A stretch of 52,454 nt of DNA from Deltaproteobacteria bacterium. Lineage in GTDB: Bacteria; Myxococcota; Myxococcia; Myxococcales; 40CM-4-68-19. This document shows positions 1-52,454 of this stretch, in pieces. The stretch is taken from positions 1-52,454 of the forward strand of contig VBKI01000062.1 of the NCBI GenBank assembly GCA_005879535.1, written 5' to 3'. The notes beneath the pieces are model-generated. The model searched no databases and was not told the DNA's origin. It was given only the letters and a program-made list of their open reading frames with translations. Each line of letters starts with the position of its first letter. Within the stretch, counting starts at the first letter, position 1. The translations under genes and the position numbers were made by a program.

Positions 1-1
1 G

Positions 2-109
2 CAAGCCAAGGGGCAGAACGTAACTGTCACGCTGATCGACAAGCTCACGTCCGCCCAAATTCGCATCGAGTTGCTATTGAAGAAGCTGGGGCCCATCGGA
101 AAGCCGTAA
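2..109 (+). CDS. C-terminal fragment of an unidentified protein (cut by window edge)
   Basis: An open frame enters from the left edge and ends at a TAA at 107-109, giving 35 residues that finish in KKLGPIGKP. The fragment is rich in Lys and Leu and carries no motif I recognise. It lies on the side of the tRNA-Thr gene that also holds the recombinase remnant, so it could belong to an integrated element, but that is only inference. The frame could also be chance. Confidence 0.3.
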   Translation, partial: QAKGQNVTVTLIDKLTSAQIRIELLLKKLGPIGKP

Positions 110-122
110 ATACGGCCGGCGC

Positions 123-527
123 GTGGCGCCTATAGCTTCGACTGCCAATGGATGCCGATGCGCGCGACGGCACTCAGCATTCAAGAGATACGGAAGCCGT
201 CGTAGCCCCGCCAGGCGATGCGGGTTCTGGCGAACGGTGCGCGCCGTCGATACGAAGAACGGTTTATCGCGAGGAGATACCCTGCGACTCCATCACGGCC
301 AAGACGAGCGCACCGTGCGGGTCAGTAGCGTCGAGTTCCCATGGCTGGAGGGAGTAGAAGACGCACCGAAAGGTCCGGTACCAGTCCGGTTGGACCTGAG
401 GGAGTTCGACAAAGTCGAAACGTACACGTTCGGTCGGGGCGTGGCCCTGACGACGATCGTTGTAATCGGGATCATTGCGCCCATTACAGGGATCGCTGTG
501 TTCGCGGCGCTCCCGAAGGGTGGTTAG
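123..527 (+). CDS. Hypothetical protein with C-terminal membrane segment
   Basis: A GTG-initiated frame of 134 residues. The first 50 residues are Arg-rich and look like non-coding translation. From about residue 50 the composition becomes protein-like (motif VRVSSVEFPWLEGVE), followed by a hydrophobic segment at about residues 106-127 (GVALTTIVVIGIIAPITGIA). The true start may therefore lie inside the frame, or this may be the tail of a decayed gene. No family recognised. It sits between the left-edge fragment and the recombinase remnant, in a stretch that looks degraded. Confidence 0.3.
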   Translation: MAPIASTANGCRCARRHSAFKRYGSRRSPARRCGFWRTVRAVDTKNGLSRGDTLRLHHGQDERTVRVSSVEFPWLEGVEDAPKGPVPVRLDLREFDKVETYTFGRGVALTTIVVIGIIAPITGIAVFAALPKGG

Positions 528-617
528 GTCGATCGCGCGCAGGCGCCTCCAACACGGCTCGACTCTGCGGACTGCGGGACTGCATGTCGCCGAAGGTGGC
601 CAGGTGCGTCCCGCGAC

Positions 618-757
618 GTGTCGCTGATCCCCGTTCACCGCTTCGCCGCCGCCGTGCTGAAGGCGTGGCACGACGAGGGCTGGAAGAAGTTCATGGACCG
701 CGAGCGGAAGCCGGACGACCTGATCGTCCCGCGCAACGACGGCAACGCGTGGGCGGT
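618..757 (+). pseudogene. Tyrosine recombinase (integrase) remnant next to tRNA-Thr
   Basis: In the frame of 618, the translation includes SLIPVHRFAAAVLKAWHDEG and then KPDDLIVPRNDG. From memory this resembles the part of tyrosine-type integrase catalytic domains just before the second Arg box (P-V-H-P-x-L-A ... W ... D-D-L-I-V-P). Upstream the frame loses any resemblance and is Arg-rich; downstream it runs straight into the tRNA. No catalytic HxxR or Tyr segment is present, so it cannot be functional. Its position abutting the tRNA 3' end is the usual site of integrases that target tRNA genes. Family assignment is by eye only. Confidence 0.5.
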
Positions 758-762
758 TGGGA

Positions 763-838
<76 letters not shown>

Positions 839-855
839 CCGGACGGCGGGGGCAG

Positions 856-885
856 CTTCTAACAGCGCGAGACTCTTGGGGTCAA
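856..885 (-). promoter_or_regulatory. Putative sigma-70 promoter of tRNA-Thr
   Basis: On the minus strand, TTGACC (880-885) is followed after 18 bases by TAGAAG (856-861). This places a start about 10 bases before the mature tRNA 5' end at 838. Four of six bases match the -10 consensus and five of six match the -35. Confidence 0.45.
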
Positions 886-933
886 GTTCGGGAACGACTC
901 CCAACGGTTGCGCCAACGGTTTCACGGTGGCGG

Positions 934-1040
934 GCTGTGCAGGCTCTCCTCGTTGTAGTGCCTCCTCCACTTCTCGATCGTCGTCCTCGCCTCGAGCAGG
1001 TTTCGTGAAGCAGTTCTCGTTGAGAACGACCCGCCCATCG
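934..1040 (-). pseudogene. IS3-type transposase (OrfB, integrase core) remnant
   Basis: On the minus strand one frame reads DGRVVLNENCFT (about 1004-1039). After a frameshift, a second frame (934-993) reads EARTTIEKWRRHYNEESLHS. Together these match the C-terminal end of IS3-family integrase-core transposases (N-G-R-x-R-D-E-x-L-N-E-x-W-F ... A-R-x-x-I-E-x-W-R-x-x-Y-N ... R-P-H-S). Only about 35 codons survive; the DDE residues further upstream are absent and a stop follows soon after. No terminal inverted repeats were found. It is a relic, not a transposable unit. Confidence 0.7.
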
Positions 1041-1191
1041 CCCTCTCGGGTCACACTATTCCTCGTCGCCGACATCGAGAGCCCTCGAGGCGGGGTGATC
1101 CGCGTTCACCCGCAGAATCTGGAGAGCGTCGTAGAGCTTCTGCAGCCTCGATGAACGACGTCGAGGGGCTCGGATCCAGCTTCTCCCGAAT

Positions 1192-2400
1192 TCAGCTCCC
1201 CGCCGGGAACGTCCCGCACGCGGTAGTGACGTTCGCGGCAAAGGCCTGCGTTGCGCTCACGCCGAGCGATACGGATGCAGGCACGATTGCCACGCTCAGG
1301 ACGCGCTCGGGCGCGACGTTGACGGTGATCGACGCCGTCTTCGCGGCGTCGGCATGCGCTTGGGCAGTGATCAGGCAGTTGCCGGAGCCGCGCACCGACG
1401 TGAACACGCCTGCGGAGGTGATGGTCCCGCAAGAGGCAGGCGCACTCCAGACCACGCCCGTATCCGTCGAGCCGGTGACGGTCGCGGTCAGCGCGACCGC
1501 TTCGCACGCGAAGGCGCTCACCGGCGAGCTAGCGCTGATGCGGACTCCACTGTCGACCGTGACGACGGCCTGCCCATTGATCGCCGAGTTCGCGGCGCTG
1601 GTTGCGACGACGTGGAAGACGCCGGAGACCGCCGGCGCCGTGTACTGGCCCGCTTGGGTGACCGCGCCCCCGCTGGCGCCCTCCTGAACCTGCCAGCTCA
1701 CGGCGGTGTTGGACGTGCCCGTCACCGTCGCGCTGAACGCGATCGAGCCGCCGGGCTGGATCGTCGCCGCGGATGGTGTGACCGAGACGGTGACGACGAG
1801 CGCGGTCACGTTCACGGTCGCAGTATCGTTCTTGGAGGGATCGGCCACGCTCGTGGCGACGACGTGGTAGGTCCCCGCTGCCGAGGGGGCGGTGTAGACC
1901 CCGGCCGCGGTGACCGCGCCGCCCGCGGATCCCTCCTGCACCTTCCAGGTCGCGGCAGTGTTGGCCGTGCCGGTGACGATCGCGCTGAACGAGACGCTCC
2001 CGCTGCTCGTGACGGATGTCGTGTGCGGCGTGATGGAGATCATGACCGTCGGAGCGGGGGTCACGAGGATCGTGGAGAGCGAGGACACCGTCAGGTCAGC
2101 GACCGCTCTTGCCAGCACGTGATACGTCCCGGGTGTCGGAGGGGCGACGTAGCGGCCCGTCGCATCAATGGCTCCGCCACCGGCCTCCTGCACGGACCAC
2201 GCGACGCTCGCGTTCGCCGTTCCGGTCACGATGGCGTCGAACTTCACGACGTCACCGGGCCGGATCTCCACGCTGCCAGGCCGGAGGTCGATCGAGATCG
2301 TGTTCGCGGCCGGATCGCTTGCGACGTGCGCGGGACTGCAAGCGACGACCGTCAGCGCGGCGCCGAGGATCGAGAGGCTCGCTTTCCGATGGACCATCAT
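1192..2400 (-). CDS. Lipoprotein of tandem bacterial Ig-like domains, C-terminally cut short
   Basis: 402 residues if started at the ATG at 2398-2400, chosen because AAGGGG lies 9-13 bases upstream and the product then begins with a lipoprotein signal (lipobox VVAC near residue 20). The rest is four copies of an 80-85-residue Ig-like module, starting at about residues 35, 120, 205 and 290, each carrying a pattern like FSA-VTGT-NTAV-W-VQEG, then AG-Y-APSAAGTYHVVATS. Copies 2 and 3 are very similar. A fifth module starts (VAIVPASVSLG) but ends after about 35 residues. Modules of this BIG_2-like kind usually occur in surface adhesins or matrix proteins. The cut-off fifth module and the nearby transposase relic suggest that the 3' end was lost. 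Confidence 0.8.
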   Translation of the reverse strand: MMVHRKASLSILGAALTVVACSPAHVASDPAANTISIDLRPGSVEIRPGDVVKFDAIVTGTANASVAWSVQEAGGGAIDATGRYVAPPTPGTYHVLARAVADLTVSSLSTILVTPAPTVMISITPHTTSVTSSGSVSFSAIVTGTANTAATWKVQEGSAGGAVTAAGVYTAPSAAGTYHVVATSVADPSKNDTATVNVTALVVTVSVTPSAATIQPGGSIAFSATVTGTSNTAVSWQVQEGASGGAVTQAGQYTAPAVSGVFHVVATSAANSAINGQAVVTVDSGVRISASSPVSAFACEAVALTATVTGSTDTGVVWSAPASCGTITSAGVFTSVRGSGNCLITAQAHADAAKTASITVNVAPERVLSVAIVPASVSLGVSATQAFAANVTTACGTFPAGS

Positions 2401-2858
2401 GCGGCATCCCCTTCGGTCGTCTCCACGCAGAGAACGACGCATCTAGCGATGTCGTCACAACGATGCGGGCTACTAGAAGCGGGCGGCTGCTTGGGCGCAA
2501 GGGAGTAGAAGTGGAAAGGTGCTCACAGAGCAACGCCACTAAAACTTTGCAGGGCGCGCCGCAGGGTGACCCGTAGTCGGGCTGTCGCGGTCCTTCTTCT
2601 CGCGCTCGAACTTGCGTCCGCTTGGAGAGTCCGCACGAGTGAACGTATGCGGCACCACACCAGCCGCCCGCTCGTGGTCGCCGGCGCACTGCACGAACAG
2701 CAACTCTTCAGGTCGTCCCAGTTCTCGATCACAGCGCGACCGACGCCTGCGTTCTTGCATTCCTGCCACCAGACGCGCCCCAGCGCTGCGAGCGGCCCGC
2801 TCTTAGCGGACGAAGTCCAAGCCGCTTTCCAATGTTGCTCGCCTGCCCGCCGGCGCCA
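2401..2858. other. Intergenic stretch with no recognisable gene
   Basis: Several short open frames occur on both strands, including a minus-strand frame at 2539-2769 and another at 2523-2732. They overlap each other, lack a ribosome binding site, and contain no motif I can place. The stretch lies between the damaged Ig-like lipoprotein gene and the solute-binding protein gene and may be decayed accessory DNA. Confidence 0.4.
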
Positions 2859-2886
2859 TTGACAACCGCGCCGGGCGGTCCAGACT
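2859..2886 (+). promoter_or_regulatory. Putative promoter placing the start at the ATG of the solute-binding lipoprotein
   Basis: A perfect -35 TTGACA (2859-2864) is followed after 16 bases by the weak -10 CAGACT (2881-2886). The ATG at 2895 lies 8 bases further on, and no Shine-Dalgarno sequence precedes it. A leaderless transcript would fit. Confidence 0.35.
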
Positions 2887-2894
2887 GCCGCGCC

Positions 2895-3971
2895 ATGAGC
2901 TCCCTCCGCAGCGTCGCGGTCGCCGCCGCGCTGCTCGCGGCGTGCAGCAAGCCTTCAGCGCCGCAAGGCCCGGCGGACGTGCAGGTCTCTACGGATCTTC
3001 ATCCCGGGATGGTGGATACGGCCCTGGCGATGATCGCGCGCAACGGAGGTCCGCGCGGCCAGCGGATTGCCGGAATGCACGCGGGAGTGTCGTCTCTCCC
3101 GGGCCCGGCGGGAGCGCCGGTGGCCGGCACGGAGCAGGCTCCGAAGCCCGCTGCCGCAGGCGACGTCCGATGGGACAGCGATCCGTTCGGGGCCATCGCC
3201 GCAGCGGCCAAGGGCGAGTTGCTTCCGGCGCCGACGACCGGTCTCGACGTCCCGCCGCTGTGGAAGGATCCCGCGGGCACCTGGGTAGCCATCGGCGGAC
3301 GCGCGGTGGTGTTGCTCGTCGCCACCGACGAGCTCGGCGACCACGGTGCGCCGGTCCGGTTCACCGCGCTCACCGAATCCTGGCTGAAGGGCAAGGTCGC
3401 GCTCCCATCGCCGACGGCAGGGATGGCGCTGGCCCACTTCGCGGCTCTCTACGCCGCCTGGGGCGCGGAGCGGATGGACGCATGGCTCAAGCAGCTGAAG
3501 GCGAACGAGCCCCAGCTCTACGACAACGACGATCAGGTCCGACAGGCCGTGGTCAGCGGGCGCGCCACCGTCGGCCTGGTGGCGAGCGACGAGGCGGCGA
3601 AGGCGGCGGCCAGCGCCGCGCACGTCCTTGCCGTCTATCCGAATCAGAAGAGCATCGGCACGTTCGTCTGGCCCACTGCTCTCTCGGTGCCGAAGTCTGC
3701 GAAGAACCCAGAATCGGCGCAGAAGCTCGCCGAGCGCCTCGCGGACCGCAGCATCGAGCAGCTCCTCGTCGCGCGCGTGCCCGGGTACCTCCCTCTGCGC
3801 AACGACATCCCTGTTCCGCCCGGAGTGCGATCCGCGGCGAACCTGGTCGTGGTCTCTGTCGACCCCGCGCGCATCGTGACCGAAATCGGGCAGCGCAAAG
3901 CCGCGCTTGCCGCTTGGGCGGCATCGATCCCGCACTCGCTTCCCGGCGGTGCGCAGGCGCAGACGAGATGA
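2895..3971 (+). CDS. Solute-binding lipoprotein (extracellular binding protein type)
   Basis: 358 residues from the ATG at 2895, which gives a clean lipoprotein signal (MSSLRSVAVAAALLAACSKP, lipobox LAAC). The body looks like a type 2 periplasmic binding protein: a WVAIGGRAVVLL segment near residue 130, MDAWLKQLKANEPQLYDNDD near residue 195, and VGLVASDEAAKAAASA followed by FVWPTALSVPKSAKNPESAQ. This order resembles the iron/putrescine-type binding proteins, where captured ligand is handed to an ABC permease. No permease or ATPase gene is adjacent, so ligand and partner are unknown. Its stop is 5 bases from the convergent regulator gene. Confidence 0.7.
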   Translation: MSSLRSVAVAAALLAACSKPSAPQGPADVQVSTDLHPGMVDTALAMIARNGGPRGQRIAGMHAGVSSLPGPAGAPVAGTEQAPKPAAAGDVRWDSDPFGAIAAAAKGELLPAPTTGLDVPPLWKDPAGTWVAIGGRAVVLLVATDELGDHGAPVRFTALTESWLKGKVALPSPTAGMALAHFAALYAAWGAERMDAWLKQLKANEPQLYDNDDQVRQAVVSGRATVGLVASDEAAKAAASAAHVLAVYPNQKSIGTFVWPTALSVPKSAKNPESAQKLAERLADRSIEQLLVARVPGYLPLRNDIPVPPGVRSAANLVVVSVDPARIVTEIGQRKAALAAWAASIPHSLPGGAQAQTR

Positions 3972-3975
3972 ATTC

Positions 3976-4269
3976 CTAGCCCGAGGGGATTCCCGGCAAA
4001 CGGGCGATCCCGAGCAGCTCGCGCATCGGCAAAGCCGCGTCCAGCTCGCGGCGCGGCCGCCCTTCCCGGAGCACATAGCGGTTGCGCCTGCCGGCGCGCT
4101 CGCGAAGCAGATATCCGCCTTGCTCGAGCTCGGAGACGATCCGCTGCACGGCGCGCTCGGTGATCCCGATCCGATCGGCCACCTCGCGCAAGGTGACCGA
4201 TGGGTCCTGCGCGATGCAACGCAGGACGTAGAAGTGATTGGTCAGAAAGCCCCAGGTCGGTTCGCCCAT
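3976..4269 (-). CDS. Winged-helix transcriptional regulator
   Basis: 97 residues. A helix-turn-helix is seen at residues 25-50 (SVTLREVADRIGITERAVQR) and a wing at about residues 50-70 (GGYLLRERAGRRNRYVL). The pattern matches small MarR/ArsR-like winged-helix proteins of the FLTNH-x-x-VL-x-CIA type. An alternative ATG three codons upstream (4278) is possible; I prefer 4269 because AGGATGG lies about 8 bases before it. It is 50 bases downstream of the carF-like gene on the same strand, so the two may be co-transcribed. No ligand-binding domain is present. Confidence 0.75.
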   Translation of the reverse strand: MGEPTWGFLTNHFYVLRCIAQDPSVTLREVADRIGITERAVQRIVSELEQGGYLLRERAGRRNRYVLREGRPRRELDAALPMRELLGIARLPGIPSG

Positions 4270-4319
4270 GCAGCCCATCCTGCACCGGGCGGCGATCCCG
4301 TCCAGAAAATCGCGATCCG

Positions 4320-5162
4320 CTAGTCTGGCTTCGCCGCCGGCCGCCCCGTGACGTCCTGCAGGTCGAGGGGCAGCTCGATCGACGGCAGCACGATCTTCGG
4401 CAGCTCGGGAAGCGGCGGCAGCGGTTGCTGCGCCACCACGAGCGCCGCCCGCTTGCCGATGTCGTCTTCGCGCGGGGTCAGCCCAGTGAGCCAGGTGATC
4501 ACCTTTTCCAGCGTGTGGAAGAACCGGAAGCGGAAGAGCGCCTCGTTCAGCCAGCCGACGGTGATGCAGTAGTACTTCGCGTACGGCGCCGAATGATGGA
4601 CCGCATGGTGGTCGGGCGGCAGGATCAGACCGGCGCGCTGCAGCAGACTGGCGATCTTCGGCGGCGCATCCATGTGCGCCCACTTGTGGAACTGATTCGT
4701 GCCGAAGATGGCGAGGCACATCGCGAATGTCATCGCCGCGAGGAAGAACCAACCGGTCTCGTCCGGCAAGAGCGCGGCGCCGGCGGCGGCAGGAATGGAG
4801 ATGAAGCAGTTGTTTCCGTTGGTCTCCACGAAGCCGTGCCTGGTGATCTCCTTTTGATCGACGTGGTGCTCTCGAAACGGCCGGATCAGCGCCTTGCCGA
4901 TGAACGGCCAGTCCGCCGTCCCCCACGTATCCGCCGTCCAATGCACGAAACCGGAGACGAAATCGCCCGCGACGAACCCCACCATGAAAGCGGCGAGCGC
5001 GAGGAAAGGGCTCCGCACGATGCGCGGGATGATCTCCGAGAGCAGCCACGCCATCGTCACCGCGTAGATGATGATGCTGGCGATCTCGAACCTGCGCACC
5101 GCGGCGCTGTATCCCTGGCGCAGGACATCGCGGTCGCGTTGCCGGATCTCCAGATCGCTCAT
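4320..5162 (-). CDS. carF: CarF/PEDS1-like plasmanylethanolamine desaturase
   Basis: 280 residues with membrane segments near residues 28-45, 55-75 and 120-155, and the histidine-rich pattern of the Kua/TMEM189 family: SGFVHWTADTWGT (about residues 69-81), FREHHVDQKEITRHGFVETN (about 96-115) and PPDHHAVHHSAPYAKYYC (about 180-197). Proteins of this family introduce the vinyl-ether double bond that makes plasmalogens; in Myxococcus xanthus CarF is needed for the light/singlet-oxygen signal that turns on carotenoid genes. The length is typical. GGAGGGGGAG lies about 10 bases before the ATG. No carotenoid genes or CarQ/CarR homologues are nearby. The winged-helix gene follows at 50 bases. Confidence 0.85.
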   Translation of the reverse strand: MSDLEIRQRDRDVLRQGYSAAVRRFEIASIIIYAVTMAWLLSEIIPRIVRSPFLALAAFMVGFVAGDFVSGFVHWTADTWGTADWPFIGKALIRPFREHHVDQKEITRHGFVETNGNNCFISIPAAAGAALLPDETGWFFLAAMTFAMCLAIFGTNQFHKWAHMDAPPKIASLLQRAGLILPPDHHAVHHSAPYAKYYCITVGWLNEALFRFRFFHTLEKVITWLTGLTPREDDIGKRAALVVAQQPLPPLPELPKIVLPSIELPLDLQDVTGRPAAKPD

Positions 5163-5294
5163 GAAGCCGCGCTCCCCCTCCGGGCTTCTTCAGTCTGGCA
5201 CAGGTGATCACGCGGCGGGAATTCGCGGCCAGGATTCGCCGCCCGCCCGCCGCAAGCATTGCGGGAGGTAGGCGTTTGAGCCACAAGTACGCAC

Positions 5295-5633
5295 ATGCGC
5301 GTCACCCTGATCGCCGTGCTCGCCATCGTCTCTTGCAAGCAACAACTCCCCGCGCCCGCGCAATCCGGCGTCGCCGACGTCACCATCACCGAGAAGGGAT
5401 TCGAGCCCGATCGGATCCAGGTGAAAGCCGGCCAGCAGGTCACGCTGCGCTTCACGCGGAAGGTGGCGCAAACCTGCGCGGACGCCGTCGACGTGCAGGG
5501 AGATCCGGTCCGCCACATGCTGCCGCTGAATGCGCCCGTCGACGTGAAGGTGACTGCGCCAAAGTCGGGGGAGCTGGCCTTTGCGTGTCCGATGAACATG
5601 TACCGCGGAGCGATCGTCGTGGTCGTGCAATAG
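5295..5633 (+). CDS. Cupredoxin-like lipoprotein
   Basis: 112 residues. Residues 1-14 form a short lipoprotein signal ending in AIVSC. The remainder has the cupredoxin outline: VTITEKGFEPDRIQVKAGQQ, then TLRFTRKVAQTCADAV (about 55-70), and FACPMNMYRGAIVVV at the end. The Cys, His (HMLPL) and C-x-x-N-M elements could bind copper as in plastocyanin-type proteins, but the ligand set is not the classical one. It probably sits on the periplasmic face of a membrane. It is 9 bases upstream of the alpha/beta hydrolase gene on the same strand and likely shares its transcript. Confidence 0.75.
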   Translation: MRVTLIAVLAIVSCKQQLPAPAQSGVADVTITEKGFEPDRIQVKAGQQVTLRFTRKVAQTCADAVDVQGDPVRHMLPLNAPVDVKVTAPKSGELAFACPMNMYRGAIVVVVQ

Positions 5634-5642
5634 GAGGCCTGC

Positions 5643-6440
5643 ATGCATCTCGCGCTGCTGCACGATGGACGCCCCGCCCTCCTCCGCGTCGAAGGACCCG
5701 CCGGGGCGCCGGCGGCGCTCTTCTTCCATCCTTTCCCGCTGCACGCCGACGCCTGGGAGGAGATGCTCGCCGTTTGCGCGTCCGCGGGACTGTGCGCGGC
5801 GGCTCTCGATGCTCCCGGATTCGGCGGCACGCCCCCGCTGGGCCACGCCACGACCATGGATCATCTCGCCGGGCTGGGCGCGGCGGCGCTCGATGCGCTC
5901 GGCGCCGCGAAGGCGGCTATCGTCGGATGCTCAATGGGCGGTTACGCCGCGATGGCGTTCGCGCGGAGGTTTCCCCAGCGGATGAAAGCCGCCGTGTTGA
6001 TCGCCACCAAGGCCAGCGCCGACACCGAGGAAGCGCGCCGCAATCGCGAGCGTCAGGCAGCGCTGGCGCTCGACAAGGGCGCGCAGGCGGTGATCGCCGA
6101 GTTTGCCCCGAAGCTGCTCGCGCCGCAGGCGCCGCAATCGATCCGCGACCGCGTGGAAGCGCTCGCCGCACGGGCGACGGCGCAGGGTATCGCCGACACG
6201 CTGCGCGGCATGGCGCAGCGACCGGACTCCACGCCCGACCTGCCGGGATGGAGCGTGCCGTGCCTGGTGATCGCGGGCGAGCAGGATCAGCTCATGCCGC
6301 GTGCGGAAATGGAGAAGATCGCCGCCGGCGTGCGCGGCGCGACGCTGGAGGTGATCCGCGGCGCCGGGCACCTTCCGTTTCTCGAGAATCCCGCCGCCGT
6401 AGCTCCTCTGCTCGTCGCGCACATCCGTAAGTCCGTGTAG
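5643..6440 (+). CDS. Alpha/beta hydrolase
   Basis: 265 residues with the normal fold landmarks: an oxyanion-type FHPFPL near residue 30, nucleophile elbow GCSMGG with Ser97, acid Asp215 in AGEQDQLMP, and the catalytic His in GAGHLPFLENP near residue 243. The length and the cap region fit small esterases of the 3-oxoadipate enol-lactonase/PcaD-like group. The substrate cannot be inferred. No signal peptide, so cytoplasmic. AGGAGG lies just before the start at 5643. Confidence 0.8.
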   Translation: MHLALLHDGRPALLRVEGPAGAPAALFFHPFPLHADAWEEMLAVCASAGLCAAALDAPGFGGTPPLGHATTMDHLAGLGAAALDALGAAKAAIVGCSMGGYAAMAFARRFPQRMKAAVLIATKASADTEEARRNRERQAALALDKGAQAVIAEFAPKLLAPQAPQSIRDRVEALAARATAQGIADTLRGMAQRPDSTPDLPGWSVPCLVIAGEQDQLMPRAEMEKIAAGVRGATLEVIRGAGHLPFLENPAAVAPLLVAHIRKSV

Positions 6441-6455
6441 GCCAGCGAGGCGGGC

Positions 6456-6493
6456 CCACGGTCCTCCGTGGCTTGTAGGGGCTCCCGTACAAG
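6456..6493 (+). terminator. Two adjacent hairpins after the hydrolase gene
   Basis: A perfect 6-bp hairpin CCACGG-TCCT-CCGTGG (6456-6471) is followed directly by a second, CTTGTA/TACAAG with an inner GGG/CCC (6472-6493). They lie between the hydrolase stop and the next start. There is no clear T-run, so this could be a terminator or a 5' leader structure of the downstream gene. Confidence 0.4.
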
Positions 6494-6537
6494 TCCCAAC
6501 CTGAGTCGCAACCACATCCATCACGGAGCGACTCTCA

Positions 6538-7260
6538 ATGGCTTCTTACGATACGTCCTACGAATCACAGGTCCATTCCACCGGCGCCGATCGCCCGCTG
6601 CGCCTGAGCTGGAGCGGAATCATCGGCGGAACTGCCCTCGGCTGGAGCATCTTCTCGCTGCTCTCGCTGATCGGCGCCGCGATCGGGTTTGCGAAATTCG
6701 ATCCGTACTCGGCGCAACCGGCGAGCGGGCTCGGCGCCGGTTCCGGCGTCTTCGGAATCATCGCCTTGATCGCTTCGTCCTTTCTCGGCGCGTTCTTTGC
6801 CGTCCGCATCGCCGGCAGCCGCGAGCGCAACGACGCGCTCTTCCACGGCGGAATCTGCTGGGCGCTCTCCATGCTGATCGGAGCGCTCCTCGCGATCGGC
6901 GCGGCGCGGACCGCGGCCCAGAGCGCGGCGTCAATCGCCTCCGGCCCGCGGGTGCAGGCGAAGGCCCAGCGGGAAGGCAATCTCCGAGATCGCTCAGCCG
7001 GACCCACCGCGCAGGACCGCGAGCGCGCATCGGAAACGGCCGACACGGCAGCGAAGAGCAGCGGCGCGGCGGCAGGCGGCGCGTTCCTCGCTCTGGTCGC
7101 TGCTTTGTTCGGCTCCATCGCGGCGGCAAGCCGCTCCTCCGGGCGATCGCTCGCCGAGGAGTTCCGCTTCCACAGACGCCATGGAAACGGCGGCGGCGCG
7201 CGTTCCGCGGATTCCGTTTCCTCCGCGCGCGCCGACGACGAGAGGCGTCCGCAGATGTAA
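6538..7260 (+). CDS. Polytopic membrane protein of unknown function
   Basis: 240 residues. Hydrophobic segments lie at about residues 26-50 (SGIIGGTALGWSIFSLLSLI), 68-90, 103-120 and 180-198. A charged, Ala-rich linker (about 135-180) separates the third and fourth. The tail is Arg- and Gly-rich and cytoplasm-like. The overall shape resembles small Gly/Ala-rich envelope proteins found in many proteobacteria, but I cannot name a family. GGAG lies about 10 bases before the ATG. A second small membrane-anchored protein follows about 100 bases on. Confidence 0.65.
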   Translation: MASYDTSYESQVHSTGADRPLRLSWSGIIGGTALGWSIFSLLSLIGAAIGFAKFDPYSAQPASGLGAGSGVFGIIALIASSFLGAFFAVRIAGSRERNDALFHGGICWALSMLIGALLAIGAARTAAQSAASIASGPRVQAKAQREGNLRDRSAGPTAQDRERASETADTAAKSSGAAAGGAFLALVAALFGSIAAASRSSGRSLAEEFRFHRRHGNGGGARSADSVSSARADDERRPQM

Positions 7261-7363
7261 GCGTGGAAGCGGCGCGCGCCCTACCCGCGCGCCTTGTGGC
7301 CGCACAGTCGCCGGATGCGAGACTCCCCCGTCGAACATCGATCGACGGAAGGAGGGGTTCCAC

Positions 7364-7945
7364 ATGTCGGAGACGAGCTTCACGGACGATTTGAAACACA
7401 TGGTGCGCCACACGGCGGACCGCGTGCAGAATGGACTGCAGCCGGCGCTCGGTAATCTCCGCGCGCTGCCGAAGGCCACGAAGATCAAGATCGGCGCCTG
7501 CGCCGCGGCCATCGTGCTCTTCGTCGGCGGGCTCGCGCTGCGGGGCAATACTCCTGCCGCCATCGTCGACGCCCCGCCGGTGCGGACCAGCGACGTCCGC
7601 GCCGCTCCCACGGAAACGCGGCAGGCCGCGCGCAATTACGCCGTGGCCAAGGCGGAGCAAGCGAACGGGTCCTACCGCGCCGCGGCCGAGAACTACGCGA
7701 ACGCGGCCCGCCAGGGCAACAAGCGCGCGCTGACGAAGCTGGTGGCGATGACCCACGCGAAGAAGTGCGAGGCCCGCTCGGAGGCCGCCGACGCGTTGGG
7801 CACCCTGCGCGGCAAGAAGGCCAAGCTCGCGCTCAAGAAGCTCGCGCACGCGAAGTTCAAGGACGAGGCGCGCAACCCGGGCATCTTCTCCTGCAGCAGC
7901 CGGCGCGCTGCGCAGAAGGCCCTGGAGCGCCAGGCCAGAGGGTAG
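7364..7945 (+). CDS. Single-pass membrane protein with a repeat-like tail
   Basis: 193 residues starting at the ATG at 7364, set by a strong GGAAGGAGGGG 7-8 bases upstream. A cytoplasmic N-terminus of about 40 residues is followed by one membrane segment (IKIGACAAAIVLFVGGLAL, about 43-61). The outer part (about 85-165) has two helix pairs, AARNYAVAKAEQANGSYRAA and AAENYANAARQGNKRALTKL, that look like TPR- or Sel1-type repeats. It contains two Cys, one near residue 130 and one near 177. Function unknown. It ends 52 bases from the convergent LivJ-like gene. Confidence 0.7.
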   Translation: MSETSFTDDLKHMVRHTADRVQNGLQPALGNLRALPKATKIKIGACAAAIVLFVGGLALRGNTPAAIVDAPPVRTSDVRAAPTETRQAARNYAVAKAEQANGSYRAAAENYANAARQGNKRALTKLVAMTHAKKCEARSEAADALGTLRGKKAKLALKKLAHAKFKDEARNPGIFSCSSRRAAQKALERQARG

Positions 7946-7953
7946 GCTCGCCG

Positions 7954-7985
7954 GCGGCGCGCGACCGGAACGGGCCGCGCGCCGC
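7954..7985. terminator. Perfect 10-bp GC hairpin between convergent genes
   Basis: GCGGCGCGCG (7954-7963) is the exact reverse complement of CGCGCGCCGC (7976-7985), with a 12-base loop. It lies between the stop codons at 7945 and 7998 of convergent genes. It fits a bidirectional transcription end, although no T-run follows on either strand. Confidence 0.5.
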
Positions 7986-7997
7986 GTTGGTGGGGGC

Positions 7998-9149
7998 TTA
8001 CTTCCACCCAGGGAACGGCCAAATCGGCTTGCCGGACTGGAGCTCCTTCGGCCAGACGGTGACGAACTTGCCGTTCTGGATCTGCTCGACCAGCATCTGG
8101 TGCTTGTTCTGGTTCGTGTACCCCTCGTAGTCGGCGAACTTTACCGTGCCGTCGAGGGTCTCCCAGCTGCCGCCGTCGAGCGCCGCGCGGGTCTTCTCGC
8201 GGTCGCCGTTCGACTGCGAGGCGGCCTGGGCCAGGATCCACATCGCCGTGTAGGCAGTGGCCGCGTGGTAGCTGGCCGTCTTGCCGTACCGCTCCTGGTA
8301 CGTCTTCGCGAACTCCTTCGCTCCCGGCCAGGAGACGGCGGCCGTCCACTGCGTGCTGGAGAAGATGCCGTTCGAGACGGCGGTCTCCTTGGCGAACTGC
8401 GCGTTGGCGAAGCCGGCGCCGGCGCCGAGGAACGCCATCGGCGACAACCCGATCTCCCGCGACTGGCGCATGAGGAGGATGGCGTCCGCGACGTAGGAGA
8501 CCATGAACACGATGTCGGGATTTGCGTTCTTCACGTTCACCAGCGTGGAGCGGTAGTCCGGCGATCCCTTCGAGTACGCCTCGTTGAAGACCACCTTCAG
8601 GCCCTTCTTCTCCGCATACTCCTTGGCGGAGCGGCCTCCCGAGACGCCGAAGTCGGTGTTCTCGTTGAGGATGCCGAGGGTCTTCGGCTGTCCGAACGAG
8701 AGCGCCATGTCGAGCAGCACCTGCGCGTAATCGTTCGTCGTCGCGGAGACTCGGAAGACGTACTTGTATCCCTGCCGGGTGATCTCCTCCTTGGAGGCGA
8801 CGGGATTCACCAGCGGGACCTTGTAGCGCTCCGCAGTCTTCGCCACGACGCTGGTCACCGCCGACGTATACGCGCCCACGACGCCGGCCACGTTGTCGCG
8901 GGTGGCGAGCTTCTCCATGGCGCCGATGCCCACCTGCGGCTTGCCGGTGTCGTCCTCCCAGATGGCCTGCACCTCGATGTTCTTCTTCTTCAGATCCTCG
9001 ATGGCGAGCTTGATGCCGTTGCTCAGGTCTTCGCCGATGGGCGCCTCGGGACCGGTCATCGAGTTCACGATGCCGATCTTCACCGGAGCGGCAGCGGCGG
9101 AGGTGGCGATGAGGATCGCGGCAGCGAGCAGGATTCGTCCGACAGGCAT
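7998..9149 (-). CDS. Branched-chain amino-acid type ABC transporter binding protein
   Basis: 383 residues with a signal peptide (MPVGRILLAAAILIATSAAA) and the LivJ/Periplas_BP_6 outline: VKIGIVNSMTGPEAPIGEDL, then GVVGAYTSAVTSVVAKTAER, VPLVNPVASKEEIT, VSATTNDYAQVLLDMAL, and YHAATAYTAMWILAQAA near the C-terminus. The start at 9149 is fixed by AAGGAG and the signal peptide. The mature protein should capture amino acids or a related ligand in the periplasm and pass it to LivH/LivM/LivG/LivF. None of these are in this window, so its permease must be elsewhere. Confidence 0.85.
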   Translation of the reverse strand: MPVGRILLAAAILIATSAAAAPVKIGIVNSMTGPEAPIGEDLSNGIKLAIEDLKKKNIEVQAIWEDDTGKPQVGIGAMEKLATRDNVAGVVGAYTSAVTSVVAKTAERYKVPLVNPVASKEEITRQGYKYVFRVSATTNDYAQVLLDMALSFGQPKTLGILNENTDFGVSGGRSAKEYAEKKGLKVVFNEAYSKGSPDYRSTLVNVKNANPDIVFMVSYVADAILLMRQSREIGLSPMAFLGAGAGFANAQFAKETAVSNGIFSSTQWTAAVSWPGAKEFAKTYQERYGKTASYHAATAYTAMWILAQAASQSNGDREKTRAALDGGSWETLDGTVKFADYEGYTNQNKHQMLVEQIQNGKFVTVWPKELQSGKPIWPFPGWK

Positions 9150-9280
9150 GCGTTGACTCCTTCGTTGGTCGGGGAGCGCATTAAGCACACCCAGCGCGAC
9201 TTTTCCACCACGCCAACGGCGCTTGACGCTGCGACGGCTGCGAAGGTACGAAACGCCCACCGTCCTCCCGGGAGGCTCGC

Positions 9281-9505
9281 GTGGCCGCGTCGATCGAGAT
9301 CCTCTACCTCCGCTTCCCGGTGCACCCGAACATCACCGTGATCCAGATCGGGCCCGGCATCCAGCGCATCGACAAGGAAGGCGACAGCTACTTCGTGATC
9401 GGCACCGAGGACGGCCCGCTGGCGGGCAAGAAAGTGGAGATCCCGGGCGACAACGTAGCCGCCATCCAGTGGACGCTGGACGAGCCCGCGATCAAGACGA
9501 GCTGA
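9281..9505 (+). CDS. Small conserved-looking protein coupled to the WYL regulator
   Basis: 74 residues from a GTG at 9281, preceded by GGGAGG 5 bases upstream. The protein is mostly beta-strand-like (IEILYLRFPVHPNITVIQIG, then DSYFVIGTEDGPLAGKKVEI) and ends in a short acidic helix. No signal peptide or known domain. Its TGA overlaps the ATG of the next gene by one base (TGATG), so translation is coupled to the double WYL regulator. That close coupling suggests a shared task; the function is unknown. Confidence 0.7.
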   Translation: MAASIEILYLRFPVHPNITVIQIGPGIQRIDKEGDSYFVIGTEDGPLAGKKVEIPGDNVAAIQWTLDEPAIKTS

Positions 9506-11544
9506 TGGACAAGGCAGAGCGGCTCCTCGACCTGGTCGCGCTCCTGCTCGACGCGCGGGAGCCCGTCTCGTTCGCGGAGCTGCGCGATCTCTTTCCCGAC
9601 GAGTACGGCGGCAGCCGCGCCGCGGCGGAGCGCAAGCTCGAGCGCGACAAGGCGGAGCTGCTGGACCTGGGCGTCCCCATCGAGTACGTCGCGCCGGAGC
9701 AGCTCGACGAGCGCGACCTGGGCGGCTACCGCATCGATCGAAAGACGTTCTTCCTGCCCGATCCCAGGCTGCTGCCGGAGGAATCCGCCGCGCTCTACGC
9801 GGCTGGCGCCGCGGCGCTGGCCACGCGCGAGTTTCCCTTCGCGCAGGATCTCCAGCACGCGCTGCGCAAGATCTCCCTGGCCGGCGACACGCACGCGGTC
9901 GGGAACGAGGCCGCGCGACGCCTGCTGGTCGTCCGCCCGGGAGATCCGCTCCGGGTGGAAAAGCTGCGCACGCTGGGCGACGCGGTCGCTCGACGCAAGC
10001 GCGTCCACATCCATTACGAGGCGCCGCCGGGACTCGACGGCAAGCCCGGCAACCGCACCGAGCGCGACGTCGAGCCGTGGGGCCTCGCTTTTCGCGGGCG
10101 CGCCTGGAGGCTGGTGGGCCGCGACCCGGAGAAGGGACAGCGGGTCTTCCTGGTGGAGCGGATCGCGCGGATCGAGGTCAATCCGCAGAAGCCGCACACG
10201 CCGGACTTCGATCCTCCGGAAGATTTCGACGCCGGCGATGCGGCGGCACGATCCAGCAAGCCTTGGCTGTGGGAGCACCATGCTCCGGAACAGGTCGCGC
10301 TGCGCTTCGCCAAGGGAAGCGAAGCGATCGGCGAGCGCCTGTTCGATGCGCCGGACGGCCGCCTGACGGTGACGAACCTCGAAGGGCTCGTGCCTCAGCT
10401 GCTCTCGCTCGGGGACCGGGTCTCGGTCGAGTCGCCGGCCGCTGCGCAAGACAAGGTCCGCACCGCGTTGCTGCGCATCCAGGAGAAGGTGCGTAGCGCG
10501 CCCGAGCCGTCCGCCGAAGCGTTCGCGCCCGCGCGGTCCGAGGCGCGCGCAGAGCCTGGCCCCGTCGCGGAGCCGCAGCTGAAACGGGAGAGACTGCGAC
10601 GTCTGCTCCTCATCGTTCCCGCTGCCCGGCGCAGGCCGGGCGTGAAGCTCGCCGATCTCGCCCGCGAGCTCGCCCTCGACCCGCAGGAGCTGCGCCTCGA
10701 CATCGACCTTCTCGGCCTGGTGGGCCGCCCACCCTTCTCGCCCGACGATCTGATCGACATCAGCGTCGACGAGCGCGACCGCGTGACGGTGTCGCTCGAC
10801 CAGAGCTTCTCGCGGCCCCCCCAGCTCACACCGCTGGAGGCGCTCGCCCTCGGCGCGGCGGCGGAAGAGGTAGCGCCGGCGGATCCGGCCGTCCGTTCCG
10901 CGCTGGCCAAGCTCACCGGCCAGCTGCCGCCCACCGCCCGGCAGCTCTACGCGCAGCTCGCTCGCCGCGTCGTCGCTTCGACGCCAGCGCCGCGAGGCGC
11001 GCAGCAGATCCTCACGCAGCTCCGCTCCGCCGCCGAGCAGCACCGGGAAGTGGCGCTCGAGTATGACAAAGAAGGACGCGGTGCCGCCGGCGAGCGCGCC
11101 CTGCGCCCGCAAGGCGTCATCGATCATGGCGGCGTCTGGTACGTCATCGGCCACGACGTCGGACGCGAGGCGGAACGCACGTTTCGCGTCGACCGCATCC
11201 TCGCCGTCCGCGAGACCGGACAGACGTTTCCCGATCCCGGTCCGCTCGATCCGGTGCGTTTCCAGCGCGAGCAGCTCTTCTTCCCCAGCGGCCGCGAGCA
11301 GGCGGTCACGCTGAGGTTCTCGCGCGCGGCAGCGGCATGGGCGCTGCAGCGATACGGCTCTCGCGCGCGCCAGCTCGCCGACGGGCGGGTGGACGTCCTG
11401 ATCGAAAGCACCGGGACGGGCTACGCGGTGCAGCTCGCGCTTTCGCTCGCCGGCGAAGCGGAGATCGCCGCTCCTCAACATGCGCGCGAGGCGCTCCGCG
11501 ACGAGGTCGAGCGCGCACTGCGACGAACGGAGGACGGCACATGA
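9505..11544 (+). CDS. Double HTH-WYL transcriptional regulator (PafB-PafC-like fusion)
   Basis: 679 residues made of two similar halves. Half one: winged helix (about 1-65), WYL domain (about 150-235, with VHIHYE and the altered core AWRLVG), then a C-terminal extension. Half two: winged helix (about 350-415, RRLLLIVPAARRRPGVKLAD), WYL domain (about 500-575, VALEYD, WYVIGHD, TFRVDRI) and extension (to 679). WYL domains sense nucleic-acid or other small ligands; in actinobacteria separate PafB and PafC proteins form a DNA-damage activator. A tandem fusion like this is the single-chain form. It is coupled upstream to the 74-residue protein and overlaps the cytochrome gene by 4 bases (ATGA). Confidence 0.85.
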   Translation: MDKAERLLDLVALLLDAREPVSFAELRDLFPDEYGGSRAAAERKLERDKAELLDLGVPIEYVAPEQLDERDLGGYRIDRKTFFLPDPRLLPEESAALYAAGAAALATREFPFAQDLQHALRKISLAGDTHAVGNEAARRLLVVRPGDPLRVEKLRTLGDAVARRKRVHIHYEAPPGLDGKPGNRTERDVEPWGLAFRGRAWRLVGRDPEKGQRVFLVERIARIEVNPQKPHTPDFDPPEDFDAGDAAARSSKPWLWEHHAPEQVALRFAKGSEAIGERLFDAPDGRLTVTNLEGLVPQLLSLGDRVSVESPAAAQDKVRTALLRIQEKVRSAPEPSAEAFAPARSEARAEPGPVAEPQLKRERLRRLLLIVPAARRRPGVKLADLARELALDPQELRLDIDLLGLVGRPPFSPDDLIDISVDERDRVTVSLDQSFSRPPQLTPLEALALGAAAEEVAPADPAVRSALAKLTGQLPPTARQLYAQLARRVVASTPAPRGAQQILTQLRSAAEQHREVALEYDKEGRGAAGERALRPQGVIDHGGVWYVIGHDVGREAERTFRVDRILAVRETGQTFPDPGPLDPVRFQREQLFFPSGREQAVTLRFSRAAAAWALQRYGSRARQLADGRVDVLIESTGTGYAVQLALSLAGEAEIAAPQHAREALRDEVERALRRTEDGT

Positions 11545-11870
11545 TTGGATTCGCGGTCGCACTCCTTGCCCAGGCCACCACTCCGCCGCCCGGTCCCGTG
11601 ACCGGAGCGCGCACGCCGCCGGAAATCTTCGAGCAGCGGTGCAAGATCTGCCACGGCGCGGACGGCAAGGCGCAGACGAAGAAAGGCCGGCAGCTGAAGG
11701 CCAAGGACTTCACGCGCCCGAAGTTCCAGCAGCACACCACCGACAAGGAGATCGTCGACGCCATCACCAACGGGATCAAGAAGCGCAAGATGCCCGCCTT
11801 CAAGGACAAGCTCTCGCCCGAAGAGATCCAGGCCCTGGTCGGATACGTGCGCGCCTTCGGAAAGAAGTGA
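11541..11870 (+). CDS. Small class I c-type cytochrome
   Basis: 109 residues. A short hydrophobic export signal (MIGFAVALLAQ) precedes one haem-binding motif CKICH (about residues 34-38), a lysine-rich middle, and the sixth-ligand region with the Met in KRKMPAF (about residue 80), followed by LSPEEIQALVGYVRAFGKK. This is a monohaem periplasmic electron carrier. The start ATG overlaps the stop of the WYL gene and has GGAGG upstream. Being in one transcriptional unit with a WYL regulator is unusual; its redox partner is unknown. Confidence 0.85.
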   Translation: MIGFAVALLAQATTPPPGPVTGARTPPEIFEQRCKICHGADGKAQTKKGRQLKAKDFTRPKFQQHTTDKEIVDAITNGIKKRKMPAFKDKLSPEEIQALVGYVRAFGKK

Positions 11871-11881
11871 CACGACGCACA

Positions 11882-11910
11882 TTGACATGAGAGACAAACG
11901 CCCCTAGAAA
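11882..11910 (+). promoter_or_regulatory. Sigma-70-type promoter of the glutamate dehydrogenase gene
   Basis: A perfect -35 TTGACA (11882-11887), a 17-base spacer and the -10 TAGAAA (11905-11910, four of six consensus bases) lie in the gap before gdh. Predicted transcription starts near 11917, about 50 bases before the start codon. Confidence 0.6.
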
Positions 11911-11967
11911 CGCGCGCCCCGGCGATGACGCACGGCCCGTGCGCCGCTACCCCCGATCGGAGGAAGA

Positions 11968-13500
11968 TTGGCAGCGAGAGTCGTCACCAGCGAAGCACGG
12001 TCCACCATCTATACGGAAGCGATGGAGGTGTTCCATCGCGCGGCCGACCTGATCGGACTCGATCGGCGCGTCCGGATGGAGCTGGAAGAGCCGGACTACG
12101 AGCACATCTTCTACGTCACCGTGAAGTTGCACACGCGCCTCGCGCCGCTCGCGCAGGACGCGGACCGATTCAAGGACCTGCCCGACAGCGAGCTGCTCCC
12201 GGACGGCCTCGAGCCGCTGCTCGACGGCAGCTTCGTCTTCAAGCGCCGCGCGCTGATCGGCGCGAACCTGTCCATGCGAGACGGCGTGGTCCGCCTCAAG
12301 GGCAAGGGCCTCTACAAGGTGGTCCCGGGGCGGCCGGAGCGCTTCAAGGCCTACCGCGTGCAGCACAACCAGGCGCGCGGCCCGTACAAGGGCGGCACGC
12401 GCTTCCATCAGGACGTCTCGCTCGATCTCTTCAAAGTGCTCGCAGCGGAGATGACCTGGAAGACCGCCATCTCCGACGTGCCGTTCGGGGGCGGCAAAGG
12501 CGGGATCAAGGTCGATCCGAAGAGCCTCAGCTCCGAGGAGCTGGAGGCGCTGACGCTCCGTTACATGTACAGGCTCAAGCCGCTGATCGGGCCGGACCTC
12601 GACATCCCCGCGCCGGACGTCGGAACCGACGGCACCATCATGGGGCTGCTGCTGCGCCAGTACACCGACGGCGAACGGGAGCGGCACAAGCTCCGCGGCG
12701 TGGTCACCGGGAAGGATACGCGCATCGGCGGATCCGAGGGCCGCGTCAAGGCCACTGGACAGGGGCTCGCGTACTGCATCCAGGAGTGGTTCGCCGAACG
12801 CGGCGCCACTCCAGCGGGCAGCACGTTCATCCTGCAGGGATTCGGGAACGTCGGGTCGAATGCCGCCGAGATCCTCTGCGGCCTTGGGGCGCGCCTGCTG
12901 GCGGTGAACGACGCCGGGGGCACCATCTTCAATCCCAACGGCATCGACGTGATCGACCTCATCTCGTACGTTTACGAAAATCCCCGCAACCTGCGGCGCA
13001 CCGTGGGCGGGTACCCGAAGGCGCAGCAGATCTCCAAAGCGGACCTCTGGGACGTGGACGCCGACATCTGCATTCCCGCGGCGCTGGGAGGCGAGATCAC
13101 CGGCCCGGTCGCGGAGCGCCTCAAGTGCAAGCTGATCGCCGAAGGGGCCAACGGCCCGACGACCCCGGAAGGCGACCGCGTGCTGGCGAAGCGCGGCATC
13201 GAGTTGATCCCCGACATCATCGGCAACGCCGGCGGCGTTACCGTCAGTTACTACGAGTGGATCCAGAACAAGCGCATGGAGCATTGGAGCGAGACGGAGG
13301 TGAACGGGCGTCTCGAGCAAGCGATCAAGTCGAACTACCGGATCATCCGCGACATCGCCCGCAACCTGCCGCGCAGGACCGCCACGCACAACAGCTCCCG
13401 CTACTGCATCGGCAAGGAGATCGACATGCGCACCGCCGCGATGGTGCTGGCGCTCAAGCGCATCGAAGCGCACTACCAGCTCGAAGGGTTCTCACAATAA
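11968..13500 (+). CDS. gdhA: Glutamate dehydrogenase (Glu/Leu/Phe/Val dehydrogenase family)
   Basis: 510 residues starting at TTG 11968 with GGAGG 5 bases before. The catalytic domain carries RVQHNQARGPYKGGTRFH (about 131-148) and the lysine motif PFGGGKGG (about 172-179). The Rossmann domain has FILQGFGNVGSNAAE (about 286-300). The tail includes ELIPDIIGNAGGVTVSYYEW. The family converts glutamate to 2-oxoglutarate and ammonia with NAD(P). An N-terminal extension of about 120 residues precedes the usual start of the family, so this is a longer-than-minimal version. It may feed on glutamate from the hut pathway, though that pathway lies far away in the window. Confidence 0.88.
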   Translation: MAARVVTSEARSTIYTEAMEVFHRAADLIGLDRRVRMELEEPDYEHIFYVTVKLHTRLAPLAQDADRFKDLPDSELLPDGLEPLLDGSFVFKRRALIGANLSMRDGVVRLKGKGLYKVVPGRPERFKAYRVQHNQARGPYKGGTRFHQDVSLDLFKVLAAEMTWKTAISDVPFGGGKGGIKVDPKSLSSEELEALTLRYMYRLKPLIGPDLDIPAPDVGTDGTIMGLLLRQYTDGERERHKLRGVVTGKDTRIGGSEGRVKATGQGLAYCIQEWFAERGATPAGSTFILQGFGNVGSNAAEILCGLGARLLAVNDAGGTIFNPNGIDVIDLISYVYENPRNLRRTVGGYPKAQQISKADLWDVDADICIPAALGGEITGPVAERLKCKLIAEGANGPTTPEGDRVLAKRGIELIPDIIGNAGGVTVSYYEWIQNKRMEHWSETEVNGRLEQAIKSNYRIIRDIARNLPRRTATHNSSRYCIGKEIDMRTAAMVLALKRIEAHYQLEGFSQ

Positions 13501-13818
13501 TCACCGTGCCGAGACGTCGGCCAAGCGGCCGCGGCGCTCGTACAGGACGACGGTCCAGGTCCGCCAACCCGCGTCGGCTGGCGCACCCGCTTCGGGACGG
13601 CAGATGTGCGCGTGCGCGTCGGTCGCCGAAGGCAGCGGCGGATCGCAGGCGAAGGCGTGCTCCGCCATCCACTGCCGCGCTCCCTCGATCTCGCGCCCTT
13701 CGGGGATGTAGACGAGCAGGCGCGCCCGCGCGTCCTCGACGTTCTTCGGCCAGGCGAACGGCTCCCGCTTCGGGCCGCTGCAGGCGAGCAGCGCGAGCGC
13801 GAAAAGGCGAAACTTCAC
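13501..13818 (-). CDS. Small lipoprotein of unknown function
   Basis: 105 residues. MKFRLFALALLACSGPKREP has a lipobox (LLAC) at residues 10-13. The rest contains two Cys (about residues 58 and 73) and alternating charged stretches such as RLLVYIPEGREIEGARQWMA, with no family match. Its stop abuts the stop of glutamate dehydrogenase on the other strand with no gap. Confidence 0.65.
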   Translation of the reverse strand: MKFRLFALALLACSGPKREPFAWPKNVEDARARLLVYIPEGREIEGARQWMAEHAFACDPPLPSATDAHAHICRPEAGAPADAGWRTWTVVLYERRGRLADVSAR

Positions 13819-13848
13819 GGCGGCGAAAGTAGACTAACCTGCGTCGCC

Positions 13849-15366
13849 TTGCACTGGACCGACGAAGACCACCCGCTGTGGACCTGGCTCTTGCGCGCGT
13901 GCGCGGCGGCGATGGTGGTGCCGCTGTGGTCCGCCGCGCACCTCCCCTTCACCGATCTTCCCCAACACGTATCGGCCATCGCCACCCTGCGGCATTGGTG
14001 GGACCCGACGTGGAAGACGCAGGAGTACTTCACGCTCGAGCTCGGCCAGACGCAATACCTGCTCTACTACCTGGTGGGCGCGGCGCTGGCATTCCCCTTC
14101 GGCACCGCCGAGCGGGCGAACCTGATCCTGCTCTCTGCCATCGCCGTGGCGTACCCGTATTCGCTGCGCGCGCTGTTGCGCGCGCTCCGCGCCGACATGC
14201 GCCTGGCGCTCTTCGCGTGCACGCTGTTCTGGAGCCAGGCGCTCTTGATCGGGTTCTTCAACTACGTCGCCGCGATGCCGCTCGCCATCTGGGCGCTCGC
14301 GCTCACGCTGCGCGAGACGGAATCGCCCTCGCGGCGGAACCTGTGGATCCTGGCGGGCGCTGGAGCGGCGCTCTTCTACCTGCACCTCTCGGCGTTCATC
14401 TTCTTCGCGCCGGTGGCGGCGGTGATCTCCGTCGGCGTGCCACGGCTCGCGCCGATCCGCGAATGGCCCCGCAAGCTGCTCTGGGCGGCCCCCATCGCCG
14501 TGCTGTCGGTGCTCTGGCTGGTGAATAGCCCGGTGGTGCACCCGGAAACGGTGGGCTGGCGTCAGCCGATGGCCGTGTACTGGGAGGCGCCGGCGACTTC
14601 GCTGCGCAACGTCACCGACGCGCTGCTCGACATCTGGCGCGGTCCCGAGGACGAATGGTGCCTCCTCGGGCTGCTCGCCGCCGCCGCGCTCCTCGCCTGG
14701 CCGCAGCGGCGGGACGCCGAGGAGCATCCCTGGCGGCGCGGGCTGGTGGCGGTGTGGCTCGTCTGGGCGGCGCTGCTCTACCTTGCCTTCCCCGTGTCCA
14801 TCGGGTGGATGTGGCAGCTCAACGAGCGCTACGCGCTGATCTTCGCGCTTCTCGTCCCGGCGCTCTTGCGGCCCGCGCGCGGCCTGCGGGGAGCGCTCCC
14901 GCTGCTGCTGGTCGCGGCGACGGGCTTCTTCGCGGCCGGGTGCGCCCTGGCGAACATCCGCGCTTTCGAGCGCGAGGTAGGGCCCTTCGACGCCGTCCTG
15001 GCGCGCGCGCAGCCAGGGCGGCGTCTGATCGGAATGATCTTCGAGCACAACTCGCGGTACGCGAAGTTCAGCTCGTTCCTCCATTTCCAGGCCTATTACC
15101 GGGCGCGGATGGGAGGGATCGCCTCGTTCTCCTTCGCCGAGCTGCCGCAGTCTCCGCTTCGCTACCGTCCCGCGAGCGCGCCGCCGCCGCATCCGCCCGG
15201 CTGGGAGTGGCACGCGAATACGTTTCGCAACGACCTGGACGGCTATTATTACGACTACGTTCTCGTGGGCGGTGTGATCGACCCGTTCGCCCGCCCGCAG
15301 CCCGGGCCGCGCTGGCGCCTGCTGGCGCGCGAAGGCCGCTGGGCGCTGTACGAGAAGGAGGAGTAG
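13849..15366 (+). CDS. Polytopic membrane protein, possibly a GT-C-like glycosyltransferase
   Basis: About 505 residues if started at TTG 13849; an open frame extends further upstream, but it would cross the divergent lipoprotein gene and is Arg-rich. About 10 membrane segments are visible, among them WLLRACAAAMVVPLWSAAHL, YLLYYLVGAALAF and the run around residues 345-365. A conserved-looking FTDLPQHVSAIATLRHW follows the first segment; an acidic loop after the first helix is where GT-C enzymes place their catalytic Asp. The C-terminal 130 residues are soluble, with HNSRYAKFSSFLHFQAYYRA. Substrate unknown; the GT-C idea is inference. Confidence 0.6.
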   Translation: MHWTDEDHPLWTWLLRACAAAMVVPLWSAAHLPFTDLPQHVSAIATLRHWWDPTWKTQEYFTLELGQTQYLLYYLVGAALAFPFGTAERANLILLSAIAVAYPYSLRALLRALRADMRLALFACTLFWSQALLIGFFNYVAAMPLAIWALALTLRETESPSRRNLWILAGAGAALFYLHLSAFIFFAPVAAVISVGVPRLAPIREWPRKLLWAAPIAVLSVLWLVNSPVVHPETVGWRQPMAVYWEAPATSLRNVTDALLDIWRGPEDEWCLLGLLAAAALLAWPQRRDAEEHPWRRGLVAVWLVWAALLYLAFPVSIGWMWQLNERYALIFALLVPALLRPARGLRGALPLLLVAATGFFAAGCALANIRAFEREVGPFDAVLARAQPGRRLIGMIFEHNSRYAKFSSFLHFQAYYRARMGGIASFSFAELPQSPLRYRPASAPPPHPPGWEWHANTFRNDLDGYYYDYVLVGGVIDPFARPQPGPRWRLLAREGRWALYEKEE

Positions 15367-15369
15367 CGG

Positions 15370-15954
15370 ATGACGACGATCGGGATCGTGGCGTTCGACG
15401 ACGTCGAAGAGCTGGACTTCGCCGGGCCTTGGGAAGTGTTCGGGATGGCCCGCAAGCTGCGCGACCAGGGCGACCGCCTGCTGCTTCTGGCGGAGCGCGA
15501 GGCCCCCATCCGCTGCGCCAAGCTGATGCGCGTGCTGCCCGACCTCACCTTCGCTCAAGCGCCGAAGCTCGACGTGCTGCTGGTACCGGGCGGCGTGGGC
15601 ACGCGGCGCGAGGTGAAGAACGAGGCGATGACCGACTTCCTCCGACGCGCTGGAGCGCAGGCGAGCTGGGTGACGAGCGTCTGCACCGGCTCGTTGCTGC
15701 TGCACGAGGCGGGCTTCGCTCGCGGCAAGCGGGTGACGACGCACTGGACGTTCATCGAGCAGCTCCGCGATCGCGGCGAGGTGACGGTGTTGGAGAACGA
15801 ACGCTACGTCGTCGACGGGAACCTTGTCACCGCCGCCGGCGTCTCTGCGGGTATCGACATGGCGCTCTGGCTGACGGGGCAGATCTGGGGCGAAGAGTTT
15901 GCTCGCAAGGTGCAGAAGCAGATCGAGTACTTCCCGCGGCCTCCGTATACTTAG
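15370..15954 (+). CDS. DJ-1/PfpI superfamily protein (isonitrile hydratase-like)
   Basis: 194 residues covering the whole class I glutamine-amidotransferase-like fold. The key acid is Glu22 (FAGPWEVFGMA) and the nucleophile is Cys105 in VTSVCTGSLLL, followed by THWTFIEQL, a strand YVVDGNLVTAAGVSAGIDMA and the C-terminal helix. The group includes isonitrile hydratases and AraC-associated amidase-like domains; here no DNA-binding domain is attached. It starts 3 bases after the membrane-protein gene, so the two are probably co-transcribed. Confidence 0.82.
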   Translation: MTTIGIVAFDDVEELDFAGPWEVFGMARKLRDQGDRLLLLAEREAPIRCAKLMRVLPDLTFAQAPKLDVLLVPGGVGTRREVKNEAMTDFLRRAGAQASWVTSVCTGSLLLHEAGFARGKRVTTHWTFIEQLRDRGEVTVLENERYVVDGNLVTAAGVSAGIDMALWLTGQIWGEEFARKVQKQIEYFPRPPYT

Positions 15955-15973
15955 TGGATCGACGGGCGGGCGC

Positions 15974-15979
15974 TATAGT
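15974..15979 (+). promoter_or_regulatory. Putative -10 element of the LysR-TPR gene
   Basis: TATAGT (five of six consensus bases) lies 47 bases before the chosen start. The -35 region 17 bases upstream (TTAGTG) matches poorly, so an activator may be needed, as is common at autoregulated LysR promoters. Confidence 0.35.
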
Positions 15980-16026
15980 CGACGATCCGCTCGGATCCTG
16001 GAGAGCGCGAACGAAGGTCGGTGACA

Positions 16027-18156
16027 ATGAGTGCGGATGGAACAGGAACCGCGCCTCGGGCTGGAAACGTCGACCCGATGATCCTGTTCTCGGTCTGGAA
16101 CTGGCTACCTGCATTCTACGTGGTGGCGCAGACACAGCATCTGCCGACCGCTTCGAAGCGACTTCACCTCAGCGTGTCTGCCCTTTCACGAACAATTCGT
16201 CTGTTGGAAGCGGCTGTCGGACGTCCGCTGTTTCACCGCACCGGCCGGAATCTGCAGCTGAACGCTCATGGAGAAGGGTTGCTCTTGGCCGTCGAGCGTT
16301 CGATCGGCGTTCTCGCGCCCGAATTCGATCGCCTTACCGCGAACGGGTTCGCGTCCGCATTGCATATCGGCATCGCGGATCCTCTCAGCCAGGGCGTCGT
16401 CATGCCGGTCGTGCGAAGCATGCAGCTCGAACATAGCGACTTCGTGCCCTTTCTTCATGGCTGCGTCGACGGCGCAGAGGCGAGCAAACTGCTCTTGACG
16501 GGCGATCTCGATCTCGTCCTGTCTTCCGAGCGACTGTCAGAGAAGGCGCTTGCCGCGGAGTCCCTCGGGCAATTTTCGAATGGTGTCTACTGTGGCCTCG
16601 GACATCCGCTGTTCCAGGTTCCGTCCGCGGGGCAGGCAGCGATTCTGCGGCATCCCTTCGTCGTTTGCTTCCCGCGTGGAAGCGCCTGGCCCGCCGTTCT
16701 GCAGAGGAAGATCGGGGTATACGTGAATCATGAGGAGACCGCGCTCGATCTCTGTCTCGGGGGAGAATTCCTCGCGGTCCTTCCGGACGTGATCGCGCAT
16801 TCCTACGTCACGCACGGCGCTTTGTGCCGACTTCCCCTACCCGGTGTTTCTGCGACCCCCCTCTTCGTTACTTGCCGCGCCGGCGACGAATCGCGGGACT
16901 GTATCGGTGCAGTTGTCCGCGCGGTCCATCATCACTTGGAAGGCCTCGGTGCTCTCGAGCTGCGGGCCCCGCGGATGCGAACCGCCCGGGTCCGTCAGGG
17001 ATGCGCCAGACCCGGTACGATCGCGTGCGAGGAGGACGCATTCCGATTCGGGGATTCGCTGCTGGTCCGCGCCGAGTACGCTGCAGCGCAGCGCGCATAC
17101 CGCGCCGCGCTGCGCGCACCGGCTGGGTCAGCGCGCGAGCGCGCCAAGTATCTGCTACGGCGCGCGCGCATTTCCCTCATGACCGCGAAATATGCGGCAG
17201 CTTACCGGGATTGTCGCGAAGCGCTGACGCTTGACGCGAGTCCCGCACAGCGCGCGAGCGCCGAGTCGATGCTTGCCCTCGCGCATTGTTATCGCGGAGA
17301 GCTCTCGTTTGCGCACAATGCAGTCTCCCGCGCGCGCGCCGGTCTCGGAGAAGCGATACGCATGTCCCGGACCGAAGGACTGAAAGCAACCGTGGACGTG
17401 GCGCGGGCGGAAGGGACGCTGTTCGTCGTCACCGGCCTGCCACGGAAAGCAGTCCGCTCTTACGTGCGCGGAGCAAACGCCGCCAGCGAATTGTCCAATG
17501 CCTGGGAGCACTCGATCGCCCTCGGCAACATCGCGGATGCCTACCTGCACGCGGGAAAGGCGGAGAGCGCCCTCCGCTACTTCGATCAGGCTGCCCGGCA
17601 GAAAGACGCCATCGGTGATCGATGGGGTATGTGTTACCTGCACCATGGGCGCGCATTCGTCTTTCTCGAGCGCGGCCACGTCGATCGCGCGCTCCGCGAA
17701 GCGGCCACCGGTCTCAAGCTGGCAATCGGCGTGTCGGATCTGAAACTCGTCGCAATGCTGAACATCCTCCTCGGCCGGGCGCATCTCGCGAGATCGGACT
17801 TGAAGGGTGCGCAACGAGCGTTCCGGTTCGCGCGAACGGCCGCAACACGATGCAAGGCGCGGTACGAGATGATCCAGGCGACGATTGGACTCGTCGACGT
17901 CGAGCTGAGTCACGGCGATGTCCGAACGGCCTTCGATCGAGCGATCCGCGCGCAGGCTCAGGCCGCGCGCAGCGGATCGAAGGACGCTCTCGCAGCCGCC
18001 CTGACGACGTGTGCCGCTGTACATATCCAGCGCGGCAGCGACGATCAGGCCCGACAGCTCCTGGGCTCGGCGCGCAAGCTTGCGTCGCGCCTGCCACGCT
18101 TCTACGGCTTTTGGTTCGCCGTGAGCGGTGGGCGTCCCGGGCATCTCCATATGTAG
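16027..18156 (+). CDS. LysR-type regulator fused to a C-terminal TPR array
   Basis: 709 residues from the ATG at 16027 (GAAGG 9 bases upstream; a GTG two codons earlier is possible). Residues about 20-85 form the LysR helix-turn-helix (PTASKRLHLSVSALSRTIRL, then GRPLFHRTGRNLQLNAHGEG). Residues about 90-300 resemble the LysR effector-binding domain (ALHIGIADPLSQGVVMPVVR; VYVNHEETALDLCLGGEFLA). After a linker with Cys residues, about 340-700 is a series of TPR-like helical pairs (YAAAQRAYRAALRAPAG; GNIADAYLHAGKAESALRYF; IQRGSDDQARQLLGSARKLA). Ordinary LysR proteins are about 300 residues and end after the effector domain. The TPR part may bind a partner protein. The cytochrome-type gene follows 90 bases downstream. 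Confidence 0.8.
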   Translation: MSADGTGTAPRAGNVDPMILFSVWNWLPAFYVVAQTQHLPTASKRLHLSVSALSRTIRLLEAAVGRPLFHRTGRNLQLNAHGEGLLLAVERSIGVLAPEFDRLTANGFASALHIGIADPLSQGVVMPVVRSMQLEHSDFVPFLHGCVDGAEASKLLLTGDLDLVLSSERLSEKALAAESLGQFSNGVYCGLGHPLFQVPSAGQAAILRHPFVVCFPRGSAWPAVLQRKIGVYVNHEETALDLCLGGEFLAVLPDVIAHSYVTHGALCRLPLPGVSATPLFVTCRAGDESRDCIGAVVRAVHHHLEGLGALELRAPRMRTARVRQGCARPGTIACEEDAFRFGDSLLVRAEYAAAQRAYRAALRAPAGSARERAKYLLRRARISLMTAKYAAAYRDCREALTLDASPAQRASAESMLALAHCYRGELSFAHNAVSRARAGLGEAIRMSRTEGLKATVDVARAEGTLFVVTGLPRKAVRSYVRGANAASELSNAWEHSIALGNIADAYLHAGKAESALRYFDQAARQKDAIGDRWGMCYLHHGRAFVFLERGHVDRALREAATGLKLAIGVSDLKLVAMLNILLGRAHLARSDLKGAQRAFRFARTAATRCKARYEMIQATIGLVDVELSHGDVRTAFDRAIRAQAQAARSGSKDALAAALTTCAAVHIQRGSDDQARQLLGSARKLASRLPRFYGFWFAVSGGRPGHLHM

Positions 18157-18246
18157 AACGATCCATCCCGATCACTGCGATGGACGCCGATCCCCGGCGG
18201 AGCGAACCTCAAACGTTCGCACCGCGCAAAACTGGGAGAGGCCACC

Positions 18247-19578
18247 GTGAAAACGACGTTCGTCACCGCAGCCGTCTTCCTCTTCGCTTGCAAAAGCCCC
18301 GCTCCCGCGGAAACGCCGCAGAACATCGCAGTCAAGCAAGCCCCCGAAGAGAGCTATCAGAAGTCCATCGACGACAGCGCGAAGAAGATGCTCGAACGAG
18401 GGCGCGATATCTTCCGCGACGAGAGCTTCGGTAGCGAGCAGTTCTGGGGCGACAAGCTGCGCCTTCACGAGGTGATCGCCGGCGAGAAGCACGGCGGAAC
18501 CGGCCAGGGGCTCACGCCGCGCACTGCCTTGGCCCTTGGCTTGCGGGTCGATTTCGGCCGGGTGCCGAGCGCTCTCGGTGACGTCATCAAGGGCGGCACG
18601 CTCAGCTTCGACGATGCCGAGAACACCAACAACCTTCTCAAGCACGATGCCGTCGTCGGAGTGAAGGCCTTCTACGAAGGCGACCGGATGGTTTCGGTCG
18701 GGATCACTTGCGCGCTCTGCCACTCGACCACCGACGACAACTTCGGCAAGGGAATCGGCCGGCGACTCGATGGGTGGCCCAACCGCGATCTGGACGTGGG
18801 AAAGATCGTCGCGCTGGCGCCGAATCTGAAGCCGATTGCGGAGCTGCTGGGCGTCGATGTCGCCACCGTCAAGAAGGTGCTGGAGAGCTGGGGGCCGGGA
18901 AAGTACGACGCCGAGCTCCTGATCGACGGGAAGGCTTTCCGGCCCGACGGCAAGAGCGCCGCCACGCTCATCCCCGCCGCCTTCGGCCTCGCCGGCGTGA
19001 ACCTGCACACGTACACGGGCTGGGGCACGGTGACGTACTGGAATGCATACGTGGCAAACACGCAGATGCACGGCGTGGGGACGTTCTTCGATCCGAGGCT
19101 CGACGATGCGAAGAAATTTCCCGTCGCGGCGAGAGCGAAGACCGGACATGCGCGGCCGAAGGTGGATCACGTCACCGAGAACCTCGCGGCGTTGCACTTC
19201 TACCAGCTGGCCATTCCTCCGCCGAAGCCGCCGGACGACTCCTATGACAAGAGGCTCGCGGCGCAGGGCCAGGCGCTCTTCAATGGCAAGGCAACCTGCG
19301 CGCGGTGTCATGTGCCGCCGCTCTTCGTCGAGCCGGGGTGGTCGATGCATACGGCGGAGGAGATCGGGATCGATGATTTTCAGGCGCGCCGTTCGCCGGA
19401 CGAGCGATATCGGACGACGCCGCTGCGCGGATTGTTCGTGCGCGCGAAGGGCGGCTTCTATCACGACGGCCGCTTCGCCACGCTGGGAGACGTGATCGAT
19501 CATTACGATCGCCACTTCAAGCTGGGGCTGACCGAGAACGAGAAGACCGCGCTGGCGAACTATCTCCGTTCGCTTTGA
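18247..19578 (+). CDS. Lipoprotein with two haem c motifs (di-haem peroxidase-like)
   Basis: 443 residues from GTG 18247 with GGGAGAGG upstream. Lipobox FAC at residue 15. The first haem motif CALCH is at residues 155-159 and the second CARCH at 351-355, each in a cytochrome-like setting (NGKATCARCHVPPLF; then TPLRGLFVRAKGGFYHDGRF, LGDVIDHYDRHFKLGLTENE near the end). The C-terminal part matches the di-haem cytochrome c peroxidase/MauG outline, but the middle (160-350) is longer than usual. It is probably a membrane-anchored periplasmic redox enzyme. Expression may depend on the LysR-TPR gene just upstream; that is inference. Confidence 0.75.
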   Translation: MKTTFVTAAVFLFACKSPAPAETPQNIAVKQAPEESYQKSIDDSAKKMLERGRDIFRDESFGSEQFWGDKLRLHEVIAGEKHGGTGQGLTPRTALALGLRVDFGRVPSALGDVIKGGTLSFDDAENTNNLLKHDAVVGVKAFYEGDRMVSVGITCALCHSTTDDNFGKGIGRRLDGWPNRDLDVGKIVALAPNLKPIAELLGVDVATVKKVLESWGPGKYDAELLIDGKAFRPDGKSAATLIPAAFGLAGVNLHTYTGWGTVTYWNAYVANTQMHGVGTFFDPRLDDAKKFPVAARAKTGHARPKVDHVTENLAALHFYQLAIPPPKPPDDSYDKRLAAQGQALFNGKATCARCHVPPLFVEPGWSMHTAEEIGIDDFQARRSPDERYRTTPLRGLFVRAKGGFYHDGRFATLGDVIDHYDRHFKLGLTENEKTALANYLRSL

Positions 19579-19594
19579 TCGGAAGCACGTATAC

Positions 19595-19960
19595 TCAATG
19601 GATTGAGCCGCGCGCGCCGTTCTGGGGTGATTGTGTACTAACGAACTTGAGCCCGATTCCGCGCATCCCCGACCGGCTCGCGTCCGCACGGGCGAAATTG
19701 ATGTAGCACTGGTAGCGGACTTCCCCTTCCAGCGTCATCTCCGCTCCGCCGTTCGGAGAGGAGAACGTCACAGAGACCCGGGTGCCGAGCGGGAACGGCT
19801 CGCGGGTTTCGATGAACATCCCGGTATCCGTGATGTTTCGTCCGATGCCGCTGGCGATTCCCCGGTCGCCTTCGAGAAAGACCGGGAACGCCTTGTCGAG
19901 CTTCCCTACCGCGATGGCAGGCTTCAGTTCCGGCTGTACTTTTTCCGTACGGCTGGACAT
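19595..19960 (-). CDS. PilZ domain protein
   Basis: 121 residues, nearly all one PilZ-like domain: FLEGDRGIASGIGRNITDTG (about 28-47), MFIETREPFPLGTRVSVTF (about 48-66) and MRGIGLKFVS near the C-terminus. The family usually binds cyclic di-GMP through an RxxxR and D/NxSxxG pair; here the second motif reads NITDTG with T for S, and no clear RxxxR is visible before it. Binding is therefore uncertain. PilZ proteins of this short type are numerous in Myxococcota. Its stop lies 17 bases from the convergent cytochrome gene, inside a small CTCAAT/ATTGAG inverted repeat. Confidence 0.75.
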   Translation of the reverse strand: MSSRTEKVQPELKPAIAVGKLDKAFPVFLEGDRGIASGIGRNITDTGMFIETREPFPLGTRVSVTFSSPNGGAEMTLEGEVRYQCYINFARADASRSGMRGIGLKFVSTQSPQNGARGSIH

Positions 19961-20066
19961 GGGCCGAACGCGCTCCCGCTTGGCTGGACGGCCGCACCCT
20001 AGGTGCGGGGCGACACTCCGTCAAGAAAGCGGGCGGCGGCCGGTCGCGCGCCGGACAGCGGCAGCT

Positions 20067-20072
20067 TAGATT
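20067..20072 (+). promoter_or_regulatory. Putative -10 element close to the ATG (leaderless start)
   Basis: TAGATT ends 6 bases before the ATG at 20079, and no Shine-Dalgarno sequence is present. A transcript starting at the ATG itself would explain both. No good -35 is visible. Confidence 0.3.
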
Positions 20073-20078
20073 GAAACC

Positions 20079-20429
20079 ATGAAGGGCCACCTGGGCGCCG
20101 TGCTCACCACCGGGCTTGCCGCCTTGGCGCTCGCGCTCGCCCTTCTCCAGGCAGCGGTCGTCGCGCACGGCGCGCCGAAGATGGAAGGGGTCACCGCTGC
20201 TCGGTCCGGTCCGACCAATCGCTACTCTGCGCCCGGTGGTCGCTCCGGTATCCCCTGGGTACCGGCGGAGAAGGTGCAACCGCAGAAGCCCGCGCCGCTC
20301 CCCGAGAACCCCGAGGGCCGCACGCCGCCGAATCGGCAGCAGGAGGAACATCGCCCTCCTCCGCCATCGCGGTTTCGCGGCACGCAGCCGCGCCTCGGGC
20401 CGCAACCCGCCCGCAAGGCTGCGGCGTAA
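20079..20429 (+). CDS. Small exported proline-rich protein
   Basis: 116 residues. The first 30 form a signal peptide or membrane anchor (GLAALALALALLQAAVVAHG). The rest is proline-, arginine- and glutamine-rich (EKVQPQKPAPLPENPEGRTP, then HRPPPPSRFRG) and likely unstructured. No family recognised. It is 12 bases from the convergent htrA stop. The frame could be chance in such GC-rich DNA, but the strong signal sequence argues that it is real. Confidence 0.5.
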   Translation: MKGHLGAVLTTGLAALALALALLQAAVVAHGAPKMEGVTAARSGPTNRYSAPGGRSGIPWVPAEKVQPQKPAPLPENPEGRTPPNRQQEEHRPPPPSRFRGTQPRLGPQPARKAAA

Positions 20430-20441
20430 AGCACAGGCTAC

Positions 20442-22058
20442 TTACTTTACCCGGACCGGAACGTACGTCGTCGACTGGCCGTGCTTGATGCGCAGGAGCG
20501 CCGTGTCGCCCTTTTTCACGCTCTTGACGGCGGTCCGATAATCCGACGCGGAGCCGACGGGCCGCCGATTCACCTCGACGACGATGTCGCCGGGCTCGAG
20601 ACCGGCGTCCGCCGCCGGCGAGTCCTGCGCGACGTCCACTACCACCGCGCCGCGGGTCGAGGCGTCGACCTGCGACCTGCGCGCGAGCTGCGGCGTCACG
20701 TCCTGCACCGAGAGCCCGAGCAGATCACCCTGTTCCTTCTCGCTGCCGCTCCGGCTCGGAGTCCGTCCGCTCGGCTCGCGCTCGTCGGGGCGCTCCGCCA
20801 GCTTGACGTCGACGGCGCGCGATCTGCCCTCGCGGACGACGTCCAGCTTGACCGTGTGCCCCGGCGGGATCACACCGACGTCGCGGGTGAGCTGGCTGTT
20901 GTCGTTCACCGGCTTGCCATTGAGCGCGACGACCACGTCGCCGGGCTTGATCCCGGCATGTTCCGCCGGGCTGTCCTTCACCACGTCGGCGATCAGGGCG
21001 CCCTTCGTGGACTTGAGCCCGAGGTTGTCCACCATGTCGGCGGTGATGGCCTGCGGCTGCACGCCGAGGAAGCCGCGCACGACCTTTCCCGTCTGCTTCA
21101 GCTGGGGAAGGATCTGCTTCACCACGTTCACCGGAATGGCGAAGCCGATGGTGTTCGCGCCGCTGATGATGGCGGCGTTCACGCCCACCACCTCGCCCTT
21201 CATGTTGAAGAGCGGGCCCCCGGAGTTGCCGGGATTGATGGACGCATCGGTCTGCAGGTAATCGGAGTACGGACCGCCGAACTGCGTGCGCTCCTTCGCG
21301 CTGATGATTCCGGAGGTCACGGTGGCTTGCAGCCCGAAGGGCTCGCCGATGGCAAGGACGTAGTCGCCGACCTCGATGCTGTCGGAATCGCCGAGCGTCG
21401 CGTACTTCAACTTGTCGACGTCCTTGCCCTCGATCTTGAGGATGGCGATGTCGCTCTTGGGGTCATTGCCGATCACCTTCGCGGCGAACTCGCGCGCGCC
21501 ACCGGGCGCGGTCTCGTCGGTGATCACCTTGATCTCGTCCATCGGCCGGTAACGCCCGGGCCGCGATTCGTCCTGGATCTCGACCACGTGGTTGTTGGTG
21601 AGGACCAGCCCGTCGCCGATCAGGAAGCCGGAGCCCAGCCCGCGGCGCTCCTGCTCGTTCGGCATCGGCTGCCCGAAGTAGCGGAAGAAACGCTCCATCG
21701 GATCCTGGGAATCGTCCTCGTCGCCACCATTGTCCTCGTCCTGCTGCGGCGGCCGGACCCGCGGATGGCCCTGGGGCATCCGCTGCGAAACCCGGCCCTG
21801 GCGGGGCTTGATGCGCGAGTTGATGTTCACCACCACCGGTCGGAGCTGCTTCACCAGCGGCGCCAGGGAGGGCATCGGACCCACCTGCTTCACGGTTTCG
21901 GCGGTGGTGGGCGGCGAGGCCGCTGCCGCCTGCGCGTCGGCGGCGAGGATGGAGCTGTCGGTTGTCCGGCGCTGGCAAGCCGACACCAGCGGCAGCGCGG
22001 CGACGGCGGCGAAAGCGCCGGCGATCAGTGCGGAAAAAAGGGTGAAACGGCGATGCAT
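20442..22058 (-). CDS. degP: HtrA/DegP-type serine protease with two PDZ domains
   Basis: 538 residues. A signal with a possible lipobox (LVSAC, Cys28) is followed by an acidic, disordered stretch (about 85-120). The trypsin-like domain has the triad His157 (LTNNHVVE), Asp203 (KSDIAILK) and Ser279 (PGNSGGPLF). Two PDZ domains follow (about 325-415 and about 445-538). The family degrades and refolds damaged proteins in the periplasm. GGAGG precedes the ATG. It lies downstream of ftsH and the region 1.1-like gene on the same strand but after a 177-base gap with its own promoter-like signals. Confidence 0.92.
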   Translation of the reverse strand: MHRRFTLFSALIAGAFAAVAALPLVSACQRRTTDSSILAADAQAAAASPPTTAETVKQVGPMPSLAPLVKQLRPVVVNINSRIKPRQGRVSQRMPQGHPRVRPPQQDEDNGGDEDDSQDPMERFFRYFGQPMPNEQERRGLGSGFLIGDGLVLTNNHVVEIQDESRPGRYRPMDEIKVITDETAPGGAREFAAKVIGNDPKSDIAILKIEGKDVDKLKYATLGDSDSIEVGDYVLAIGEPFGLQATVTSGIISAKERTQFGGPYSDYLQTDASINPGNSGGPLFNMKGEVVGVNAAIISGANTIGFAIPVNVVKQILPQLKQTGKVVRGFLGVQPQAITADMVDNLGLKSTKGALIADVVKDSPAEHAGIKPGDVVVALNGKPVNDNSQLTRDVGVIPPGHTVKLDVVREGRSRAVDVKLAERPDEREPSGRTPSRSGSEKEQGDLLGLSVQDVTPQLARRSQVDASTRGAVVVDVAQDSPAADAGLEPGDIVVEVNRRPVGSASDYRTAVKSVKKGDTALLRIKHGQSTTYVPVRVK

Positions 22059-22113
22059 GAAACCTCCGAGGGAGCGGCCGCCGGAAAGAACAGCGATCTG
22101 CTCCGTCTATTTC

Positions 22114-22171
22114 GACGCGCCGTGCGCGAAAATGTTTCGCGTCGAGACGCGAACATGTTTCGCGACGAAAC
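22114..22171 (-). promoter_or_regulatory. ECF-sigma-like promoter and palindromes upstream of htrA
   Basis: On the minus strand, CGAAAC (22134-22139) is followed after a 16-base spacer by CGTC (22114-22117), the layout of extracytoplasmic-function sigma promoters (GAAAC-N16-CGT). Overlapping this are a perfect 8-bp inverted repeat TTCGCGTC-GA-GACGCGAA (22136-22153) and a second, GTTTCG-CGA-CGAAAC (22157-22171). The 10-mer ATGTTTCGCG occurs twice, 23 bases apart (22132 and 22155), so the -35-like motif is duplicated. A predicted start near 22107 leaves a leader of about 50 bases. Confidence 0.55.
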
Positions 22172-22235
22172 GGCGATGCGAGCGAACGTAACGCTCTTGG
22201 CCCCGCCGTCAAGGCGGTTTGATTGCAGACCCGTT

Positions 22236-22496
22236 TCAGTGCGATTCGGGCACGCCCTGGAGCTCGTCCCGGGAAGAGCGCAGGTCCTCCAGCTCCACCC
22301 TCTTGCCGCGCCGGTCCAGGACCTCCACCCGGGCGGCGTGCAGCGAATAGTAGAGCAGCCAGCGCTCGGCATCGGTGAGGGCGCCTGGCGGGAGCGCTTC
22401 GTCGATCTCCTCCACGGTGAGCAACCCGCGGCGGATGCCCCGGGTGAAAAGTGCCTTCCGCGCCTTGTGGGATCGGCCGATCTTCAGCGAAGACAT
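22236..22496 (-). CDS. Stand-alone sigma-70 region 1.1-like protein
   Basis: 86 residues. The segment KALFTRGIRRGLLTVEEIDE followed by ALPPGALTDAERWLLYYSLH and VEVLDRRGKR matches the layout of region 1.1 of primary sigma factors (x-x-G-K-x-x-G-x-L-T-x-E-E-I-x-x-A-L-P-P-x ... I-E-V-V-D). Nothing resembling regions 1.2-4 is attached. In the primary sigma factor, region 1.1 keeps free sigma from binding DNA, and a similar fold is used by the delta subunit of Firmicutes RNA polymerase. Translation starts at 22496 after GGAGG. It begins 14 bases after ftsH on the same strand, so the two are likely co-transcribed. Confidence 0.7.
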   Translation of the reverse strand: MSSLKIGRSHKARKALFTRGIRRGLLTVEEIDEALPPGALTDAERWLLYYSLHAARVEVLDRRGKRVELEDLRSSRDELQGVPESH

Positions 22497-22510
22497 TCGC
22501 CTCCAGGGGT

Positions 22511-24454
22511 TTACGCGCTCTCTCTGTGCTCGCGCTCCGCCTCTGCCCCAGGCCCTTGCTTCTCCACTGGCAACGCGCCGGACTCGGCCAGGATCCGGCG
22601 CAGTTCCTCGCCCTCGATCACCTCCGTCTGGAGCAGGCGTGCGGCCACCCTGCTCAGCGCGTCGCGATGCCGGACGATCAGCTCCCGCGCCCGCTGCATC
22701 GCCTCTTCGATGAGCCGGGAGACCTCCTCGTCGATGCGGCGCTGCGTGCGCTCGCTGTACGCCTTGTCCGTCAACCCGGCCATGCCGTCGTTGGTCCGGA
22801 GGAAGGGCGAGCGGCCCCTCTCGGCGTAACTGATCGGTCCCAGCGCCTCCGACATCCCATACTCCGTCACCATCAGCCGCGCGATCTCCGTCGCCTGCTT
22901 GAAGTCGTTGGAGGCTCCCGTGGAGATGGAACCGACCACGATCTCCTCCGCTGCGCGGCCGCCCATCAGGCCCGCCATCTTGTCGAGGAGCTCTTCCCTC
23001 GACATCAGATACCGATCCTCGAGCGGAAGCTGCAGGGTGTACCCGAGAGCGGCCAGTCCGCGCGGAATGATCGAGATCTTGTGCACCGGCTCGGAGTGCG
23101 CGCAGAGGCTGGACACGAGAGCGTGCCCGGACTCGTGGTAGGCGACGATCTCCTTCTCCTTCTCGTTCATCCGGCGCGTCTTCTTTTCCAGCCCCGCCAC
23201 CACGCGCTCGATGGCCTCCATGAAGTCGGCCATCACCACCTTGTCGCGGTCCTTGCGCGCTGCCAGCAGCGCGGCCTCGTTGACCACGTTCGCCAGATCG
23301 GCCCCCGCGAATCCCGGCGTGCGCGCGGCGACCAGCTTGAGATCGACGTCGGCGCCCAGCTTCACCTCGCGGGAGTGGATGCGGAGGATCTCCTCGCGCC
23401 CCTTGCGGTCCGGCCGGTCGACGAGCACCTGCCGATCGAAGCGGCCGGGACGCATCAGCGCCGGATCGAGGATCTCCGGGCGGTTGGTGGCAGCGAGCAC
23501 GATCAGCGCGGTGCGCGAGTCGAAGCCGTCCATCTCCGCCAGCATCTGGTTCAGGGTCTGCTCGCGCTCGTCGTGTCCGCCGAAGACGCCGGCGTTGCGG
23601 CTCTTGCCGATGGCATCCAGCTCGTCGATGAAGATGATGGCCGGCGCCTTGGCGGCGGCCTGCTGGAAGAGATCGCGCACGCGCGCGGCGCCCACGCCGA
23701 CGAACATCTCCACGAACTCTGACCCGGAGAGGCTGAAAAAGGGCACGCCGGCCTCGCCGGCCACGGCGCGCGCCAGGAGCGTCTTGCCGGTTCCGGGCGG
23801 GCCCACCAGCAGCACACCCTTGGGAATGCGGCCGCCGAGCCGGCGGAACTTCGCGGGCATCTTGAGGAACTCGACGATCTCCTTCAACTCGTCAGCGGCT
23901 TCGTCGACGCCGGCGACGTCCTTGAAGGTGACGCCGGTGTTCGACTCCATGTAGACGCGCGCCTTGGTCTTGCCGAACGACATCACCCCGGGAGGTCCGC
24001 CGCCCATGCCGCCGGACATCCGCCGCGTGAGCCAGGAGACGAAGAGCAGGCCGATGCCGATGGGGACGATCAGCATCCAGATCATCTCGCTCATCCCGCT
24101 CTCGGAAACCGCGTCGTACTCGATGCGCTTGTCCTGCAGCGTCTTCACCAGCGTCGTGTCACCGGCGACGCGCACGGCGAACCAGGGCAGCTCGCCCTTC
24201 GTCTCGCCCGCCTTCGGATAGCATTTCACCCATTCGTTGCTGAGGACGACCTTCTGGCAGCCATCGCTCTGGACGCGCTCGAGCAGGCGGCTGTACGGCA
24301 CGCGCTGGAACCCGGCGTCCTGGAAGAGCGAGCGCAGGAGCAGGAAACCGACCAGAAGCAGGAGAACGTAGACCAGCGGCGAACCGAACCGCGGACCCGA
24401 CCCGGGCGGCTTGTCGAGCTTTTTCCCGCGCGGATTCGGCTTCCCGATCGCCAT
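22511..24454 (-). CDS. ftsH: ATP-dependent membrane metalloprotease FtsH
   Basis: 647 residues. Two membrane segments (about 26-42 and 125-141) enclose the periplasmic domain. The AAA+ part has Walker A GPPGTGKT (218-225), Walker [12 protein letters not shown] (about 273-283) and the second region of homology with the arginine fingers ([19 protein letters not shown], about 324-342). The zinc site is HESGH (440-444). The enzyme pulls membrane and short-lived cytoplasmic proteins into its protease chamber. It is followed closely by the region 1.1-like gene. Confidence 0.95.
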
Positions 24455-24531
24455 CGAACGGCCCCCTCCCCCCGAAGAGTCGTGCCCCCGGAAGGAAGGT
24501 TAACGATGGCGAACAGATTCGGCAGCTTGCG

Positions 24532-24927
24532 TCAGTGAGTGAGATCGAGCAGCTGAGCGACCGTCTTCTCGTCTGCTGCAGGAAACTCGTACTGATCCAT
24601 CTCCTGCGGTGAGACCCAGCGGTGATCGTGCACCTTCTTGTGGTTGATGTCGCCGCGCACGAGCTTGCACCGGTATACGCGGAAGTCGATGTCGTAGTGC
24701 GGATAGCTGTGTTGCACGTGGATCACGCGGTCGCCCACATCGACGTCGATCTCCATCTCCTCCTTCAGCTCACGCGCGAGCGCGGCCTCGTCGGATTCGC
24801 CCTCCTCGACGCGCCCGCCAGGGAATTCCCATAAGAGCGGCAGGGTTGCCGTCGGGCGGCGCTGGGTAATCAGGTACTTGCCGTCCCTCTCGATCATGGC
24901 GGCGACGACGCGGATCCGATGTGGCAT
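24532..24927 (-). CDS. NUDIX hydrolase (MutT-like)
   Basis: 131 residues. The Nudix box GRVEEGESDEAALARELKEE plus MEI (about 37-59) is complete except that the usual Gly before the last hydrophobic residue is Glu. The surrounding fold is typical: VVAAMIERDGKYLITQRRP at the start and DHRWVSPQEMDQYEF near the end. Family members clear damaged or excess nucleotides such as 8-oxo-dGTP or 5-methyl-dCTP. A longer open frame extends to 24987, but the chosen ATG at 24927 gives the normal length. Promoter-like TTGCCG-N17-TATCGT ends 8 bases before this ATG, suggesting a leaderless message. Confidence 0.85.
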   Translation of the reverse strand: MPHRIRVVAAMIERDGKYLITQRRPTATLPLLWEFPGGRVEEGESDEAALARELKEEMEIDVDVGDRVIHVQHSYPHYDIDFRVYRCKLVRGDINHKKVHDHRWVSPQEMDQYEFPAADEKTVAQLLDLTH

Positions 24928-24935
24928 GACAACCG

Positions 24936-24964
24936 ACGATAGACCTCCAAGGAGCAGGCGGCAA
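24936..24964 (-). promoter_or_regulatory. Putative promoter of the NUDIX gene
   Basis: On the minus strand, -35 TTGCCG (24959-24964), 17-base spacer, -10 TATCGT (24936-24941). The -10 lies 8 bases before the ATG at 24927, so transcription would begin at about the start codon. The only GGAGG lies 16 bases upstream, too far for normal use. Confidence 0.4.
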
Positions 24965-25026
24965 GGCGTGCGCAGGGTTACTTGCACACCGGAAGCGCTG
25001 GCTTAACCTTGGGAACGGAGGTTCCC

Positions 25027-26493
25027 ATGCGTGCGCTCGTCATCGGTCTGGTGCTGGCGCACGGCGTCGCGACAGCGGCGCAAGCAAAGGGGAAACCGGC
25101 CAAGCCGCCGGCCAAACCGGCCGCTCAGCCTGCTCATCCGCCGCTCTGCTCGGGAGACTACGCGGACGCGCTGCCGCCGGAGAAGGCCTCCAGCATCCTG
25201 GACACGGCGAAGCAGCCGTTCGTGTTCGCCATCCGCAACACCGCAACCTACGAGCACGTCTATTACGGACGCGACGGCAAGCTCCGCCGTGCCTACCTGC
25301 GTTCGCTGGTGCACGGCACGGGCTTCGGATACCGGATCGTCAATGGCGAGACTCAGCTCGTGACCAACGAGCACGTCGCCAGCCAGCCGGACGTCACCGA
25401 CGACGAGCATCCCGTCGAGGGGGTCCCGACGGGCTCGAAGAAAGTGCGTGAGCAGCTCAAGATCGTCCGCGACGAGACCGACGATTACGAGCCGGGCCAC
25501 ATCGTGCTCGCCAAGGTTCTCTCGGATCCGCAGGCGGACATCGCGGTGCTGAAGGCGCGAAAGCAGCTCGGCGTGATGCCGTACCGGATCGGGCGATCGA
25601 GCGCGCTGCGCTCCGGCAATCTGGTTCAGGTGCGCGGGTTCCCGCTCGGCGCGTTTCAGGCGCTCAACACCGGCAAGGTGGTCAATCCGATGACCCTCGA
25701 CACCGAGCGCGGCTGGAACCACGCCGACTTCATGGTCGACGCGCTGCTCGCCGCCGGAAACAGCGGAAGTCCGGTCTTCGCCGTCTCCTGCCGCAGCGCG
25801 GAGCCCGAGCTGGTGGGCGTCTATCACGCCGGCTACACCGACGCCGCGGCGCTCAACGCGGTGGTGGCGATCGACCAGCTCCGCGAAGAGCTCGACACGC
25901 TGAAGGTGCCGAAGCGCGATCCCGGGCTGCACAACGACATCACTGCCCAGGATCGCGACCGGCTGGTGAAACAGCTCTCGGTCGAGCCTACACGGAGCCT
26001 GACCTTCCCGTTCGGCGGACGGTTCGTGGTGGTGGCGCTGGCGGATCCCCAGGCCATCCGCTTCTCGATCCTCGACGACGACTATCCGCTCTCCACGCGG
26101 GAATCGATGGCGCTGGTCGATCGGGGACAGAACGGGTTCGGGACGCTCGACTCGGTCGTCGTTCCCGTCGACGGCCAATCCACCGAGGCTCCCGTTCACG
26201 TGCTGGAGGGCGACGTCCGCGAGCACTTCGACAAGCTGTACGAGTCGCTGTGGCGGCAGGTCCTGGGCGTGGCCGATTACCGGATGCGGCTCGCCAAGGG
26301 CAAACTGAGCGCGGACGCTTTCGCCGACGCGCAGGCGGCGCGGGCACGGCTGCGCAAGCGCACCCCCGAGCAGAAAGAGATCCTGAACATCTGCGCGTTC
26401 GAGGCGGATCGCGCGAACTTCGGCGCCGCGAGAGCTGTGGCGGCGCCGGGCGGCGCGCCGGTGACCGCGGCGGAAATGGGTGGCGGCCGTTGA
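25027..26493 (+). CDS. Secreted trypsin-like serine protease
   Basis: 488 residues from the ATG at 25027 (GGAGG 5 bases before). A signal peptide (MRALVIGLVLAHGVATAAQA) and a Lys/Pro/Ala linker lead to a trypsin-like domain with His116 (LVTNEHVA), Asp171 (QADIAVL) and Ser246 (AAGNSGSPVF). The remaining 200 residues have no known domain. Protein quality control, as for HtrA, or extracellular digestion are both possible; no PDZ domain is present. It runs divergently from the NUDIX gene and is 17 bases upstream of the lipase. Confidence 0.8.
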   Translation: MRALVIGLVLAHGVATAAQAKGKPAKPPAKPAAQPAHPPLCSGDYADALPPEKASSILDTAKQPFVFAIRNTATYEHVYYGRDGKLRRAYLRSLVHGTGFGYRIVNGETQLVTNEHVASQPDVTDDEHPVEGVPTGSKKVREQLKIVRDETDDYEPGHIVLAKVLSDPQADIAVLKARKQLGVMPYRIGRSSALRSGNLVQVRGFPLGAFQALNTGKVVNPMTLDTERGWNHADFMVDALLAAGNSGSPVFAVSCRSAEPELVGVYHAGYTDAAALNAVVAIDQLREELDTLKVPKRDPGLHNDITAQDRDRLVKQLSVEPTRSLTFPFGGRFVVVALADPQAIRFSILDDDYPLSTRESMALVDRGQNGFGTLDSVVVPVDGQSTEAPVHVLEGDVREHFDKLYESLWRQVLGVADYRMRLAKGKLSADAFADAQAARARLRKRTPEQKEILNICAFEADRANFGAARAVAAPGGAPVTAAEMGGGR

Positions 26494-26510
26494 GGACCGG
26501 TTAGCCCGGC

Positions 26511-27335
26511 ATGCTTTCCTGGCTGCTCCTCGCCCTCGCGGCGGCAATCGTCGTCGCGATTGCGCTGCAGCAGTGGACGCAGTCGCGAAGGCTCCGCCGC
26601 GCGCGGCGGCCGGCGGCGCCGCGGCTCCCGGTGGTGCTCGCGCACGGGTTTCTCGGATTCGACGAGATCGAGCTCGGCAACCGCAAGCACCTCTACTTCC
26701 GTGGCATCGGCGCACACCTCGAACAGGCCGGGGCGCAGCTGTACTACCCGAGGGTGCCGCCGGCGTCCTCGATTTCCGCCCGCGCCGCGCGGCTGGCCGA
26801 CCTGATCCGGTCGCTGCCCGAGCCGCGAGTGAACATCGTCGCGCACAGCATGGGCGGCCTCGACGCCCGCTACGCGATCTCGCGGCTGGGACTGGCGGAC
26901 AGGGTCGCCTCCCTCGTCACCATCGCCACGCCGCACCTCGGCACGCCGCTCGCGGATGCGGGCCATGCCGTGTTCGGGCGCATCACGCGACTGCTGCGCA
27001 AGCTCGTCGATCTCACCGGATTCGGCGACCTGACCACCGAGGGGATGGCGAAGTTCAACCGCGAGGTCCCCGACGCGCTCGGCGTGGCGTACGCGAGCGT
27101 GGTGGGACGCAGCGGCAGGCTGAAGACCAATCCGCTGCTCTGGCCTTCACACCTCTATCTCGCGGAATGCTCCGGTCCGAACGACGGCGTGGTTCCGATC
27201 ACCTCGCAGGCGCGTGGAGAGGTGCTGCGGGAAATCGAGGCGGACCACTGGGCGCAGATCGGCTGGAGTCGCGGGTTCGACGCCACCTCGTTCTACGAGG
27301 ACCTGCTGCGCGAGCTGCGGGGCCGCGGGTTCTAG
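26511..27335 (+). CDS. Membrane-anchored lipase/esterase
   Basis: 274 residues. One hydrophobic segment at residues 3-20 acts as anchor or signal. The oxyanion motif VVLAHGF lies at 41-47, the nucleophile Ser113 in VAHSMGG, the acid Asp in GPNDGVVP (about 224), and the His in ADHWAQIGW (about 245). This is the outline of bacterial triacylglycerol lipases of family I. It is likely extracytoplasmic. Its TAG overlaps the stop of the convergent VOC gene (CTAG). Confidence 0.82.
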   Translation: MLSWLLLALAAAIVVAIALQQWTQSRRLRRARRPAAPRLPVVLAHGFLGFDEIELGNRKHLYFRGIGAHLEQAGAQLYYPRVPPASSISARAARLADLIRSLPEPRVNIVAHSMGGLDARYAISRLGLADRVASLVTIATPHLGTPLADAGHAVFGRITRLLRKLVDLTGFGDLTTEGMAKFNREVPDALGVAYASVVGRSGRLKTNPLLWPSHLYLAECSGPNDGVVPITSQARGEVLREIEADHWAQIGWSRGFDATSFYEDLLRELRGRGF

Positions 27336-27820
27336 CCGTCGTAAGCCGCTTTCAGCGCGGCGATGTCCAGCTTGACCATCTTCAGCATCGCGTCCGTTAC
27401 GCGCTTCGACCGCGCCGCGTCGCTGTCTGCCATCATCTCGTCGAAGATGGCGGGCACGATCTGCCAGCTCACGCCGTACTTGTCGCGCAGCCAGCCGCAC
27501 ATTTCCGTGGTGCCGCCTTCCAGCAACGCATTCCAGTAGCGATCCAGCTCTGCCTGATCCTCACAGGCGACCACCAGGGAAATGGCGTGGTTGAATGGAT
27601 CCAGCGGCCCGGCGCTGATCGCCTGGAAGCGCTGGCCGAACAGGGTGAAGTCGACCACCTTCACGGATCCCGGCGGCCCGCTGGGGGTTTCGCTCTGCAG
27701 GGTCGTCACGCGGTCGACCCGCGAATCAGGAAAGATGGAGGCATAGAAGCGCGCAGCCTCCTCGGCCTCTTTCGCGTACCAGAGATGCGGGAAAATTTTC
27801 GAATTCCGCTTCAGCGCCAT
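27332..27820 (-). CDS. VOC-superfamily protein (PhnB-like)
   Basis: 162 residues from the ATG at 27820, chosen for AAGGAGG 7 bases upstream. The N-terminus KIFPHLWYAKEAEEAARFYA and the middle DFTLFGQRFQAISAGPLDPF match the PhnB/3-demethylubiquinone-methyltransferase-like branch of the glyoxalase fold. WLRDKYGVSWQIVP follows near residue 115. Members often occur as single-domain proteins of unknown role. No partner gene is adjacent. Confidence 0.82.
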   Translation of the reverse strand: MALKRNSKIFPHLWYAKEAEEAARFYASIFPDSRVDRVTTLQSETPSGPPGSVKVVDFTLFGQRFQAISAGPLDPFNHAISLVVACEDQAELDRYWNALLEGGTTEMCGWLRDKYGVSWQIVPAIFDEMMADSDAARSKRVTDAMLKMVKLDIAALKAAYDG

Positions 27821-28018
27821 GGACTTCCTCCTTCGGCCCATGCGGCCGGTTCAGCAGGTAGACGCTCGAGAATATGGAAACTCATCGGTCGCGATGGGAT
27901 GTGTGGCCGAACCGTGCGGGCTGTCGGTCGCATGTGCCCGAAGCCGTCGACGCGACTGTTTTTGAAGTCGCGCTGCGGGCGTCGGACGCAGCTCGCGCGG
28001 ATGTGGCAGTGTGACGCG

Positions 28019-29392
28019 GTGGCCTCGATCACTTTCCTTGGCGCCGCCCAGACCGTCACCGGATCGCGCCACCTCCTCACCACGGCGTCGGGCAAACGCA
28101 TCCTGATCGACGCGGGCCTGTTCCAGGGCCGCAAGGAGCTGCGCCTGCGAAATTGGGAACCGTGGACGGCGGGAAAGCTCGACGCCGTGATCCTGACGCA
28201 CGCCCACATCGATCATACCGGCTTTCTTCCGCGCCTGTGCGCCCAGGGCGTGGTGGGACGGGTCGTGTGCACGGAGGCGACGCGCGAGCTCGCCTGGCTG
28301 CTGCTCCCCGACAGCGGGCACCTGCAGGAGGAGGAAGCGAGGTACGCGAACCGGCGCGGGTACAGCAAGCATCAGCCGGCTTTGCCGCTGTACACCGCCG
28401 CCGATGCCGAGGCCGCGGCGCGGCGGCTGGAAGGGTTCAGGTACGACGTTCCCGTCGACGTGGTCGACGGCGTCCAGGTCACCTTCCACCAGGCCGGCCA
28501 CATTCTCGGCAGCGCATTCCTCGACGTCCGGGCCGACGGCAGGCGGTTCCTGTTCTCCGGCGACCTGGGCCGCTACGGGACCGCGCTCCTCGCCGATCCC
28601 GACGATCCCGTCCAGGCGGACGCGATGCTGCTGGAATGCACTTACGGCGACCGCACGCATCCGCCCGAGCCGCCCGGCGAGGAGCTCCAGGCCGCGATCC
28701 TCGACGCCATGAAGCGCGGCGGACCGCTCCTCATCCCCGCATTCGCCATCGGCCGCACGCAGGAGATCCTCTTCCTCTGGCGCCGGCTGGAGCACGAAGG
28801 GCGGATTCCGAAGGTACCGGTCTTCGTCGACAGCCCCATGGCTACGGACGCGACGCCGCTCTACCTGAAGCATCCAGAAGACCAGTCCCCCGGAATGCGC
28901 GAACTGATCGCCCGCAACGTGCGACCGCTCCAGCCGGCGCGGCTCCAGTTCGTCCGCGGAGCCGCGGAGTCGGCGAAGCTGCTCGAACGCACCGGGTTCT
29001 TCGCGGTGATCGCCGCGAGCGGAATGGTGACCGGAGGGCGGATCGTGGCGCATCTCGAGCGGCATCTGCCGGATCCGGAAACGACCGTCCTGCTCGTCGG
29101 ATACCAGGCGGAGGAGACGCGCGGACGCAGGTTGCTCGACGGGGCGCGGACGCTGAAGCTTCGCGGCGCCGTCGTGCCGGTGCGGGCGAAGATCGCGCAG
29201 ATGTCCGGCTTCTCTGCGCATGCGGACTGGCAGGAGGAGGATCGCTGGCTGGCGCGCGCTCCTTCGCCGCCTGGGCGCGTCTTCCTCGTCCACGGCGAAC
29301 GGGCCGCCCTGGAGGCGCAGCGCATGCGGCTCTCCGCGCGAGGACTTCGTGTCCAGGTACCCGCGCCGGGGGAGCAGGTGCAGCTTGCGTGA
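28019..29392 (+). CDS. Metallo-beta-lactamase/beta-CASP ribonuclease
   Basis: 457 residues starting at GTG 28019; an ATG at 28001 would add six residues. Metal ligands: His61, His63, Asp65 and His66 in LTHAHIDHTG, His161 in QAGHILGSAF, and Asp182 in FSGDLGR. The beta-CASP region follows (ECTYGDR; LIPAFAIGRTQEILF; VFVDSPMATDATPLY) and the RMMBL-like end includes QMSGFSAHADW. The family (CPSF73/YSH1-like bacterial enzymes) cuts RNA. The gene overlaps the methyltransferase-like gene by 8 bases. Confidence 0.88.
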   Translation: MASITFLGAAQTVTGSRHLLTTASGKRILIDAGLFQGRKELRLRNWEPWTAGKLDAVILTHAHIDHTGFLPRLCAQGVVGRVVCTEATRELAWLLLPDSGHLQEEEARYANRRGYSKHQPALPLYTAADAEAAARRLEGFRYDVPVDVVDGVQVTFHQAGHILGSAFLDVRADGRRFLFSGDLGRYGTALLADPDDPVQADAMLLECTYGDRTHPPEPPGEELQAAILDAMKRGGPLLIPAFAIGRTQEILFLWRRLEHEGRIPKVPVFVDSPMATDATPLYLKHPEDQSPGMRELIARNVRPLQPARLQFVRGAAESAKLLERTGFFAVIAASGMVTGGRIVAHLERHLPDPETTVLLVGYQAEETRGRRLLDGARTLKLRGAVVPVRAKIAQMSGFSAHADWQEEDRWLARAPSPPGRVFLVHGERAALEAQRMRLSARGLRVQVPAPGEQVQLA

Positions 29393-30026
29393 ATTGCTGC
29401 GCAGCGGATCGCTGCTCCTCGACGCCGCGATGGGAACCGCGCTGATGTCTCGCGGTCTCACCGGACGCGCGCCGGCGTGGAACCTATCGCATCCCAATGT
29501 CGTTCGGGACGTGCACGCTGCGCACGTGGCCGCCGGCGCCGAGGTGGTGCTGACGAACACGTTCGTCGGCGCCTCGGCGGAGGAAGCGGCCGCGGCCATC
29601 GGTCTCGCGCGCGCCAGCGGAGCGCGATACGTGGGTGGATCGCTCTGGGCCGGCGCCCCGGACCTCGCGACGCAGATCGCGCAGCTCGCTGATACGGATT
29701 CACTCTGGCTGGAGGCGGCGATCAGCCCGGAGCAGGCTCTCGCTGCCGTCCGCACCGCGGTCCAGGTCACGAAGCTGCCGGTCGTGATCACCTGTGCTCT
29801 GCGCTCCGCGCCCCTCGACGAGCTGCGCGCAGCGGGAGCCGTAGCCGCCGGATATGCGTGCTCGCCGTGGCCCCTCGACGCGAGCGGCGCTGACGTGGCG
29901 AAGCCCGCGGCGGACGGATGGGAGCCCGAAGATTGGGCCCGAAGAGCGCCGCGCGCGCGGCTCATGGGCGGCTGCTGCGGTACCGACGGGCGCTACCTGG
30001 CGGCGCTGCGCGCCACGGCCCGGTAG
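29385..30026 (+). CDS. Compact homocysteine S-methyltransferase-like protein
   Basis: 213 residues from TTG 29385 (GGGGGAG 10 bases upstream). Hallmarks: LLLDAAMGTAL near the N-terminus, AEVVLTNTFVGAS (about 50-62), a single Cys in GYACSPW (about 159), and the zinc motif [11 protein letters not shown] near the end (about 194-204). The three expected zinc-binding cysteines are therefore present. The usual family length is about 300 residues, so 80-100 residues of the middle of the barrel are missing, raising doubt about activity. The start overlaps the nuclease gene; the last 34 bases overlap the CoA-binding gene on the other strand. Confidence 0.7.
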   Translation: MRELLRSGSLLLDAAMGTALMSRGLTGRAPAWNLSHPNVVRDVHAAHVAAGAEVVLTNTFVGASAEEAAAAIGLARASGARYVGGSLWAGAPDLATQIAQLADTDSLWLEAAISPEQALAAVRTAVQVTKLPVVITCALRSAPLDELRAAGAVAAGYACSPWPLDASGADVAKPAADGWEPEDWARRAPRARLMGGCCGTDGRYLAALRATAR

Positions 30027-30451
30027 TCGACCATCAGGCAGCGGTCCTGGACGACCAGCATGCCGCCGCGGGCCAACGCTTCCGCCGTCCTGTCGTCGCG
30101 GATCCCGCTTTGCAGCCATACGGCGCGCGGCTTCTTGGCCAGCAGGTCGGAGAGATGCGCCGCGACATCGCGGGAGCGGCGGAAGACGTCGACGATGTCG
30201 AGCTCGCCCGGTACGTCGGCCACGCGCCGGTAGATCTTCTCACCGAGGATCTGCGTCGCTTCCGGGTAGTAGACCGGCACCGGCACGATCTGCAGCCCCA
30301 TCTGCTGCAGCGCCTGCGGCACGTAGAAGGCTGGCTGCCCGCGCGCGGCCTCCGTCTTGATCCCGAGCACCGCGATGCGGTGCGCTGAGCGGAGCAGCCC
30401 GAGCAGCCGCTCCTCGTCGTCCTCGATCAGGTTTCGGCGCCAGTCTTCCAT
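29993..30451 (-). CDS. CoA-binding domain protein (YccU-like)
   Basis: 152 residues forming a single CoA_binding_2 fold: [10 protein letters not shown] (about 25-34), [10 protein letters not shown], then [31 protein letters not shown] and [14 protein letters not shown] near the end. The family is widespread with no settled role. GGGGG precedes the ATG. It is divergent from hutU with 35 bases between the starts. Confidence 0.82.
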
Positions 30452-30486
30452 CCCCCGAATGTATCAACTGTGTCATAGAAGCGCGC

Positions 30487-32142
30487 ATGGCCCACGCGAT
30501 CCGTGCCGCGCGAGGAGTCGCGCTCTCTTGCAGAGGCTGGGTGCAGGAAGCGGCGCTGCGGATGCTGCAGAACAACCTCGACCCGGAAGTGGCGGAAAAG
30601 CCGGAAGAGCTGGTGGTCTACGGCGGCAGCGGGAAGGCGGCGCGCGACTGGCAAAGCTTCGAGCGGATCTGCGCGACGCTGCGGACGCTGGGCGAAGAAG
30701 AGACGCTGCTGATCCAGAGCGGCAAGCCGGTGGGCGTGCTGCGCACGCATCCCGACGCGCCGCGAGTTCTGCTGGCGAACTCCAACCTGGTGCCGAAGTG
30801 GGCCACCTGGGACAAGTTCCGCGAGCTGGAGCGGGCCGGACTGATCATGTACGGGCAGATGACGGCCGGCTCCTGGATCTACATCGGCACGCAGGGGATC
30901 CTGCAGGGCACTTACGAGACCTTCGCCGCGGCGGGGCGGCAGCACTTCGGTTCCGACGATCTCTCCGGTCGCCTGGTGGTGAGCGCGGGCCTCGGCGGAA
31001 TGGGCGGCGCGCAACCGCTCGCCGCGGCGATGTGCGGAGCGACGTTTCTCGGCGTCGAAGTCGATCCCGCGCGCGCGCGGCGCCGCGTCGAGCAAGGCTA
31101 TCTCGACGTCCTCTCCCCTTCGCTGGACGAGGCGCTGCGCGAGGCGCAGCGCGCGCTGGAGCGCGGCGAAGGGCGGTCGATCGGAGTGGTCGGAAACGCC
31201 GCGGAGGTCCTCCCGGAGATCGTCCGGCGCGGGCTCAGGCCCGACCTGGTGACGGACCAGACCTCCGCGCACGATCCACTGAATGGATACATCCCCGCCG
31301 GTCTTTCCCTGGAGGCCGCCGCGGAGCTGCGCGCTCGCGACCCGGACGAGTACCAGAAGCGGAGCCTCTCCAGCATGGCGCGCCACGTGGAAGCGATGCT
31401 CGAGCTCCGGCGGCGCGGCAGCCATGTCTTCGACTACGGCAACAACTTGCGCGCGTTCGCGCAGGAAGGCGGCGTGCGCGACGCATTCGCCTATCCCGGT
31501 TTCGTTCCGGCCTACATCCGTCCGCTCTTCTGTGAGGGGCAAGGGCCGTTCCGGTGGGTGGCGCTCTCGGGTGACCCGCAGGACATCCTGACGACGGACC
31601 GCGCCCTCCTCGACGCGTTTCCGCAGAAGGCGCACCTGCGCCGCTGGCTGACGATGGCGCAGAAGCGGGTGAAGTTCCAGGGATTGCCCGCCCGCATCTG
31701 CTGGCTCGGTTACGGCGAGCGCGCGAAGGCAGGATTGATCTTCAACGAGCTCGTGGCGAGCGGGAAGGTGAAAGCGCCGATCGTGATCGGCCGCGACCAC
31801 CTGGACTGCGGCAGCGTGGCGAGCCCCAATCGGGAGACAGAGGCGATGAAGGACGGTTCCGACGCCATCGCCGACTGGCCCATCCTGAACGCGCTGGTGA
31901 ACGCGGTGAACGGCGCGTCCTGGGTCTCCTTCCATCACGGCGGCGGCGTCGGCATCGGGTACTCGCTGCACGCCGGCCAGGTGATCGTCGCGGACGGCAC
32001 GCCGGCGGCGGCGAAGCGTCTCGAGCGGGTGCTGACGAGCGATCCGGCGATGGGCGTCCTCCGCCACGCCGATGCCGGGTACGAGGATGCCATCCAGATC
32101 GCCCGCGAACGCGGCGTGCAGATTCCCGGTCTGACGCGCTGA
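30487..32142 (+). CDS. hutU: Urocanate hydratase
   Basis: 551 residues, the usual length. It carries the family sequence along its whole extent: [20 protein letters not shown] near the N-terminus, [20 protein letters not shown] (about 156-175), [18 protein letters not shown] (about 258-275) and [17 protein letters not shown] (about 480-496). The enzyme uses tightly bound NAD to convert urocanate to imidazolonepropionate. It overlaps hutI by one base (TGATG). The histidine ammonia-lyase gene (hutH) is absent from this window. Confidence 0.95.
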
Positions 32143-33371
32143 TGCTGATCGTCGAACACGCGCGCGTCGCGACGATGGCGGGGCCGCAGGCGGCGGAAGA
32201 CGACGCCCCGCTCGCGGTTGTCGAGGACGGCGCGGTGGCCTGCGACGGCGATCGCATCACCTGGGTGGGCCGCACCAGCGCAGCCCCGCGCGGCGGCGAA
32301 CGGATCGATGCGCAGGGCGCCCTGCTCGCCCCCGGCCTGATCGATCCCCACACGCACCTGATCTTCGCCGGCGACCGCGCCCGCGAGCACGCGCGGCGCC
32401 TGGCGGGGGCGACCTATCTGCAGATCGCGCAGGCGGGCGGAGGAATCCGCAGCACGGTGGAATCCACGCGCGCGGCCTCCGACGAGGATCTCCTGGCGGC
32501 CGCGCGCGAGCGCCTCGCCCGCCTCGTGCGCAGCGGCGTCACTACCGTCGAGATCAAGACCGGTTATGGATTGAGCATCGAACAGGAGCTGCGCCTCCTG
32601 CGCGTCGCGCGCGCGGCCGGGCACCGGGCGGGCTGCGAGGTATTGCCCACGCTGCTGGCGCTGCACGCGGTGCCGCCAGAGTCCGACCGCGTCGAATGGG
32701 TGCGGCAGGTGGTGCAGGAGCTGATTCCGGAGGCGGCGCGCGAGGGCGCTCGCGGTTGCGACTCCTTTCTCGAGAAGGGCGCGTTCGACGCCGGGGAGTG
32801 CCGGGCCGCGCTGGAAGCGGGCGCGCAGGCAGGGCTGGTCTGCCACCTGCACGCGGATCAACTCAGCGCTTCGGGCGGCGCACAGCTGGCGGCGGACCTG
32901 GAATGCGCGAGCGCCGATCACCTGGAGCGGGTAACGCAGCCGGGGATCGAGGCGCTCGCGCGCGCAGGGACGGCGGCGGTGCTGCTGCCGCTCGCAGCCT
33001 GGTTCCTGCGCGATCGGGCGGCGCAGGCGAAGCCTTTCCTCGACGCCGGCGTGACCGTAGCGCTGGGCAGCAACATCAACCCGGGCACGCAGCGGATCGA
33101 GAGCGTCTCGATGCTGCTCGCCGCGGCGTGTCTGCTGACCGGGCTCACCCCAGCCCAGGCGCTCTGGGCCTGCACGGCGGGCGCAGCCAAGGCGCTGCGG
33201 CTCAACGATCGCGGCGTCCTGCGCACCGGACTGCGCGCCGATCTGGTCCTCTTTTCCTGCGCCGACGCGGCGCATCTGCCGTACCACGGCGGCGTCGAGC
33301 ATGCGCGCCTAGTCGTTCACGGCGGCGAGGTCGTGCACCGGGTGCCTACCGGCGCAATGCCGGCGTGCTGA
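32142..33371 (+). CDS. hutI: Imidazolonepropionase with an altered metal-ligand residue
   Basis: 409 residues; metal-site motif DPHTHLIFAGDR with His70 and His72, GYGLSIEQE (about 141-149), and His237 in CHLHADQLSASGG with His260 in ASADHL. The family normally has Asp in a T/S-D-x-N-P-G motif as the last metal ligand and acid; here it is Asn311 (GSNINPG; codon AAC at 33072-33074). The enzyme would convert imidazolonepropionate to formiminoglutamate. Translation is coupled to hutU. Activity cannot be assumed with the substituted residue. Confidence 0.88.
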   Translation: MLIVEHARVATMAGPQAAEDDAPLAVVEDGAVACDGDRITWVGRTSAAPRGGERIDAQGALLAPGLIDPHTHLIFAGDRAREHARRLAGATYLQIAQAGGGIRSTVESTRAASDEDLLAAARERLARLVRSGVTTVEIKTGYGLSIEQELRLLRVARAAGHRAGCEVLPTLLALHAVPPESDRVEWVRQVVQELIPEAAREGARGCDSFLEKGAFDAGECRAALEAGAQAGLVCHLHADQLSASGGAQLAADLECASADHLERVTQPGIEALARAGTAAVLLPLAAWFLRDRAAQAKPFLDAGVTVALGSNINPGTQRIESVSMLLAAACLLTGLTPAQALWACTAGAAKALRLNDRGVLRTGLRADLVLFSCADAAHLPYHGGVEHARLVVHGGEVVHRVPTGAMPAC

Positions 33372-33527
33372 GGCAACGGCGGTGGGCAGCGACAGGCCTG
33401 ACGGCTCGGTTGTCTTGGGCTCAATGGCTTGCCTGGTGGCATTCGCGCTTCCTCTGAAGGGGGTGTAAAAGGACGCCGCGATCTCCGTCCATCCACGCAC
33501 TGCACCATTTCGGGGGAGGAACCAACC

Positions 33528-36500
33528 ATGATTCATCGGGCGCACCAGCTCCGGCTGGAAGTCTGTGCAGCTTTGATCTCACCGCTCTTCATTTCCTGCG
33601 CGGCTCATCGCGCCGCAAGCACCGCCGCTCCTCCCGAGCGGGCAGACCGTGTTGCCGAACCCGGAGAGGCGGCGTCGCCAACCGCAGACGGGGACCGCGA
33701 AAAGATCGCCCGCACGGCGCTCGCGAAAAAGCTCGCGCGGCAGCAGACATTCGCCAACGGGTTCAACGCGGACTCCGGCGACCACCCCGAGAGCTACGCG
33801 GAGCAGGACTGGATCAAGCATTCCATCGACGGCGGCGACAACGGGCCTCCGCCGTTCACTGCGTTCGCGACCGCGCGCAACGACTGGTTCGGCCTGCTCG
33901 GGAGGCCGGCGTTCGGCACCGGAAAATGGGTGCCCTTCGGACCTACGAACGGGCAAAACGACCTGACAAACGTCTTCCGCGACCGCACCGTCTACACGGC
34001 CGGCACCGAGAACTTCGGCGGCCGGACCGTGCACGGGGTCATCTCGCCGGACTGCAAGCCCGCGCCGGACACCTGCACCCTCTGGATCGCCGCGTCGAAC
34101 GGCGGCGTGTGGCGCACCGACAACGCGCTGGCCGTGGATAATCCCGACACGCCCGAGAACGAAGGGCCGACCTGGGAGTTTGTCTCGGCGACGTTCGAGA
34201 ACCAGAGCGTGGCCTCGCTCGAGCTGGACCCGAACGATTCCAACGGCAAGACCATCTGGGCGGGCACCGGCGAACCCAACGCCTGCGGCAGCGGTTGCGA
34301 AGTGGGCGTGGGAGTCTACCAATCGAAGGACGGCCGCAAGGGTTGGCGCGGCCCGCTTGGCGCAGCCCAGTTCTTCGGCCGCGGCGTCGGGTCGATCGCG
34401 GTGAAGCAGGGTGATTCGAAGACGGTGTTCGTCGCCACCGGCCGCGCCACGCGCGGCATCTCGAACACGTGCTGTGGCGGAACCGATGCGTTGGTCCCCG
34501 GCGCCCCGCATTTCGGCGTCTGGCGCTCGAAGGACGAGGGCAAGAGCTGGGAGCTGGTGAACCAGGGCGCCGAGGCCCTCTGTACGGTCCCCACTCCGGA
34601 CGTTGTCTCGCTCAACCAGACGGCCTGCTCACCCCGAGGTGCGCGGCGGATCAAGTTCGATCCCGTCGACCCGAACACCGTCTATGCCTCGTTCTTCGCC
34701 CGCGGGATCTGGCGATCGCGCAGCAACGGCGACCCCGGAACGTGGGAGCAGATCATGGCGCCGCGAGGCGACGTCGGTCCCGTGCTCCCAACTACTCCGC
34801 CGCCTCTACCGCTCACCACCGAGCGCGACGAGTTCGACGTCGTGGCGCTGCCCAGCGGCGAAACGCGGATGTACGTGGGTGCCGGCGGCGGCAACTACAC
34901 CGGGACCGGGGCGACCGCGGCGCGCCTGCGCGTGAACGACGCCGTCCGGAACGCCCCGGCTGCCACGGCCCAGGCGACATGGGTCGACAAGCAGACGTAC
35001 AGCTTCGCCTACTGCGAGCCGCAGTGCTCGTACGACAACTACGTCTACGCCCCCGCGAACCCGCGCAACGCGCCCAAGTCCGGCGCAACCGTCGACACGG
35101 TGTATCTGTCGGGCGCGAACCAGTACAACGAGAACAACACCGGCACCGGCCGCTCGAACGGACGGGCTGTACTGCTCTCGACCGACGCGGGGGCGATCTT
35201 CACCGACATGACGGAGGACGACCGCAGCAGCGTCTATCCCGGCGCGCTGCATCCCGACCACCACGCCCTGGTGGTGAATCCGCTGAACTGGCGCCAGTTC
35301 TTCGACTTGAGCGACGGCGGGGTGAACCGATCGAACGGCGTCTTCGTCAATGACACGGCGGATTGCACGACGGCGCCGCACCTCTTCGTGGTGCCGAGCC
35401 GGGTCGCCTTCTGCCAGGTGGTCCTTTCGCGCGTCCCGCAGCGGCTGACCGCCATCAATCGCGGCCTGCGCACGCTGGCGACCTACACCCTCGATTACGA
35501 CCGGAACAATGTGAACCGCATCAGCGCCGGCACGCAGGACAACGGCTCCTGGGAGACTTTGGGCGATACCGCCAACTGGCTGCAGATCAACATCGCAGAC
35601 GGCGGCCCGAACCGATTCGACGCCACCGGTGCCGACTCGCAGTTCGCGCTCTCGGCCTTCCAGGGCGGCCAGCTCATGGTCCGCTACGATGCGCAGCAGC
35701 AGGTCGACGTGAACTGGATCTCGGACACGCTGTCCGACCCGACCAACGTCCCGCCGTACGCGCTGGAGGCCTCGGCCTTCATCGTGCCCGCCATCAGCGA
35801 CGCGGTCCACCCAGGGTGGCTGTTCACCGGCCGCGAGCACGTTTTCCGTTCCATGAACTACGGCCGCAATCCGGTCCTCGCCACCAAGCAAGCGCACCGC
35901 GACAACTGCAACATCTGGTACGGAGCCTTCGGCGACCTCAACCACAACGACATCTATGATCTGCCCGGCGACTCCTGCGACGACTGGAGGGCGCTCGGGG
36001 ATCCAAGTCCCAACGGCCGCCTGACCAGCGCCACCTACGGACCCGACCGCCTGGGCATCTACGTTTCCGCCAACGAGCGCGCGCCGAGCGATCCGAGCAC
36101 GCTCTGGGCGGCGACGGGAGCGGGCCGCATCTTCGTCTCCAAGAATGCTGACAATCCGGTCCCGTCGGCCGTGGTGTTCGACCGCATCGACAACGACCCC
36201 ACGGCGACGAACTCGCCGCCCCGGTACCCGACGTCGATCTACGTCGATCCGACGGACCCGAACCACGCCTGGATCACCTACAGCGGGTACAACGCGAAGA
36301 CCCCGAACACGCCCGGACACGTCTTCGAGGTCTTCTACGCGCCGAACGCCTCGACGTTCATCAACCGCGACGGCCACAAGATCAACGGCTACGGAGACAT
36401 CCCCGCGAACCGCATCATCGTCACCAACCGTGGCACCTACTACGTCGCCACGGACTACGGCGTGGTGGTGAAGGAGCCCAACTCGGACGTCTGGAAGATG

Positions 36501-36614
36501 GCTCCGGCTGGGCTTCCCAACATCGACGTGGCGGACCTCATCTACGTGCCGCAAACCGACTCACTCTATGCCGCGACTCACGGCCAGGGCGTCTGGCAGT
36601 TGAAGGTCCAATAG
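33528..36614 (+). CDS. Large exported beta-propeller (sortilin/VPS10-like) protein
   Basis: 1028 residues with GGGGGAGG upstream. An N-terminal signal ends in LFISC (possible lipoprotein Cys). The rest repeats short propeller-type elements: LWIAASNGGVWRTDN, VASLELDPNDSNGKTIWAGT, FGVWRSKDEGKSWELVNQGA, NTVYASFFARGIWRSRSNGD, TYYVATDYGVVV and YAATHGQGVWQLKV at the end. These are the BNR/sortilin (VPS10-like) propeller blades used in exported binding or glycosidase proteins. Several Cys pairs (CGSGCEV; CEPQC) suggest disulfides. No catalytic Asp-box enzyme could be assigned. Confidence 0.72.
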   Translation: MIHRAHQLRLEVCAALISPLFISCAAHRAASTAAPPERADRVAEPGEAASPTADGDREKIARTALAKKLARQQTFANGFNADSGDHPESYAEQDWIKHSIDGGDNGPPPFTAFATARNDWFGLLGRPAFGTGKWVPFGPTNGQNDLTNVFRDRTVYTAGTENFGGRTVHGVISPDCKPAPDTCTLWIAASNGGVWRTDNALAVDNPDTPENEGPTWEFVSATFENQSVASLELDPNDSNGKTIWAGTGEPNACGSGCEVGVGVYQSKDGRKGWRGPLGAAQFFGRGVGSIAVKQGDSKTVFVATGRATRGISNTCCGGTDALVPGAPHFGVWRSKDEGKSWELVNQGAEALCTVPTPDVVSLNQTACSPRGARRIKFDPVDPNTVYASFFARGIWRSRSNGDPGTWEQIMAPRGDVGPVLPTTPPPLPLTTERDEFDVVALPSGETRMYVGAGGGNYTGTGATAARLRVNDAVRNAPAATAQATWVDKQTYSFAYCEPQCSYDNYVYAPANPRNAPKSGATVDTVYLSGANQYNENNTGTGRSNGRAVLLSTDAGAIFTDMTEDDRSSVYPGALHPDHHALVVNPLNWRQFFDLSDGGVNRSNGVFVNDTADCTTAPHLFVVPSRVAFCQVVLSRVPQRLTAINRGLRTLATYTLDYDRNNVNRISAGTQDNGSWETLGDTANWLQINIADGGPNRFDATGADSQFALSAFQGGQLMVRYDAQQQVDVNWISDTLSDPTNVPPYALEASAFIVPAISDAVHPGWLFTGREHVFRSMNYGRNPVLATKQAHRDNCNIWYGAFGDLNHNDIYDLPGDSCDDWRALGDPSPNGRLTSATYGPDRLGIYVSANERAPSDPSTLWAATGAGRIFVSKNADNPVPSAVVFDRIDNDPTATNSPPRYPTSIYVDPTDPNHAWITYSGYNAKTPNTPGHVFEVFYAPNASTFINRDGHKINGYGDIPANRIIVTNRGTYYVATDYGVVVKEPNSDVWKMAPAGLPNIDVADLIYVPQTDSLYAATHGQGVWQLKVQ

Positions 36615-36625
36615 AGAGCGCACAT

Positions 36626-36662
36626 CGCGGAAGGGGACCCGTCTCGGGCCCCCTTTCCCGCG
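36626..36662. terminator. GC-rich hairpin between convergent genes
   Basis: GGAAGGGGACCCG pairs with CGGGCCCCCTTTCC across a TCT loop, with flanking CGCG on both sides. It lies between stops at 36614 and 36681 on opposite strands and probably ends both transcripts. No long T-run follows. Confidence 0.5.
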
Positions 36663-36680
36663 AGTGAATCGCATCACGCG

Positions 36681-37361
36681 TTACTTGTAGAGGACGAACC
36701 CGGCGTAGTCGGCGGCGCTGATGCTGCCCGTCTGATCGCCATCGCTCATCAGGCCGATGCCCTGCAACTCCGGCACCTCGCTGCGGGGGTCGCCGTTCGT
36801 GAAATGCTGCCGGAAGAGCTCTTCCGGATCGATCGTCTCCTCCACCCAGCCGGCGCTCACCATGCCCGTACGCAGCACGATGCTGTCGGAGGCGACGAAC
36901 GGATTCCGCATCCGGTTGCACGTGGCGCCGAGCGGCGCCTCGCTGCTCCAGATGAACTTCAGGGAGTACCAGCGCATGCCCCGCTTCCAGGTGACGTAGA
37001 CGGCGGCCGCCGAATCCCCGAGGCCGGCCGCGCATTCGTTCCCCTTGCGGGGCAGTACCTGCGCCCGCCAGCGCCACGTCATGCGTCGCACGCCGTGGTG
37101 CAACTCGTCGGGCACGTCGCAGAAGAGCGTCACGGTCGGCTTGGGTGGCAGGTACTCGCCGTGGATGAAGCTCTGCTTGGGATCCTCGATGGTCTGGTAG
37201 TAGGTGGCTTCCGGCTTGTGCGGATTCTCCGGGTCGTACTCCTGGCCGAGGACCTTGAAGGCATGCACGTCCAGCGGCACGGCGCGGAACTGGCGGGCGC
37301 CATCTGACTGCTGGATCGGGGCGAGCAGAAGCGCGGCCGCAATTGTCGGGAGAATCGCCAT
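36681..37361 (-). CDS. Exported DUF3047-like protein
   Basis: 226 residues with a signal peptide (MAILPTIAAALLLAPIQQSD). The body matches the layout of DUF3047: a strand pair MTWRWRAQVLPRKGNECAAG, GDSAAAVYVTWKRGMRWYSL, and at the end GIGLMSDGDQTGSISAADYA. No enzyme motif is known for the family, which is often found in exported proteins of Myxococcota and other proteobacteria. It is 38 bases downstream of the DUF885-like gene on the same strand. Confidence 0.7.
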   Translation of the reverse strand: MAILPTIAAALLLAPIQQSDGARQFRAVPLDVHAFKVLGQEYDPENPHKPEATYYQTIEDPKQSFIHGEYLPPKPTVTLFCDVPDELHHGVRRMTWRWRAQVLPRKGNECAAGLGDSAAAVYVTWKRGMRWYSLKFIWSSEAPLGATCNRMRNPFVASDSIVLRTGMVSAGWVEETIDPEELFRQHFTNGDPRSEVPELQGIGLMSDGDQTGSISAADYAGFVLYK

Positions 37362-37399
37362 GACCCGTTGTCATCTGACGCCCCAGCTGAATTCGGGAT

Positions 37400-39052
37400 T
37401 CAGTGGATGCCCGCGCGCAGGCTCCATCCGACACCGGGTACGCGGTCGTTCGAGCCGGTGAGCTCCCAGCCAACCAGCGAAATCGGGATCAGGCCAACCG
37501 CGTCCAGCTCGTCCATGAACCGGCGGAGGGTGAACGCATTCCCCAAGGCGCGGGCGCGCGCCGCGAGCAGCCGATCGATCTCGATCTTTCCGATCAGGTA
37601 GCTCGTTCCGTATGCCGGCTGCTGCAGATACAGATGCTGCTCGAACCAGACCGTCTTGCCGTCCAGCCGCAGCCAGCCGCGCGGCGTCTGCTCGGAGGCG
37701 AATCGCGCCGCCTCGTCGACGGACATCTGGTTGGCGTGCATGCGCAGTTCGCCGATGGCTCGCGCCGCCCTTTGCGCGAGCAGGATGTAGACGAGCTCCC
37801 GCGAGCGCGGCCGAGTGTCGCAGAGACCGGCGTGCATCATCAGCTCTTCCATCGCGGTCGCCAGGCCCTCCGTACGGGTATCGAAGATGTTGTAGAGCAG
37901 CGCGCCACGCCGGATGGGGCTCGGATGCGGATCGTGACGCATCCTCGCCAGGTCGAACCAGTGGTAGCCGTGCGTGCGCATCAGCACCGGATCCCGGTAG
38001 TCGACCTCGGTGAAGAACTCGAGCGGCCGCCGCGGCGTGTACTGCCCGGTCCGGGCGCGCAGCGCCGCATCCATGTAGGGCTGCACGGTGAGGATGTCGT
38101 TCCGCGCGAGGAACGACATGTACTCGCTGACGGCGGCGGCAAAGCGTCGCTGGTGCTCCCCGTCGCTGGCGACGGGCGACTGCGCGGGCAGCTCGCGGTT
38201 CCGATGCTCCTCCATGGCCAGCGCGGACCTGGCCCGCCACAACTCGCGCTGCATCAGCGCGAGCTCCTCGGCCCAAGTGTACGGAAGGAGCTGCACGTTG
38301 ATCAGGTACCAGTCGTACTCGCGAACACCGACGCCCGATGGCCCCGTCTTCGACGGCGCTTCCGCCTTCAGCCAGTCGATCAGCTCGGCAGTCGCGGTTT
38401 CCGCTCGGGCGATGGCAGCGGCGAGGCCCGTATGAGAACCCGCCTTGCCGCGCAGCTCCCCGAGCAAGCCGCGCTGTTGCTCGAGGGCGCGGATGCCGAA
38501 GTTCCACAGGTCGCGCCCGCTGCCGGTGAGGTTACCGCGGGCTTGCTTCAGCAGACCCGGGATGGGTGACAGACGACGCGCCAGCTCGTCGCCCTGGTCC
38601 GCGGAGAGCGGAAACCTCCATTCCCAAAGCCCTACCGTCCCCAACACGAAGGGACCCTCGCGCGCGGGCTGATCGCTCTCGTCGCCCACCACCGTCACGT
38701 AGAAGGCGGGATTTCTCGCCCACGGCTGGAGGACGCGGTGATCGAAGTCGAGCCCGTTCATCTCGGCGCGCAGGAGGTGGTAGTCCACTTGTCGTGCCAC
38801 GGGCCATGCTGCCGGGTCGATCGCCGCAAGCTTCTTCCGGTATTCCGCGAGGGCGTCGTGCTGCGCCGCCATCGCCGCCTGCCTGTAGTCGGGCACGCCG
38901 TCGATGACCCGCGGCTTCTGGAACGTGCGCCAATCGGCGAAGAGGGCGACCAGGTCGTCGTAGCTCGTGCTCTTCGGCGACACAGGCGACGGACTTGCGC
39001 CTGCACAGGACGCGAGCACGAGCGCAACCGCACATCGCATGGAGCTTCGCAT
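37400..39052 (-). CDS. DUF885-like lipoprotein without a visible HExxH
   Basis: 550 residues starting at 39052; the ATG at 39040 is an alternative. A signal with lipobox (VLASC) precedes a mostly helical protein typical of DUF885: SYDDLVALFADWR, DYHLLRAEMNGLDFDHRVLQ, TGLAAAIARAETATAELIDW and DTRTEGLATAMEELMMHAGL (about 378-397). DUF885 members normally bear an HE-x-P-G-H-H motif shortly before the EGW-like stretch; here that place reads MRTHGYHWFDLARM, with no Glu after the His. It is thus either a non-catalytic or an altered member. It lies between the aminotransferase and DUF3047 genes on the same strand. Confidence 0.72.
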   Translation of the reverse strand: MRSSMRCAVALVLASCAGASPSPVSPKSTSYDDLVALFADWRTFQKPRVIDGVPDYRQAAMAAQHDALAEYRKKLAAIDPAAWPVARQVDYHLLRAEMNGLDFDHRVLQPWARNPAFYVTVVGDESDQPAREGPFVLGTVGLWEWRFPLSADQGDELARRLSPIPGLLKQARGNLTGSGRDLWNFGIRALEQQRGLLGELRGKAGSHTGLAAAIARAETATAELIDWLKAEAPSKTGPSGVGVREYDWYLINVQLLPYTWAEELALMQRELWRARSALAMEEHRNRELPAQSPVASDGEHQRRFAAAVSEYMSFLARNDILTVQPYMDAALRARTGQYTPRRPLEFFTEVDYRDPVLMRTHGYHWFDLARMRHDPHPSPIRRGALLYNIFDTRTEGLATAMEELMMHAGLCDTRPRSRELVYILLAQRAARAIGELRMHANQMSVDEAARFASEQTPRGWLRLDGKTVWFEQHLYLQQPAYGTSYLIGKIEIDRLLAARARALGNAFTLRRFMDELDAVGLIPISLVGWELTGSNDRVPGVGWSLRAGIH

Positions 39053-39107
39053 GACTTGTTCAGCCTCAAGACATAGGCGCAAACGCGCACCTCCGGTGCG
39101 GCAGCGG

Positions 39108-40442
39108 CTATGCGGCCACGAGCGTGCGCACCGCGGCTACCGCGGTGTCCACCTCTTTGGGCGTATTGAACAGGCTCGCGGACAACCGGGCGTAACTCAC
39201 CTTGTACGGGCTGGTGCTGGCGACGATCCTGCGCGCGAGCAGCGCCTTTACCACCGCGTCAGGCGACATCCCCTGCACCTCGAAGCAGCAGATGCCGGCC
39301 GACAGCTCCGGATCGAGCGGCGTGTGCAGCTTCACGCCGCGGATCTCCGCGAGCGCCGCCTTGCAGCGCCCATTCAGCTCCCGGATGCGCGCGGCGACCC
39401 GCGCGCGGCCGATCTGCTGGTGCATCCGGAACGCTGCGCCCATGGCCCACTGGTGCTCGTACGCGAGGAAGCCGCCGGGGGTCGCGCGGCTGGCATTGTT
39501 GGGAGTGGCAGGCGCCCGATCGTCCATCCAGGCCCTGTACGGCTCGAGATCGGAGAAGGACGGAATCATCGGCTTGAGCCGCGCCCAGCTCTCCGCGCGC
39601 GCCCAGACGATGCCAGTACCGCGTGGACCAAAGATCCACTTGTGCGCGCCGGCGGAGAAGAAGTCGCAACCCAACGCGGCGACGGTCTCGTCCGCGGCCC
39701 CAAGCCCGTGCACGCCGTCTACGACGAGAACCACGCGCTCGTTCTCAGCGCGCTGCCGGTTCACTTCCCGCAGCGCGTCGGCGATCTGCCGCACGGGAAG
39801 CCGCATGCCGGTGCTCGAGTGCACCCAGGTGATGCCCAGGACCCGGGTGGCAGGCCGGATGGCCTCGCGAACGCGCGCGACGATGGTCCCCGCAGTGGCA
39901 GTCGACGCCTCGTCGAACAGGGCGAACTTCCGGACCGACGCGCCGTTTCTCTCCGTGGCGAAGCGAATGGCCTCGTGGTGAGAGAAATGGTCGTGCGTCG
40001 TCACCAGAACCTCGTCGCCCGGCTTCAGCGGGAGGCCGTGATAGACGAGCGCAAGCCCGGTGGTGGTGTTGGGGGTCAGCGCAATCTCTTCCTGGCGGCC
40101 GCCGAGGTACGCCGCGATGTCCTCGCGGACCTTGCGTTGCAGGTTCTCGGCCTCCGTCTCGAACATCCCGCGCTCCACGACGAGGAACGGATTCTCGTCG
40201 AGCGCTTGCCGCCAGGCGTCGATGGCCGCGCGCACCGGCACTGGGTGCGAGGAGATGTAGAAGCCGGCCAGGTGCACGTAGTCAGGCGCGAGACGGAACT
40301 GGGCGCGGACTTTCGCCCAATCGTCCAGGCGGGGCATCGGCTGTGAACGCGACTCGACGGCCGCGAGGAGCCCCCGCGGTACAAGGCTGGCACCGAGAGC
40401 GGCGCCGTTGAGAGCGAGGAAGGCACGACGTGACGGGCTCAT
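39108..40442 (-). CDS. Tat-exported class V aminotransferase-like protein
   Basis: 444 residues. The N-terminus SPSRRAFLALNGAALGASLV is a typical twin-arginine signal. The PLP-dependent fold follows with GGRQEEIALTPNTTTGLALV (about 114-133), TTHDHFSHHEAI (about 148-159), VLVVDGVHGLGA (about 240) and the PLP Lys in FFSAGAHKWIFGP (about 262). This resembles NifS/isopenicillin-N epimerase-like class V enzymes, some of which are exported folded. The substrate is unknown. The stop lies 55 bases before the DUF885 start. Confidence 0.82.
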   Translation of the reverse strand: MSPSRRAFLALNGAALGASLVPRGLLAAVESRSQPMPRLDDWAKVRAQFRLAPDYVHLAGFYISSHPVPVRAAIDAWRQALDENPFLVVERGMFETEAENLQRKVREDIAAYLGGRQEEIALTPNTTTGLALVYHGLPLKPGDEVLVTTHDHFSHHEAIRFATERNGASVRKFALFDEASTATAGTIVARVREAIRPATRVLGITWVHSSTGMRLPVRQIADALREVNRQRAENERVVLVVDGVHGLGAADETVAALGCDFFSAGAHKWIFGPRGTGIVWARAESWARLKPMIPSFSDLEPYRAWMDDRAPATPNNASRATPGGFLAYEHQWAMGAAFRMHQQIGRARVAARIRELNGRCKAALAEIRGVKLHTPLDPELSAGICCFEVQGMSPDAVVKALLARRIVASTSPYKVSYARLSASLFNTPKEVDTAVAAVRTLVAA

Positions 40443-40454
40443 GGTCCCCCCGGA

Positions 40455-42299
<1,845 letters not shown>

Positions 42300-42309
42300 G
42301 GGAGATCTC

Positions 42310-43083
42310 CTACTGCGCCGTGTTGGGCGGTCCGTGCGCTTCGATCCAGTTCCGCGCCTTCTTCTTCATGCGCCGCTCCTCCGGCGGGTCCTCGCCGGGT
42401 GGCGCGTTGATCACCTGCTGGACGAGCTTCGTTCCTTCGTCGACCTTGTCTCCGTCGGCATAACAGTCGGCGAGGTAGATTTTCCCGCGCAGATTGCCCG
42501 GGTGCGTGCGAACCGCTTCCGCGAGGATCTTCGTCGCCTGTCCGACGTCACGCTTCGGCCAGGGAAGCTTGAAGAAGTAGCGGCCCCAGACCACCTGCGG
42601 CGCTCCGTCGAGATAGTCCTTGTCGATGCGCAACGCGGCGAGGATCCGGTCGCGGAACTTGCCTTCGAGCCCCTGCGAGAGCGCCGTGATGATCCCCACT
42701 CCCTCGGAATAGAGCCCGATGCCCACGCCGCCGTTGTATTGGCCCCGGACGTCGCCCGCATTGGCCGCCACCGCCTTGTCGGCGGCGTCCCACGCTTTCT
42801 TTCCCAGCGCGGCCTTTTCGTCCGCCTCCTTCGCGTCCGCCTCCCAGTTGTAGAGCGCCGACAGCCGCCAGTTCGCCTCGAACGATCGCGGCTCGACGGC
42901 CAGTTGCTGCTGGAGGATCTGCTCGAGCTTCTTCTCGACGCCCTCCTCGTCCCGGTGGCGCCACAGCTCGTCGAATTGCTCGCGCCACCCCGCCGGTCCC
43001 TCCGGGGCCGTGGGCGGACGCTGCGCCGATGGCGGGCCCGGCGGCGTCGGCTGCGCGACGAGCAGGAACGCGAGCAGAAGCAT
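42310..43083 (-). CDS. TatT-like periplasmic helical-repeat protein
   Basis: 257 residues from the ATG at 43083 with a short signal (MLLLAFLLVAQ); an alternative ATG at 43116 would add 11 residues. After a proline-rich stretch the protein is helical: NWRLSALYNWEADAKEADEK, GGVGIGLYSEGVGIITALSQ, ILAALRIDKDYLDGAPQVVW and FKLPWPKRDVGQATKIL. This order resembles the TRAP-transporter TatT component family, in which trimers of helical repeats accompany a binding protein; no TRAP transporter is adjacent. It ends 10 bases before the acyl-CoA synthetase start. Confidence 0.68.
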   Translation of the reverse strand: MLLLAFLLVAQPTPPGPPSAQRPPTAPEGPAGWREQFDELWRHRDEEGVEKKLEQILQQQLAVEPRSFEANWRLSALYNWEADAKEADEKAALGKKAWDAADKAVAANAGDVRGQYNGGVGIGLYSEGVGIITALSQGLEGKFRDRILAALRIDKDYLDGAPQVVWGRYFFKLPWPKRDVGQATKILAEAVRTHPGNLRGKIYLADCYADGDKVDEGTKLVQQVINAPPGEDPPEERRMKKKARNWIEAHGPPNTAQ

Positions 43084-43205
43084 GGGAGCCGAAGGCGTAC
43101 CACCGCCGCTCACCATGGGCAACCCGACGCGCTCCGTGGGACGCGCCAAGGAAATCGGCGGCGTGGCAATGGCATGGCAGACTCCGGCGAACGAGGAGGA
43201 AACGG

Positions 43206-43640
43206 ATGCGTCGAATGTTCCCGGTCGCCGTCTGCGTTGGATTGGCCCTTGCGGTTCCCGCGCGTGCGTCGCCGCTGTCGCTGCGGCTCGGCGCCGATGC
43301 CTTGCTGAATGGCGGGCCGGGCGTCTTCTCGCTGGGTCTCGGGGTCGAGTCCGCGCTGGGCAGGCGCGTGTCCGTCGGCGCCCGCTTTGGCGGGCTGATC
43401 ACCACGTCGCCCACCAGCGGAGGCGTTCCGCTGGACGTGTTCCTCCGAATCCGGGTGAGCCGCGCTTACATCGAAGGCGTTGGAGGGCCGTGGATCATCT
43501 TCACCGGCGGAGATACGTTCCGCGGCCACGCCGCGGTCGGGCTCGGCCTGCTGGCGCGCGATCTCGAGTTCGGAGCGGAGATCGGCTTCGTCAGCCCGGA
43601 CCGGACCCAGCTCGGCCTGCGCATCGGGTTACGCCTTTAA
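43206..43640 (+). CDS. Small outer-membrane beta-barrel-like protein
   Basis: 144 residues with a signal peptide (MRRMFPVAVCVGLALAVPARAS) and GAGGAG upstream. The mature part alternates hydrophobic and glycine residues (LRLGADALLNGGPGVFSLGL; VSVGARFGGLITTS) and ends RTQLGLRIGLRL, a pattern expected for a small barrel. No named family. It overlaps the vWA gene on the other strand by 4 bases. Confidence 0.6.
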   Translation: MRRMFPVAVCVGLALAVPARASPLSLRLGADALLNGGPGVFSLGLGVESALGRRVSVGARFGGLITTSPTSGGVPLDVFLRIRVSRAYIEGVGGPWIIFTGGDTFRGHAAVGLGLLARDLEFGAEIGFVSPDRTQLGLRIGLRL

Positions 43641-44953
43641 CGATTGGTCAGGTAGCGCAGGTCCCAGGTGTCGTCGGGCTGAAGCAGGCAGTTGCCCTCG
43701 AACTGCACCGCGGGACCGTCGGACGTGGTGACGATCTGATACCCCTGGCCGGCGGCGCACTCCAGCGTCTGGCCGCCCCGCTCGACGCGAACCAGCAGGA
43801 GCTCCGGCGAGGACGGCGGGGCCCGGAGCAGCACCTGCTTGGGAATCCCGATGACCGCGGACAGCTGGGACAGCGAGGGGCTGGCGTCGTCGCTGCAGAC
43901 GTTGGCGCCGACGCCGGAGAACGCGTACGCCAGCTCCAGATACCGCCGGCCGGGCACCTGTCCTCCGCAGAATGTGTGGCATTCCGCGGCGCAATCCGCC
44001 ATGCAGATCTGGTAGGTCGGAGACGACTTGCAGCGCGTATCGCAGGCGGAGACACCGGCGGGCGCGTCGCAGGCTGCATCGCAGGTGGGGTTGGCGCAGA
44101 TCCCCGGGTCCTGCGACCCGTCCTGCAGGGACACGATGGCGCCGATCTCGACCTCCTTGGGCGTCCCATCGGAGTCCTTGAGGCCGCGCAGGTAGTTGGC
44201 GTAATTCGCCACCGGCTCGAGCGCGGAGGGAACGCCACCGCGGGCCATGATCGCGCACTGGTCGACCACGTTTCCCGTGGTTGGATCTTTCGTCAGCATT
44301 GCCAAGCGGTGCCCGGGGTCGGAGCAGTCCTCGGCATCGCTGAAGAACGCGACCACGATCTTCGATGCGTCGCGCAAGAATCCCGCCTGCCGCAGCGCCA
44401 GCTTCATCGCCTCCATCCCCTGCGGCTGGCGCGAGCCGTTCACGCCGACCTGCACGGAGGACGCCAGATCCTGGGCAAATTGCTGCGCGGTGTAGTCACT
44501 TCTGCGCAGGACTGCGCTGGGCGCCTGCGCTCCTTGGTTGAAGTGCCCCGCGCTCGAGAAGGAACGAAAGCAGGCCAGCCCGGAATCGCAGGAAAAGCCG
44601 GTCGCTTCCCATTCGCTGTCGCACTCGGCTGCCGCGTACGGATCGCCCGCCGGACCGCACGCGCCGAGGCGCTCGGAAACAGTGGTGGTCGTGACCGCCA
44701 CCTGATAGTCGACGGGAGGATCCAACGCGTCGAGCTGGCCGGTGAAGTTCTGCAGGGCCGCTGCGAGCCGCTGCTGCTTGCCGCTCATCGAGAAGCTGTC
44801 GTCGATGACGAGCAGCACGTCCGCTTTGGTGAACACGCGCACCTTGTTACGCTGCGAGACCCCGACGAGTGTCACGGGCTGCACAGGCACGGCGACGTAG
44901 CTCTGGCAGGCGCAGAGAGAGACGAGCAGCGTGACTGAGGTGATGACGCGCAT
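43637..44953 (-). CDS. Cysteine-rich von Willebrand A lipoprotein
   Basis: 438 residues. Lipobox LCAC (Cys16). A vWA domain starts near residue 45 with VLLVIDDSFSMSGKQ (metal-ion site DxSxS, 51-55). A later segment, GFLRDASKIVVAFFSDAEDC (about 230-249), gives the second half. Between and after them are about 18 cysteines, including CDAACDAPAGVSACDTRC and CMADCAAECHTFCGG. Such exported vWA lipoproteins are common in Myxococcota and may bind matrix or partner proteins. The stop overlaps the small barrel gene. Confidence 0.78.
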   Translation of the reverse strand: MRVITSVTLLVSLCACQSYVAVPVQPVTLVGVSQRNKVRVFTKADVLLVIDDSFSMSGKQQRLAAALQNFTGQLDALDPPVDYQVAVTTTTVSERLGACGPAGDPYAAAECDSEWEATGFSCDSGLACFRSFSSAGHFNQGAQAPSAVLRRSDYTAQQFAQDLASSVQVGVNGSRQPQGMEAMKLALRQAGFLRDASKIVVAFFSDAEDCSDPGHRLAMLTKDPTTGNVVDQCAIMARGGVPSALEPVANYANYLRGLKDSDGTPKEVEIGAIVSLQDGSQDPGICANPTCDAACDAPAGVSACDTRCKSSPTYQICMADCAAECHTFCGGQVPGRRYLELAYAFSGVGANVCSDDASPSLSQLSAVIGIPKQVLLRAPPSSPELLLVRVERGGQTLECAAGQGYQIVTTSDGPAVQFEGNCLLQPDDTWDLRYLTNR

Positions 44954-45060
44954 GCAGTTGGGGTCCCCCACCACACCCCGGATGGCCGGCAAGGTTTGGA
45001 CGCCGCGGCGTGCCGTCAAGGCTGCGGCAACTTGCATGCCGCCCCGCCAACTCTGGGCTA

Positions 45061-45088
45061 TTGTCAGGTTCTCTGCTGTGGCTACATT
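45061..45088 (+). promoter_or_regulatory. Putative promoter of lon
   Basis: TTGTCA (45061-45066), a 16-base spacer and TACATT (45083-45088) lie about 60 bases before the lon start. Five of six -35 bases and four of six -10 bases match sigma-70 consensus. Confidence 0.4.
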
Positions 45089-45147
45089 GCGAACTCGCCG
45101 TTAGACACGCGGAATCAAGTTTCCCAGAGAGGACGGGGAGAACAAGG

Positions 45148-47604
45148 ATGTCCGAGAAAGGCAAAGTCGTCACCCCGGCAGCCCCGGGCCTGATCAACAA
45201 GGAGGACATCCCGGCGGTCCTCCCCATCCTGCCGCTGCGAAACAGCGTGTTCTTCCCCGGCGGAGTGCTCCCGCTGGCCGTGGGCCGGCAGAAGACCATC
45301 GCCTTGATCAAGGATGCCGTTCGCGACGACCAGGTGATCGGCGTCGTCACCCAGCGCAAGGCGGAGGAGGAAGATCCCGGCGCCGAGGACCTCCACAAGA
45401 TGGGGACGGTGGCCCGGATCGTGAAATTGCTCAAGATGGGCGAGGACAACTACTCGCTCGTCGTCCAGGGCCTCGCGCGCTTCCGCGTAGTGGAGCTCGT
45501 GCAGGAGCATCCTTACCTCAAGGCGCGGATCGAGCCGGTGGACGACAAGGCGCCCATCGACGAGGTGGAGATCGAGGCGCTGGGCATCAATCTAAAGAAG
45601 CTCGCCCGCGAAGTGATCGAGATGATGCCTGAGCTCCCGGCCGCTGCCACCGAGCTCGTCGAGTCGATCACGCAGCCCGGTCACCTTGCCGATCTGATCG
45701 CCGCCAACGTCGACGTGCCCATCGAGGAGAAGCAGCAGGTATTAGAAACCGTGGATCTCAAGGAGCGGATGAAGCTCGTCTTGGAGCTCCTCAATCGGAA
45801 GCGAGAAATTCTCAAACTCAGCTCGAAGATCGACTCGCAGGTCAAGGGCGAGATGTCCAAGACCCAGCGCGAGTACTACCTTCGCCAGCAGCTCAAGGCG
45901 ATCAAGGAGGAGCTGGGTGAGCTGGGCGAGGAGGAGGAGGAGCTCGACGAGCTGGGCGAGCGCCTGAAGAAGATCGGGCTTCCTCCGGAGGTGGAGAAGG
46001 TTGCCAACAAGGAGTTGAACCGGCTCAAGAGCATCCCCACCGCCAGCTCCGAGTACACCGTCGCCCGCACCTACCTGGAGTGGATCGCCGATCTGCCCTG
46101 GTCGAAGAAGACGGAGGACAATCTCGACGTCGAGAACGCCAAGGGCGTGCTGCAAAAGGACCACTACAGCCTCGAGAAGGTGAAGAAGCGCATTCTCGAG
46201 TATCTGGCGGTCCGCAAGCTGAAGAACGACATGAAGGGCCCCATCCTCTGCCTGGTCGGACCTCCCGGCGTGGGCAAGACGTCGTTGGGCCAGTCCATCG
46301 CTCGCGCCACCAACCGCAAGTTCGTGCGGCTCTCGCTGGGCGGCGTCCGCGACGAGGCCGAGATCCGCGGGCATCGCCGCACCTACGTCGGCGCGCTCCC
46401 TGGGCGGATCATCCAGTCGATGAAGAAGGCGGCCACCGTCAATCCCGTGATGATGCTCGACGAGATCGACAAGCTGGGCGCCGACTTCCGCGGCGACCCG
46501 AGCGCCGCGCTGCTCGAGGTGCTGGACCCGGAGCAGAACAACAGCTTCTCCGACCACTACCTCGACGTGCCGTACGATCTCTCGAAGATCATGTTCATCG
46601 CCACGGCGAACCAGCTCGACCCCATCCCGCCGCCGCTGCGCGACCGCATGGAGGTCATCGAGCTGCCCGGCTACACCTTCGACGAGAAAATCCACATCGC
46701 GCGCAACCACCTGATCCCGAAGCAGGTCCGGGAACACGGCCTGTCCATCGAGAACATCGAGATAGCCGACGGCGCGCTGGCGAAGCTCATTGGCGGCTAC
46801 ACGCGAGAGGCGGGCGTGCGCACCCTCGAGCGGACCATCGCGGACGTCTGCCGCGCCGTCGCCGTCGACGTCGCGAAGGGCTCCTCCGCGAAGCGGACCA
46901 TCGAAGCCGAGGACCTGGAGATCATCCTCGGGCCGGAGAAGCACTACTCGGAGACGGCGGAGCGCACCGAGCTCCCGGGGGTGGCCACCGGACTCGCGTG
47001 GACCGCCGCCGGAGGCGACCTGCTCTTCATCGAGGCCACGCGCATGCAGGGCAAGGGCGGCATCACGCTCACCGGTCAGCTCGGCGACGTGATGAAGGAG
47101 TCATGCCAGGCGGCGCTCAGCTATACGCGGAACAGGGCGCAGAAGCTCGGCATCGACCCGCGTTTCCTGGAGAAGAACGACATCCACATCCACTTCCCGG
47201 CTGGTGCCATTCCCAAGGACGGTCCTTCGGCGGGCGTGACGATCTTCACCGCGCTGACTTCCTTGCTCACCGGGGTCCGGGTCCGTGGCGACGTGGCGAT
47301 GACCGGCGAGGCAACCCTGCGCGGGCTGGTCCTGCCGGTCGGCGGCATCAAGGAGAAGGTCCTCGCAGCGCACCGGGCAGGCATCAAGCGGATCATCCTT
47401 CCCGAGCGCAACAAGAAGGACCTGATCGACGTCCCCGAGCAGGCCAAGAAGGAGATGGAGTTCATCTTCGCCCACTCGATGGACGACGTCCTGCGGTCGG
47501 CGCTGGAGGAGGATCCCTTCTTGAAGGCGGAGAAGAACCCTCCGCCACCGGAGCAACCACAGGCCGGGGAGCCGAAGCCACCGGAACCTCAAGCGCACGC
47601 CTGA
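45148..47604 (+). CDS. lon: ATP-dependent protease Lon
   Basis: 818 residues from the ATG at 45148 (GGGGAG upstream). The substrate-binding N-domain (about 20-215) is followed by coiled coil and the AAA+ domain with Walker A GPPGVGKT (371-378) and [13 protein letters not shown]. The protease part has Ser694 (KDGPSAGV) and Lys735 (GGIKEK). The enzyme removes damaged and regulatory proteins. A charged, proline-rich tail of about 25 residues ([20 protein letters not shown]) extends the usual end. Confidence 0.95.
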
Positions 47605-47724
47605 CACCGCCGCCTTCAGGGGCGGAAGGGCTCAGCCTCCATGATGCCATCGGCATACGGGGCGAGCTTGGGATCAATCACCTCGGAATGTTCGTCGGCA
47701 CGGGGCTCCTCACCGACAGGAGCG

Positions 47725-48663
47725 CTAGGTTCCGCCGGCTTTCGCCGGTGGCGCTGCCGGCAGTGCTGTGCACACGCGCGCCCGACCCTCTTTCTTCGCC
47801 CGGTACATCGCCCGGTCCGCCTGCGCCATCAATTCCTCGAGCGTGTCGCATCCGTCCGCGCTCGCCACGCCGATCGAAAGCGTGGTGGCAAAGTTCTGAT
47901 CCAGCACCGTGAGCGGCCGCGCCGCGACGCGACTGAGCAACCGTTCCGCCGTGGCGCGCGCTCCATCGAGATTCGTCTCCGGCATCAACGCAATGAACTC
48001 ATCTCCCCCCAACCGCGCCGGCAGATCGCTCGCCCGTAGCGTCGCGCGCACCAGCGCGCCGATGTGCTGCAACACTGCATCGCCCGCCGCGTGTCCGAAC
48101 GTGTCGTTGATGTTCTTGAAGCCGTCCACGTCGATCATCGCGCAGGCGAGCGCGTGGTTGTGCCTGCGGTGGCGGACCCATTCGCCGTCGGCGTGATCGA
48201 GGAACGCGCGCCGATTCAGCACGCCCGTGAGCGAATCGATCATCGCCAGCTCCCGCAGCCTCCCCGTCAGCGACGCGAGCTGCGAGACCGACTCGTGATA
48301 CCTGCGGCGCAGCACGTCGACCTGATCGACCAGCTCCGAGGAAGTCGCCGACTCGCGCCCCACTGCCGCGAGGTACGGCCGCTCGACGGCGAAGAACCGG
48401 TACGTCGTGCTGATCAGCCTCTCCCGCCCGCGGTGGACGAGCTCGAGCGAGAGCGAAAACGTCGCATCGTGGTGCAGCGAGAGCGACTGGCGCAGCCGCG
48501 CCTGCGAAGCATCGTCGAGCGAGCGAAGGAAGTCCTCCCCCGCGGCCACCAGCGGAACGGCGGAGCGGAGGCCGGCGCTCGCTCTCACGACACGCATCTC
48601 CGCGTCGAGGATCACGAGGAAATCCGGCGACCTCTCGATCAGGAGTGCGTCGAGACCTTGCAC
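47725..48663 (-). CDS. PAS-GGDEF diguanylate cyclase
   Basis: 312 residues from GTG 48663 (AGGGAG upstream). A PAS-like domain (about 5-100; IERSPDFLVILDAEMRVVRA) precedes a short helical linker and a GGDEF domain with the intact active motif GGDEF (219-223) and an inhibitory RxxD site (Arg210-Asp213). The product would be cyclic di-GMP under feedback control. The PilZ protein at 19595 is a possible target, though far away. It is convergent with lon. Confidence 0.9.
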   Translation of the reverse strand: MQGLDALLIERSPDFLVILDAEMRVVRASAGLRSAVPLVAAGEDFLRSLDDASQARLRQSLSLHHDATFSLSLELVHRGRERLISTTYRFFAVERPYLAAVGRESATSSELVDQVDVLRRRYHESVSQLASLTGRLRELAMIDSLTGVLNRRAFLDHADGEWVRHRRHNHALACAMIDVDGFKNINDTFGHAAGDAVLQHIGALVRATLRASDLPARLGGDEFIALMPETNLDGARATAERLLSRVAARPLTVLDQNFATTLSIGVASADGCDTLEELMAQADRAMYRAKKEGRARVCTALPAAPPAKAGGT

Positions 48664-48821
48664 GTGCGGCGGCTCCCTCTGGGTTGAGGAGTGAGCATAT
48701 CGGGCCGGAGCGCGCCCGCGAAGTGTACGAATTGCAGGTCCGCCGCCCACACTGTACGTATGAATTTTTCCATCGACTCATCGGGTTGCGGCGTCGCGCG
48801 CGCCGTGACAGATCGGCGCCT

Positions 48822-49904
48822 GTGCGCGCAGTCCTCGTCACCGGCGCCGCCGGGCTGATCGGTTCGCACCTGTGCGAGGCATTCGCACAGGAGGGGTGGG
48901 AGGTGCGCGCGCTCGACCGCCCTGGGAGCGACTTCACCGCCGCGCGGGCGGCTGGCGCCCTCGTCGGCGAAGCGGAGTTGTCGCAGGCGGATGGGGCCCT
49001 CGCCGCGGCGGAGCTGGCGGGCAAGGTGCGGCTGATCGCGCATGCCGCGTTCCCCGCGGCAAATGACGTGCCGGTAGCGTTGGCCTCGGCGCGGGCAGCG
49101 ATGGCCGCCGCGCTGCAGGCCGGCGCGCCGCTTCTGCTGCTCTCCAGCACGACGGTGTACGGCCGCCCTCGCAACCTTCCCTGCGAGGAGGGCGAGGTGA
49201 AGCTGCCCGTGGATCGCCACGGAGAGACGCGCTGGGCGGTGGAGCGGGAAGCGTTTCTCTGGCGCCGCACCCGAGGGCTGAAGCTGGTAGTGCTGCGGCC
49301 GGCGCTCACCTATGGTCCGCGGCAGCGCCGGGGCCTGGCAGTGGTTCTCGCCATCGCCGCGCTGGCCGCGAAGGCTGGACGTTCGCTCTGGGTGCCGCGG
49401 CGCGGGCCGGTGGTGCATACGGTGCACGCGCAGGACGTGGCGCAGGCGGCGCTGCTCGTCGGTGCTGAGGCGAAGGATCTCGACGGCCGCGCCTTCAACG
49501 TCGCCGACGACGCGCCGCTGCCCCTGGAGGAGCTCGCCCGCGCGGTTCTGCAGGCGGCAGGAGCGCGAGAAGCGGGCAGGCTTCCCTACTCCCCGCGCCC
49601 TGCACGGATGGGTCTGTGGTTCGCGAAGCACCTTCCCGACTGGGTCTTGTGGGGTCCGCTGAACCGGCGCATCGCCCGGGGATGGCGTCTGGCTTTCGAC
49701 GGCCAGCCGCCCGTCGCTCCGCCGCGGCTGGAGCCGAGCCTGCTCGAGCAGCTCTCGGCGGATCGCTGGTACGACACGCAGCGTCTGCGCGCGCTGGGAT
49801 TCGCACCCCGCTTCCCCAGCGCCGTCGACGGGCTGCAGCAGCTCGCCCTGGAGAGCAGGACGCACGGGCTCCTTCCCGCGGGGCAGCCATTGCTCGCGCC
49901 CTGA
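48822..49904 (+). CDS. NAD-binding epimerase-family protein lacking the Tyr-Lys pair
   Basis: About 360 residues from GTG 48822. The Rossmann motif GAAGLIGSH (8-16) is normal and STTVYGRPRNLP (109-120) marks the substrate loop. The catalytic YxxxK of extended short-chain dehydrogenases would fall at 133-137, where the sequence is H-G-E-T-R, so both Tyr and Lys are replaced. The later motifs LRPALTYGPRQRRG and VHAQDVAQAALLV are typical. It is likely a non-catalytic or altered NAD-binding protein. Start uncertain; upstream lies an open frame with no ribosome site. Confidence 0.7.
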   Translation: MRAVLVTGAAGLIGSHLCEAFAQEGWEVRALDRPGSDFTAARAAGALVGEAELSQADGALAAAELAGKVRLIAHAAFPAANDVPVALASARAAMAAALQAGAPLLLLSSTTVYGRPRNLPCEEGEVKLPVDRHGETRWAVEREAFLWRRTRGLKLVVLRPALTYGPRQRRGLAVVLAIAALAAKAGRSLWVPRRGPVVHTVHAQDVAQAALLVGAEAKDLDGRAFNVADDAPLPLEELARAVLQAAGAREAGRLPYSPRPARMGLWFAKHLPDWVLWGPLNRRIARGWRLAFDGQPPVAPPRLEPSLLEQLSADRWYDTQRLRALGFAPRFPSAVDGLQQLALESRTHGLLPAGQPLLAP

Positions 49905-49916
49905 TTGCGCATTCGG

Positions 49917-49922
49917 TACAAT
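49917..49922 (+). promoter_or_regulatory. Putative -10 element close to the ATG (leaderless start)
   Basis: TACAAT ends 7 bases before the ATG at 49930, with no Shine-Dalgarno sequence in between. The -35 region is poor. A leaderless message would fit. Confidence 0.35.
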
Positions 49923-49929
49923 TCTCCCG

Positions 49930-50484
49930 ATGACGCCCGACGAGCTGGAGCAGAAGGCCGAGAGGGCGGTGCGCCGCGGCGAGCTGCTCGTCGCGCTGGA
50001 GCACTTCGACGCGTATCTCGCCCAGCAGCCGGACGACGAGCGCATCCGCACGCGGATGGAAGCGGTGCGCGCGCTGCTCCAGCCGAGCGAGATGGTGAGT
50101 CGCAGGCGCGCGGAGCCGGAGGAAGCCGACGCAAGAGCGGCGCCGGTCAGCAGCGCCGAAGTCGGCGAGATGCACGCGAGCTCCGGCCGGTTCGCAGAGG
50201 CTGCAGAGTCATACGAGAGGGCAGTGGACGCCGATCCGCAGAACGTCCTGCTGCGCGAGCGCCTCGAAGAGCTGCGTGCGCTCGCCCATCCCCGCCGAAA
50301 GGCCGACCTCGGCGCCGGAGAGAAGCTCGAAGCCGTCTCCGCGGCCTCCGTCAGCGCGGAGCGCTCCGCCCGGGCGCACGCGGCGTCGTTCGCGCCATTG
50401 CCGGTCGCCCGCCCGCTGCCGAGGGAGCCGAAGGAAATGCTCGAGGAGCTCCTCAGTCGCGTCCGGACGGGCCGCCGCGGCTGA
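49930..50484 (+). CDS. TPR-like protein upstream of the kinase
   Basis: 184 residues, cytoplasmic. Two helical-repeat units are visible: residues 4-36 (ELEQKAERAVRRGELLVALE, HFDAYLAQQPDDER) and about 75-115 (GEMHASSGRFAEAAESYERA, VDADPQNVLLRERLEELRAL). The rest is charged and low-complexity, with a final amphipathic stretch PKEMLEELLSRVRTG. It is 88 bases upstream of the Ser/Thr kinase on the same strand and may feed it or share its role. Confidence 0.7.
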   Translation: MTPDELEQKAERAVRRGELLVALEHFDAYLAQQPDDERIRTRMEAVRALLQPSEMVSRRRAEPEEADARAAPVSSAEVGEMHASSGRFAEAAESYERAVDADPQNVLLRERLEELRALAHPRRKADLGAGEKLEAVSAASVSAERSARAHAASFAPLPVARPLPREPKEMLEELLSRVRTGRRG

Positions 50485-50571
50485 CGAGAATGTCCCGGTT
50501 CAACCGAATGGCGCTGGTCCCCGTTTCGCTGTAGAAACGCGACACGCGCGTCACGGTTCCCGGGAGGTGTA

Positions 50572-52285
50572 GTGGAGCTCGGCCGGTACCGGCTCGAGGA
50601 ACAGGTCGGGCAAGGCGGAATGGCCGTGGTGTGGAGGGGCTGGGACACACAGCTCCGCCGCACCGTGGCCGTGAAGGTCCTCCACGCACACCTGCATTCC
50701 CGGGAGGACATCCGCAAGCGCTTCGATCGCGAGGCGCACGCGGTGGCCCGTCTCCACCATCCCTACATCCTCGACGTCTACGATTTCTCCGGGCCTCAGG
50801 CGCAGCCGAGCTATCTCGTCACGGAGTTCATCCGGGGCCAGACCCTGCGGACGTTCGCGGACGAGCACCCCTTCGATCCTCCCGAGCTGGCCGCGGCCTG
50901 CCTCTTGCCCATCGCCGAGGCGCTGCAGCACGCGCATGCCGCCGGAGTCGTACATCGCGATCTGAAGCCCGAGAACATCATGGTCCGCGACGACGGAGTG
51001 GTGAAGCTGACCGACTTCGGGATCGCCGCGCTGCTCGACCCCGACGAGAAGTTCACCGTCACCGGGAGCATCCTCGGATCGCCGTCGCACCTGGCGCCGG
51101 AGACCATCGAGGGCCGTCCGGCGGATCCGCGCGCGGACCTGTTCTCCTTCGGAACCATCTTCTATTGGCTCTCCTGCGGGAAGCTTCCTTACCAGGGCAC
51201 CTCGCCGGCCGCACTTCTCCGCAGCATCCTCGAAGCAGGCGAAGATCATCGCGCGCTGCCTCGAGAACGATCCCGCCAGGCGGTACCAGAGCGCGGCGGA
51301 AGTGAAGCTCGAGCTGGAACGCCTGCTGACCAAGGCCGGAATCGACGACCCGGTCCGCGAGCTGGCGGCGTTCGTCCGTGCACCGGAAGCCCACGCCGCG
51401 AACGTGCGGGCGCGACTGGTTGCCCGCTGCCTCGAGACCGGTGAGGAGCACCTGGCGCTCAAGCGCACCAGCGCGGCGCTGGCGGCATTCGGGCGCGCTC
51501 TCGCGCTCGATGCTTCGAATGCCCAAGCAAGAGGGCGCGTCGAGCGCATCCGGCGGCGGGAGCGTCTCTTCAAGCTGGCCCGGCGCGCCGTCGTCGCCCT
51601 GGTGGCTCTGGCTGTACTCGGCGCCGCCGGCTGGGAGTTGCGCGCAGCAATCAGGCGCGCTCGCTTCGCAGCCGCCGCAACCGCGGCTGCCGAAGCGAAG
51701 CTCGCCTCGGAACGCGTCGCGCGGGAGAAAACAGCAGCGGAAGAGCGCGCCAGGAACGACCGCCAGCAAGCGCCAAACCCCGCTCCGCCCGCCGTTCCCG
51801 CCGAGACGATGCACAAGCGTCCTCCCCCGCCGCCGCAGAAAGCGCCGGAGGTGCTGGACGTCAAGCTCCACACGCGTTACGGCGCCCAAGTCACCGTCGA
51901 CGGCCGGGAGCTCGGCTACGAGACCATGTTCTCGCTCAAGCTTTCGCCCGGCCCCCACCGTGTTCTCGTGCGTCATCGCTGCTGCAAGGTCAACAGCCAG
52001 CTTCTGACGGTGACGAAAAAGCAGCCCGGCCAGATGTACAAGCTCGAGTACGGCCAAGCCTGGCCGGCGGAATTCGAGGTGCTGAATGCACCTCGCGATG
52101 CCCGGGTCGCGGTGGACACCGGCAAGGGATCGGTCGTGGTGGGAACGGCGGCGAATCCGCTGCCCTATGCCTTGATGGAAGCGCCCGCGCAGCGCGCGAC
52201 CGTGACCATCGGCGATCGCAAGCTGTCCATCGAGTTGAAGGCCGGTTCGGTGAACACGCTCGACTACGCGCAGGCCACGCCCTGA
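50572..52285 (+). pseudogene. Ser/Thr protein kinase with PEGA-like tail, broken by deletion and frameshift
   Basis: From GTG 50572 (GGGAGG upstream) the frame encodes a kinase: G-loop VGQGGMAVV (12-20), Lys35 (VAVKVL), HRDLKPEN (128-135, catalytic Asp130) and DFG (148-150), as far as LLRSILE near residue 221. There it should continue with 20-odd residues and an IIxRCL stretch. Instead, reading shifts: the expected continuation KIIARCLENDPARRYQSAAE is found in the +1 frame from about 51242, leading to a TPR-like part, a membrane segment (AVVALVALAVLGAAG) and a PEGA-like domain (VTVDGRELGYETMFSLKL) ending at 52285. About 15-20 codons are missing at the joint and the frame is not kept. Either a true mutation or an assembly error. 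Confidence 0.75.
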
Positions 52286-52454
52286 TGATCGCGCTCCTCG
52301 CCGTCATCCTCCTCTCGCAAGCGCAGCCGGCGCCGCCGTCGGACGAAGATACGCGCGCCGCGATCGATGCCATGAACCACGCGCGGGTCACCTTCGAGTA
52401 CGGCGACTACGCTCAAGCCTCGAAGCTGCTCTCGGCGCTCCTGGAAGCGGGACG
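52285..52454 (+). CDS. Exported TPR-like protein, N-terminal part (cut by window edge)
   Basis: The ATG overlaps the kinase-tail stop by one base (TGATG). The first 56 residues comprise a signal peptide (MIALLAVILLSQAQP) and a helix pair (VTFEYGDYAQASKLLSALLE) of TPR appearance. The rest lies outside the window. Translation is coupled to the second half of the kinase gene. Confidence 0.6.
   Translation, partial: MIALLAVILLSQAQPAPPSDEDTRAAIDAMNHARVTFEYGDYAQASKLLSALLEAG

Follow-up and report, generated by a model that had tools for sequence, protein, structure and literature searches.

What does region 1.1 of a sigma factor do when it is encoded as a protein of its own? In primary sigma factors this region is the autoinhibitory part, and as a rule it is found only in cis. 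The question was raised by the window, i.e., the whole stretch of 52,454 nucleotides analysed here (contig VBKI01000062.1), in which a preliminary description had placed an 86-residue protein with the layout of region 1.1, and with no other sigma region, between ftsH and htrA. The protein is referred to below as s11.

The s11 gene and its kinship with sigma region 1.1

The s11 ORF was located at 22236–22496 and was read on the minus strand from an ATG at 22496, encoding 86 aa (stop codon included in the coordinates). Its strand had not been stated before; its placement was as described, with the start 14 bases past the end of ftsH and a spacing of 177 bases to htrA, all three genes lying on the same strand. 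The third-position G+C of s11 was 0.87, and its neighbours were alike.

Pfam analysis showed that s11 matched Sigma70_r1_1 (PF03979) with an E-value of 8.3e-5 and 22.9 bits, passing the curated cut-off of 22.5 bits by a thin margin. No other sigma region was found in the 86 aa by the Pfam search; s11 held region 1.1 only and lacked regions 2–4 of a primary sigma factor. Sigma70_r1_1 was also matched by 31/31 s11 homologues scanned (best 8.8e-7), in agreement with the proposed layout, and the divergent s11 of genome G011 scored 17.1, under the cut-off. Comparison of the s11 profile with the profile of myxobacterial RpoD region 1.1 (hhalign) gave an alignment of 51 ungapped columns (E 1.9e-8) with a probability of 95.4%, while 200 column-shuffled profiles reached at most 4.9%. 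The profile check suggested earlier thus came out in favor of the family. Only two PDB sequences matched the s11 profile at E≤1; both were sigma region 1.1, and both matches were weak (E 0.01 and 0.38). Sub-threshold matches to DUF2835 occurred in 8 of the 31 members (best 0.0023), covering only residues 43–70 of the window s11, and were treated as chance.

AlphaFold models were obtained for the window s11 (pLDDT 79.7) and for its Myxococcus xanthus homologue (pLDDT 84.3), and they showed the three-helix fold of sigma1.1; in the window s11 the helices were at residues 3–23, 28–34, and 42–54, with a variable tail after them. The best-ranked fold match of both models in Foldseek was SigA (probabilities 0.99 and 1.00). 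Bacillus subtilis sigma1.1 (5mww) superposed on the two models at 1.8 and 1.7 Å (probabilities 0.84 and 0.97), so that structure prediction also agreed with the preliminary description. The Foldseek E-values were weak (>0.01), as expected at 60 residues, with probabilities of 0.84–1.00.

Among 31 s11 sequences, 16 positions were invariant, half of them in helix 3, and dN/dS was 0.05–0.27 among the pairs that differed by one or more non-synonymous changes. The Pfam match, its recurrence in all 31 homologues, the profile comparison against shuffled controls, and dN/dS exclude chance, and a spurious ORF was rejected on the basis of conservation, dN/dS, and the shuffled profiles. These results showed that s11 is a real gene under purifying selection and a homologue of sigma region 1.1, whose sequence places it in a known domain family. 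The strongest PF03979 match of the genome fell in an open frame of 767 aa, taken to be RpoD and situated on a different contig; therefore, s11 is an extra copy of region 1.1.

The half of the domain bearing the signature KG-xLT-xxEI-xxALP was common to s11 and sigma region 1.1. Helix 3 (AERWLLYYSLxA) was not shared; it was nearly invariant and unlike that of sigma, its invariant residues being E44, R45, W46, L47, L48, S51, L52, and A54. The conservation of W46 and R45 beyond the needs of a small core suggests a binding surface. The net charge of the s11 core was +0.8 on average (range −1 to +4) vs. −10.3 for RpoD region 1.1 in these bacteria; strong net negative charge, a functional trait outside the definition of the PF03979 profile, was thus absent from s11. 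The tail was mildly acidic and 0–67 residues long, with a mean charge of −4.5 and −11 in the most acidic case. Despite widely varying tail length and sequence, 38 of 54 distinct tails ended in histidine; the C-terminal end of the window s11 is encoded at 22239–22241 on the minus strand.

Gene neighborhood and distribution

Upstream of s11 on the minus strand, ftsH (22511–24454) encoded a 647-aa protein that Pfam identified as an AAA and M41 protease and that belonged to a distinct FtsH subfamily co-occurring with s11; upstream of it lay a NUDIX (MutT-like) gene identified by Pfam (24532–24987, minus strand), a neighbor in many relatives. Downstream, a htrA/degP-like gene (20442–22058, minus strand) encoded a trypsin-like serine protease with PDZ domains, as supported by Pfam and synteny. 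ftsH was directly upstream of s11 and on the same strand in all 44 flanked loci. htrA was downstream in 43/44, and in the remaining one the contig ended first. grpE, confirmed by Pfam, lay between s11 and htrA in 34/44. The conserved group order was ftsH - s11 - (grpE) - htrA on one strand; the clade of the window itself had no grpE at this locus, and the single grpE of the genome was on another contig.

When 84,980 species genomes were scanned by a method that detects close relatives only, 44 s11 loci came up, almost all of them with the label Myxococcales or Deltaproteobacteria. One of these loci came from a record titled Comamonas sp. KCTC 72670, with a myxococcal ftsH-s11-grpE-htrA and an s11 97% like that of M. 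xanthus; this assembly is probably mislabelled or contaminated. Profile search found s11 as a single-copy gene in 103 of the 145 Myxococcales genomes. Outside this order the phylum gave no s11, its only two matches being marginal (E 1e-4) and consistent with RpoD. A mobile or phage origin was rejected: no relatives were found in viral contigs, and the search of phages and plasmids at E 0.1 gave none with the first queries and one weak phage match (E 0.06) with a second query. A defence gene was likewise rejected, with no PADLOC match.

The genome held three ftsH-type genes. The subfamily linked to s11 was clearly separated, in that the best-matching gene of a genome had either E≤1e-235 or E≥1e-196. 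Across 145 genomes, counted irrespective of shared ancestry, both the subfamily and s11 were present in 101, neither in 41, ftsH only in 1, and s11 only in 2; with ancestry left out of account and neighbors open to joint loss by a single deletion, the Fisher value for these counts is not a probability. Adjacency of s11 and ftsH in related genomes, proposed earlier as a check, was complete among flanked loci, and co-occurrence across the order was near-perfect. One of the two s11-only genomes (G003) was a contig-edge artefact in which an ftsH fragment was visible. The other, G011, had NUDIX-s11-htrA with ftsH missing at the locus and no subfamily member found, and helix 3 was kept. In G149, ftsH-grpE-htrA was present and s11 was missing. 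Genomes G018 and G012 kept both genes no longer adjacent, the ftsH of G018 lying elsewhere in the genome; inspection by eye of the s11 locus of G018 showed no ftsH, grpE, or htrA within 1.5 kb and an adjoining cation-antiporter-like ORF. s11 and the subfamily ftsH therefore appear linked in function, but given the exceptions G149 and G011, neither seems to need the other strictly.

Inspection of intergenic sequences by eye showed a promoter-like pair, TTGACG / GTTACGTT, between s11 and htrA (22185–22212, minus strand). Most near relatives retain it, which makes a separate, putative promoter for htrA probable. Two near-perfect palindromes, CGCGAAAATGTTTCGCG and CGCGAACATGTTTCGCG, preceded htrA at 22125–22141 and 22148–22164; no other site in the genome came within one mismatch of them. 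Apart from a lone copy in a near relative they occurred in this genome only, and they were rejected as a conserved operator for that reason. In one Myxococcaceae locus (L066) and other loci of this family, an AT-rich element, GGCGAAATTATCTT, was located in a G+C-rich spacer about 25–45 bases before the s11 start; it is perhaps a candidate promoter for s11-grpE-htrA.

Explanations for the function of s11

The preferred explanation is that s11 is an ancient paralogue of region 1.1 of the primary sigma factor. In the ancestor of the Myxococcales this paralogue would have become a small protein in its own right and would have settled in the proteostasis gene group ftsH - s11 - grpE - htrA. s11 would bind RNA polymerase in trans, as an accessory protein: helix 3 would dock on a surface of the core enzyme or holoenzyme, like the N-terminal domain of delta, and would leave the DNA channel unfilled. 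By favoring or disfavoring the sigmaA holoenzyme, s11 would tune transcription at times of demand for membrane or envelope proteolysis, and FtsH may set the level of s11. The analysis established the homology and the fold, the conservation of s11 as a single-copy gene under purifying selection, the gene order, and the co-occurrence with one FtsH subfamily. In favor of the explanation are the homology and fold, the near-neutral core with its mildly acidic tail, the 16 invariant residues with half of them in helix 3, and the survival of s11 in G011 without ftsH at the locus. On the other side, the closest statistical tie of s11 was with the FtsH subfamily and not with any RNA polymerase gene. 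Docking on RNA polymerase is further weakened because region 1.1 is known for an acidic action in the channel and s11 has lost this acidity, and because the s11 tail is far shorter than that of delta (net charge −47). A role of s11 as a trans-acting RNA polymerase accessory protein is proposed tentatively and falls somewhat short of being probable. Action on RNA polymerase or sigma, as first suggested, is plausible by homology, and the proposed link between proteolysis and transcription under stress is hypothetical; s11 probably ties protein-damage stress either to transcription or to FtsH.

The main rival, which is possible but on the unlikely side, is that s11 is a partner of the FtsH subfamily, be it an adaptor, an inhibitor, or a regulated substrate. 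In this case the sigma1.1 fold would be reused as a binding module, and FtsH or its clients would be engaged by helix 3 or by the tail and its C-terminal histidine. The constant adjacency (44/44 flanked loci), the near-perfect co-occurrence (101/41/1/2), the retention of both genes in G018 and G012 though separated, and the histidine ending of 38/54 otherwise variable tails all argue for such a partner. However, one deletion can remove adjacent genes together, so co-occurrence overstates the link; G149 keeps ftsH-grpE-htrA without s11; and FtsH is not the sole reason for s11 to exist, because the G011 gene persists, helix 3 included, without ftsH at the locus or any subfamily member found. An FtsH adaptor with a sigma1.1 fold is not known.

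It is improbable that s11 is a small DNA-binding regulator of its own operon, with a winged-helix-like fold and a basic first helix. The basic N-terminal stretch (KIGRSHKARK...RGIRRG) and the neutral core, unlike the acidic sigma1.1, are consistent with DNA binding, as is the conserved AT-rich element before the Myxococcaceae copies, but the invariant surface is an aromatic helix rather than a basic recognition helix, and the best folds were sigma1.1 and not DNA-binding proteins.

Region 1.1 is best known for its action in the DNA channel through its acidity. Homology and fold would fit s11 being a true sigma1.1 in trans, mimicking DNA in the downstream channel of RNA polymerase; however, this channel is positively charged (PMC7064336), and the core charge of s11 is about +1 vs. 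about −10 in RpoD region 1.1. Because the acidity is lost, DNA mimicry is very unlikely for s11. Finally, the short length and the thin Pfam margin might point to a spurious ORF or to a fragment left to decay after duplication of rpoD. This reading is refuted by dN/dS, by the gene order kept across the order Myxococcales, and by the 16 invariant residues, and has next to no probability.

Comparison with known systems

FtsH partner proteins of the HflKC type and other modulators share with s11 the genetic linkage to ftsH; no kinship in sequence or fold was seen between them, and s11 had no obvious membrane segment by inspection. A transmissible locus for heat, pressure, and chlorine tolerance also carries an ftsH and a degP-like gene. 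This locus is a horizontally moved island of Proteobacteria, whereas the s11 group is kept vertically in Myxococcales and includes s11 and grpE.

The likeness to the delta subunit (RpoE) of Firmicutes, drawn in the preliminary description, held for the layout: both are small proteins encoded separately, in which an acidic tail follows a sigma1.1-like fold. It did not extend to the tail itself, which has 0–67 residues and a mean charge of −4.5 in s11 vs. 83 residues and −47 in delta, so that the long polyanionic C-terminal region of delta is absent. No HARE-HTH profile match was found in the 31 s11 members at E≤1, and no delta structure was among the best 50 fold matches listed; s11 was therefore rejected as a delta subunit or HARE-HTH member, being delta neither by sequence nor by closest fold. 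That s11 is nevertheless a counterpart of delta in myxobacteria, which arose on its own from sigma1.1, was recruited to a chaperone–protease operon, and couples membrane proteolysis by FtsH/HtrA to the choice or recycling of holoenzyme, is a doubtful though conceivable extension of the preferred explanation.

A literature search, with most subscription papers outside its reach, brought up no publication on the s11 locus or on a region 1.1 protein that occurs free. A natural region 1.1 in trans, kept across an order that includes the model M. xanthus, provides a test of the fold apart from sigma and apart from acidity. If s11 acts on RNA polymerase, a general transcription factor would be added to the stress biology of myxobacteria; if it is a partner of FtsH, an important class of membrane proteases would have a regulator of unexpected origin.

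With region 1.1 of primary (group 1) sigma factors (PF03979), s11 shares the signature, the 51-column ungapped alignment, and the fold (1.7–1.8 Å). It differs in being encoded alone, in being neutral and not strongly acidic, and in having its own helix 3 and an extra variable tail. s11 is therefore not simply sigma1.1 set free; what is new is a separate region 1.1 protein with an altered surface and a proteostasis setting.
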